35,390 bases of DNA, taken from positions 252-35,641 of the forward strand of contig MHYA01000212.1 of NCBI GenBank assembly GCA_001825675.1. Direction: 5' to 3'. This DNA comes from Planctomycetes bacterium GWF2_42_9. Lineage in GTDB: Bacteria > Planctomycetota > Phycisphaerae > Sedimentisphaerales > UBA12454. Positions 1-35,390 of this stretch are shown piece by piece (position 1 is the stretch's first letter; every line of letters begins with the position of its first letter). The notes beneath the pieces were generated by a model. It was not told the origin of the DNA, ran no database searches, and saw nothing but the letters and a program-made list of their open reading frames with translations. The position numbers were made by a program, and so were the translations under genes.

Positions 1-1
1 T

Positions 2-586
2 TTTTTACAAGATGTGAATGAAATGAATAAAATAAAGCATAATTTTTTGAGAACAAGTCCGCCAAAAGAAAGTGAAATTATGTGGGTTTTTATGTCGCCC
101 AATAGAGAACTTCAAAAAATTGGCTTAGCTGCTATGTCCTTACGACCGATAGAAACGGAAAGAATACAAAGAACGTTAATTGAATTTCTACAAGACCCAA
201 ATTTCTATTTTAAAGAATATGCTTTTCTTTCTCTAAACAAATTTAAAGAAAATCCTGCTGATAAGAATGATGCTGTACGAAAGAGGTTGTTGGAAATAAT
301 TAAAAACGAAGAAGGAAAAGGAAAAGGAAAAGGAAATATATCATTTCGTGAGTTTTTGTTACTTGCTAAGTTTCCATCTCAAGAGACTGCTTTATTTTTA
401 CAAGATCAATTAATGAAGGAAGGACAAGAGAATAAAATATACAGAATTGCTGCTTTTTCGGCATTGAAAAAAATGGGCGAACCGTATTTTACCAAAGTCC
501 TGGAATATGTCAAAAATCATAGTACTCCTGAGATGAAGAAAGAACTTTTGGAAAGAGAAAATACATGGCTTGATACTTCATTTTAA
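2..586 (+). CDS. HEAT-like repeat protein, 5' end off the window
   Basis: The reading frame is open from base 2. A GTG at 14 could be a start, but the upstream codons read FLQD, which matches later FLQD segments, so I treat the gene as truncated by the window edge. The visible 194 residues are helical and built of repeated units with FLQDP, FLSLNKF and AFSALKKMG signatures, like HEAT/Armadillo scaffolds. A charged linker of Gly-Lys repeats lies near residues 103-110. No catalytic motif, signal peptide or membrane segment is visible. Codon use is AT-rich, unlike the genes from 1099 onward. It probably belongs to the accessory element ending at the tRNA fragment (inference). Function unknown. 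Confidence 0.6.
   Translation, partial: FLQDVNEMNKIKHNFLRTSPPKESEIMWVFMSPNRELQKIGLAAMSLRPIETERIQRTLIEFLQDPNFYFKEYAFLSLNKFKENPADKNDAVRKRLLEIIKNEEGKGKGKGNISFREFLLLAKFPSQETALFLQDQLMKEGQENKIYRIAAFSALKKMGEPYFTKVLEYVKNHSTPEMKKELLERENTWLDTSF
314..336 (+). repeat. GGAAAA tandem repeat inside the HEAT-like gene
   Basis: Three perfect GGAAAA units plus a partial fourth. They encode the Gly-Lys linker of the surrounding protein. The 6-bp unit keeps the frame when its copy number changes, so the linker length could vary between strains. Confidence 0.7.
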
Positions 587-853
587 AATAGAATAATAAC
601 CATTTTATATAAGGACATAATAACCAAAAACTCATTTGATGTTAAGTTTATGCTTGTAAAAGCATTGTGGCTAAAATTTAAGGAAATTTCAATTCGAAAA
701 ACAAAACAAAAGAAAACTCGCAGTACTCAATGATTGGTCACATCAAAGTCAGGTCCATTATCTCAACTTCTTTTTTCCACAAGTAGTCTACTCTTTTGCC
801 ATCCATATGCTGTGACACTTTCTTGTCCAGAATACATTTTACTTCTTGGTTGC

Positions 854-869
854 GCGAGTATATACTCGC
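854..869. repeat. Perfect 16-bp palindrome
   Basis: GCGAGTATATACTCGC reads identically on both strands with no spacer. It lies about 140 bp left of the tRNA fragment, next to the TGCAAT repeats. It could be a dimeric protein-binding site at the element end; no specific protein can be named. Confidence 0.75.
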
Positions 870-875
870 AATCAA

Positions 876-933
876 TGCAATTCGGTGCAATGTGGTGCAA
901 TAAATGCAATGATTTTTAGAAATAACTTGCAAT
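876..933 (+). repeat. Five TGCAAT direct repeats, four of them helically phased
   Basis: TGCAAT occurs at 876, 886, 896, 905 and 928. The first four lie 10, 10 and 9 bp apart, one DNA turn each. Such phasing suggests protein binding along one helix face. Next to a probable att site, arm-type integrase or excisionase sites are a reasonable guess (inference). Confidence 0.6.
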
Positions 934-977
934 TTGTCGTCAATTGTAGCTCATTGTCGTTCAATGAGTTACGACAA
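934..977. repeat. TTGTCGT direct and inverted repeats with a hairpin
   Basis: TTGTCGT occurs at 934-940 and 954-960 (20 bp apart) and inverted as ACGACAA at 971-977. Overlapping these, CTCATTG (950-956) and CAATGAG (962-968) form a perfect 7-bp stem with a 5-nt loop. The cluster sits 30-75 bp from the tRNA fragment and is part of the same putative recombination region. Confidence 0.6.
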
Positions 978-1007
978 AATGCGAAAAAATTGGAATTTGA
1001 AATGGGA

Positions 1008-1054
1008 ATTGCCTTACAAGCAGGATGTCACAGGTTCAAGTCCTGTACTGCCCA
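1008..1054 (+). pseudogene. 3' half of tRNA-Val(TAC), probable attR site
   Basis: The bases fit a tRNA from the anticodon arm to the discriminator. The anticodon loop CTTACAA (1013-1019) carries anticodon TAC. The 3' anticodon strand GCAGG is followed by a 5-nt variable loop, a perfect 5-bp T stem ACAGG/CCTGT around TTCAAGT, the acceptor strand ACTGCCC and A1054. CCA is not encoded. Upstream there is no GGGCAGT acceptor partner and no D arm, so the gene is only a fragment. Tyrosine recombinases often target tRNA genes at the anticodon loop and leave exactly such a 3' duplicate at the far end of the island. The element would lie to the left and the chromosome to the right. Confidence 0.8.
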
Positions 1055-1098
1055 TTGTTCCCGGAATTTTGCACTTCAAGAAGCCCACAGATTTCGCA

Positions 1099-1578
1099 TT
1101 ACCCAATTATTTTAGTAAAAATTAACTTTGGGTCGTTTGGTGCATAAAAATCAGCTACGTAGGCTGCCTGAATATATCCATTTTTGATGTAAAATTGCTG
1201 CGTGGACACGTATTTTTGCGAGCCCGAAGTCTCGATTACCGATAATCGGCCATTTTGGGTTTTGATCTGTTTTTCCGCAAATGCCAATAATTGGCTGCCG
1301 ATATGCTGTTTTTGCAAGTCTGGGTCTACCGCAATCCAATAAATATCGAATGTGCCTAGCGTGCAGGGCGTTGCGCCGAAACATATCCACCCGACGGCCT
1401 TGCCGTTAATATCCGCTACGTAAGATTGGTATGTGCAGCCGGGCTTTTGCAGGACAGCGTCTTCAAAAACTTCTTTGGCGATGTCGATTTCCACCGGCCG
1501 GAAGAAATCCGTCCGCACGATAACATCCATTATGGTTTGCTGATCGCGGGCGACTGCTTTACGTATATTTACGTTCAT
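1099..1578 (-). CDS. GNAT-family N-acetyltransferase of the KamA operon
   Basis: A 159-residue single-domain GNAT fold, expected to use acetyl-CoA to acylate an amine. The motif A region reads WIAVDPDLQKQHIGSQLL (about residues 81-98). It keeps the V-x-P strand and the Gln, but has His where the Q/R-x-x-G-x-G/A signature usually has its first Gly. The C-terminal FYIKNGY segment matches the usual GNAT end. Its ATG overlaps the TGA of the upstream ATP-grasp gene by ATGA, so translation is coupled. Beside a lysine 2,3-aminomutase, an amine of beta-lysine is a plausible substrate, as with AblB in N-epsilon-acetyl-beta-lysine synthesis. AblB is longer, and I see no specific AblB signature. Confidence 0.8.
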   Translation of the reverse strand: MNVNIRKAVARDQQTIMDVIVRTDFFRPVEIDIAKEVFEDAVLQKPGCTYQSYVADINGKAVGWICFGATPCTLGTFDIYWIAVDPDLQKQHIGSQLLAFAEKQIKTQNGRLSVIETSGSQKYVSTQQFYIKNGYIQAAYVADFYAPNDPKLIFTKIIG

Positions 1579-2594
1579 TTTGAATATCCTTTTAGTCGAA
1601 TCTCGGCGTTTTCGATTACCGCGAACACAAAAAGTTCATACGGGATACCCGCCGCCTCAAGAGCCGCTGCAAAACCTGCGTCCGCGGAAATATCCGGATT
1701 TGGATTAACTTCGATAACGTAAGGTTTATCTTTTTCATCGAGCCGAAAATCGACACGGATATAATCCTGACAACCTAAAGTCTGCCAGGCGGAAATCGCA
1801 AATTTTTCAATTTCGCCGCTCAATTTTATATTCAGATCTGCCGGAATTTTCCGAGGCGTATTATTGTATGCGAAAGAATCCTTTTGCCATTTTGCGTTGT
1901 AATCAACAATTCTCGGCAAATCTTTTGGAAACGCGGAAAAATCAATTTCAGCAATCGGCAGGACATCAACTTTTCCATTTCTTTCGAGTATGGATACATT
2001 CAATTCCCTTGTAGCGATAAACTGTTCGACGATCACCGGCTGCTCAAATCTTTTTTGTAATTGCTGCACGATTGCTCTTGCTTTTTCTCTTTCAGCCGGC
2101 ATTTCGACAACACAATCACACGTTATGCCTTCGCTCGCGTCCGAAAGTGCGGGCTTGATAATGTATTTTCCTTTTTTAAGCATATTCGGATTGAATCTTT
2201 CGTTTGCCTGGAAAACCGCACCAGTAGGGCAGGGAATATTGTTTGCGGCAAAAATCGCTTTAGCTTGTGATTTATTTTGAGCGGTTATAAGAGCACCTGT
2301 TTTGCTTCCGGTAGCACTTTTGCCGAATGCCTGGCAAATAATGGGTACAAAACAAGCATGCTGAATATCGCCTAAAAACTCCTCGACAAGATTAAAGATG
2401 ATTTTTTCTTTTCTATCACCAAGAATATTCATCAGATGTGCTAAATTTTCAATCGCCAGAACAGAAGATTTAATGCCCAGCTTTTTGCACGATTGTTCTA
2501 CAATTTCGACCTGCTCCATCACGCCCGCTCTGCTTTGGTACAGAGGATCATTGACATCGCCGAAAGTATTGTGCAGAATTAAAACATTATCCAT
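1575..2594 (-). CDS. ATP-grasp ligase B of the KamA operon (Ddl-like)
   Basis: A 339-residue ATP-grasp protein related to D-alanine-D-alanine ligase; such enzymes join a carboxylate to an amine through an acyl phosphate. The N-terminal part (MDNVLILHNTFGD) is a Rossmann-like lobe. KYIIKPALSDASEGI near residues 144-158 is the ATP-binding lysine and loop, and RVDFRLDEKDKPYVIEVNPNPD holds the Mg ligands (Asp, Glu, Asn). I chose ATG 2594 because it begins inside the upstream stop (8-nt overlap ATGGATAA); an upstream start at 2621 is possible. It differs clearly from its neighbour at 2587-3585, so the two probably act on different substrates or in sequence. Confidence 0.85.
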   Translation of the reverse strand: MDNVLILHNTFGDVNDPLYQSRAGVMEQVEIVEQSCKKLGIKSSVLAIENLAHLMNILGDRKEKIIFNLVEEFLGDIQHACFVPIICQAFGKSATGSKTGALITAQNKSQAKAIFAANNIPCPTGAVFQANERFNPNMLKKGKYIIKPALSDASEGITCDCVVEMPAEREKARAIVQQLQKRFEQPVIVEQFIATRELNVSILERNGKVDVLPIAEIDFSAFPKDLPRIVDYNAKWQKDSFAYNNTPRKIPADLNIKLSGEIEKFAISAWQTLGCQDYIRVDFRLDEKDKPYVIEVNPNPDISADAGFAAALEAAGIPYELFVFAVIENAEIRLKGYSK

Positions 2595-3585
2595 TCTTTG
2601 CTCTTTTAAAAGCGTTATCAAGAATCGTGCCGATCAATTTTTCGTAGCTCATACCTTCCTGCGTTGCAATCATCGGCAAATCAGAATGAGTTGGATGCAG
2701 ACCCGGTAGGGGATTGACCTCTATAAAGCAGGCCTTACCCTGTTTGTCGCATCGAATGTCGACCCTGGCGGTATCTCGGCACTGCAAAATCTTATAACAT
2801 TCAAGAGCCAAAGTTTCAACTTCCTTCTTCAAAGCTGGCGAATCCTTCACAGGATGATAAATAATCCGCGATTCGCATTCTTCCTTGTTCAGATACGAAT
2901 AGATAGCAGGCTCATCTTTGCTTGCCATTTCGATTTCCATCGTTCCCAGGACATACGCGTCCGCGCCGTTACCCAGAATAGCTGTGGTAAATTCCCGACC
3001 CGGAAGATATTCCTCAATCAACACCGGTTGGCGATATTCTTTGAGCAACTGCATACAAATTTTCTTCAACTGCTTTAAATCGTTAATATGCGAATTGCCG
3101 TCTATTCCTTTTCCTGTTCCTTCCGCAAGCGGCTTGGCGAATAACGGGTAATTCAGTTTAATATTCTTTAAATCTTTTTCGTTCTCAATCACGGCAAATG
3201 CCGCCGTCGCAAGGCCTGCCTGTGCCACTAGCTGTTTTGCGATACCCTTATCGAGTGTTGTCGCGCAAACAAGGGGATCAGAAAAAGTATATGGTATCTG
3301 ATACAATTCAAGCATAGCGGGAACATAAGATTCTCTGCATCTGCCGCCGATACTTTCAGCGATATTGAAAACCATATCCCACCTTTTGCCCGCAGCGAGC
3401 ATTTGGCAAAGCGCTTTGCCGTTACCTATTCGTTCGACATTATAACCAAGCGATTCGATCGTTTTAGCGATAGCGTCAATCGTGCCTTCAGAATCGAACT
3501 CGGCGACATCCTGTTCGGAGTATCCCTCGGCAAGATAATCTTTGCGTAAATCATAAACGAAACCTATCTGCTTTTTGTGCCCCAT
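2587..3585 (-). CDS. ATP-grasp ligase A of the KamA operon (Ddl-like)
   Basis: A 332-residue ATP-grasp enzyme of the D-Ala-D-Ala ligase superfamily. The segment FNIAESIGGRCRESYVPAML (about residues 93-112) matches the FNIAEG-GR-RE-VPA variant common in Ddl-like proteins outside peptidoglycan clusters. YPLFAKPLAEGTGKGI carries the ATP lysine and Gly loop. ARVDIRCDKQGKACFIEVNP holds the metal-binding Asp/Glu/Asn, and NPLPGLHP closes the site. It starts 3 nt after the kamA stop and overlaps the next gene. No mur or ftsZ genes are nearby, so a role in cell-wall D-Ala-D-Ala synthesis is unlikely; amino-acid ligation in a small-molecule pathway fits better (inference). Confidence 0.87.
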   Translation of the reverse strand: MGHKKQIGFVYDLRKDYLAEGYSEQDVAEFDSEGTIDAIAKTIESLGYNVERIGNGKALCQMLAAGKRWDMVFNIAESIGGRCRESYVPAMLELYQIPYTFSDPLVCATTLDKGIAKQLVAQAGLATAAFAVIENEKDLKNIKLNYPLFAKPLAEGTGKGIDGNSHINDLKQLKKICMQLLKEYRQPVLIEEYLPGREFTTAILGNGADAYVLGTMEIEMASKDEPAIYSYLNKEECESRIIYHPVKDSPALKKEVETLALECYKILQCRDTARVDIRCDKQGKACFIEVNPLPGLHPTHSDLPMIATQEGMSYEKLIGTILDNAFKRAKNG

Positions 3586-3588
3586 ATA

Positions 3589-4926
3589 TTATGGCTCGAA
3601 CAGATAAGCTGTTTTGCTCACGACAGCTCTTTGATGATTCTTCAATTTATGATTCTTTGCGTGCGAAACAGGTCTGCTGCCGCTTGCCAGTTCCCAAACG
3701 CCGGTATTTTCAGCAGGCTGTGAATTTACAGGCATCTGCTGGATGCAAGGTTCAGGATAATTCACAAGCAGCCCCTGATAATTCCGCAAAACGGTATGCG
3801 AAGGACTCATTGATACGATGTAATTTGGAAGTATCGGGATTTTGCCGCCGCCATAAGGTGCATCGACGACAAATGACGGTATCGCGATGCCGCTTACTCT
3901 GCCGCGGAGATATTCCATAATTTCAACGCCTTTTCGGATCGATGTGCGGAAATGCTCAACGCCCCGTACAAGGTCGCACTGGTAAAGATAATAAGGCCGA
4001 ACGCGCATCTGAATCAGACCTTTGCAAAGCTGCTCGATTATTCTGGCGTCATCATTAACGCCCGCCAGCAGCACTGTCTGATTGCCAAGCGGAATACCAG
4101 CATCGGCAAGTTTTGCGCAAGCCTGCTTTGCCTGCGGTGTTATTTCGTTTGGATGGTTAAAATGCGTATTTATCCACAACGGATGATACTTTTTCAGCAT
4201 ATTAACCAGATTGTCCGTAACTCTCATCGGCATAACCACCGGCACGCGTGTCCCGATTCGGATTACCTGAACCGTTGGAACGCTCCGAAGTGCTGAAAGT
4301 ACCATTTCGATGGATTCATCGCTCATCGTTAGCGGATCGCCGCCAGATACGATTACATCGCTTACTTCAGGGTGAGCGTTAAGATATTCGGTTACCTGTC
4401 TTAGTCTCGGCTGTGTTATGCAGCTTTCGCGAGAGCCTGCAATTCTTTTACGCGTACAATGCCTGCAATACATCGAGCACATTGTTGTTGCGATAAGCAA
4501 AACCCTGTCGCGGTAGCGGTGCACCATACCCGGCACAGGCATATCCTCATCTTCCGATAGCGGATCATCGCAAAGGAACAGCGGATCAACAAGTTCACGA
4601 GGCTGAGGAACTGCCATCGCAAAGATCGGGTCTGAAATATCAGCCTTGCGGATCAGCGAAGCGTAATAGGGCGTAATCGCCATTGGGAATTTTTGAATAA
4701 CACCGTCAATGTGCGGAAATTTCAAACCAGGCAAATATTCCGCCAGTTGCTGCGCAGACTTCAACCTGTTTCTTATCTGCCATTTCCAATCGTTAAAATT
4801 GGGAGTCCCAGCAGCGTTATTCAAAGCGTTAAAATTAGGTGTGTCAGAGGCAGGCAAGTGCCTACCCGGAGGTTCATCTTCCTGATTATCCGCCGAATCC
4901 ATCGGCGAATCTGCATCATTAAGCAT
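3589..4926 (-). CDS. kamA: KamA-family lysine 2,3-aminomutase (radical SAM, PLP)
   Basis: Lysine 2,3-aminomutase converts L-lysine to L-beta-lysine with SAM, a [4Fe-4S] cluster and PLP. From ATG 4926 (AGAAAGAAG upstream; a GTG at 4974 is the alternative) the protein has 445 residues. The cluster motif C-SMY-C-RH-C is at 150/154/157, SGGDPL at 194-199, and the PLP lysine in GGGKIP at 362. Asp318 (CDLVRGVEHF) and Asp355 (VVDAP) match the two Asp that hold the substrate amine in clostridial LAM; glutamate mutases replace these, so lysine is the likely substrate. The first ~45 residues are an acidic, low-complexity extension with TPNFN twice. First gene of a four-gene operon. Confidence 0.9.
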   Translation of the reverse strand: MLNDADSPMDSADNQEDEPPGRHLPASDTPNFNALNNAAGTPNFNDWKWQIRNRLKSAQQLAEYLPGLKFPHIDGVIQKFPMAITPYYASLIRKADISDPIFAMAVPQPRELVDPLFLCDDPLSEDEDMPVPGMVHRYRDRVLLIATTMCSMYCRHCTRKRIAGSRESCITQPRLRQVTEYLNAHPEVSDVIVSGGDPLTMSDESIEMVLSALRSVPTVQVIRIGTRVPVVMPMRVTDNLVNMLKKYHPLWINTHFNHPNEITPQAKQACAKLADAGIPLGNQTVLLAGVNDDARIIEQLCKGLIQMRVRPYYLYQCDLVRGVEHFRTSIRKGVEIMEYLRGRVSGIAIPSFVVDAPYGGGKIPILPNYIVSMSPSHTVLRNYQGLLVNYPEPCIQQMPVNSQPAENTGVWELASGSRPVSHAKNHKLKNHQRAVVSKTAYLFEP

Positions 4927-5202
4927 ATCTTCTTTCTGTAAAACCCGTTGTATAGAAAAGGACGACTTAAACACTAAGCCGTCCCTAAAAGTTTTATGAT
5001 GCTATTTCAATACCCTGATTATCGGCGTTGTCAATAGTTTTTTGCATTTTTTTTGATAAATCCCCACTTTTTTTGTTTTTCACGGCACATCGATACTTAA
5101 AAGTACAGTCTTTATTCTTATAAGAGAACTAGCTTTTTAACTGATTTTAAATTTTTGCATAAAGTTGTCTAATTCATAAAATTTTTTTAGAAAGGAAAAA
5201 TC

Positions 5203-6429
5203 ATGGGATTCAATCCATTAAAAGAAAAGGGGATTCCGCTGGAAAATCAGGTTCAAAGCTGGCAGCAGATCAATCCGCAACCGTACGATAAAAATGAAAT
5301 ACATCCTTATACCAGAACTCGTATAATCCTTATGAATGGTATCGAAGTGGAAGGTGCGATTTTCAAACATCAATTCGCCAGGCACTGCAGCGATCCCGAA
5401 ATTAACAGGCAGATCGCGATTACACGTGCCTTGGAACAGCAGCAGCAGAAAGTAATTAATTGGCTTTCACCCGCCGATGAATCAGCTATCGAGATTACAA
5501 TCGGCTATGAACAGGTCGCGGTCGATCTTACCGCATGGCTTGCCCGTACTGAAAAAGACAAAACCGTCAAAGATGCCCTCGACTTTGCCTTGTTGGAAGA
5601 TTTCGACCATCTTTACAGGTTTGCAAATCTTTTGGAATTAGAGGAAAACAAACAGGCAGAAAAAAGTGTTCGTGATTTAACGGAAATTATGCCCGGCAGA
5701 CCTACCATCAGCGAACATCGCCATCCGTATGATAACATAAGAAAGCCGGTAGATTTTCAAACCGCCGACATTTTAACCAAGCTGCATATCCTAACTATTG
5801 TATCAGGCGAACAGCAAACAATGAATTTCTATATGAATGTCGGCAACCGGGCAAAAACTATGATTGGCAGAGGTCTTTATCAGGAAATAGCTCAAGTTGA
5901 GGAAGAGCACGTTTCGCACTACGAATCTCTCGCCGACCCGACTTCGACGTGGTTCGAAATGCTTGTGCTGCACGAATATAACGAATGCTATATGTATTAT
6001 TCCTGCCTTGAATCAGAAGTTGATGAAAGGATGAAAAAGATTTGGCAGCATCACCTCGAAGAAGAAATAGGCCATCTGCACGCAGCTTTGGATTTAGCGA
6101 AGAAATTTGAAGGTATGGATGCTTCGGATATGATGCTTCCCGACCAGTTTCCTGAATTGACGGTATTCAAGTCGAATATCGATTATGTTCGTGATATTTT
6201 GAAAAACCAGATCGATCTAAATTGCGATGGATTCGATTATGTCGAAACCGACAGGTTGAGCAGGGATCACAGATTCCATCAGCATCAGGAAATCGTCAAC
6301 GCAGGCATTGTTCCCAGCCAGGAAGTTGTTCAGGAACATATTGAGAGCAAAGGTATGGATTATCGGCTCGAGATGGAAGGCGAACATCCAGTTGAAAGAT
6401 TACGAGAAAGACAGGTGGTTTTAGTTTAA
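5203..6429 (+). CDS. Two-domain ferritin-like protein, function unknown
   Basis: The 408-residue soluble protein has two helical segments rich in metal-ligand patterns. The first lies around residues 100-150 (Glu103, LLEDFDHLYRF with Glu132/His136). The second lies around 200-300 (Glu203, EEEHVSHYE at 233-241, LHEYNECY with Glu258, EEEIGHLH with Glu287/His291). Repeated E-x-x-H helices are the di-iron signature of ferritin-like proteins, so I infer an iron or diiron-oxygen role; the substrate is unknown. The start is secure, with AGAAAGGAAA 7-16 nt upstream. It is transcribed away from the kamA operon and ends in a strong terminator. Confidence 0.75.
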   Translation: MGFNPLKEKGIPLENQVQSWQQINPQPYDKNEIHPYTRTRIILMNGIEVEGAIFKHQFARHCSDPEINRQIAITRALEQQQQKVINWLSPADESAIEITIGYEQVAVDLTAWLARTEKDKTVKDALDFALLEDFDHLYRFANLLELEENKQAEKSVRDLTEIMPGRPTISEHRHPYDNIRKPVDFQTADILTKLHILTIVSGEQQTMNFYMNVGNRAKTMIGRGLYQEIAQVEEEHVSHYESLADPTSTWFEMLVLHEYNECYMYYSCLESEVDERMKKIWQHHLEEEIGHLHAALDLAKKFEGMDASDMMLPDQFPELTVFKSNIDYVRDILKNQIDLNCDGFDYVETDRLSRDHRFHQHQEIVNAGIVPSQEVVQEHIESKGMDYRLEMEGEHPVERLRERQVVLV

Positions 6430-6450
6430 TTAATCCAACGTTTAAATATG

Positions 6451-6481
6451 AAAAGGCAGTTTCATAATGGAGCTGCCTTTT
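6451..6481. terminator. Intrinsic terminator between convergent genes
   Basis: A 9-bp stem AAAAGGCAG (6451-6459) pairs with CTGCCTTTT (6473-6481) and is followed by more T. It serves the ferritin-like gene on the plus strand. The A-run on the left gives a weaker tail for the minus-strand hydrolase gene, whose stop codon lies upstream of it at 6491. Confidence 0.85.
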
Positions 6482-6490
6482 TTTACTTAC

Positions 6491-7318
6491 TTAATTTACG
6501 GCGGCCTTGATATGATTCAATAAAATTGTAAGTGCAGGCTTGAGCATCTCACCGTGATTATGCCCCTGGATTTCGTATAGTTCAGTTTTTGTATGCCCGG
6601 CGACTTTCATCATACGCATCATGTACGCGTTTTCTTCATACCTTCCGAGCAGTTCCATATTTCTGTCGCCTGTGATCAAAATCAGAGCGGGGGCATCTGC
6701 ACGTACATAATAGAGCGGCGCAAACTGGTCGATAATCGGCTGTTTGTCGGAAATTTTTCTTTCTTCACGAATAACCATGTGCGTTATCATCTGGCCGCTG
6801 CACGGAATAATGCCCGCGATTTTGTCGGCATCGATGTTGTATTTCGCAAGCCGGCTTTTGTCCAGACCAACAACGCTTACGAGATAACCACCTGCGGAAT
6901 GACCAGCAATAAATATTTTATTTGGGTCGCCTCCGTATTTTTCGATGTTTCTGAAAGTCCAGGCAACAGCCGCTGCTGCATCTTCAATATACGCTGGGCA
7001 ATTGACTTTTGGGTATAAGCGGTAATTGACAGCGACTACCGCGATTCCTTGTTGTTTCAATTCTTCAGGTATGCTTTTACTGCCGCCTTTTATTCCGCCG
7101 CCGTGAAACCATACTAACGTTGTGAAATGCGTTTTGTTGGTTGGGTAATATATATCAAGCCGACAACGCTCCGCAATGTACGCGTCGGATTTAGCTTCAT
7201 TTGCGTCGCGGTATAATATGTCGTTTTCTGTTTTATATATAAGGTTTGGTTCTGCATAAACACTGGCAGAAAAAAACAGTGCGACAAATACAGCTAATAA
7301 TGATGGATTAATTTTCAT
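6491..7318 (-). CDS. Secreted alpha/beta hydrolase (esterase/lipase-like)
   Basis: A 275-residue serine hydrolase. Residues 1-22 form a signal peptide ending VYA/E, so the enzyme is exported. FHGGG (71-75) is the oxyanion-hole motif of the hormone-sensitive-lipase/BD-FAE group. Ser141 in GHSAGG is the nucleophile, Asp218 (TGDRN) a likely acid, and His253 or His255 in GHNHGE the catalytic base. Planctomycetes that degrade plant or algal polysaccharide often carry such secreted acetyl- or feruloyl-type esterases; the actual ester is not visible from sequence. It is a single gene, facing the ferritin-like gene across a shared terminator. Confidence 0.88.
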   Translation of the reverse strand: MKINPSLLAVFVALFFSASVYAEPNLIYKTENDILYRDANEAKSDAYIAERCRLDIYYPTNKTHFTTLVWFHGGGIKGGSKSIPEELKQQGIAVVAVNYRLYPKVNCPAYIEDAAAAVAWTFRNIEKYGGDPNKIFIAGHSAGGYLVSVVGLDKSRLAKYNIDADKIAGIIPCSGQMITHMVIREERKISDKQPIIDQFAPLYYVRADAPALILITGDRNMELLGRYEENAYMMRMMKVAGHTKTELYEIQGHNHGEMLKPALTILLNHIKAAVN

Positions 7319-7560
7319 ATTAATGCTGATGTTATGTGGAAATGATTATAAAGTCAAATGCTTTGCAAAAAAGGCCTTAAGTTGGGTTGTGTAAGCCGGT
7401 CCGAAAATAGAAAAATAAAATCACAAGAAAAACTGATTAATTAGTTTTGCATTTTTTGGGTCGGTGAGAAATTTTTGCCGTATCGCGCAAAGGAAAAATT
7501 GCGCAAACATTAATAACCGCACGGGGCAAACCGCGGCGGGCAAGCCTACCTGCAATTTAT

Positions 7561-7586
7561 AGCCACTAAGACACAAAGACACTAAG
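7561..7586 (+). repeat. CACTAAG/ACACAAAG word repeat
   Basis: AGCCACTAAG, ACACAAAGAC and ACTAAG follow one another. The same vocabulary recurs at 9529-9553 (accacgaaggcactaag) and 27431-27460 (agccacagagaacacagag). It appears to be one degenerate dispersed family confined to intergenic DNA. Confidence 0.55.
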
Positions 7587-7664
7587 AAATCATATATGTT
7601 ATTTAAACCACGAGTTAACACTAATAAACATTAGTTATGAGATAGTTATTTATATTTAAAAAAC

Positions 7665-7692
7665 GAGATTCTTCGCTGCGCTCAGAATGACA
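7665..7692 (+). repeat. Dispersed repeat GAGATTCTTCGCTGCG..CAGAATGACA
   Basis: The segment has an internal dyad, AGATTCT and AGAATGA flanking CGCTGCGC. Closely similar sequences are, as I recall, found scattered between genes in many unrelated bacteria. Only one copy is in this window. Confidence 0.45.
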
Positions 7693-7818
7693 GAGGGGCT
7701 TACGGAAAATTTATTCGAAAATCCGCGCACGTTCGGTCTAATAGGTAAGGACAACAATAAATATCGCCTTAATAAGGCGCAATTAAATTTCCGCAAGTAA
7801 AAAGCAGTCCCTTATATT

Positions 7819-7878
7819 TTAAAAATGCTACATATAGATTAAAAATGCTACATGTGTTTTCAATATGCTATTGAAAAC
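7819..7878. repeat. 15-bp direct repeat plus perfect 10-bp hairpin
   Basis: TTAAAAATGCTACAT occurs at 7819-7833 and 7839-7853, with a 20-bp period. Immediately after, GTTTTCAATA (7856-7865), loop TGC, and TATTGAAAAC (7869-7878) form a perfect stem. Direct repeats beside a dyad resemble a binding array, but no gene follows within 700 bp. There is no T-tail, so it is not a standard terminator. Confidence 0.65.
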
Positions 7879-7882
7879 AGGT

Positions 7883-7911
7883 TTTAGGTGTTAGTTGCTA
7901 GTTGTTAGTTG
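7883..7911 (+). repeat. TTAGTTG/CTAGTTG word repeat
   Basis: Four degenerate 7-bp units of the type (G)TTAGTTG. A related TAGTCGTTAGTTGATAG string lies at 11311-11345 between groEL1 and groES, so the family is dispersed and tolerated even inside an operon. Confidence 0.55.
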
Positions 7912-8041
7912 CGCAAATTTTAAAAAAAGTGAAAAAGCAATGGATTTGGTATGAGTTTTCATGAAAAAGTGGGAAAAAAGTATGAAATTCGGGTTAAAAT
8001 CACAAAAATTCAGAGAGCGTGGTTGCGCGGATTTTTAAATA

Positions 8042-8077
8042 GGGTTTAGGGGACAGGGGACAGGGGACAGGGTTTAG
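8042..8077 (+). repeat. Three GGGGACA tandem units flanked by GGGTTTAG
   Basis: GGGGACA repeats exactly three times (8049-8069). The array is bracketed by GGGTTTAG at 8042-8049 and 8070-8077. The strand is G-rich, with runs of 4, 4, 4 and 3 G that could form a G-quadruplex. The 7-bp unit suggests slippage expansion. Confidence 0.7.
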
Positions 8078-8104
8078 CGAGGGTGCAGGGGGGCAGTTAG
8101 TTAA

Positions 8105-8189
8105 TCGCAGATTACGCGGATTATCACAGATTTTTTTTACCACGAAGAAAAAACGAAGTTTATAGACACGGATTAACGCGGATTGACAC
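8105..8189 (+). repeat. GCAGATTACGCGGATT word repeat cluster
   Basis: gcagattacgcggatta at 8107 and acggattaacgcggatt at 8168 are variants of one unit, separated by accacgaagaaaaaacgaag (8139-8158). This is the same vocabulary as the other dispersed repeats. Confidence 0.5.
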
Positions 8190-8198
8190 TGCTGATTT

Positions 8199-8333
8199 GT
8201 TTTAAGGCGTGTTCTGCGAACACTGTAAAAATTAAAAGAAAACTCTCTTTGAAGTAATCTACCTGCGGCGGATAAAACTTCAACCGAGTTTCCATTTTAA
8301 TTTTCTCGTCCTTTCAGGACTTTGTCTTAAAAC
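8199..8333. repeat. Cloverleaf-like inverted-repeat element, 135 nt
   Basis: Terminal inverted repeats GTTTTAAG (8199-8206) and CTTAAAAC (8326-8333) enclose three hairpins. Hairpin 1 is GTGTTC/GAACAC (8209-8214/8218-8223). Hairpin 2 is long: AAAATTAAAA/TTTTAATTTT (8228-8237/8295-8304), AAACTC/GAGTTT (8240-8245/8286-8291) and TTGAAGT/ACTTCAA (8249-8255/8277-8283), with a 21-nt loop. Hairpin 3 is GTCCT/AGGAC (8308-8312/8316-8320). Such nested complementarity is hard to get by chance. It could be a structured RNA or a MITE-like non-autonomous repeat. The strand of any transcript is unknown. Confidence 0.6.
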
Positions 8334-8622
8334 TTCAATCGAACAATAAGGCAATAGTAAGTAGTCAGTAACCAGTAGCAAATAGATTTTGAATCGGAAA
8401 GTAAAAAAAGAAAAGTGGAAAATGAAGCGTAGGGCAGAGTTGGTTACCGATTATTCTTTAGTTTGTTTTTCAAGAAAAAAGTGGTAGAAAAAAGCGGAAA
8501 TTTTTGTTGTATACAAAATATTTACAAATATATATGATATATGCCTATGATCAATTATACAGAAAATGTACTGAAATATAATAAACCCCAAAATTTATTT
8601 TCCGCAGAGGTCTACTTGATAT

Positions 8623-9270
8623 ATGGAATTTAATATTGAAAAAGAGTTGCATGAGGCAGTCGAAAAATTAGAAGAAAGATTAAAAATCAAAAACGGATTT
8701 TTGGTGAATTTGCTTAATGAGGATGATTGGTCTTTTGTGATCAAATCTCATGCTTTAATTGAAGCTTCTGTTACAAACTGTCTGACGCATTTTTTGGGTT
8801 ACGATAAATTGGCAAGTATATTCTCGCGATTGGAATTAGGCAGCAAATATTGTGGTAAGTTAGAATTTGCCAAAGAACTTGAATTGTTGTCGGACAATGA
8901 AAGGCGTTTTATATCATCTCTTTCACAGTTAAGAAACCAACTTGTCCATAATGTTACTGAAGTAAATTTTGATTTTCATAATTATATTAATAACATGGAC
9001 TTTAATCAAAAGAAAAAATTCATAGATAATTTTGGGTATTGTTATTTAACTGAAAAAAGTGGAGGGCAATATGAAATTATAAATAAGGATTTGATTTTAG
9101 CCGAACCTAAAAAAACTATATGGCTAAGTCTTAGATTTGTATTAGCCACTATAAGTTTTTCTATAAATATAAATGTATCTGAACGAAAAGCATCTTTGCT
9201 TAAATCCCAAATATATGAATATCAAGAAGCAATAATACAATCATTAAAATCTACAAAGATATTACCGTAA
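8623..9270 (+). CDS. HEPN-like protein, AT-rich orphan
   Basis: A 215-residue, mostly helical protein. SQLRNQLVHNV near residues 102-112 carries R-x4-H, the core of HEPN RNase domains and of MltR/DUF4145-like relatives. The upstream FVIKSHALIEASVTNCL helix fits the first HEPN helices. There is no adjacent nucleotidyltransferase or antitoxin, so it is not a classical HepT pair. The ribosome site is weak (GCAGAGG, 13 nt upstream). High A+T and repeat-rich flanks on both sides suggest horizontal acquisition. Function unknown; RNA cleavage or a regulatory dimer are possibilities. Confidence 0.6.
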   Translation: MEFNIEKELHEAVEKLEERLKIKNGFLVNLLNEDDWSFVIKSHALIEASVTNCLTHFLGYDKLASIFSRLELGSKYCGKLEFAKELELLSDNERRFISSLSQLRNQLVHNVTEVNFDFHNYINNMDFNQKKKFIDNFGYCYLTEKSGGQYEIINKDLILAEPKKTIWLSLRFVLATISFSININVSERKASLLKSQIYEYQEAIIQSLKSTKILP

Positions 9271-9604
9271 CCCAAAAGGCGGGGTGATAATATCCACCAT
9301 GCCATAATCTCCTGCGAGGATTAAAATGATGGCCGGGCTAAACCCAATGATGAATATCCTGTCATAATGGCGTTTTGACCTATAAAAAGCACTTTTTGGC
9401 AGGCAAGAACAGAATGCAGAATGTAGAACTTAGAACATAGAAGGCCTTGTAGAATAAGCACTTAGAACGTAGAATATAGAACTTAGAAGTTGGCGGGGCG
9501 GTTTGGTCTGTTTTTTGCACTGTATTTCACCACGAAGGCACTAAGACCCTAAGTATTTTAAATGAAAAATCGTATATTATTACTTTATTAGGAGTTATAG
9601 GATT
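9271..9604. other. groEL1 upstream region made of repeats
   Basis: No gene. It contains TGATAATATCC (9285-9295) and TGATGAATATCC (9348-9359) as approximate direct repeats, GATGGCCGGGCTAAAC (9328-9343), a degenerate TAGAAC-type tandem array (9405-9490) and a CACTAAG word repeat (9529-9553). The groEL1 ribosome site AGGAG is at its end. No CIRCE (TTAGCACTC-N9-GAGTGCTAA) is present and I could not place a sigma-32-type promoter with confidence. Confidence 0.6.
9405..9490 (+). repeat. Degenerate TAGAAC tandem array
   Basis: About ten units of the type (c/t)(t/a)(t/g/a)AGAA(c/t) at roughly 7-10 bp spacing, interrupted by ggccttg. Low-complexity, purine-rich and not coding. It lies about 110 bp before the groEL1 start. 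Confidence 0.55.
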
Positions 9605-11305
9605 ATGGCAGCGAAAAATTTAGCGTTTAACGCTGAAGCACGAGCAGCTTTACTCACAGGCGTAGAAAAACTGGCACGTGCTGTACGTTCCACACTTGGC
9701 CCACGCGGCAGGAACGCGATCATCGACAAAGGCTGGGGCGCACCGACCGTTACAAAAGACGGCGTAACCGTGGCTGAAGAAGTGGATTTAGTCGATAAAA
9801 CCGAAAATATGGGCGCTAAACTCGTTAAAGAGGCGGCGAGCAAAACAAGTAAGATTGCCGGCGATGGTACGACGACCGCGACAGTGCTTACAGAAGCGAT
9901 CTTCAAAGAAGCATATCGCAACATAGCGGCAGGCGCAGACCCAATGGCTCTTAACAGAGGTATTGGTCAGGCTGTTGATGCTGTTATGAAAGCATTGGTA
10001 AAACTTTCAAAGGCAGTTGATATTACCAAACGCGATGATATTGAAAACGTAGCATCAATCTCCGCGAATAACGATCGTGAAATCGGCAAGATTATGGCTG
10101 AAGCATTTATGAAACTCGGCAAAGACGGCGTTATCACAGTCGAGGAAGGCAAGAGTCTTGATACTACGCTGGATTATGTCGAAGGTATGCAGTTCGATCG
10201 CGGTTATCTTTCGCCGAACTTTGTAACAGACCCAGACAATATGAAATGCGAATTAGACAAGCCTTACATTCTTGTTTATGAAGATAAGATCAGCAGCGTT
10301 CAGAAACTGGTTCCAATTCTTGAAGCAGTTGCGAAAGCGAAAAAGCCTTTGCTTATCATTGCTGAAGATATTGAAGGCGAAGCACTGGCGACACTGGTTG
10401 TTAATAAACTTCGCGGCGTATTGAATATCGCTGCGGTTAAAGCACCGGGTTATGGCGACAGACGCAAAGCGATGCTGCAGGACCTTGCGGTTCTCACAGG
10501 CGCAGAGCCAATCTTCAAGGATTTGGGCGTTGAGCTTGATAAAGTAACATTGAAGCAGCTTGGTCGCGCAAAGAAAGTTACGATCGATAATGATAATACC
10601 GTGATCGTTGAAGGTGCAGGTTCACAGGATGCGATCAATGGTAGAATTAAAGAGATCAGAGCGGAAATTGACGCAACAACAAGCGATTATGACCGTGAGA
10701 AACTTCAGGAAAGATTAGCGAAACTGACAGGCGGCGTTGCACAGGTTAATGTTGGCGCGGCAACAGAATCTGAAATGAAGGAAAAGAAAGCACGTATCGA
10801 AGACGCATTACACGCGACACGCGCTGCGATCGAAGAAGGTATTGTGCCGGGCGGCGGAGTTGCATTGGTTAGATGCATTGAAGCTGTAAAGAAACTCAAA
10901 CTCAATGGCGATGAAAAGACGGGTGCGGAAATTATCGCAAACGCTTTGAAAATGCCATGCTATTATATCGCTGAAAACGCTGGCGCGGTCGGCAATATCG
11001 TTATCAATAAAGTATCTGAAGGCCAGGGCGGTTTCGGATACAATGCTGACAGCGATACCTACGAAGACCTTATCGCGGCAGGCGTTATTGACCCTGTTAA
11101 AGTTACAAGAATCGCATTGCAGAACGCTGCTTCAGTTGCGGGCTTACTGCTGACTTGCGATTGTGTTGTAACCGAAAAACCAGATGCCAAGAAAGCCGGT
11201 GCCGGTATGCCTGGAGGAATGGGCGGCGGTATGGGTGGCATGGGCGGAATGGGTGGTATGGGCGGTATGCCTGGCATGGGCGGAATGGGCGGAATGGATA
11301 TGTAA
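9605..11305 (+). CDS. groEL: Chaperonin GroEL, paralogue 1 (Gly-Met tail)
   Basis: A 566-residue 60-kDa chaperonin that folds proteins in an ATP-driven double ring with GroES. The ATP site GDGTTTAT and the catalytic Asp of [11 protein letters not shown] are intact, as is GGG in IVPGGGVAL. The apical segment reads GYLSPNF where E. coli has GYLSPYF, so a substrate-contact Tyr is Asn here. The C-terminus is a long Gly-Met tail of about 30 residues, longer than the usual GGM repeat of about 13. It is 71 bp upstream of groES, with repeat DNA between. Start ATG 9605, with AGGAG upstream. Confidence 0.97.
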
Positions 11306-11310
11306 TCCAG

Positions 11311-11345
11311 CCGCTAGTCGTTAGTTGATAGTCGATAGTTATTCG
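11311..11345 (+). repeat. TAGTCGTTAGTTGATAG word repeat between groEL1 and groES
   Basis: Degenerate units CTAGTCG, TTAGTTG, ATAGTCG and ATAGTTA lie in a 71-bp gap within an otherwise tight chaperone cluster. Related to the array at 7883-7911. Confidence 0.5.
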
Positions 11346-11376
11346 AATTTAATAAAAAAATTATGGAGATATAAAA

Positions 11377-11667
11377 ATGAAACTTAAACCTTTAGATGAC
11401 AGGATTGTTGTACAGCCGCAAGAGGCTGAAGAGAAAACAGCGGGCGGTATCGTTCTTCCAGATACTGCAAAAGAAAAACCACTTATGGGCAAAGTAATTT
11501 CAGTCGGCCCGGGCAAATTGCTGGATAGCGGCAAACGCAGTGAAGTTGCTGTGAAGAAAGGCGATGTTGTGCTGTTTGGTAAGTACGGCGGAAACGATAT
11601 TAAAATTGACGGCGTTGAATATAAAATCCTGCATGAGAGCGATATTCTCGGCATAGTTGAGAAATGA
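11377..11667 (+). CDS. groES: Co-chaperonin GroES
   Basis: A 96-residue 10-kDa chaperonin lid that caps GroEL rings. It starts [30 protein letters not shown], which includes the mobile loop (GGIVLPD) that binds Gro[13 protein letters not shown] and VLFGKYGG are typical, and the length is normal. GGAGAT lies 7 nt before the ATG. It ends 7 nt before groEL2, the canonical groES-groEL arrangement, and must serve both paralogues unless another groES exists elsewhere. Confidence 0.97.
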
Positions 11668-11674
11668 GGTTGAT

Positions 11675-13294
11675 ATGGCTAAACAAATGATGTTTGATGA
11701 TGCGGCAAGAGCACACCTGAAACAGGGACTTGCCAGTCTGGCGGCAGCGGTGAAAGTTACACTTGGACCGACAGGCAAAAACGTTCTTCTGCATAAAAGT
11801 TATGGTTCGCCGAAGATAACAAAAGACGGCGTTTCGGTAAGTAAGGAAATCGAACTGCCGGAACCATTCAAGAATATGGGCGCCAAAATGGTGAACCAAG
11901 CGGCGAGCAAGACAAGCGATGTTGTCGGCGATGGTACGACTACAGCGACTGTTCTGGCAGAAGCGATCTATAACGAAGGTTTGAAAAACGTAACAGCGGG
12001 CGCAAATCCAATGGCAATCAAACGCGGCATCGATAAGGCTGTGCAGGTTGTTGTTGATTTTATCGCATCGCAGAGCAAAAAAGTAAAAGGGCACGATGAT
12101 ATCGCGAAGGTTGCGGCTATCAGCGCGAATAATAATAAAGAGATCGGCGAGATACTTGCCAACGCAATGGATAAGGTCGGCAAAGAAGGCGTTATCGAAG
12201 TTGAAGAAGGCAAGGGTTTGCAGACAGAGCTGGAAGTTGTCGAAGGTATGCAGTTTGACCGCGGATATATTTCGCCATACTTCATCACCAACACAACCAG
12301 TATGGAAGCAGTTCTTGAAGACGCTTATGTTCTGCTTTATGAGAAAAAACTTTCGAGTATCGGCGAGATCGTTCCTCTGCTTGAGAAAATCGCACGAGTC
12401 GGCGCACAACTGCTGATCGTTGCTGAAGAAGTTGAAGGCGAAGCACTGGCAGCGCTTGTTATTAACAGGCTGCAGGGCGTTTTGAAGGTTTGTGCTGTAA
12501 AGGCTCCGGGATTCGGCGACAGACGCAAAGCTATGCTCGGTGATATTGCTGCTCTTACGGGCGGTGAAATGATCACTGAAGACCTTGGCATTAAACTTGA
12601 GAAAGTTGAATTGTCGCAGCTGGGCAGAGCGAAAAAGATTGTTGTTGCGAAAGAAAACACAACGATAATCGAAGGCGCGGGCACGAAGAAAGCCATTACC
12701 GCACGCTGTGAACAAATCCGCAAACAAGCCGAAGCGACAACAAGCGATTATGATCGTGAGAAATTGCAGGAAAGACTTGCGAAACTGACGGGCGGTGTTG
12801 CGGTTATTAAAGCCGGCGCTGCAACTGAAACAGAAATGAAAGAACGCAAAGATCTGCTTGACGACGCACTTCACGCAACGAAAGCTGCGGCTGAAGAAGG
12901 CGTGGTAGCAGGCGGCGGAGTTATTTATTTACGTGCAATCGAAAAAGTTAAAGCTGCGAAAAAACAGGCCAGCGGCGATGAGCAAATCGGTTTCGATATT
13001 ATCGCGGCTGCTTTGAAAGCACCGACAAAACAGATTGCTGATAACGGCGATGAAGACGGCGATGTGATCGTTGAGAAACTGCTCGAACAATCAGGCAATA
13101 TGGGCTATGATGCCAACGCGAGCAAATTCGTTGATATGGTTGAGGCTGGAGTTATTGATCCGGCTAAAGTATCGCGAAGCGCTCTGCAGAATGCGGCGTC
13201 GGTTGCCGGTTTGATGCTTACAACTAATGTTTTGATCACTGATTTAAAAGATGATGACAAGGAAAAGCCTGTAATAGAAGGCTCTGTCAGATAA
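11675..13294 (+). CDS. groEL: Chaperonin GroEL, paralogue 2 (no Gly-Met tail)
   Basis: A 539-residue GroEL. ATG 11675, preceded by GAGG, is preferred over an in-frame codon at 11657 that overlaps gro[21 protein letters not shown] and GVVAGGG are intact, and the apical motif is the standard GYISPYF. The C-terminus ends in a charged sequence ([14 protein letters not shown]) with no Gly-Met repeat. That is unusual, because this is the copy in the canonical groES-groEL position. The two GroELs diverge throughout, which suggests an old duplication with specialised clients. Followed by a large hairpin before dnaJ. Confidence 0.96.
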
Positions 13295-13303
13295 TTGAAA
13301 GTA

Positions 13304-13368
13304 AATGAGTAGATGAGTGGAAGGGTAAAAGAGTAAAACTCATAAACCCGTAAACTCATTTACTCATT
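13304..13368 (+). promoter_or_regulatory. Long interrupted hairpin in the groEL2-dnaJ gap
   Basis: Four stem blocks are nested: AATGAGTA/TACTCATT (13304-13311/13361-13368), ATGAGT/ACTCAT (13313-13318/13354-13359), GGGT/ACCC (13323-13326/13346-13349) and GAGT/ACTC (13331-13334/13338-13341). The 3' arm ends 11 nt before the dnaJ ATG, and no Shine-Dalgarno is obvious there. There is no T-tail. A translational control element, an RNA processing site or just a word repeat are all possible. Confidence 0.6.
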
Positions 13369-13379
13369 CACAATTTGCT

Positions 13380-14531
13380 ATGGCTAAACGCGATTACTAC
13401 GAAGTCTTAGGTGTTGAGAAAACCGCCAGTGCGGATGATATAAAACGTTCATATCGTCGGCTGGCGATTAAATATCACCCTGATAAGAATCCCGGCGATA
13501 AGGAAGCGGAGGCGAAATTCAAGGAATGCGCCGAAGCGTACGAAGTTTTGAGCGATAGCGAGAAACGCTCGCGATATGACCAATATGGTCATGCGGGATT
13601 ACAGGGTTCAGGAATTCATGACTATTCGAGAATGAACGTCGATGATATCTTCGGGGCGCTGAACCTCGAAGATATTCTCGGCGATTTATTTGGCGGAGGA
13701 TTTGGCGGCGGACGCGCTAGACGCGGAGCTACCGCCAGAGGGCCGCGACGAGGTTATGATCTTGAGACGGAAGTCGAACTCACACTTGACGAAGTAGCGA
13801 AAGGCGTTGAGAAAAGCATAGAGTTTACACGGCAGGATGTTTGCGAAGAATGCGTCGGCAGCGGGGCGGCGAAAGGAAGCAGCCCATCGAAATGCCCGAC
13901 GTGCGGCGGTTCTGGGCAGGTGGTTCGCTCAGGTATGGGCGGATTTTTCCAAATGGCGTCGACTTGTCCGCAATGCAGAGGCGCTGGTAAAATTATCAGT
14001 AATCCGTGCAAAAAGTGCAGGGGCAGCGGCAGGACATCAAAGAAACGACTTGTTACTGTAAAGATTCCCGCGGGCGTGCACGAAGGGCAGAGCGTGCGAA
14101 TCAGCGGCGAAGGCGAGCCGGGGGTTGACGGCGGGCCGAGAGGCGATTTGTACTGCTATGTGCGATTGAAAGAGCATCCGTTCTTGCAAAGAGACGGGAT
14201 AGATCTTGTCGCGACTGTTCCTATTAGTTTTACACAGGCATCGCTTGGCGGAGAAATTGAAGTTCCCAGTCTTAGTGGTATGCGTGAATTAAAAATACCG
14301 CCGGGGACGCAATATGGCGATGTGTTCAGAATTAAAGGGCAAGGTTTGCCGGATATTCGCACGAAACACAATGGTGATGAACTGGTGCAGGTAATGGTAG
14401 AGATACCGAAAAAACTGAACAGCCAGCAGGAAGAACTTTTGCGGGAATTTGCAAAGACGGAAGATAAAATTGTTCTGCCAAAGACAAAAGGTTTTTTTGA
14501 CAAGCTGAAAGATTATTTTAATAACAAATAG
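13380..14531 (+). CDS. dnaJ: Chaperone DnaJ (type I Hsp40)
   Basis: A 383-residue co-chaperone that delivers clients to DnaK and stimulates its ATPase. The J domain spans residues 1-70, with HPD in [11 protein letters not shown] Gly-rich linker follows ([13 protein letters not shown]). The zinc domain has four CxxCxGxG-type repeats: [24 protein letters not shown] and CKKCRGSG. The C-terminal substrate domain starts [11 protein letters not shown]. Full length. It lies in a folding cluster with grpE next; dnaK is not in the window. No good ribosome site is seen; see the upstream hairpin. Confidence 0.97.
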
Positions 14532-14539
14532 GTAAAAGT

Positions 14540-15109
14540 ATGAGTAAAGAAGATTCAAAAGAACCAGACGATAAAAAAGAAACTCCCGAAACCCAGCTTG
14601 AAAAACTTCAGGCTGAAAAGGGTGAGATTTTTGACAGGCTGCAGCGCGTGAGCGCAGAGTTTGCTAATTATCAGAAACGTTCGGTTAAACAGATTTCAGA
14701 ATCAATCGCTTATGAAAAAGAACACATAATCAAATCGCTGCTGCCGATTTTGGATAATTTCGAGCATACGTTTACGCATTTAGATAAAGCAAGCGATGCG
14801 GCGGAATTGACAAAAGGCGTAAGGATGATTTATGATCAATTTGTTTCGATTCTTAAATCTCATGGAGTCGAGCAGATAATAGCGGTTGGTGAAAAATTCG
14901 ATCCCGCCTATCATCAGGCACTGACGCAAAGAAGTGAGGCCGGCAAGGAAGATATGGTAGTTCTGGAAGAATACAGAACAGGTTATAAACTTGGCGATAA
15001 AATTTTACGGCCGACGATAGTGATAGTTAATAAGAAAGCGGCTACTGCACCGGAAGAGAAAACACAGGAAGAAACAGCACCTGACAGCGGCAGCGAAAAC
15101 GGAGATTAA
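14540..15109 (+). CDS. grpE: Nucleotide exchange factor GrpE
   Basis: A 189-residue GrpE, which releases ADP from DnaK. An acidic, disordered start is followed by a coiled coil (LEKLQAEKGEIFDRLQRVSAEFANYQKRS). The beta-domain has the family pattern VEQIIAVGEKFDPAYHQA and VLEEYRTGYKLGDKILRPTIVIV. The C-terminal 20 residues are an acidic tail. It starts 8 nt after dnaJ with AGGTAAAAGT upstream, so it is very likely co-transcribed. Typical length. Confidence 0.95.
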   Translation: MSKEDSKEPDDKKETPETQLEKLQAEKGEIFDRLQRVSAEFANYQKRSVKQISESIAYEKEHIIKSLLPILDNFEHTFTHLDKASDAAELTKGVRMIYDQFVSILKSHGVEQIIAVGEKFDPAYHQALTQRSEAGKEDMVVLEEYRTGYKLGDKILRPTIVIVNKKAATAPEEKTQEETAPDSGSENGD

Positions 15110-15114
15110 CACCT

Positions 15115-15453
15115 ATGCCTACTTATGAATATAAATGTGATAATTGCGAGCATTTTTTTGAAAAGTTTCAATCTATAACTGCACCGGTTTTGAAAAAATG
15201 CCCGGAATGCGGCAAGTCTACTTTAAAACGGCTCATTGGCACTGGCGCAGGCATTATATTTAAAGGCAGCGGATTTTATCAGACGGATTACAGAAGCGAT
15301 TCATACACGCAATCCGCTAAAAAAGAAAATCCAAAAAAAGAAGAAAAAACAGAAACCAAATCCGAAACAAAAACGGAAGCTAAGAACGAAATAAAGAGCG
15401 AGACGAAAAAAACTTCAGAACCAAAAGCAGAGAAGAAAGAAAACAAAAAGTAG
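15115..15453 (+). CDS. FmdB-family zinc ribbon protein with Lys-Glu tail
   Basis: A 112-residue protein. The first 60 residues are an FmdB-type zinc ribbon: MPTYEYKCDNCEHFFE carries the first CxxC and KKCPECGKSTLKR the second, followed by GTGAGIIFKGSGFYQTDYR. The last 45 residues are almost only Lys, Glu, Thr and Ser in alternating repeats and should be disordered. The biochemical role of FmdB proteins is not established. It sits 5 nt after grpE and ends the cluster. The position suggests a folding or stress link (inference). Confidence 0.88.
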   Translation: MPTYEYKCDNCEHFFEKFQSITAPVLKKCPECGKSTLKRLIGTGAGIIFKGSGFYQTDYRSDSYTQSAKKENPKKEEKTETKSETKTEAKNEIKSETKKTSEPKAEKKENKK

Positions 15454-15460
15454 AGTCTTC

Positions 15461-15485
15461 GCGTGGGCTAAAGCCCACCCTACAA
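15461..15485 (+). repeat. GTGGGCT-AA-AGCCCAC hairpin repeat, copy 1
   Basis: A 7-bp stem with a 2-nt loop followed by CCTACAA, between two convergent genes. A near-identical copy (one A shorter) is at 27473-27496. There is no T-run, so terminator function is doubtful. It looks like a REP-type intergenic palindrome. Confidence 0.75.
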
Positions 15486-15490
15486 TCAGA

Positions 15491-16120
15491 TCAAGTGAAA
15501 ATGTGCGACGTGGCACTATGACTTGTAACAAGGTTGCGATAGTCAGGCAGATGATTAGATAAAATATTCATCAGGCCTTCGACATCGTTTCTCCAATCAC
15601 GATGTAATTCGCTTGCTACGCTGAACCAGTTCATTAATTGACATCCGGCGTTACTCATACGATGCCACGCGGCATAGCGTGCGGATTCGTTGAAAGTGCC
15701 CGAAGCATCTGTTACGATGAAAACTTCAAATCCTTCTTCCAACGCAGACAACGCTGGGAACGCAACGCAAACTTCTGTAACGATCCCGGCAATAATAAGC
15801 TGTTTACGGCCTGTATCTCTTACGCACTTTGTAAAATCCTCATTATCCCATGCGTTTATCTGGCCCGGTCTGGCTATGTAAGGAGCATCGGAAAACATTT
15901 TCTTTAATTCAGGGATTATTGGGCCATTGGGGCCATCCTCGAAACTGGTGGTTAAAACAACCGGAAGGTTGTAATATTTTGCAATATCTGCCAGTGCGAG
16001 GACGTTGTTGCGAAATTCATCCGCTGAAAAATCACGAACAAGTGAAAATAAGCCTGATTGATGATCAACGAATAATACTGCTGCATTGTTTTTTGAAAGT
16101 CTATTGTATTTAGCTGCCAT
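15491..16120 (-). CDS. Isochorismatase-family cysteine hydrolase (YcaC-like)
   Basis: A 209-residue hydrolase from ATG 16120, chosen because GAGGAAAAAGG precedes it; an in-frame codon 15 nt upstream is less likely. The catalytic triad positions are visible: Asp19 in LFVDHQSGLF, a basic residue Arg84 in YIARPGQINAWDNEDF, and Cys118 in VTEVCVAF. The VTEVCV loop with its cis-peptide region is family-typical. YcaC relatives are octameric and their substrate is unknown; isochorismate itself is unlikely without siderophore genes nearby. Divergent from the Dps-like gene, with a 187-bp shared regulatory region. Confidence 0.88.
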   Translation of the reverse strand: MAAKYNRLSKNNAAVLFVDHQSGLFSLVRDFSADEFRNNVLALADIAKYYNLPVVLTTSFEDGPNGPIIPELKKMFSDAPYIARPGQINAWDNEDFTKCVRDTGRKQLIIAGIVTEVCVAFPALSALEEGFEVFIVTDASGTFNESARYAAWHRMSNAGCQLMNWFSVASELHRDWRNDVEGLMNILSNHLPDYRNLVTSHSATSHIFT

Positions 16121-16270
16121 GACCTTTTTCCTCAATTGAACACGATTTAATCAATAAATAACGGTTTTTAGAAATACTTAAAATATGATAGCATCAGCAA
16201 CTATTGTTACAATCAAGAATATGCTTAATGATTTTGAGTAAAAAACTCATCCAGGAATTAAACAAATAGG

Positions 16271-16292
16271 ATAATAATACGGATATTATTAT
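16271..16292. promoter_or_regulatory. Palindromic operator before the Dps-like gene
   Basis: ATAATAATA (16271-16279), spacer CGGA, and TATTATTAT (16284-16292) form a perfect 9-bp dyad ending 15 bp before the start codon and just before the AAAAGGAAAA ribosome site. Fur and PerR boxes are AT-rich dyads rich in ATAAT, and they often control ferritin-like genes. The identification with either regulator is inference. Repression by blocking the transcript start, or an RNA hairpin hiding the ribosome site, are both compatible. Confidence 0.6.
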
Positions 16293-16307
16293 TTCAAAAG
16301 GAAAAAA

Positions 16308-16859
16308 ATGGCACAGGTAGCAATAGAAATGGTAAAAAATACGGGAATCGATTTTGATCGACTGATGACGCTTTTGATACGAAATGCCGCAGCAGAACTT
16401 ACTACATATTATTACTACACAATACTTCGCGCAAACCTTATCGGATTGAAAGGAGAGGGCGTCAAGGAAATTGCCGAAACAGCAAGGATTGAAGACCGAA
16501 ATCATTTCGAAGCATTGATGCCGAGGATTTACGAACTTGGCGGTAAACTTCCGGGCAATATGAATGACTTTCACGATATGTCCGCCTGCCCGCCCGCGAG
16601 GCTGCCCGATAATCCATCCGATGTGGAGGCTATTTTAAGAGTGCTGGTTGAAGCTGAAAGGTGTGCTGTGCGCGGATATACGGAAATATGCAATATGACG
16701 GTGGGCAAAGATCACAGAACTTATGAGTTGGCTTCGGCAATTCTCAATGAAGAAATCGAGCATGAATCATGGTTTTCCGAATTTCTCGGAGAAGGACCTT
16801 CGGGACATTTTCTTCGCAGAGGCGAAACATCGCCATTTGTTTCAAAATTTTTAAAGTAA
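16308..16859 (+). CDS. Dps-like ferritin (thioferritin/DPSL type)
   Basis: A 183-residue four-helix ferritin-like protein. Likely iron ligands are Glu30 (AAAELTTYYYY), Glu62 and His66 (IEDRNHFEAL), Glu115/117 (VLVEAERC) and Glu148/149-His152 (NEEIEHES). Cys119 and Cys128 in AERCAVRGYTEIC match the cysteine pair that sets DPSL thioferritins apart from Dps and bacterioferritin. These proteins form 12-mers that consume peroxide while oxidising iron. Good AAAAGGAAAA ribosome site. A palindromic operator lies directly upstream, so induction by iron or peroxide is plausible. Confidence 0.85.
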   Translation: MAQVAIEMVKNTGIDFDRLMTLLIRNAAAELTTYYYYTILRANLIGLKGEGVKEIAETARIEDRNHFEALMPRIYELGGKLPGNMNDFHDMSACPPARLPDNPSDVEAILRVLVEAERCAVRGYTEICNMTVGKDHRTYELASAILNEEIEHESWFSEFLGEGPSGHFLRRGETSPFVSKFLK

Positions 16860-16890
16860 ATTTTGATAACTTATTAACGGACTTACACTA

Positions 16891-17907
16891 TTAATTGGCA
16901 AGGACAGTGATAGTGAAGCTGGCGGGTTCGGAAGTTCCCTGCGGCTGGGTTTGCCGGAGGCTTTCAGATGAGGTCAGCACGGGTTTGTCGGGAACGATAA
17001 ATTCTGATTCGGCGTTTTTGTTTGCGAAATAATTTTTCAAAATATCTGTGTCGGCAGCTTTGTTAATGGCGGCAATGTCTGCGGCCATCCTCAAACGCTG
17101 GTTATAAGTTCCAGCTTTGCAGATATCCAAAGTCTGGTGCGCGGAAACATTATTTACAGTAACGAATTTTCCCTGCTGCTGTGTGCCGACTTCCAAAATC
17201 GCATCGCTGCATTTTGGCCAAATAAAAGACAATTCTTCAACAAGGCCTACAAGTGCTTTTCTGTCGCAGCTTAATACGTATTTCACAGAATTGGTTTTTC
17301 TATCGACTGCTGAAGTTTTCTCGAAAAGCGAAGTATTCATTAATGCTTTGCCGACGAGCCAATCCGCCTCAATCGGATTTTCTGTGATCAGAGTAAGTCT
17401 GGCAATGAGAGGAACGGCAGGGCCTTTCGGAACTTCAACAAGTTTATCTTGTGCGGCTGCAACTGTCGGTGCGCCATCATCATAAACGACCTGCGGTTTT
17501 GCTTTTCGATGGAAAACATTATCAGCGAACTTTTGGCGAGCAGACTGCGGGACAAAAATATCCAGGATTACGTACGAAAGCATCGCAAGCAGGGCGAGCA
17601 TAGCCGCGGCAGTAAGGAAATGACGGAGAACTAGTCTGCTTCTGCCTTTTTTATGCTGATAAATACCGGTATCCGCCAGGAGCATCTCGCGTTCGAGATT
17701 TCTTTTTACGCTTTCACAAAAACCTTCCGGCGCAGCAGAGGAACGCAATGAGCCGACCAGATTTTTGTAACGGCTTGCAGATTCGAACATCTGGCGTGCC
17801 TGCGAGTCGTTGTTTATCAGGCGTTTGATTTCATTGCTTTTGCGTTCATCGAGTTCATTATCGATGTAACTGTTAATCAATTCTTCAATATTTTCAATAT
17901 CTTTCAT
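16891..17907 (-). CDS. Membrane anti-sigma factor partner of the ECF sigma
   Basis: A 338-residue protein from ATG 17907, 10 nt after the sigma stop; a TTG at 17970 would overlap sigma by 53 nt. Residues 1-75 (IEELINSYIDNELDERKSNEIKRL) match the anti-sigma N-terminal helical fold, but without the HxxxCxxC zinc site. A single membrane helix spans about 93-118. The remaining ~220 residues should be extracytoplasmic and may sense the signal; no known sensor domain was recognised. Sigma plus adjacent membrane anti-sigma is the standard ECF layout. Distal gene of the pair. Confidence 0.8.
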   Translation of the reverse strand: MKDIENIEELINSYIDNELDERKSNEIKRLINNDSQARQMFESASRYKNLVGSLRSSAAPEGFCESVKRNLEREMLLADTGIYQHKKGRSRLVLRHFLTAAAMLALLAMLSYVILDIFVPQSARQKFADNVFHRKAKPQVVYDDGAPTVAAAQDKLVEVPKGPAVPLIARLTLITENPIEADWLVGKALMNTSLFEKTSAVDRKTNSVKYVLSCDRKALVGLVEELSFIWPKCSDAILEVGTQQQGKFVTVNNVSAHQTLDICKAGTYNQRLRMAADIAAINKAADTDILKNYFANKNAESEFIVPDKPVLTSSESLRQTQPQGTSEPASFTITVLAN

Positions 17908-17917
17908 TTTTTTTAAA

Positions 17918-18541
17918 TCAGCTAATTGCTGCCTCGATAATGTCGCGGAGATTTTTTCTGCCGCGGGCAATCCTGCTTTTTACAGTTCCAATTTCCATAT
18001 CGAGCGTTTGTGCGATTTCATTGTAGCTCATCTGCTCAATATCACGCAGAACAATCACAGCTCGCTGCTGGGGATCAAGTTTTTCCAAAGCCTTCAAAAC
18101 CAAACCATTGACTTCTTTTTTCGCGGCAAGTTCCGAAGGTTCGGCTGATTTATTATCAACGAGATAATCCTTCAGTTGTTTGCCAGTATTTTCGTCTATT
18201 TCGTTTTGCAAAGATTCGAAATTAACTTTGTTGTTTTTCTTGCAGTAATTCAAAGTATGATTTACAGCAATTCTGAAAAGCCAAGTATAAAAACTGCTTT
18301 CCGCCCTGAAATCTTTGAGGCTCTGGATAGCTTTAACAAAACTATCCTGGGCCAGCTCGGCGGCATCGGCTTCGTTTCCACAGAGTTTCAGGATGGTATT
18401 GAAAATCCTGTCCTGATACTTGAGTATCAGTTTTTCAACGGCGGCCATATTGCCGACCATCGCCTGTGAAACAAGAGCCGCTTCGTCAATAGTAATATTG
18501 CCGGGAGCCACCTTTAATTGTTCCTGTATGAATTTGACCAT
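17918..18541 (-). CDS. ECF (RpoE-type) RNA polymerase sigma factor
   Basis: A 207-residue group 4 sigma factor with only regions 2 and 4. Region 2 runs from AVEKLILKYQDRIFNTILKL through AELAQDSFVKAIQSLKDFR to SFYTWLFRIAVNHTLN, the -10 recognition part. Region 4 is LDPQQRAVIVLRDIEQMSYNEIAQTLDMEIGTVKSRIARGR, the helix-turn-helix for the -35. The 20 residues before region 2 are longer than usual, so a later start is possible. AAGTTCC (GGAACTT on this strand) lies 13-19 nt upstream of the ATG and matches ECF -35 sites, hinting at autoregulation. Paired with the anti-sigma gene. Confidence 0.93.
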   Translation of the reverse strand: MVKFIQEQLKVAPGNITIDEAALVSQAMVGNMAAVEKLILKYQDRIFNTILKLCGNEADAAELAQDSFVKAIQSLKDFRAESSFYTWLFRIAVNHTLNYCKKNNKVNFESLQNEIDENTGKQLKDYLVDNKSAEPSELAAKKEVNGLVLKALEKLDPQQRAVIVLRDIEQMSYNEIAQTLDMEIGTVKSRIARGRKNLRDIIEAAIS

Positions 18542-18615
18542 TGCAGCCTTAAAAAGTTCCTAAAAATATTAAAAATATTACTAAGAATGAAAGTAAAACC
18601 TTCAACATCAAGGGT

Positions 18616-19887
18616 TTAAGCGGATTCTTTGCGTGCCGAATTATCGGATTCAAACAAATCAGCTTTACCTTCCACAACATCTTTTGTAATGGTGTATTTG
18701 CCCGGTTTTGGTTCCTCTGGAAGTCTGTACATTAAATTAATCATCAATTCCTCGGCTAATGCACGAAGCGCTCTTGCGCCTGTATCACGTTTGAGAGCTT
18801 TTTTAGCGATTGTTTTCAAAGCCTCATCCGTGAAATCGAGTTCGGCCTGTTCCATTTTGAAGAAAGTTTTATATTGTTTCACAAGAGCGTTCTTGGGCTT
18901 TGTGAGAATGTCTATTAAAGCATCTTCGTCGAGCGGAGAAAGACTTGTGATAACAGGGACTCTGCCGATAAATTCAGGAATCATACCATATTCGATGATG
19001 TCTTCGGGCATAACCTGTTCGAGGACGTTTGAATATTCAGTGTGTTTGTCGGCGGCTTGTTTGCTTTCAGAACCGAAGCCAATCATTTTTCTGCCGAGAC
19101 GTTTTTTGATAATATTTTCAAGGCCTGTGAAAGTTCCGCCGCAGATAAAGAGAATATGCGTTGTATCCAACTGGATATACTGCTGTTCGGGATGTTTTCG
19201 GCCGCCTTGCGGAGGAATATTGGCGATTGTGCCTTCCAGCATCTTTAAAAGTGCCTGTTGGACGCCTTCGCCTGAAACGTCGCGTGTTATAGATACGTTC
19301 TGATTTGTTTTACCGATTTTGTCTATTTCATCGATATAAACGATGCCGCGCTGGGCAACTTCGATATCATAATCGGCATTCTGCAAAAGACGCAGTAAGA
19401 AATTTTCGACGTCTTCACCGACATAACCTGCTTCTGTAACGGTTGTCGCGTCGCAGATGGCGAATGGAACGTTTAATTCTCTTGCGAGAGTTTTTGCGAG
19501 CAAAGTTTTGCCTGAACCTGTTGGGCCGATGAGTAAAACATTCGATTTATCGATTTCAACTTCGCTGCTTTCCTTGTCGGTATGCAGTAGACGTTTATAG
19601 TGATTGTGCACGGCGACGGAAAGTATTTTTTTAGCGTGATCCTGACCAATTACGTACTGATCGAGGAATTCTTTGATCTGTCTTGGCTTGGGGACTTCCT
19701 CAAGAAGAAAGCCGGTGTGCGTCATTCGTCGTTTTTCCTGCCTGACGATGTTGTAACAAAGCTCGACACATTCAGGACATATATAAACTCCGCCCGGCCC
19801 TTCGACGAAGGCGTCTACCTGTTTTTTACTTCTACCGCAAAAGCTGCAAGTTTCCTTACGTTGTTTGTTGTTGTCTAATTTTCCCAT
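18616..19887 (-). CDS. clpX: ClpX, ATPase subunit of ClpXP protease
   Basis: A 423-residue AAA+ unfoldase that feeds tagged proteins to ClpP. The N-terminal zinc domain has CSFC (14/17) and CPEC (37/40). Walker A is GPTGSGKT (121-128), the pore loop GYVG (154-157), Walker B VYIDEID, and the RKH loop GGRKHPEQQ. The C-terminal small domain has [10 protein letters not shown]. It is full length with all motifs intact. clpP is not adjacent, unlike in many genomes. It lies 74 bp upstream of the sigma gene on the same strand; read-through is possible since no terminator is seen. Confidence 0.97.
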
Positions 19888-20080
19888 TATAACCTTCTAA
19901 AAAGTACTATTTTAAACAAAAAATCAATGTTTTCAAGTTTTAAAAAATATGATTAATCCAAGTATAAGTACGAGTAAAAACCTGTCCAAAGAGCTATTTT
20001 TTATATTTTTACATTAAATTCTTAATGCAGTCAAAGTGAATATTGAATGGTCAAAATAAATGTTTCAATTTGTTAAAGGG

Positions 20081-20626
20081 CTATTGGATCAAATCGTAGC
20101 CCATTGTGAACGCGCTTTCGTTGATATAATAAAGGCCTTTTTTGCCTTTATAGAAGGCGCGTTTCATTCCGTTGACGACGGACTGCGGCTCAAGTATTCG
20201 CGTCTTTTTTATCATCGCGCCGAGCATAATCACGTTGGCGACTCTGATGTTTCCCATTCTAATCGCAAAATTAGTCGCGTCTATGCCAACGATGTCGAGA
20301 TTTTTGCTATTAATTTTCGACATATCTATCATCGAGGAATTTACGATAACAGGGGAGTTTGGTAAAAGCGTGTCGATGTATTTAATGTATGATGGCGCGT
20401 TCATTATCATCGCGAGATTCGGACGCTCAATGATCGGTGAATCGATTTCGTGTTCTGAAATAGAGATAAGGGCTTTTGCTGTTCCGCCTCGGACTTCAGC
20501 GCCGTAAGATGCCATAGCACAGACGTTTTTGCCGGCATCTATGCAAGCATACGCAAGAACGTTGCCGGCGAGGATAACACCCTGGCCGCCAAATCCTGCT
20601 ATCAACATATTAATTTCATTTTGCAT
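20081..20626 (-). CDS. korC: 2-oxoacid:ferredoxin oxidoreductase, gamma subunit
   Basis: A 181-residue KorC/VorC/PorC-family subunit, with INMLIAGFGGQGVILAGNVLAYACI at the start and YGAEVRGGTAKALISIS as the second conserved block. Together with the alpha and beta subunits it oxidatively decarboxylates 2-oxoacids to acyl-CoA and reduces ferredoxin. ATG 20626, one base after the beta-subunit stop, is preferred to a TTG at 20635 that overlaps it. Last gene of the operon; no clear terminator follows. The symbol is by family only and the substrate is not proven. Confidence 0.88.
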   Translation of the reverse strand: MQNEINMLIAGFGGQGVILAGNVLAYACIDAGKNVCAMASYGAEVRGGTAKALISISEHEIDSPIIERPNLAMIMNAPSYIKYIDTLLPNSPVIVNSSMIDMSKINSKNLDIVGIDATNFAIRMGNIRVANVIMLGAMIKKTRILEPQSVVNGMKRAFYKGKKGLYYINESAFTMGYDLIQ

Positions 20627-20627
20627 A

Positions 20628-21365
20628 TTATTCAATGTTTTTATAAACGCCTAATGGGAAGTAATTTATCATTTGTTCTTCGATGAATTGCAGTGCTTCG
20701 ATTGGTGAAACTTTCCAGCCGACAGGACACATCGAAAGTATCTCGGCCATCGAAAAGCCAATACCATTGAGCTGATTCTGGAAAACTTTTCTAATTGCCG
20801 CTTTTGTTTTATTAATATTGCGAACGGAATTGATGCTCGTGCGTTCAAGATATTTTGTTTCTTCAAGTGTCGAAAGCAATTCGCAGACTCTGATAGGTTT
20901 GCCCATTCCTTTTATTGTTCTGCCGGAAGGGCAGGTTGTTGTTTTTTGTCCGACGAGAGTAGTCGGCGCCATTTGGCCGCCTGTCATACCGTAAGTCGCG
21001 TTGTTTACGAAAATGACGGAAAGATTTTCGCCGCGGTTTGCAGCGTGAATTATCTCGGCGGTTCCGATCGCGGCAAGGTCGCCATCGCCCTGATATATCA
21101 AAACGAATTTATCAGGATGGACGCGTTTGAGAGCGGTTCCGACGGCTGGTGCTCTGCCGTGAGCACATTCGATAATGTCGCAATGTATATAATCGTACAG
21201 GACAACTGCGCAGCCGACAGGGGCGGTGAGAATCATTTTTTCGCGAATGCCGAGTTCGTCAATCGCTTCGCCGATGAGACGTAAAATAATTCCATGACCG
21301 CAGCCGGGGCAATATTTCGTCGAGTCCTGCGTTATTGATTTAGGTTGTGATTTTACAATATTCAT
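20628..21365 (-). CDS. korB: 2-oxoacid:ferredoxin oxidoreductase, beta (TPP) subunit
   Basis: A 245-residue subunit holding thiamine diphosphate. YCPGCGHGIILRL is the conserved start and the first Cys-rich loop. YQGDGDLAAIGTAEIIHAANR with VIFVNNATYGMTGGQMAPTT forms the GDG-N TPP/Mg motif. The beta family lacks the extra C-terminal domain of fused pyruvate oxidoreductases. It overlaps the alpha gene by ATGA (21362-21365). The MTGGQMAPTT variant is common in the KOR/VOR group rather than in pyruvate-specific PorB (recalled, not computed). Confidence 0.92.
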   Translation of the reverse strand: MNIVKSQPKSITQDSTKYCPGCGHGIILRLIGEAIDELGIREKMILTAPVGCAVVLYDYIHCDIIECAHGRAPAVGTALKRVHPDKFVLIYQGDGDLAAIGTAEIIHAANRGENLSVIFVNNATYGMTGGQMAPTTLVGQKTTTCPSGRTIKGMGKPIRVCELLSTLEETKYLERTSINSVRNINKTKAAIRKVFQNQLNGIGFSMAEILSMCPVGWKVSPIEALQFIEEQMINYFPLGVYKNIE

Positions 21366-22468
21366 TTTTTGATTATTTCGCTAATTTTTTGGTAAACAGA
21401 ATCGGGGGTTGGATTCCAGCCGCCTCCCATTCCGAAAAAGTGAATTTCCTTTTTCGATACAATGTCCATCAGGCTAAGATAGACGTCTTCGATCATTTGG
21501 CCTGTGCTCATTTCGACAACGAGGAATTTGGCGTTTTTGTTTTTCTTCGCTACTTCTACAAGTTCTACATCCGGCCATGGCCAAAGAGTTTTGGGTCTGA
21601 ACAAACCGATTTTTGTTCCGTTGTTATTGTGTTTTTTAATCGCGGATTTAGCGATTCGGCTCGAAGCGCCATACGCGATAACGATAATATCCGCATTGTC
21701 GCAATTATATGTTTCGCACCAGCGAAGTTCAGATTTTATTTTATTATATTTCTCTTCAAGTTTGCGATTGTGCATTTCCAAACCGTTTGGCGGATTGAGA
21801 TACAATGTTCTAATAACGTTTGGTTTTCTACCTACGCAGCCGGTGAGTGCCCAATCTTTTGGCGGCAATTTTTCAAACATTGGTTTGTATGGATGCATCT
21901 GGAACGGTTCGACAAGCTGGCCAATAATGCCATCGCTTTGAATCAAAACGGGCATTCTGTAATAGTCGGCTAAATCGAAGGCGTTCAGCGTCATATCGTA
22001 ACATTCCTGCAAACAATTTGGCGCCAGTACGATGCAGCGATAATCGCCGTGGCCTCCGCCGCGAGTTGACTGGAAATAGTCCGCTTGGGATGCGTCGATA
22101 TTTCCCAGGCCTGGGCCGCCGCGGCAGACATTAACAATAACGCAAGGCAATTCTGCGCCTGCGATATAGCTGATCCCTTCCTGCTTTAGGCTGATGCCCG
22201 GCGAAGATGATGAGGTCATAACGCGAACGCCCGCGGCTGCTGCGCCGAACACCATATTGATGGCTGCGACTTCGCTTTCGGCTTGTATAAAGACGAGGTT
22301 TTCTTCTTCCATTCTGCGAGACAGATATTCGGGCGTTTCAGTTTGCGGAGTGATTGGATATGCAAAATAGCACTGACAGCCTGCCTTGATCGCAGCTTCG
22401 CCGACGGCTTCATTGCCTTTCATCAACACTCTTTTTTCGTGTGATTCTGTATTATTATATTCAGCCAT
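21362..22468 (-). CDS. korA: 2-oxoacid:ferredoxin oxidoreductase, alpha subunit (VorB/KorA type)
   Basis: A 368-residue subunit from ATG 22468 with AAGGGAT upstream; the frame extends to 22558 but would overlap the ferredoxin gene. VLMKGNEAVGEAAIKAGC then YFAYPITPQTETPEYL is the pyrimidine-binding entry. TSSSSPGISLKQEGISY and PCVIVNVCRGGPGLGNID are family blocks. The protein most resembles those annotated as 3-methyl-2-oxobutanoate dehydrogenase VorB, so branched-chain 2-oxoacids are as likely as 2-oxoglutarate. It starts 8 nt after the ferredoxin stop. Confidence 0.9.
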   Translation of the reverse strand: MAEYNNTESHEKRVLMKGNEAVGEAAIKAGCQCYFAYPITPQTETPEYLSRRMEEENLVFIQAESEVAAINMVFGAAAAGVRVMTSSSSPGISLKQEGISYIAGAELPCVIVNVCRGGPGLGNIDASQADYFQSTRGGGHGDYRCIVLAPNCLQECYDMTLNAFDLADYYRMPVLIQSDGIIGQLVEPFQMHPYKPMFEKLPPKDWALTGCVGRKPNVIRTLYLNPPNGLEMHNRKLEEKYNKIKSELRWCETYNCDNADIIVIAYGASSRIAKSAIKKHNNNGTKIGLFRPKTLWPWPDVELVEVAKKNKNAKFLVVEMSTGQMIEDVYLSLMDIVSKKEIHFFGMGGGWNPTPDSVYQKISEIIKK

Positions 22469-22476
22469 TAAATCCC

Positions 22477-22698
22477 TTATCTTGCTGAACCTGCGGTTTC
22501 GATTATTGTAAAGCAGCAGTCTGGGCAGATGAGATAGCACGCACCGCAACCGTTGCATTTTGCATCGACGATGGCAACGTAATCAAAACCTTTTTTATTA
22601 CTGGTGCCGCTTTTTTGTATCGCGTTTGGAGTACAAACACCGATACACAGGTCGCAGCCCTTACATTTCTCAAGATTCATTATTGCTTTTTTAGCCAT
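22477..22698 (-). CDS. korD: Ferredoxin-like delta subunit, 2x[4Fe-4S]
   Basis: A 73-residue polyferredoxin subunit. Eight cysteines form two clusters: Cys12/15/18/22 in CKGCDLCIGVC and Cys48/51/54/58 in CNGCGACYLIC, the second followed by PD in place of the usual Pro-Lys. It carries electrons from the TPP site to soluble ferredoxin. First gene of the oxidoreductase operon, but only 5 nt after the HepT stop on the same strand, so it may share a transcript with the toxin-antitoxin pair. Confidence 0.92.
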   Translation of the reverse strand: MAKKAIMNLEKCKGCDLCIGVCTPNAIQKSGTSNKKGFDYVAIVDAKCNGCGACYLICPDCCFTIIETAGSAR

Positions 22699-22703
22699 AG
22701 TAT

Positions 22704-23045
22704 TTACTGTACCAAAGTATCTTTCAATACTTTTAATATACTTTTCTTTAGTTCAGGCAAATCATTTATAACTACCGACCAGACTACATCCGTATCTATT
22801 TCAAAGTAGCCATGTGCAAGTATATTTCTCATACCGATAATTTTAGACCATGGAATTTCATCGTATTTATCTCGCAACTGTTCAGATATTTTTGCGACAG
22901 CTTCACCTACAATGAAAAGATGGTGTATTATCCAATTTTGTACCAACTCATCATTATCGAAAGATTCCCTGCTTTTTTGGGAATATTTTTCAATCCTTTC
23001 TATTGCCTCAATGACATCAAGCAATCTTTCCCTGTCGCTTCTCAT
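22704..23045 (-). CDS. hepT: HepT-like HEPN ribonuclease toxin
   Basis: A 113-residue HEPN protein with the R-x4-H-x-Y active motif in RNILAHGY (Arg73, His78, Tyr80). HepT dimers cleave RNA. The partner MntA blocks them by adding AMP to the motif Tyr, as shown for the Shewanella pair. Helices WIIHHLFIVGEAVAKISEQL are typical. Its ATG overlaps the mntA stop (ATGA at 23042-23045). Motif residues are all intact, so the toxin should be active. It lies directly upstream of the ferredoxin subunit gene. Confidence 0.92.
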   Translation of the reverse strand: MRSDRERLLDVIEAIERIEKYSQKSRESFDNDELVQNWIIHHLFIVGEAVAKISEQLRDKYDEIPWSKIIGMRNILAHGYFEIDTDVVWSVVINDLPELKKSILKVLKDTLVQ

Positions 23046-23335
23046 AATGCCATTGCTTCCTGTAAGACAGTTGTTCTTATGCGGGGTCGAAGTCCCTGTG
23101 GTGTTATAACATCCACATTGCAGCCTAATAAATTTTGCAGTTCCATAAGAAGGCCGCCCATATCAAAGAGGCTTCGGCCTTTTTCCATGTCCACAAGGAA
23201 ATCCAAATCGCTGTGTTCATTAAAATCGCCTCTTGCGGCTGAACCAAAAACGCGAACGTTTTTTGCACCGTATCTTGAAGCTATTTCCAAGATTTGATTT
23301 CTATTAGCTTTTAATGTTTCTGTTAAATTCATCAT
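23042..23335 (-). CDS. mntA: MntA-like minimal nucleotidyltransferase antitoxin
   Basis: A 97-residue MNT-fold protein. GSAARGDFNEHSDLDFLVD (31-49) is the GS-x10-D-x-D catalytic motif, with Asp43 and Asp45 binding Mg. A later third acidic position lies in NVDVITP. It AMPylates HepT to neutralise it. AGGATT precedes a double ATG at 23335/23332. It is divergent from the PEP-CTERM gene. A normal-length member of the family with full motif. Confidence 0.92.
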   Translation of the reverse strand: MMNLTETLKANRNQILEIASRYGAKNVRVFGSAARGDFNEHSDLDFLVDMEKGRSLFDMGGLLMELQNLLGCNVDVITPQGLRPRIRTTVLQEAMAL

Positions 23336-23451
23336 AATAATCCTATTAACTTACCACAAGATTATAAGGTTTGCAACAAAACTTAAGTATAGATAAGACA
23401 AAGACTTGGAGGGTATCTGGATGGATTTTGATGGTATTTTGTAAAAGAGAT

Positions 23452-23480
23452 TGACAAAAGGGGAGTTTGGCGGTAGAGTC
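23452..23480 (+). promoter_or_regulatory. Sigma-70-type promoter of the PEP-CTERM gene
   Basis: TTGACA (23452-23457) matches the -35 consensus exactly. A 17-bp spacer leads to TAGAGT (23475-23480), 4 of 6 to the -10 consensus. The start of transcription would lie near 23487, about 40 nt before the GGAGG-preceded ATG at 23528. Confidence 0.6.
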
Positions 23481-23527
23481 TATATGTTTAGTGGTCTATA
23501 ATATTTTATTTTTTGGAGGAAGAGAAG

Positions 23528-24292
23528 ATGGAGAATTTTCTACGATTAAGCTGTTGATTTATCATTCTTTTAAGCACATCCATTTATGCAGGTACAATTC
23601 AATTAACAGCTACCGATCTTGGCAGTGGCAAAATTGCTATCGGCTATAATGTAATCAGCGGTTCTAATATACCCGTCGGAGTCGCATTAACAGCAACATT
23701 GACAAATGGAGCAACATTCAGCAGCATCATATCTACAAGTCCATTATTCCCATTATATCCCGGCACAATAGTATTTGATCAATATGATAACATTACGTAC
23801 GCAGGAACGCCTGTTGCAATGTGGAGTCCAGGTTCTTTAGGCGGTATCGGAACAAGCGGTGTAACGCTTGAAGCGGCAGCACCATTATTGGTACAGCAAG
23901 CAGGATATAGGGACGCTAGGGATATAAATAGAGATGGTTTCATTGATACTAAAGATTTAGCTATCTTTGTCCAGGAATGGCTTGCATTTGATTTTGGTTT
24001 AGAAGGCGATATAAATGGGGATAACATTGTTAATATGTTTGATCTTGCAAATTTTGTCAGCAGCCAATCTATTCCGCTAAATTTATCGCAACTTTTTGTT
24101 CTACAAATTGATCTGAATGGAGCAGCGACATCTACATTATCTATTGTTCCAGAATCAACATATCGCGGAGGTGTGGTTCAGAATGACGGTACAGCTTTTT
24201 CTGCAATACCCGTAAGTCTAATTATACCAGAGCCGATGACGATTTTGCTTTTGAGTTTAGGCGCAATGGTTTTGAGAAAGAAAATAGGGTAA
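23528..24292 (+). pseudogene. Secreted PEP-CTERM protein with dockerin repeats, in-frame TGA
   Basis: GGAGG lies 7 nt before ATG 23528. The frame reads MENFLRLSC, then TGA at 23555-23557, then FIILLSTSIYAG and an uninterrupted frame to 24292. The pieces form one signal peptide, so a single stop splits an otherwise intact gene of about 254 codons. A dockerin-like pair of Ca loops follows near codons 132-170 (DINRDGFIDTKDL and DINGDNIVNMFDL). The end has the exosortase sorting signal: PEP, a hydrophobic helix and RKKIG. Unless read-through, an alternative start or a sequencing error applies, the product is not exported. Confidence 0.75.
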
Positions 24293-24331
24293 AGGAGATT
24301 CTTAAAATACGACGTTCGAAAGACAAAAATA

Positions 24332-24365
24332 AAAAGGCCGACGGATTAACCATCGGCTTTTTTTA
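24332..24365 (+). terminator. Terminator after the PEP-CTERM gene
   Basis: AAAGGCCGACGG pairs imperfectly with CCATCGGCTTT around ATTAA, followed by seven more T. One bulged G and one C-A mismatch are in the stem. Confidence 0.8.
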
Positions 24366-24446
24366 TGGCATTTTAGCAATAAACAAATTTTAGTTGTAAA
24401 GGCTGCAATTGTGTTATAATCCGTGTAATCAAAATGGGGGTTTGGT

Positions 24447-25517
24447 ATGGAACTTATGGATAAGGCTTGTTCGGTTAAAGAAAGAATTTTGTCGATAGAT
24501 GCTTTGCGCGGATTTGATATGTTCTGGCTTATCGGCGGCAACGAACTGGGGCGAAGTATTTTTCAGGTTTACAATCATCCAGTAACCGTGGCGATCAGCA
24601 ATCAATTCAGCCATTCGCAATGGCGGGGATTTCATCTTGAAGATTTTATTTTTCCGCTTTTCCTTTTTATTGTCGGGCTGGTGCTGCCGTTCTCGATGGC
24701 CAAGCATATTCAGACAAATGAAAGGCCGGTCAGATTATATCTTCATATTTTTAAACGGACGGCAATTTTGTTTGTATTGGGAATGCTGGCGGGAGGCTTG
24801 CTGCTGAAATTTGAGGTGCGATGGGTAGGGGTTCTTCAACGGATAGCGGTGTGTTATATCATTGCCGCGATTTTGTTTCTGCATACCGGCTGGCGTACGC
24901 AGGCGTTTATTGCTGCCGGTATTTTGATCGTATCGTGGCCGATGATGACGATGCTGAATATGCCGGGGTATGATTGTATTTATCTGGACAAAGCTTTTCT
25001 AAAGGCTATGCCGAAAGTCGCTGAGACCGGTATCTGGATAATGTCTGTGCCGTCAACGCTGTTTGGTGTGCTTGCGGGACATTGGCTTCGGAGCAATAAT
25101 TCAGGTAATCGCAAGTCTCTTTGTCTTGCAATGGGTGGTATGATTTTTATTTTGATCGCACTTGCTTTGGATAGAGCCGGTTATCTTGTTGTGTTTCGAG
25201 CTTGGACTGGTTCGTTCGTTATGTTGACGGCGGGACTATCAATGGTTTTGCTGTCAATTTTCTACTGGATAATCGATGTTAAGTGCTATAGGAAATGGGC
25301 TGCGTTTTTTGTCGTTATCGGCACAAACGCAATTTTAGCGTATTGGCTGCGGCGTTCGTCTATCATTGATTTTCAGAGCATAGCGAATTTCTTTGTTTTG
25401 GGATTCGCAACTCGGTGCGGGATTTTTGAGCCAATGGTTTTGGCGATTGGATTTACTGCTGTTCAGTGGCTTTTACTTTATTTCCTATATAGGCATAAAA
25501 TTTTTCTCAAAGCCTAA
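24447..25517 (+). CDS. HGSNAT-like membrane acyltransferase (DUF5009 group)
   Basis: A 356-residue polytopic protein with about ten membrane helices. RILSIDALRGFDMFWLIGG at the start and FSHSQWRGFHLEDFIFPLFLFIVG near residues 52-75 are the marks of the family including heparan-alpha-glucosaminide N-acetyltransferase. The His of HSQW fits its catalytic His. By analogy it moves an acetyl group from cytosolic acetyl-CoA across the membrane onto a sugar amine; the bacterial substrate is unknown. GGGGG lies about 6 nt before the ATG. Single gene, convergent with the carbonic anhydrase. Confidence 0.83.
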   Translation: MELMDKACSVKERILSIDALRGFDMFWLIGGNELGRSIFQVYNHPVTVAISNQFSHSQWRGFHLEDFIFPLFLFIVGLVLPFSMAKHIQTNERPVRLYLHIFKRTAILFVLGMLAGGLLLKFEVRWVGVLQRIAVCYIIAAILFLHTGWRTQAFIAAGILIVSWPMMTMLNMPGYDCIYLDKAFLKAMPKVAETGIWIMSVPSTLFGVLAGHWLRSNNSGNRKSLCLAMGGMIFILIALALDRAGYLVVFRAWTGSFVMLTAGLSMVLLSIFYWIIDVKCYRKWAAFFVVIGTNAILAYWLRRSSIIDFQSIANFFVLGFATRCGIFEPMVLAIGFTAVQWLLLYFLYRHKIFLKA

Positions 25518-25522
25518 GGTAC

Positions 25523-26062
25523 TTACATAATGCAATATAATTTATTGTCTTCGATTTTGTAATATAGCGGGACGATTTTTATCTTTGGGTATTTTTTGCT
25601 CAATCTGTGTTTTTCGCTCAATACGAAATCGGTGGCGTTGCCGATTTCGTGCATCGGCGCTAAATTCATAAACTGTTCTTCGGCGGCTTCTTTTGTCCAG
25701 CCGGCGTTTTTAATCAAGCCTTCTATGAACTCCTTTTTTCGCGCGACTAAATTCACCATACCGCAATTATTGTGGGCGATCAATGCGATGTGTTTGACTT
25801 TTCCTACCGCAATCGCATAAGAAACTTTGAATTCGCTGTATCGCAGGTTTGCGCCGCCGGAGCGGATGATGAAAGCGAAATTGTCGGGGATTCGCAGGCA
25901 TTTGCGATTGTCCATACACATTGCAATGAGCAGTTTTGCCTCTGAATACATCTCAAAAGGACGATTTGTATTGTGGTATTCGAGCAGACGGGCGATAGGA
26001 GTGTTTTGATAAATTTTTGGAATATCCGTCTTTTTTGAAATTGTCAGAATTTTATGTTTCAT
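25523..26062 (-). CDS. Beta-carbonic anhydrase-like protein
   Basis: A 179-residue protein from ATG 26062 (AAGGATT upstream; a GTG at 26065 also fits). The zinc ligands of beta-carbonic anhydrase are present: Cys49 in AMCMDNR, followed by the Asp51-Arg53 dyad, then His97 and Cys100 in IAHNNCGM. RSGGANL (67-73) matches the R-x-G-G loop. It would hydrate CO2 to bicarbonate. The 20-residue N-terminal segment and the ~75 residues after the last ligand are poorly conserved to my eye, so catalysis is not certain. It ends 5 bp from the convergent acyltransferase. Confidence 0.83.
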   Translation of the reverse strand: MKHKILTISKKTDIPKIYQNTPIARLLEYHNTNRPFEMYSEAKLLIAMCMDNRKCLRIPDNFAFIIRSGGANLRYSEFKVSYAIAVGKVKHIALIAHNNCGMVNLVARKKEFIEGLIKNAGWTKEAAEEQFMNLAPMHEIGNATDFVLSEKHRLSKKYPKIKIVPLYYKIEDNKLYCIM

Positions 26063-26082
26063 CACAATCCTTAGCTCATAAA

Positions 26083-26110
26083 AAGGCCGATGGGTGAAAT
26101 CATCGGCCTT
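26083..26110 (-). terminator. Terminator of pgk
   Basis: A perfect 10-bp stem AAGGCCGATG/CATCGGCCTT around an 8-nt loop. On the minus strand it is followed by a U-run. It separates pgk from the carbonic anhydrase gene on the same strand. Confidence 0.85.
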
Positions 26111-26127
26111 GGATGTTTTATTTATGA

Positions 26128-26149
26128 CCCAGCCATAGTGATGGCTGGG
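26128..26149. repeat. Perfect 9-bp hairpin CCCAGCCAT-AGTG-ATGGCTGGG
   Basis: Lies between the pgk stop and its terminator. Its right part, GATGGCTGGGCTAAAC (26140-26155), matches 9328-9343 in the groEL1 upstream gap at 15 of 16 positions. This points to a dispersed repeat, not a pgk-specific element. Confidence 0.7.
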
Positions 26150-26164
26150 CTAAACAGTATCTGA

Positions 26165-27406
26165 TTACTTTTCGTCGAGGATTTCGATTGCTTTGAATTT
26201 TTTGCCTTCAAGGAATTCAAGGCTTGCGCCGCCGCCGGTTGAGACGTGGGTAACCTTGTCAGAGAGTTTCATTTTCTTGATCGCGCTTGCGCTGTCGCCG
26301 CCGCCAATGACGGTCTTTGCGCCATTCTTCTGCGTGGCATCAGCCACTGCCTGTGCGACCGCTTTTGTACCTTCATCGAAAGGCTTCATTTCGAAAACGC
26401 CCATTGGGCCGTTCCAAACTACCGTTTTTGCGTCTGCAAGTTTATCTATAAACAGTTTTCTTGAAGCCGGGCCAATATCCAGACCCATCCAGCCGTCTGG
26501 AATGTCGCCTGTTACAACTTTGTTCTCTGTGCCTTCCTTGACTTCTGTTGCGATCACATCGTCGACCGGGAGAATCAATTCGCAATTTGCGGCTTTGGCT
26601 TTTGCGAACAGTTCTTTTGCTTTTTCGATAAAATCGTCTTCGCAAAGGCTCTTGCCGATTTTTCTGCCTTGTGCTTTGAAGAATGTATAAGCCATAGCTC
26701 CGCCGATGATGATCTTATTAACTTTTGTCAGCAGGTTTTCGATAACAGCGAGTTTATCTGAAACTTTTGCGCCGCCGAGAATCGCAACGAACGGACAGAC
26801 AGGATTGTTGACTGTATCGCCCAGGAATTTGAGTTCCTTTTCAACGAGGAAGCCGACAACTTTCGGTTTATTGCCCATCATTTGCGGTACTGTGAGCATC
26901 GAAGCGTTGTCGCGGTGAGCTGTTCCAAAAGCGTCATCGACATAAACATCGCCGAGGTCAGCGATCTGTTTTGCGAAATCGTCTTTTGTCTGACGAAGTG
27001 CGGCATCATCTTTTGCCTTTTTGTCTTTGATCTCTTCGGCTTTGTAGAAGCGAACGTTTTCGAGCAGCAGAACTTCGCCATCCTTCAACGCCATTGCTTT
27101 TGCCTTTACATCCGGGCCGATGCAGTCGTCAGCGAAGAATACATCTTTGCCAAGAAGCTCGCCAAGTCTTTTTGCGACTGGCTTCATTGTGAATTCGAGT
27201 TTCTTTTCGCCGTCTGGTCTGCCCAGGTGCGACATCAGAATAACTCTTCCGCCTTTTTCAACGATTGTCTTAATCGTCGGCAAAGCCATAACGATACGAT
27301 TGTCTGATGTGATATTTCCATTTGCATCGATGGGTACGTTAAAATCGACTCTCATCAAAACTCTTTTACCTTTTACTTCAATGTCTGCTACTGTTTTTTT
27401 TGCCAT
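26165..27406 (-). CDS. pgk: Phosphoglycerate kinase
   Basis: A 413-residue glycolytic kinase (1,3-bisphosphoglycerate + ADP to 3-phosphoglycerate + ATP). ATG 27406 with GGAAAAC upstream is preferred over an in-frame codon at 27424. RVDFNVPID is the substrate-binding start, LMSHLGRPDG the basic patch, and GDVYVDDAFGTAHRDNAS the hinge side. LGGAKVSDK, WNGPMGVFE and the C-terminal GGGDSASAIKK/STGGGASLEFLEGK complete the nucleotide site. Full length. It follows ndk on the same strand after a 91-bp repeat-bearing gap. Confidence 0.97.
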   Translation of the reverse strand: MAKKTVADIEVKGKRVLMRVDFNVPIDANGNITSDNRIVMALPTIKTIVEKGGRVILMSHLGRPDGEKKLEFTMKPVAKRLGELLGKDVFFADDCIGPDVKAKAMALKDGEVLLLENVRFYKAEEIKDKKAKDDAALRQTKDDFAKQIADLGDVYVDDAFGTAHRDNASMLTVPQMMGNKPKVVGFLVEKELKFLGDTVNNPVCPFVAILGGAKVSDKLAVIENLLTKVNKIIIGGAMAYTFFKAQGRKIGKSLCEDDFIEKAKELFAKAKAANCELILPVDDVIATEVKEGTENKVVTGDIPDGWMGLDIGPASRKLFIDKLADAKTVVWNGPMGVFEMKPFDEGTKAVAQAVADATQKNGAKTVIGGGDSASAIKKMKLSDKVTHVSTGGGASLEFLEGKKFKAIEILDEK

Positions 27407-27430
27407 AACAGTTTTCCTTTCCATATTATG

Positions 27431-27460
27431 TTAGCCACAGAGAACACAGAGGCCACAGAG
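27431..27460 (+). repeat. AGCCACAGAGAACACAGAG word repeat
   Basis: Short, degenerate CACAGAG units between ndk and pgk. Same family as 7561-7586 and 9529-9553. Confidence 0.5.
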
Positions 27461-27472
27461 ATATTTTTAACA

Positions 27473-27496
27473 GCGTGGGCTAAGCCCACCCTACAA
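27473..27496 (+). repeat. GTGGGCT-AGCCCAC hairpin repeat, copy 2
   Basis: Matches 15461-15485 except for one missing A, including the flanking GC on the left and CCTACAA on the right. It lies directly after the ndk stop. Two copies 12 kb apart in the same orientation, both in intergenic gaps. Confidence 0.75.
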
Positions 27497-27497
27497 A

Positions 27498-28235
27498 TTA
27501 TAGTCTATTGATAAGATATTTCGCGGCGACGGTATTTAGTCTGCCTTTTTTGCACTGGCCGTTTTCGTAGCTTTGCAGAATCTCAAGGTCTGTTGTCCAG
27601 ACCAAATCGCCCGGTGCTAAAAGCAGCATACTGCCGGGTTCGTAATTATTATATAATCGGCCTTCCTTATAATAGTAGTGCGTTGGGCAGGTTGCTGTCT
27701 TATAAGGTCTCATCATTGGTGGAACATCGCTAGGCGTAAACCAAAGTTTGATCTCCCGTTCCGCTTCCTCGGTGGTAGCAGATGTGTGGATGAGATTGTC
27801 CAATCTGTCGCCAATGATATTGCCTGCGTTGTCTTTAAGATTTACTACTGTACCAAGAGATCTGATGCAGCCTGGCTTTTCTTCCCTTGCTTTATGCGGA
27901 TTCGTTGGGCCTGCAAGCGCACGGATGCGATCGAGAACGCCTGAACCTTCGCTCTGATAAACCATCGCGACTACTCTGCGTTTCCATTTATTCTCTTCTG
28001 TATAATGTACTTTGCCCATAATATAGTCGAGCAAAGACTCGAAAAACGGTTTGCCAATATGCTCAGCGTAATGTTCTTCGGCAAGCAGCCTTGATACATT
28101 CACAACTTTAGCGGCGGCAAATCGCGCACCGGTGTGAAATTCAGATAATTGTGAAAATATAAATCCAGTAATTGAGTTTTTAAGCGCATCAGGCTTGATG
28201 AGAACTAGTGTTTGTTCGAGCTGTTTTTCGTTCAT
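27498..28235 (-). CDS. ndk: Nucleoside-diphosphate kinase with long C-terminal extension
   Basis: A 245-residue protein; ordinary NDKs have about 140. QTLVLIKPDALKN is the usual start. The catalytic His150 is in NLIHTSATTEEAEREIKLWF, where the common form is NxxHGSDS, so Gly and Asp are altered. An extra ~15-residue segment (TVVNLKDNAGNIIGDRLD) precedes the active site, and about 80 residues follow it (from TPSDVPPMMRPYKT), with no match I recognise. It transfers phosphate from ATP to NDPs. It lies between gap and pgk on one strand, which may link nucleotide balance to lower glycolysis (inference). Confidence 0.88.
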   Translation of the reverse strand: MNEKQLEQTLVLIKPDALKNSITGFIFSQLSEFHTGARFAAAKVVNVSRLLAEEHYAEHIGKPFFESLLDYIMGKVHYTEENKWKRRVVAMVYQSEGSGVLDRIRALAGPTNPHKAREEKPGCIRSLGTVVNLKDNAGNIIGDRLDNLIHTSATTEEAEREIKLWFTPSDVPPMMRPYKTATCPTHYYYKEGRLYNNYEPGSMLLLAPGDLVWTTDLEILQSYENGQCKKGRLNTVAAKYLINRL

Positions 28236-28266
28236 ACCGAGGGATTCCTTATTGTTTATTAAAAAA

Positions 28267-28293
28267 AAGCCCTGTCCGAAACGAACAGGGCTT
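28267..28293 (-). terminator. Terminator of gap
   Basis: A perfect 9-bp stem AAGCCCTGT/ACAGGGCTT with a 9-nt loop, followed on the minus strand by an eight-base U-run. It makes gap transcriptionally separable from ndk and pgk. Confidence 0.9.
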
Positions 28294-28306
28294 GACTTAC
28301 AAATTA

Positions 28307-29399
<1,093 letters not shown>

Positions 29400-29546
29400 T
29401 ATTACGACTAATTTATTATGAGTACGAATGTAAACAGAGTTTGGTTGCCTTTGTTACACCATTCGGAGATAGGATTTTAGGGGTACTGCAAATAGTTGTC
29501 AAGAACATATTTAATGTAATTTTAGGAGAAAAATAGCTATAAAAAA

Positions 29547-29572
29547 ACCTGCCGAATCTAAATTCGGCAGGT
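29547..29572 (-). terminator. Terminator of the small secreted protein gene
   Basis: A perfect 11-bp stem ACCTGCCGAAT/ATTCGGCAGGT with loop CTAA, followed on the minus strand by a seven-U tail. It isolates the gap promoter region, about 150 bp further on, from upstream transcription. I saw no gene in 29573-29667. Confidence 0.9.
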
Positions 29573-29667
29573 CATCACCTCTGGGTTTGATACTAATTGT
29601 TCAGACTTATCCAAACAAAAGTACCGTTCAGAGGCATATTTTTCTTGTTCTTTTATTTAAAGAGCAT

Positions 29668-29895
29668 TTATTCAGTAACTAAAGGTTTATTTGGATCAAT
29701 TGCCGGTATATTAGGTTCAAACGGCATATTCGGGCCTGGTATATTCGGTTCCTGCATATTCGGATCAAATGGCATATTTGGCCCGTTCGGCAAATTTGGT
29801 TCGAACGGTGTCTGCTGTGCCGCTATCAATGATAAAGTTGCAAAACAAGCAATTCCCACAAGTACAACTAACAAATTTAAATTTCTTTTATTCAT
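29668..29895 (-). CDS. Small secreted Pro-Asn repeat protein
   Basis: 75 residues from ATG 29895, with GAGG 9-12 nt upstream; an in-frame codon at 29916 is possible. Residues 1-26 form a signal peptide ending LIAA/Q. The mature ~49 residues contain Pro-Asn eight times in units like FEPNLPNGPNMPFDPN, and almost nothing else. It is probably disordered and extracellular. No family was recognised. It has its own strong terminator. The opposite strand also has an open frame here, but without ribosome site or signal sequence. Function unknown. Confidence 0.7.
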   Translation of the reverse strand: MNKRNLNLLVVLVGIACFATLSLIAAQQTPFEPNLPNGPNMPFDPNMQEPNIPGPNMPFEPNIPAIDPNKPLVTE

Positions 29896-30056
29896 TTTTG
29901 TCTGCCTCATATACATAATCTTATACTATACGTTTCAAAAAAGCGAAATAAGGGTTATCCCTGTTTTCGTTGTTTCTTTTACTTAGAGCGTCTAGCAATG
30001 AATTTCTTGAATTATCTACTAACAAAGGTTAAGCTATTTAACAAGGAGTATTATTT

Positions 30057-30857
30057 ATGCAGAATAAAATTATAGATTTTCATACACACGCTTTCAGTGA
30101 TGAATTTGCCCCGAAAGCGATGGACGCTTTGACGCGTAACCATCCTGAAATTCCATATTTCCTCGATAGTACCATTGGATCACTGCTGAAATCTATGGAT
30201 AACGCGGGAATTGAAAAGAGTGTTATATGCTCAATTGCGACAAAACCAAAGCAATTTAAAACCATTCTCGATTGGTCGCTGGAAATTCAATCAGATAGAA
30301 TTATTCCACTTGGGTCTGTTCACCCGGCTGATACTGAACGAAATGAACACATCGCTCAAATCGCAAAAGCGGGGTTTAAAGGTATTAAGATGCATCCTTA
30401 TTACCAGGATTTTTATCTTGATGAAGATGGGATGTATAAATTTTACGAACAGGTTATCAAAAACAATCTATTCCTTGTTATGCATACGGGTTTCGATGTC
30501 GCATTCGAATTTGTTGATAGGGCAGGGCCGACAAAGGTTCTAGAGGTTTTAAATAAATTTCCAGAACTCAAATTAATTACTACGCACTTTGGGGCGTGGC
30601 AGCAGTGGGATAAAGTCGCAGATGAAATCATCGGAAAAAATATTTATATGGAAATTTCATTTGCGCTCGATTATTTGGATACGGCGACCGCTAAGAAATT
30701 GTTGGAAACGCACCCAGCGGATTATATTCTCTTCGGTTCGGATAGTCCGTGGCGAAAACAGGATGAAACGCTTAATTTGCTGCGCAGGCTAAATCTTGAA
30801 CCATCAAGAATGGAAAAAATTCTGTATAAAAACGCACAGCGATTATTAAATGTCTAA
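30057..30857 (+). CDS. Amidohydrolase-2-family metal-dependent hydrolase
   Basis: A 266-residue TIM-barrel hydrolase. Metal ligands and active-site residues of the amidohydrolase_2/TatD-like group can be placed: His9 and His11 in DFHTHAF, His112 in IKMHPYYQ, His142 in VMHTGF, His176 in TTHFGAW, and Asp228 in FGSDSPW. The substrate is unknown; relatives include decarboxylases and lactonases. AAGGAG precedes the ATG by 10-15 nt. Its stop overlaps the convergent pseudopilin gene's stop by 4 bp. Confidence 0.88.
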   Translation: MQNKIIDFHTHAFSDEFAPKAMDALTRNHPEIPYFLDSTIGSLLKSMDNAGIEKSVICSIATKPKQFKTILDWSLEIQSDRIIPLGSVHPADTERNEHIAQIAKAGFKGIKMHPYYQDFYLDEDGMYKFYEQVIKNNLFLVMHTGFDVAFEFVDRAGPTKVLEVLNKFPELKLITTHFGAWQQWDKVADEIIGKNIYMEISFALDYLDTATAKKLLETHPADYILFGSDSPWRKQDETLNLLRRLNLEPSRMEKILYKNAQRLLNV

Positions 30858-31759
30858 AAATTGCTAATATCGTCTTTTGTTCCGAAGATACCGTCTGCGC
30901 CGGCAGATAATAAAATATAAGTGTTCCTATTTTTCGGCGTTAAATACGTAGTGATGTTGTAATTGATTATTTCTTTGTAAAACGCTTCTTTGCCCAAATT
31001 GGCGCCATTGTGAAAGTCATCGTACGTATGATATTCCTCTTCTGTTCGGCCATAAGTCTTGATTGTAGCCAAGTCAAAGAATCTTTGGTTGTCTGTCCAG
31101 TCGTAAATCCAATTTTCACATTCAGTATAATCAATCGGCGGCAGTGTAGTATTGCCGATCAAAGCGGTGTTATCTATGAATTTCTCGGTTTTGTTGGCGC
31201 AGAAATAAAGAATCGGTGTGCCGGTTCTTATCATCTTATCTTCCCATTGTCTTGTTGCATAATTAAATTTCTTTATTGAGATTTGCTTTTGGTAATATAA
31301 ATCAGAAATAATGGGATAAAAGTCTCTGACATCCATATTGGTATCATCGCCGGCAAGATTGGATAAGTTATCATATATTTGTACGGGGTTTACTAATAGG
31401 AATTTGTCTTTATCAATATATTCCTTTCGTTCCTGGAGCGTAAGGGAATACGGTTCGCCGGGTGTCATATTGCCGTCAGGTGTGTGGCCGAACAAATCAC
31501 GGCCTACAAGAGATGCTGTGAGTTTATGCGCACCGTATACGCCAGTTGTTACATTCTCTTCGGAATCGGGATATTGATTTTCGTTCTCATTGGAATATGT
31601 TTCCAGACCCGCGCTGATGGCTCTAAATTGTGCCTTTTGCTGCAAATCCTTTGCGGTCATTCGGATTTTGCCGATCGACGGCACAAGTACGCCGATTAGT
31701 AGTGCAATGATACTGATAACAACCAATAACTCTATTAGGGTAAAGCCTTTTTTATACAT
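30854..31759 (-). CDS. Type II secretion-like pseudopilin
   Basis: A 301-residue protein. MYKKG/FTLIELLVVISIIALLIGVLVPSI is a type III (prepilin) signal: cleavage after Gly5, Glu at mature position 5, then a ~20-residue hydrophobic helix. KAQFRAISAGLETYSNEN is the usual GspG-like next helix. The C-terminus LLSAGADGIFGTKDDI matches the calcium loop of GspG pseudopilins (S-x-G-x-D-G-x-x-G-T-x-D-D). The middle ~180 residues are not conserved. Planctomycetes encode many such lone pseudopilins; whether it enters a secretion filament is unknown. Single gene. Confidence 0.88.
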   Translation of the reverse strand: MYKKGFTLIELLVVISIIALLIGVLVPSIGKIRMTAKDLQQKAQFRAISAGLETYSNENENQYPDSEENVTTGVYGAHKLTASLVGRDLFGHTPDGNMTPGEPYSLTLQERKEYIDKDKFLLVNPVQIYDNLSNLAGDDTNMDVRDFYPIISDLYYQKQISIKKFNYATRQWEDKMIRTGTPILYFCANKTEKFIDNTALIGNTTLPPIDYTECENWIYDWTDNQRFFDLATIKTYGRTEEEYHTYDDFHNGANLGKEAFYKEIINYNITTYLTPKNRNTYILLSAGADGIFGTKDDISNF

Positions 31760-31870
31760 TTGAGTTCTCCATCAAAAATTTAAATTCTATTCTTGAACGG
31801 AGAAATTCAAAGTAGGCAAAAAAATTAATTTAAATGCATTTTTTACCAGACAGGGTTTTATACTTATTCT

Positions 31871-33910
31871 TTACAGTGTTTGGATTAAAAGCCAGAAGGC
31901 AAAAAGCAGTCCGCCCGTGAGGGCAACGCTTAACCAGAAGCCCCAGGTGTCTTCCCAATCCCATTTGCAAAATTCCCAGCTTGATTTTGGGAAAAGTTTT
32001 GTATGGTCGAAACGCGTCGGGTTGGCATAACTCAATTCCAGTTCGGCTTTATCTTCTGCCGGGTCTGGTTTGACTTTGGTTTTCATTTTTACGTAGAAAC
32101 GGTCGATGTTTTCATCCAAACCTATGTTCTTTGTAATATAGCTTATCGGGACAAGGATAAGGAATGGCAGGAGAATATCGACAAGATCCCTTGTTGTAAG
32201 CAGGGCGGCAGGTGTCATATTCTTTAAATCCAAACCAATTATTTTAGCGATTACAAGTTCAATATTGATTCTGCCGATGCCTGTCATTGGAGAATTTATA
32301 TCTTCGGGATTGCTGCGTGCGACTTTCTCAAAGAAAATACTCTTTGGTGCAATCACAGTTTTTTCTGTTGTTATTTCGTTGGTCTGCTGGGTTAGCCATT
32401 GCGATTCTCTGAAAGCTTTAAACTTTGGCAATGTGCCGGGCAGAATGGCGAACAGAATCGAGCAGATAAGAACCTGTACGTAAACGGCTTTTAAAGTCAA
32501 ACGCTTCCAGAAGAGCAACAGCATAACAGGTGCGCCGAAAATTACATTCAAAGATGGAAGCATTTTAAGAATATCCAGTATTCCGCCGCTGGCTATCGCG
32601 ACATATACCGAAAGCAGAAGAATGAAAGCGATTGAAATTCGTGAAACTTTTACATAATGACTTTCGGATTTATTTTGAGCGAAAGGTTTGTATAGATGGC
32701 GTACGAAAAGGGCGGAAAGATAAATCGAAACGCCCGCGACGGTCGACATATTCGCCGCTAAAATGCCTGCGATCATAATGCCTTTAAGGCCTGTTCCGAG
32801 CAGATTGTTGCTCATAACGCCCCACGCTGTGTCCGGGTCTGAAATCGAGCCGCTGTAAAGTGCGTACGCGAGGAGGCCGCAAATCGCCCACATAATAGTG
32901 AGGACTCGTTTTGTGTAAGAGCCGCCGATGTTGCCGGTGCGCGCGGTTAGTTCGTCTTTGGCAGAGCCGTTGTTTGCCATATTGCCCTGATGGCCGGTGA
33001 TGCCGATGACATAGTTTGCGATCATATACGCGATGATCGACCAGAATGTGAATTCGTTCAGGCCGGAGCCGAAAAGGTAGAGCATATTTTCTGGCAGTTT
33101 TGATGAGAAACCATCCCAGCCGCCAAGTTTGATTAATGCAATCGGTATCATCATTCCTGAAAAAGCTAGAATTAAGATTCCCTGAATGAATGTGTTCCAC
33201 ACGGTTGCTTTAAGGCCGCCCATCATTACATACGCGCCGACTGTGCCGATGTAAAGGGCGTAAAACCACCAGGATTTTGTATAAGATATGTATGCGCTGA
33301 TTTTATCTTTCTTGTGTAATTCTTCGAGAGTTTTGTATCTTTCAATTTTTTGCGGGTCGAGCTGTTTGGCTTTGTACAGTTTATCAAGCTGTGTGTATTC
33401 GCGGAACATTTCGACCTGCTGCTTTTCATTAATGGTAAGTTTGGCATCAGGTTTTACGGTCATAGCCTGAAAGGTACGCAGGGAGATTTTGTTTGCGATG
33501 CCGATGTTAATCACGCTTAGCCAGATTCCGACCACAGCGTAAATACAGGCGAGGAATTTGCTTTGGAAACGTTCTTCGAAAAGTTCCGCCATAGTAACAA
33601 GGCGAACCCTTCTGAACCAGCCTGCGAGGAACCAATAATAAGGGCCTGTGAGGATAGGAGCAAGAAGCAGCCAAACGCCGCCAATACCTTTACTGAAAGC
33701 GGCAGCGGCAGTATTGACGGCCTGTCCCGCATCGGTAATGGTACTCATATTCATAAAGAATTGGAATAGTTTGCCAACTCCTCGGCCGGCTAAGAAGAAA
33801 TCCTCCTGATTTTTGACTTTTCCAGAATGGCGTTTGCCAATGTAGGTCATTAATGCGAGGTATGCGAATAGTATTAATATATCGATGATATTGAAACCTA
33901 AGATACTCAT
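31871..33910 (-). CDS. Sodium:solute symporter (SSS family), large
   Basis: A 679-residue transporter with about 13-14 membrane helices, from ATG 33910 (GAAAGG upstream; a TTG at 33940 is less likely). MSILGFNIIDILILFAYLALMTYIG and QEDFFLAGRGVG form the family start, and GGLKATVWNTFIQGILI is a sodium-site region. A charged insertion of about 65 residues (148-212, rich in Lys, Glu, Leu) sits between helices and should be soluble. A second hydrophilic stretch follows near the C-terminus. It is divergent from a GH28 pectinase gene, so import of a galacturonide or related sugar is likely (inference). Confidence 0.92.
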   Translation of the reverse strand: MSILGFNIIDILILFAYLALMTYIGKRHSGKVKNQEDFFLAGRGVGKLFQFFMNMSTITDAGQAVNTAAAAFSKGIGGVWLLLAPILTGPYYWFLAGWFRRVRLVTMAELFEERFQSKFLACIYAVVGIWLSVINIGIANKISLRTFQAMTVKPDAKLTINEKQQVEMFREYTQLDKLYKAKQLDPQKIERYKTLEELHKKDKISAYISYTKSWWFYALYIGTVGAYVMMGGLKATVWNTFIQGILILAFSGMMIPIALIKLGGWDGFSSKLPENMLYLFGSGLNEFTFWSIIAYMIANYVIGITGHQGNMANNGSAKDELTARTGNIGGSYTKRVLTIMWAICGLLAYALYSGSISDPDTAWGVMSNNLLGTGLKGIMIAGILAANMSTVAGVSIYLSALFVRHLYKPFAQNKSESHYVKVSRISIAFILLLSVYVAIASGGILDILKMLPSLNVIFGAPVMLLLFWKRLTLKAVYVQVLICSILFAILPGTLPKFKAFRESQWLTQQTNEITTEKTVIAPKSIFFEKVARSNPEDINSPMTGIGRINIELVIAKIIGLDLKNMTPAALLTTRDLVDILLPFLILVPISYITKNIGLDENIDRFYVKMKTKVKPDPAEDKAELELSYANPTRFDHTKLFPKSSWEFCKWDWEDTWGFWLSVALTGGLLFAFWLLIQTL

Positions 33911-34063
33911 CCTGACATCCTTTCGTACGATTCGAATCAATTCTAAAAATAGCAGATAAATAATCTGAAATCTACTTAAAACCGCGCAAAAAAGAAAGCG
34001 ATATTGCGCAAAGAACTATGCCGCTTGACTTTTGAGCAAATAAAAAATAAATTGGTGAAGTTA

Positions 34064-34083
34064 GGCAGGCACAGATGTCTGCC
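34064..34083 (+). repeat. Hairpin GGCAGGCA-CAGA-TGTCTGCC before GH28
   Basis: An 8-bp stem with one G-U pair and a 4-nt loop, followed by CTTACA. Its right border resembles that of the GTGGGCT repeats (CCCTACA). It lies 20 bp upstream of the GH28 ATG, probably in the transcript leader, but it does not cover the AGGAG ribosome site. Confidence 0.55.
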
Positions 34084-34103
34084 CTTACATTCAGGAGCTG
34101 AAA

Positions 34104-35390
34104 ATGAAAAAGGCAACAGTTTTGTTTGTTATCATTTCTTTGTTATTAACCAATATTTCTTGTGCGGTAGAGCCGCCGGTGAAATTGATGGTTCCGCCGC
34201 TTGCTTTTGATGATTCGAGTATTACGGTAATATGGGAGAAGCATGCCAATTATGCTGATGTTGTAAGTTATAATGTTTATATGGAAGGCTCGTTGATTGG
34301 TAATACGAAAAATCTATTTTACACTGCGAATGATTTGAATGCGGAAACGCCTTATTCGTTCACGGTAAAAGCTGTTGACGCAAATGGCAAGGAATCGCAG
34401 CCGAGTAATAAAATCATACAAAGCACGGCAGCCGAAATGAAAATTTTTGATGTAACCAAATATGGAGCTGTTGGCGACGGCAACACGCTAAATACCAAAG
34501 CAATTCAAAAAGCGATCGATGAATGCTCTAAAGGCGGCAAGGTTTTGATACCGGCAGGAACATTTGCCAGCGGAGCGTTGTTTTTGAAAAGCGATATGAC
34601 CCTGCAAATCGACGGCATATTGCGTGGAAGCGATAAGGCTGGTGATTATCCGAAAACTACAATCAGATTTCCATACTACGCATCAGGAAATAATTATGCA
34701 GGCTTAATTAATGCTTATACGGATGAATACGGCAGTATTTCCAATGTTCGGATTTGCGGAAAAGGGACGGTAAACGGCGGTTCTGATGAAATCGGTTCGA
34801 TCACAGGTCATAAAAATACAAAGCTGGGCGATAATCAGGCCGGCGCTGAAGGAAGTGATGACAGTGATAGATGCGATATGATCACAGTAAAAGGCGTTAA
34901 TGGTTTATATATCGGCGGACTTAAAATGTATAACTCCGCGATGCACGTGATATTTATCAGCTATTGCAAAAATGTTACGATCGATGGGATTACGGTTGAG
35001 ACATTCGATATTCATAACGCTGATGCTATCGATCTTGCGACGAGCGATACCGCCTATATATTTAATTGCAATCTTGACGCAGGCGATGATTGCATAAATT
35101 TCAACGCGGGAGTGGGGCAGCCTGGCGTTAAAGAAAATTTCCCGGATCAGAATATCAGGGTCTTTAACTGCATCGCGAAACGCGGGCACGGCGGAGTTGT
35201 GTTTGGCAGTTTTACCGGCGCGTGGATTCAAAATGTGCTTGTAGAAGATTGTCTTTTTGACGGAACAGACAGAGGTATTCGTTTTAAGACCGGCAAAAAC
35301 CAGGGCGGCGGAGCGAGAAATGTAGTGTGCAGAGATATAACAATAAAAAATATGTTGAAGGAAGCGATATTTTTCGACAGTACTTATGAA
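34104..35390 (+). CDS. GH28 polygalacturonase-like enzyme with Fn3 domain, 3' end off the window
   Basis: The 429 visible codons run to the window edge without a stop. Residues 1-20 are a signal peptide ending SCA. Residues ~25-110 are a fibronectin-III-like domain (SYNVYMEG, TPYSFTVKAVD). The GH28 right-handed beta-helix begins at about 113 (FDVTKYGAVGDG). The four active-site motifs are present: NAD at 305-307 (usually NTD), DD at 328-329, GHG at 361-363 and RFK at 393-395. It hydrolyses alpha-1,4-galacturonan or a rhamnogalacturonan. AGGAG lies 6 nt before the ATG. Divergent from the SSS transporter. Confidence 0.93.
   Translation, partial: MKKATVLFVIISLLLTNISCAVEPPVKLMVPPLAFDDSSITVIWEKHANYADVVSYNVYMEGSLIGNTKNLFYTANDLNAETPYSFTVKAVDANGKESQPSNKIIQSTAAEMKIFDVTKYGAVGDGNTLNTKAIQKAIDECSKGGKVLIPAGTFASGALFLKSDMTLQIDGILRGSDKAGDYPKTTIRFPYYASGNNYAGLINAYTDEYGSISNVRICGKGTVNGGSDEIGSITGHKNTKLGDNQAGAEGSDDSDRCDMITVKGVNGLYIGGLKMYNSAMHVIFISYCKNVTIDGITVETFDIHNADAIDLATSDTAYIFNCNLDAGDDCINFNAGVGQPGVKENFPDQNIRVFNCIAKRGHGGVVFGSFTGAWIQNVLVEDCLFDGTDRGIRFKTGKNQGGGARNVVCRDITIKNMLKEAIFFDSTYE

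Follow-up and report, generated by a model that had tools for sequence, protein, structure and literature searches.

Predicted lysine 2,3-aminomutase, two Ddl-like ATP-grasp ligases and a GNAT form a conserved gene cassette in bacteria of several phyla

Introduction

Beta-lysine metabolism is known for an osmolyte, lysine fermentation, EF-P tagging and a few antibiotics. In a 35,390-nucleotide stretch of DNA from Planctomycetes bacterium GWF2_42_9 (contig MHYA01000212.1, positions 252 to 35,641; hereafter the window), a first-pass annotation made from sequence alone described a compact operon encoding KamA, two ATP-grasp ligases and a GNAT. It proposed that beta-lysine is ligated once or twice and acetylated to give an acetylated beta-lysyl di- or tripeptide, serving as an osmolyte, signal or antimetabolite. 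We asked whether these four genes belong together, and what they might make.

Results

Four minus-strand genes with lysine 2,3-aminomutase and Ddl-like features

We first re-examined the gene calls. All four genes lie on the minus strand: kamA at 3589-4926 (445 aa; ATG at 4926, with an alternative GTG at 4974), A1 at 2587-3585 (332 aa), A2 at 1575-2594 (339 aa; ATG, with an alternative TTG at 2621) and the GNAT gene at 1099-1578 (159 aa). KamA and A1 are separated by 3 nt (3586-3588), A1 and A2 overlap by 8 nt (2587-2594), and A2 and the GNAT overlap by an ATGA (1575-1578). The arrangement reported in the first-pass annotation is thus confirmed.

To identify KamA, we compared it with solved structures and family models. 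It is close to the L-lysine 2,3-aminomutase 2a5h (E 3.8e-135), and the alignment places the three cluster cysteines, the PLP lysine and both substrate aspartates on identical residues; these positions are at least 97% conserved in 66 KamA rows. The NCBIfam AblA model TIGR03820 was the best of six families at 510.7 bits, just under its cut-off of 525.4, whereas TIGR00238 was above its cut-off. KamA is therefore a KamA-family protein, very near AblA but not called by its model. It scored 254.2 bits against the EpmB model TIGR03821 (cut-off 369.3). This score speaks against a beta-lysine tag on a protein or other macromolecule, such as EpmB and EpmA place on EF-P, with an ATP-grasp protein as the ligase. 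In favor of such a tag, ATP-grasp ligases of the RimK kind modify proteins and A2 has a weak RimK match; however, we saw no recurrent target protein next to the cassette, and we consider this reading unlikely.

A1 and A2 match the D-Ala-D-Ala ligase C-terminal domain (PF07478) but lie well under the Ddl-type cut-offs among the best 25 families listed for each (best 176.2 of 243 bits for A1 and 103.9 of 243 for A2). Their AlphaFold models have mean pLDDT values of 91.4 and 95.7, respectively, and for each the 50 fold matches listed are all D-Ala:D-Ala or D-Ala:D-Lac ligases. The GNAT has a Pfam GNAT match and no match to AblB (TIGR03827) at E 0.001. It is a full-length relative of PDB 2r7h (E 1.8e-28 alone, 2e-56 with the family profile), a structure from the sulfate reducer Oleidesulfovibrio alaskensis G20 titled putative D-alanine N-acetyltransferase, a title for which we know of no functional test.

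The cassette is conserved across phyla

Conservation of the neighborhood had been named beforehand as a point on which the proposal could fail, as had grouping of the ligases with cell-wall Ddl; neither refuted it. Using A1 alone, we collected 71 loci from eight named phyla. KamA was found in 66 of 68 loci with at least 500 bases upstream, A2 in 62 of 65 and the GNAT in 53 of 56; of 48 loci with room for all four genes, 44 show them. A Desulfacinum locus (L045) carries the set. Loci with too little room at an edge were left out of each count (3 of 71 for KamA, 6 for A2 and 15 for the GNAT). In the two loci lacking KamA (L028 and L036), a GNAT-deacetylase gene lies in its place and ends at, or within 0.5 kb of, the contig edge. 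In one listing of ORFs, overlapping ORFs were thinned, which can hide genes.

We next examined 298 genomes of the window's class. A1 was present in 45, all of which also have a KamA, adjacent in 38 (Fisher p 6e-42, relatedness ignored). For these counts we left out two weak A1 matches (genomes G106 and G256; 140-142 bits, in ORFs of 719-1029 aa). A2 rows were chosen by hand (44 genomes, down to 122 bits), leaving out genome G081 at 125 bits, which has no A1, and all lower rows. The genes are also kept when separated: in genome G264, KamA and A1 lie 1.7 Mb apart on one contig, and in four genomes of one genus (g75) they lie on different contigs, three of these genomes also having A2. The KamA of genome G253 (54% identical, not adjacent) may be of the AblB type. 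The distribution is patchy: 45 of 298 genomes in the class, and 2 of 5 listed genomes in the genus.

The loci show gene fusions: A2+GNAT in 18 loci, GNAT+deacetylase in 14 and GNAT+deacetylase+GNAT in 3. An A1+A2 fusion in locus L067 lacks the end of A1 (match 6-292), perhaps owing to a deletion or assembly fault, and was not used as evidence. The neighboring gene at 5203-6429 was rejected as part of the cassette, because it lies beside it only in loci L001 and L002 among the 71. No PADLOC match was found for the four genes, this neighbor or the GNAT-deacetylase, giving no support for a defense system. A promoter/terminator scan gave counts near the shuffled mean (11 against 9.1, 3 against 5.2) and was not used.

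A1 and A2 are distinct from cell-wall Ddl

To determine whether A1 and A2 are simply cell-wall enzymes, we built a tree of 25 A1, 24 A2 and three Ddl rows, without BacD-like or MysD-like ligases. A1, A2 and Ddl each formed one side of a branch, with support of 100/100, 100/99 and 100/99, respectively. The window's genome has another ligase, on contig C150, that falls in the Ddl clade. A1-like plasmid genes of rhizobia lie outside the A1 clade, and one from Thioflavicoccus falls as a long branch on the A2 side; none was counted as a member.

We then aligned 70 A1 and 61 A2 rows (the window's own counted twice in each) against E. coli DdlB. Among the ATP and Mg residues, K97, K144, E187, K215, R255 and N272 are kept in all rows, and E180, D257 and E270 in all A1 and all but one or two A2 rows. 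By contrast, several residues of the D-Ala pocket (E15, H63, S150, Y216, S281 and L282) are replaced in a fixed, family-specific way. H63 becomes Glu in 70/70 A1 and 60/61 A2 rows, Y216 becomes Glu in 68/70 A1 and Trp in 61/61 A2, and L282 becomes Asp in 69/70 A1 and Gly in 60/61 A2, so that A1 gains three carboxylates. S150 is Thr in 68/70 A1 and Ala or Gly in A2. Some Ddl pocket residues stay in A1, however: S281 in 70/70 rows and a Glu at E15 in 50/70 (Gln in the window). A role in cell-wall or D-alanine metabolism, with extra D-Ala-D-Ala-type ligases and a D-alanine N-acetyltransferase, finds support in the fold and family, these retained residues and the title of 2r7h. The replaced residues, the separate clades and the additional Ddl-clade ligase make it very unlikely.

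A fifth recurrent gene encodes a GNAT-deacetylase fusion

Inspection of the loci revealed a fifth recurrent gene, which the first-pass annotation had missed, encoding a GNAT fused to a deacetylase that resembles acetylpolyamine amidohydrolase. Its deacetylase domain, of the histone-deacetylase fold, scored 256 bits to 9gkz and 252 bits to PF00850, and the HH, D/H/D and Tyr motif positions, which comprise the zinc and catalytic residues, are at least 97% conserved in 17 rows. It differs from acetylpolyamine amidohydrolase in carrying an N-terminal GNAT domain and in going with beta-lysine modules. Counting the 15 full-length rows in the class (585 bits or more, leaving out an edge piece in G256 and all bare deacetylases), 14 of its 15 genomes have KamA, and four of the five without A1 are AblA/AblB genomes. 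This gene was not found in the window's own genome, which is about 92% complete. That its nearest enzymes act on acetylpolyamines, which are small molecules, is a further point against a macromolecular tag.

Relation to the AblA/AblB pathway

In the known pathway, KamA (AblA) and the acetyltransferase AblB make the osmolyte N-epsilon-acetyl-beta-lysine. Of 13 class genomes with KamA but no A1, 12 carry AblB near KamA, so the cassette stands where AblB stands in that pathway. No ORF of the 71 A1 loci was listed as an AblB match, and A1-type and AblB-type KamA fall on opposite sides of a 100/100 branch. The symporter and channel that accompany some AblA/AblB modules of the class have no homologue in the 71 A1 loci, which speaks against a salt-controlled osmolyte. 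No Na+ or other riboswitch was found at gathering threshold in the 28 sources searched (8+11+9), although riboswitch control does not define all members of the AblA/AblB pathway. Three sources are named fen_1346, fen_1349 and fen_1361, which suggests non-saline habitats.

One possibility is that the cassette is a simple variant of this pathway, in which the small GNAT replaces AblB and makes N-epsilon-acetyl-beta-lysine, and the ligases extend or store it only secondarily. KamA plus an acetyltransferase is present in both, both module types occur in one class, and the GNAT-deacetylase goes with both. However, in these loci, which were found through A1, A1 and A2 are about as constant as KamA and the GNAT, and A2 is fused to the GNAT in 18, so they are not secondary. 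With the absence of an AblB match and the different KamA clade, we regard this variant as unlikely.

Comparison with other ATP-grasp pathways

Biosynthesis of N-acetylglutaminylglutamine amide (NAGGN) combines ATP-grasp and GNAT logic in one protein, as does the A2+GNAT fusion. No match to the NAGGN synthetase model appeared among the best 25 listed, and neither an amidotransferase nor an M42 hydrolase was seen, by eye rather than by a search by name, among the recurrent neighbors. On these observations, the cassette would have KamA and a second ligase in place of an amidotransferase.

The negamycin cluster likewise contains beta-lysine-forming enzymes and an ATP-grasp protein (PMC12154649, a preprint), raising the possibility of a secondary metabolite, either an antimetabolite or a signal. 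In line with this, Ddl-like ATP-grasp genes lie near distant kamA genes on a Bradyrhizobium plasmid and, with diaminopropionate and diaminobutyrate genes, on a Thioflavicoccus plasmid, and what we read as a permease-like gene recurs about 2.5 kb upstream in four Bacteroidota loci. However, the negamycin cluster also has a hydrazine-forming enzyme, N-methylation and lysine hydroxylation, and no such gene is in the conserved set. Among the families listed in four or more loci (a partial list, read by eye), we saw no resistance or NRPS gene and no exporter shared across phyla, and the gene set is small and constant over eight phyla. These observations weaken the antimetabolite proposal, and a secondary metabolite appears unlikely.

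Our literature searches showed no paper describing KamA with Ddl-like ligases and a GNAT, although one query returned nothing at all, perhaps owing to how "2,3-aminomutase" is written. Papers on Desulfovibrio fitness, pressure, stress and sigma-54 control (PMC6052904, PMC4001038, PMC4641369, PMC10533852) gave nothing on these genes.

Discussion

The interpretation in the first-pass annotation is supported in part. A conserved cassette around lysine 2,3-aminomutase, with ligases that do not group with cell-wall Ddl, is borne out, whereas a di- or tripeptide product acting as osmolyte, signal or antimetabolite remains inference. In addition to the fifth gene, that annotation did not see the fusions, the AblB alternative in sister genomes or the solved GNAT relative.

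Our preferred explanation, which we hold with no more than even confidence, is a biosynthetic cassette for an intracellular, acetylated small peptide derived from beta-lysine. In this view, KamA would turn L-lysine into beta-lysine; we are quite confident of this step, although the activity is inferred from its residues. A1, whose pocket by alignment has gained three fixed carboxylates, would activate or accept beta-lysine or lysine and make a first amide bond, which we consider somewhat more likely than not. A2 would make a second bond on that product or on a partner amino acid, a step on which the evidence is evenly balanced. The GNAT, fused to A2 in many relatives, would acetylate a free amine, which we consider reasonably likely. 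In many relatives the GNAT-deacetylase fusion would remove or exchange acetyl groups. What the analysis shows is the gene order, its conservation, the residue patterns and the clades; the enzymatic activities, product, linkage and role are inferred, and an osmolyte role is possible but not shown.

In its broadest form, which we hold only tentatively, this reading would describe a widespread, undescribed class of beta-lysyl peptide metabolite, built without ribosome or NRPS by two dedicated ATP-grasp ligases with a cation-binding pocket, acetylated by a GNAT and recycled by a fusion of GNAT and acetylpolyamine amidohydrolase. It would be an alternative branch of beta-lysine metabolism to AblB, in at least eight phyla including sulfate reducers and Planctomycetota. 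A conserved further fate of beta-lysine with two dedicated ligases, which current models score as D-alanine-D-alanine ligase relatives, would add a metabolite class in common anaerobes, point to a recurrent mis-annotation, and give a purpose to a structure (2r7h) whose title only guesses one.

Structure of the four-gene locus

To examine the locus, we first re-derived the positions and spacings of its genes. The four genes lie on the minus strand where the first-pass annotation had placed them, with the 3-nt gap, the 8-nt overlap and the ATGA overlap that it had described, so its observation held. KamA aligns over its catalytic part with the solved lysine 2,3-aminomutase (PDB 2a5h) and retains the cysteine motif, the PLP lysine and both substrate aspartates. 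The two ligase-like proteins, A1 and A2, carry the Ddl C-terminal ATP-grasp domain, and the fourth gene encodes a GNAT.

Upstream of KamA, a divergent gene at 5203-6429 of the window encodes a 408-aa protein with no Pfam or NCBIfam match at E 0.001. A protein 79-80% identical to it lies next to the cassette only in two of the loci described below, L001 and L002, and its His/Glu-rich stretches suggest, by our reading of the sequence, a ferritin-like protein. At window 1010-1059 we found a 50-bp exact copy of the 3' end of a tRNA-Val (tac) gene. The whole tRNA is on contig C188 (stretch L155), beside a partial ORF that we read by eye as a tyrosine integrase. The copy is perhaps the far attachment site of an integrated element lying at lower coordinates, with the cassette just outside it. 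Two Cpn60-family chaperonin genes followed by a DnaJ gene lie at window 9605-14531.

Conservation of the cassette

To determine whether the gene set is conserved, we scanned 84,980 species genomes with A1 alone, using a pattern-based search. The scan gave 71 loci (L-numbers denote individual loci or fetched stretches): 38 in Planctomycetota, 15 in Bacteroidota, 6 in Pseudomonadota, 4 in Lentisphaerota, 4 in Thermodesulfobacteriota, 1 each in Acidobacteriota, Fidelibacterota and Bacillota, and 1 unassigned. KamA lies upstream in 66 of 68 loci with at least 500 bases there, A2 lies downstream in 62 of 65, and the GNAT is present in 53 of 56. All four genes were detected in 44 of the 48 loci with room for them. 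The four misses are L028 and L036, in which a deacetylase gene lies at or near the contig edge, and L008 and L060, in which no A2 or GNAT was seen. In L007, L010 and L069, the fetched stretch upstream of the cassette also holds genes that we read as murB and murC (and a Ddl-like gene in L007), probably reflecting shared local gene order. In four Bacteroidota loci (L061, L062, L063 and L071), a 300-aa ORF that we read as permease-like recurs upstream of KamA, about 2.5 kb before it in L061.

We then looked at 298 genomes of the window's class (G-numbers denote individual genomes). A1 was found in 45 genomes, a KamA in all 45 of these (adjacent in 38), and A2 in 43 (adjacent in 36). The KamA of genome G253 is only 54% identical, lies elsewhere and may be of the AblB type. 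Where the genes are apart they are still kept: in G264, KamA and A1 lie 1.7 Mb apart on one contig, and in four genomes of one genus (g75) they lie on different contigs, three of these also having A2. These tests ignore relatedness.

In the class of the L068 genome (Desulfonatronovibrio), a relative of the GNAT occurs in 59 of 247 genomes. We fetched 13 of these neighborhoods (14 stretches) and, after thinning overlapping ORFs, detected KamA in 12 of the 13, A1 in 8 and A2 in 10; the remaining genome, G362, shows none of the partners. Stretches L142 and L143 show the order KamA-A1-A2-GNAT-deacetylase. A sigma-54 activator lies directly upstream of KamA in L141, L142 and L143 and one gene away in L149. 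In the first set, a TetR gene stands directly upstream of KamA in 24 of the 66 KamA-bearing loci.

A fifth gene and gene fusions

Between KamA and A1, or after A2, 17 of the 71 loci have a gene encoding an N-terminal GNAT and a deacetylase domain. Its best solved relatives are acetylpolyamine amidohydrolases (E 5.9e-75), and the metal and catalytic motif positions are conserved in the 17 rows aligned. A2 is fused to the GNAT in 18 loci, and the GNAT-deacetylase is fused to the second GNAT in three. The GNAT-deacetylase gene was not found in the window's own genome. In the class sample it occurs full-length in 15 genomes, 14 of which have KamA. Of the five without A1, four have KamA (hypergeometric p 2e-5, relatedness ignored), although three of these four are in one family.

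The two ligases

A1, A2 and Ddl form three separate groups in a tree of 25, 24 and 3 rows, with support of 100/100, 100/99 and 100/99, respectively. Two ORFs of 631 and 677 aa (L102 2003-3898 and L104 2681-4714), which fuse a methyltransferase-like domain to an A2-like ATP-grasp domain, fall near but outside the A2 clade. More distant arrangements were also seen on plasmids: a Bradyrhizobium plasmid (L085 1937-6963) carries lysine 2,3-aminomutase, gamma-glutamyltransferase, a 7TM protein and an A1-like ATP-grasp in a row, and a Thioflavicoccus plasmid (L087 5950-11431) carries KamA beside a Ddl-like ATP-grasp and diaminopropionate/diaminobutyrate genes.

To examine the substrate pocket, we mapped 70 A1 and 61 A2 rows (the window's own counted twice in each) on E. 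coli DdlB. The ATP and Mg residues are kept, but much of the D-Ala pocket is rebuilt. H63 is replaced by Glu in 70 of 70 A1 and 60 of 61 A2 rows, Y216 by Glu in 68 of 70 A1 and by Trp in 61 of 61 A2 rows, and L282 by Asp in 69 of 70 A1 and by Gly in 60 of 61 A2 rows. Against a full rebuild, S281 is kept in 70 of 70 A1 rows, and E15 is Glu in 50 of 70 A1 rows (Gln in the window). The three extra carboxylates in the A1 pocket fit a substrate with several amino groups, such as beta-lysine, an inference from sequence and not from a ligand model. The predicted structures of A1 and A2 are confident (pLDDT 91.4 and 95.7, respectively), and the 50 solved matches listed for each are D-Ala:D-Ala or D-Ala:D-Lac ligases, so fold alone does not tell the substrate.

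The ACETYLTRANSFERASE

The GNAT family profile finds PDB 2r7h, a 'putative D-alanine N-acetyltransferase', at E 2e-56. The source of this structure is Desulfovibrio desulfuricans G20. The D-alanine in its title probably follows the name of a neighboring ligase, although this is an inference.

Putative pathway and its relation to the AblB module

No NCBIfam or PADLOC model names the set, and our literature searches listed no description of it. Its parts are known families, whereas the combination and its breadth are, to our knowledge, new. In the pathway that we propose, KamA would convert lysine to beta-lysine, A1 and A2 would form one or two amide bonds, the GNAT would acetylate the product, and, in many relatives, the GNAT-deacetylase would remove or exchange acetyl groups. 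Gene content, gene order, residues and co-occurrence are demonstrated by our analysis; every enzymatic activity in this scheme, together with the partner amino acid, the number of units and the role of the product, is inferred. The first-pass annotation's interpretation, in which beta-lysine is ligated once or twice and acetylated, is supported in part.

An intracellular solute is favored by the known fate of acetyl-beta-lysine, by the AblB alternative described below, and by the absence of an exporter shared across phyla among the subset of recurrent neighbors that we inspected by eye, although the permease-like gene recurs in the four Bacteroidota loci. Against this, no riboswitch was found in the 28 sources searched, no homologue of the symporter or channel of the AblB modules was found in the A1 loci, and some sources are named after fens. 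Na+ riboswitches are reported at ablA (PMC9337991), and an ablAB osmolyte is proposed in Pelobacter (PMC3543383). For Planctomycetota, a list of observed or predicted compatible solutes in a 2026 paper includes N-acetylglutaminylglutamine amide and ectoines, and the term beta-lysine does not occur in its text (PMC13342039).

We then focused on the 13 class genomes that have KamA but no A1. In 12 of them, AblB, the acetyltransferase of the known acetyl-beta-lysine pathway, lies in the fetched KamA neighborhood; in the exception, G272, KamA is on a 3.4-kb contig. With the second KamA of genome G214 added, 7 of 13 AblB modules hold a sodium/solute symporter and 2 hold a mechanosensitive-channel gene, neither of which was listed in any of the 71 A1 loci. 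The KamA tree separates A1-type (67 rows) from AblB-type (13 rows) with one change, although one A1-type row, L060, sits near the AblB side with weak support, and several outside rows have long branches. At least one genome (G214) has both modules, so they do not exclude each other. Taken together, these findings indicate that the cassette stands where AblB stands elsewhere.
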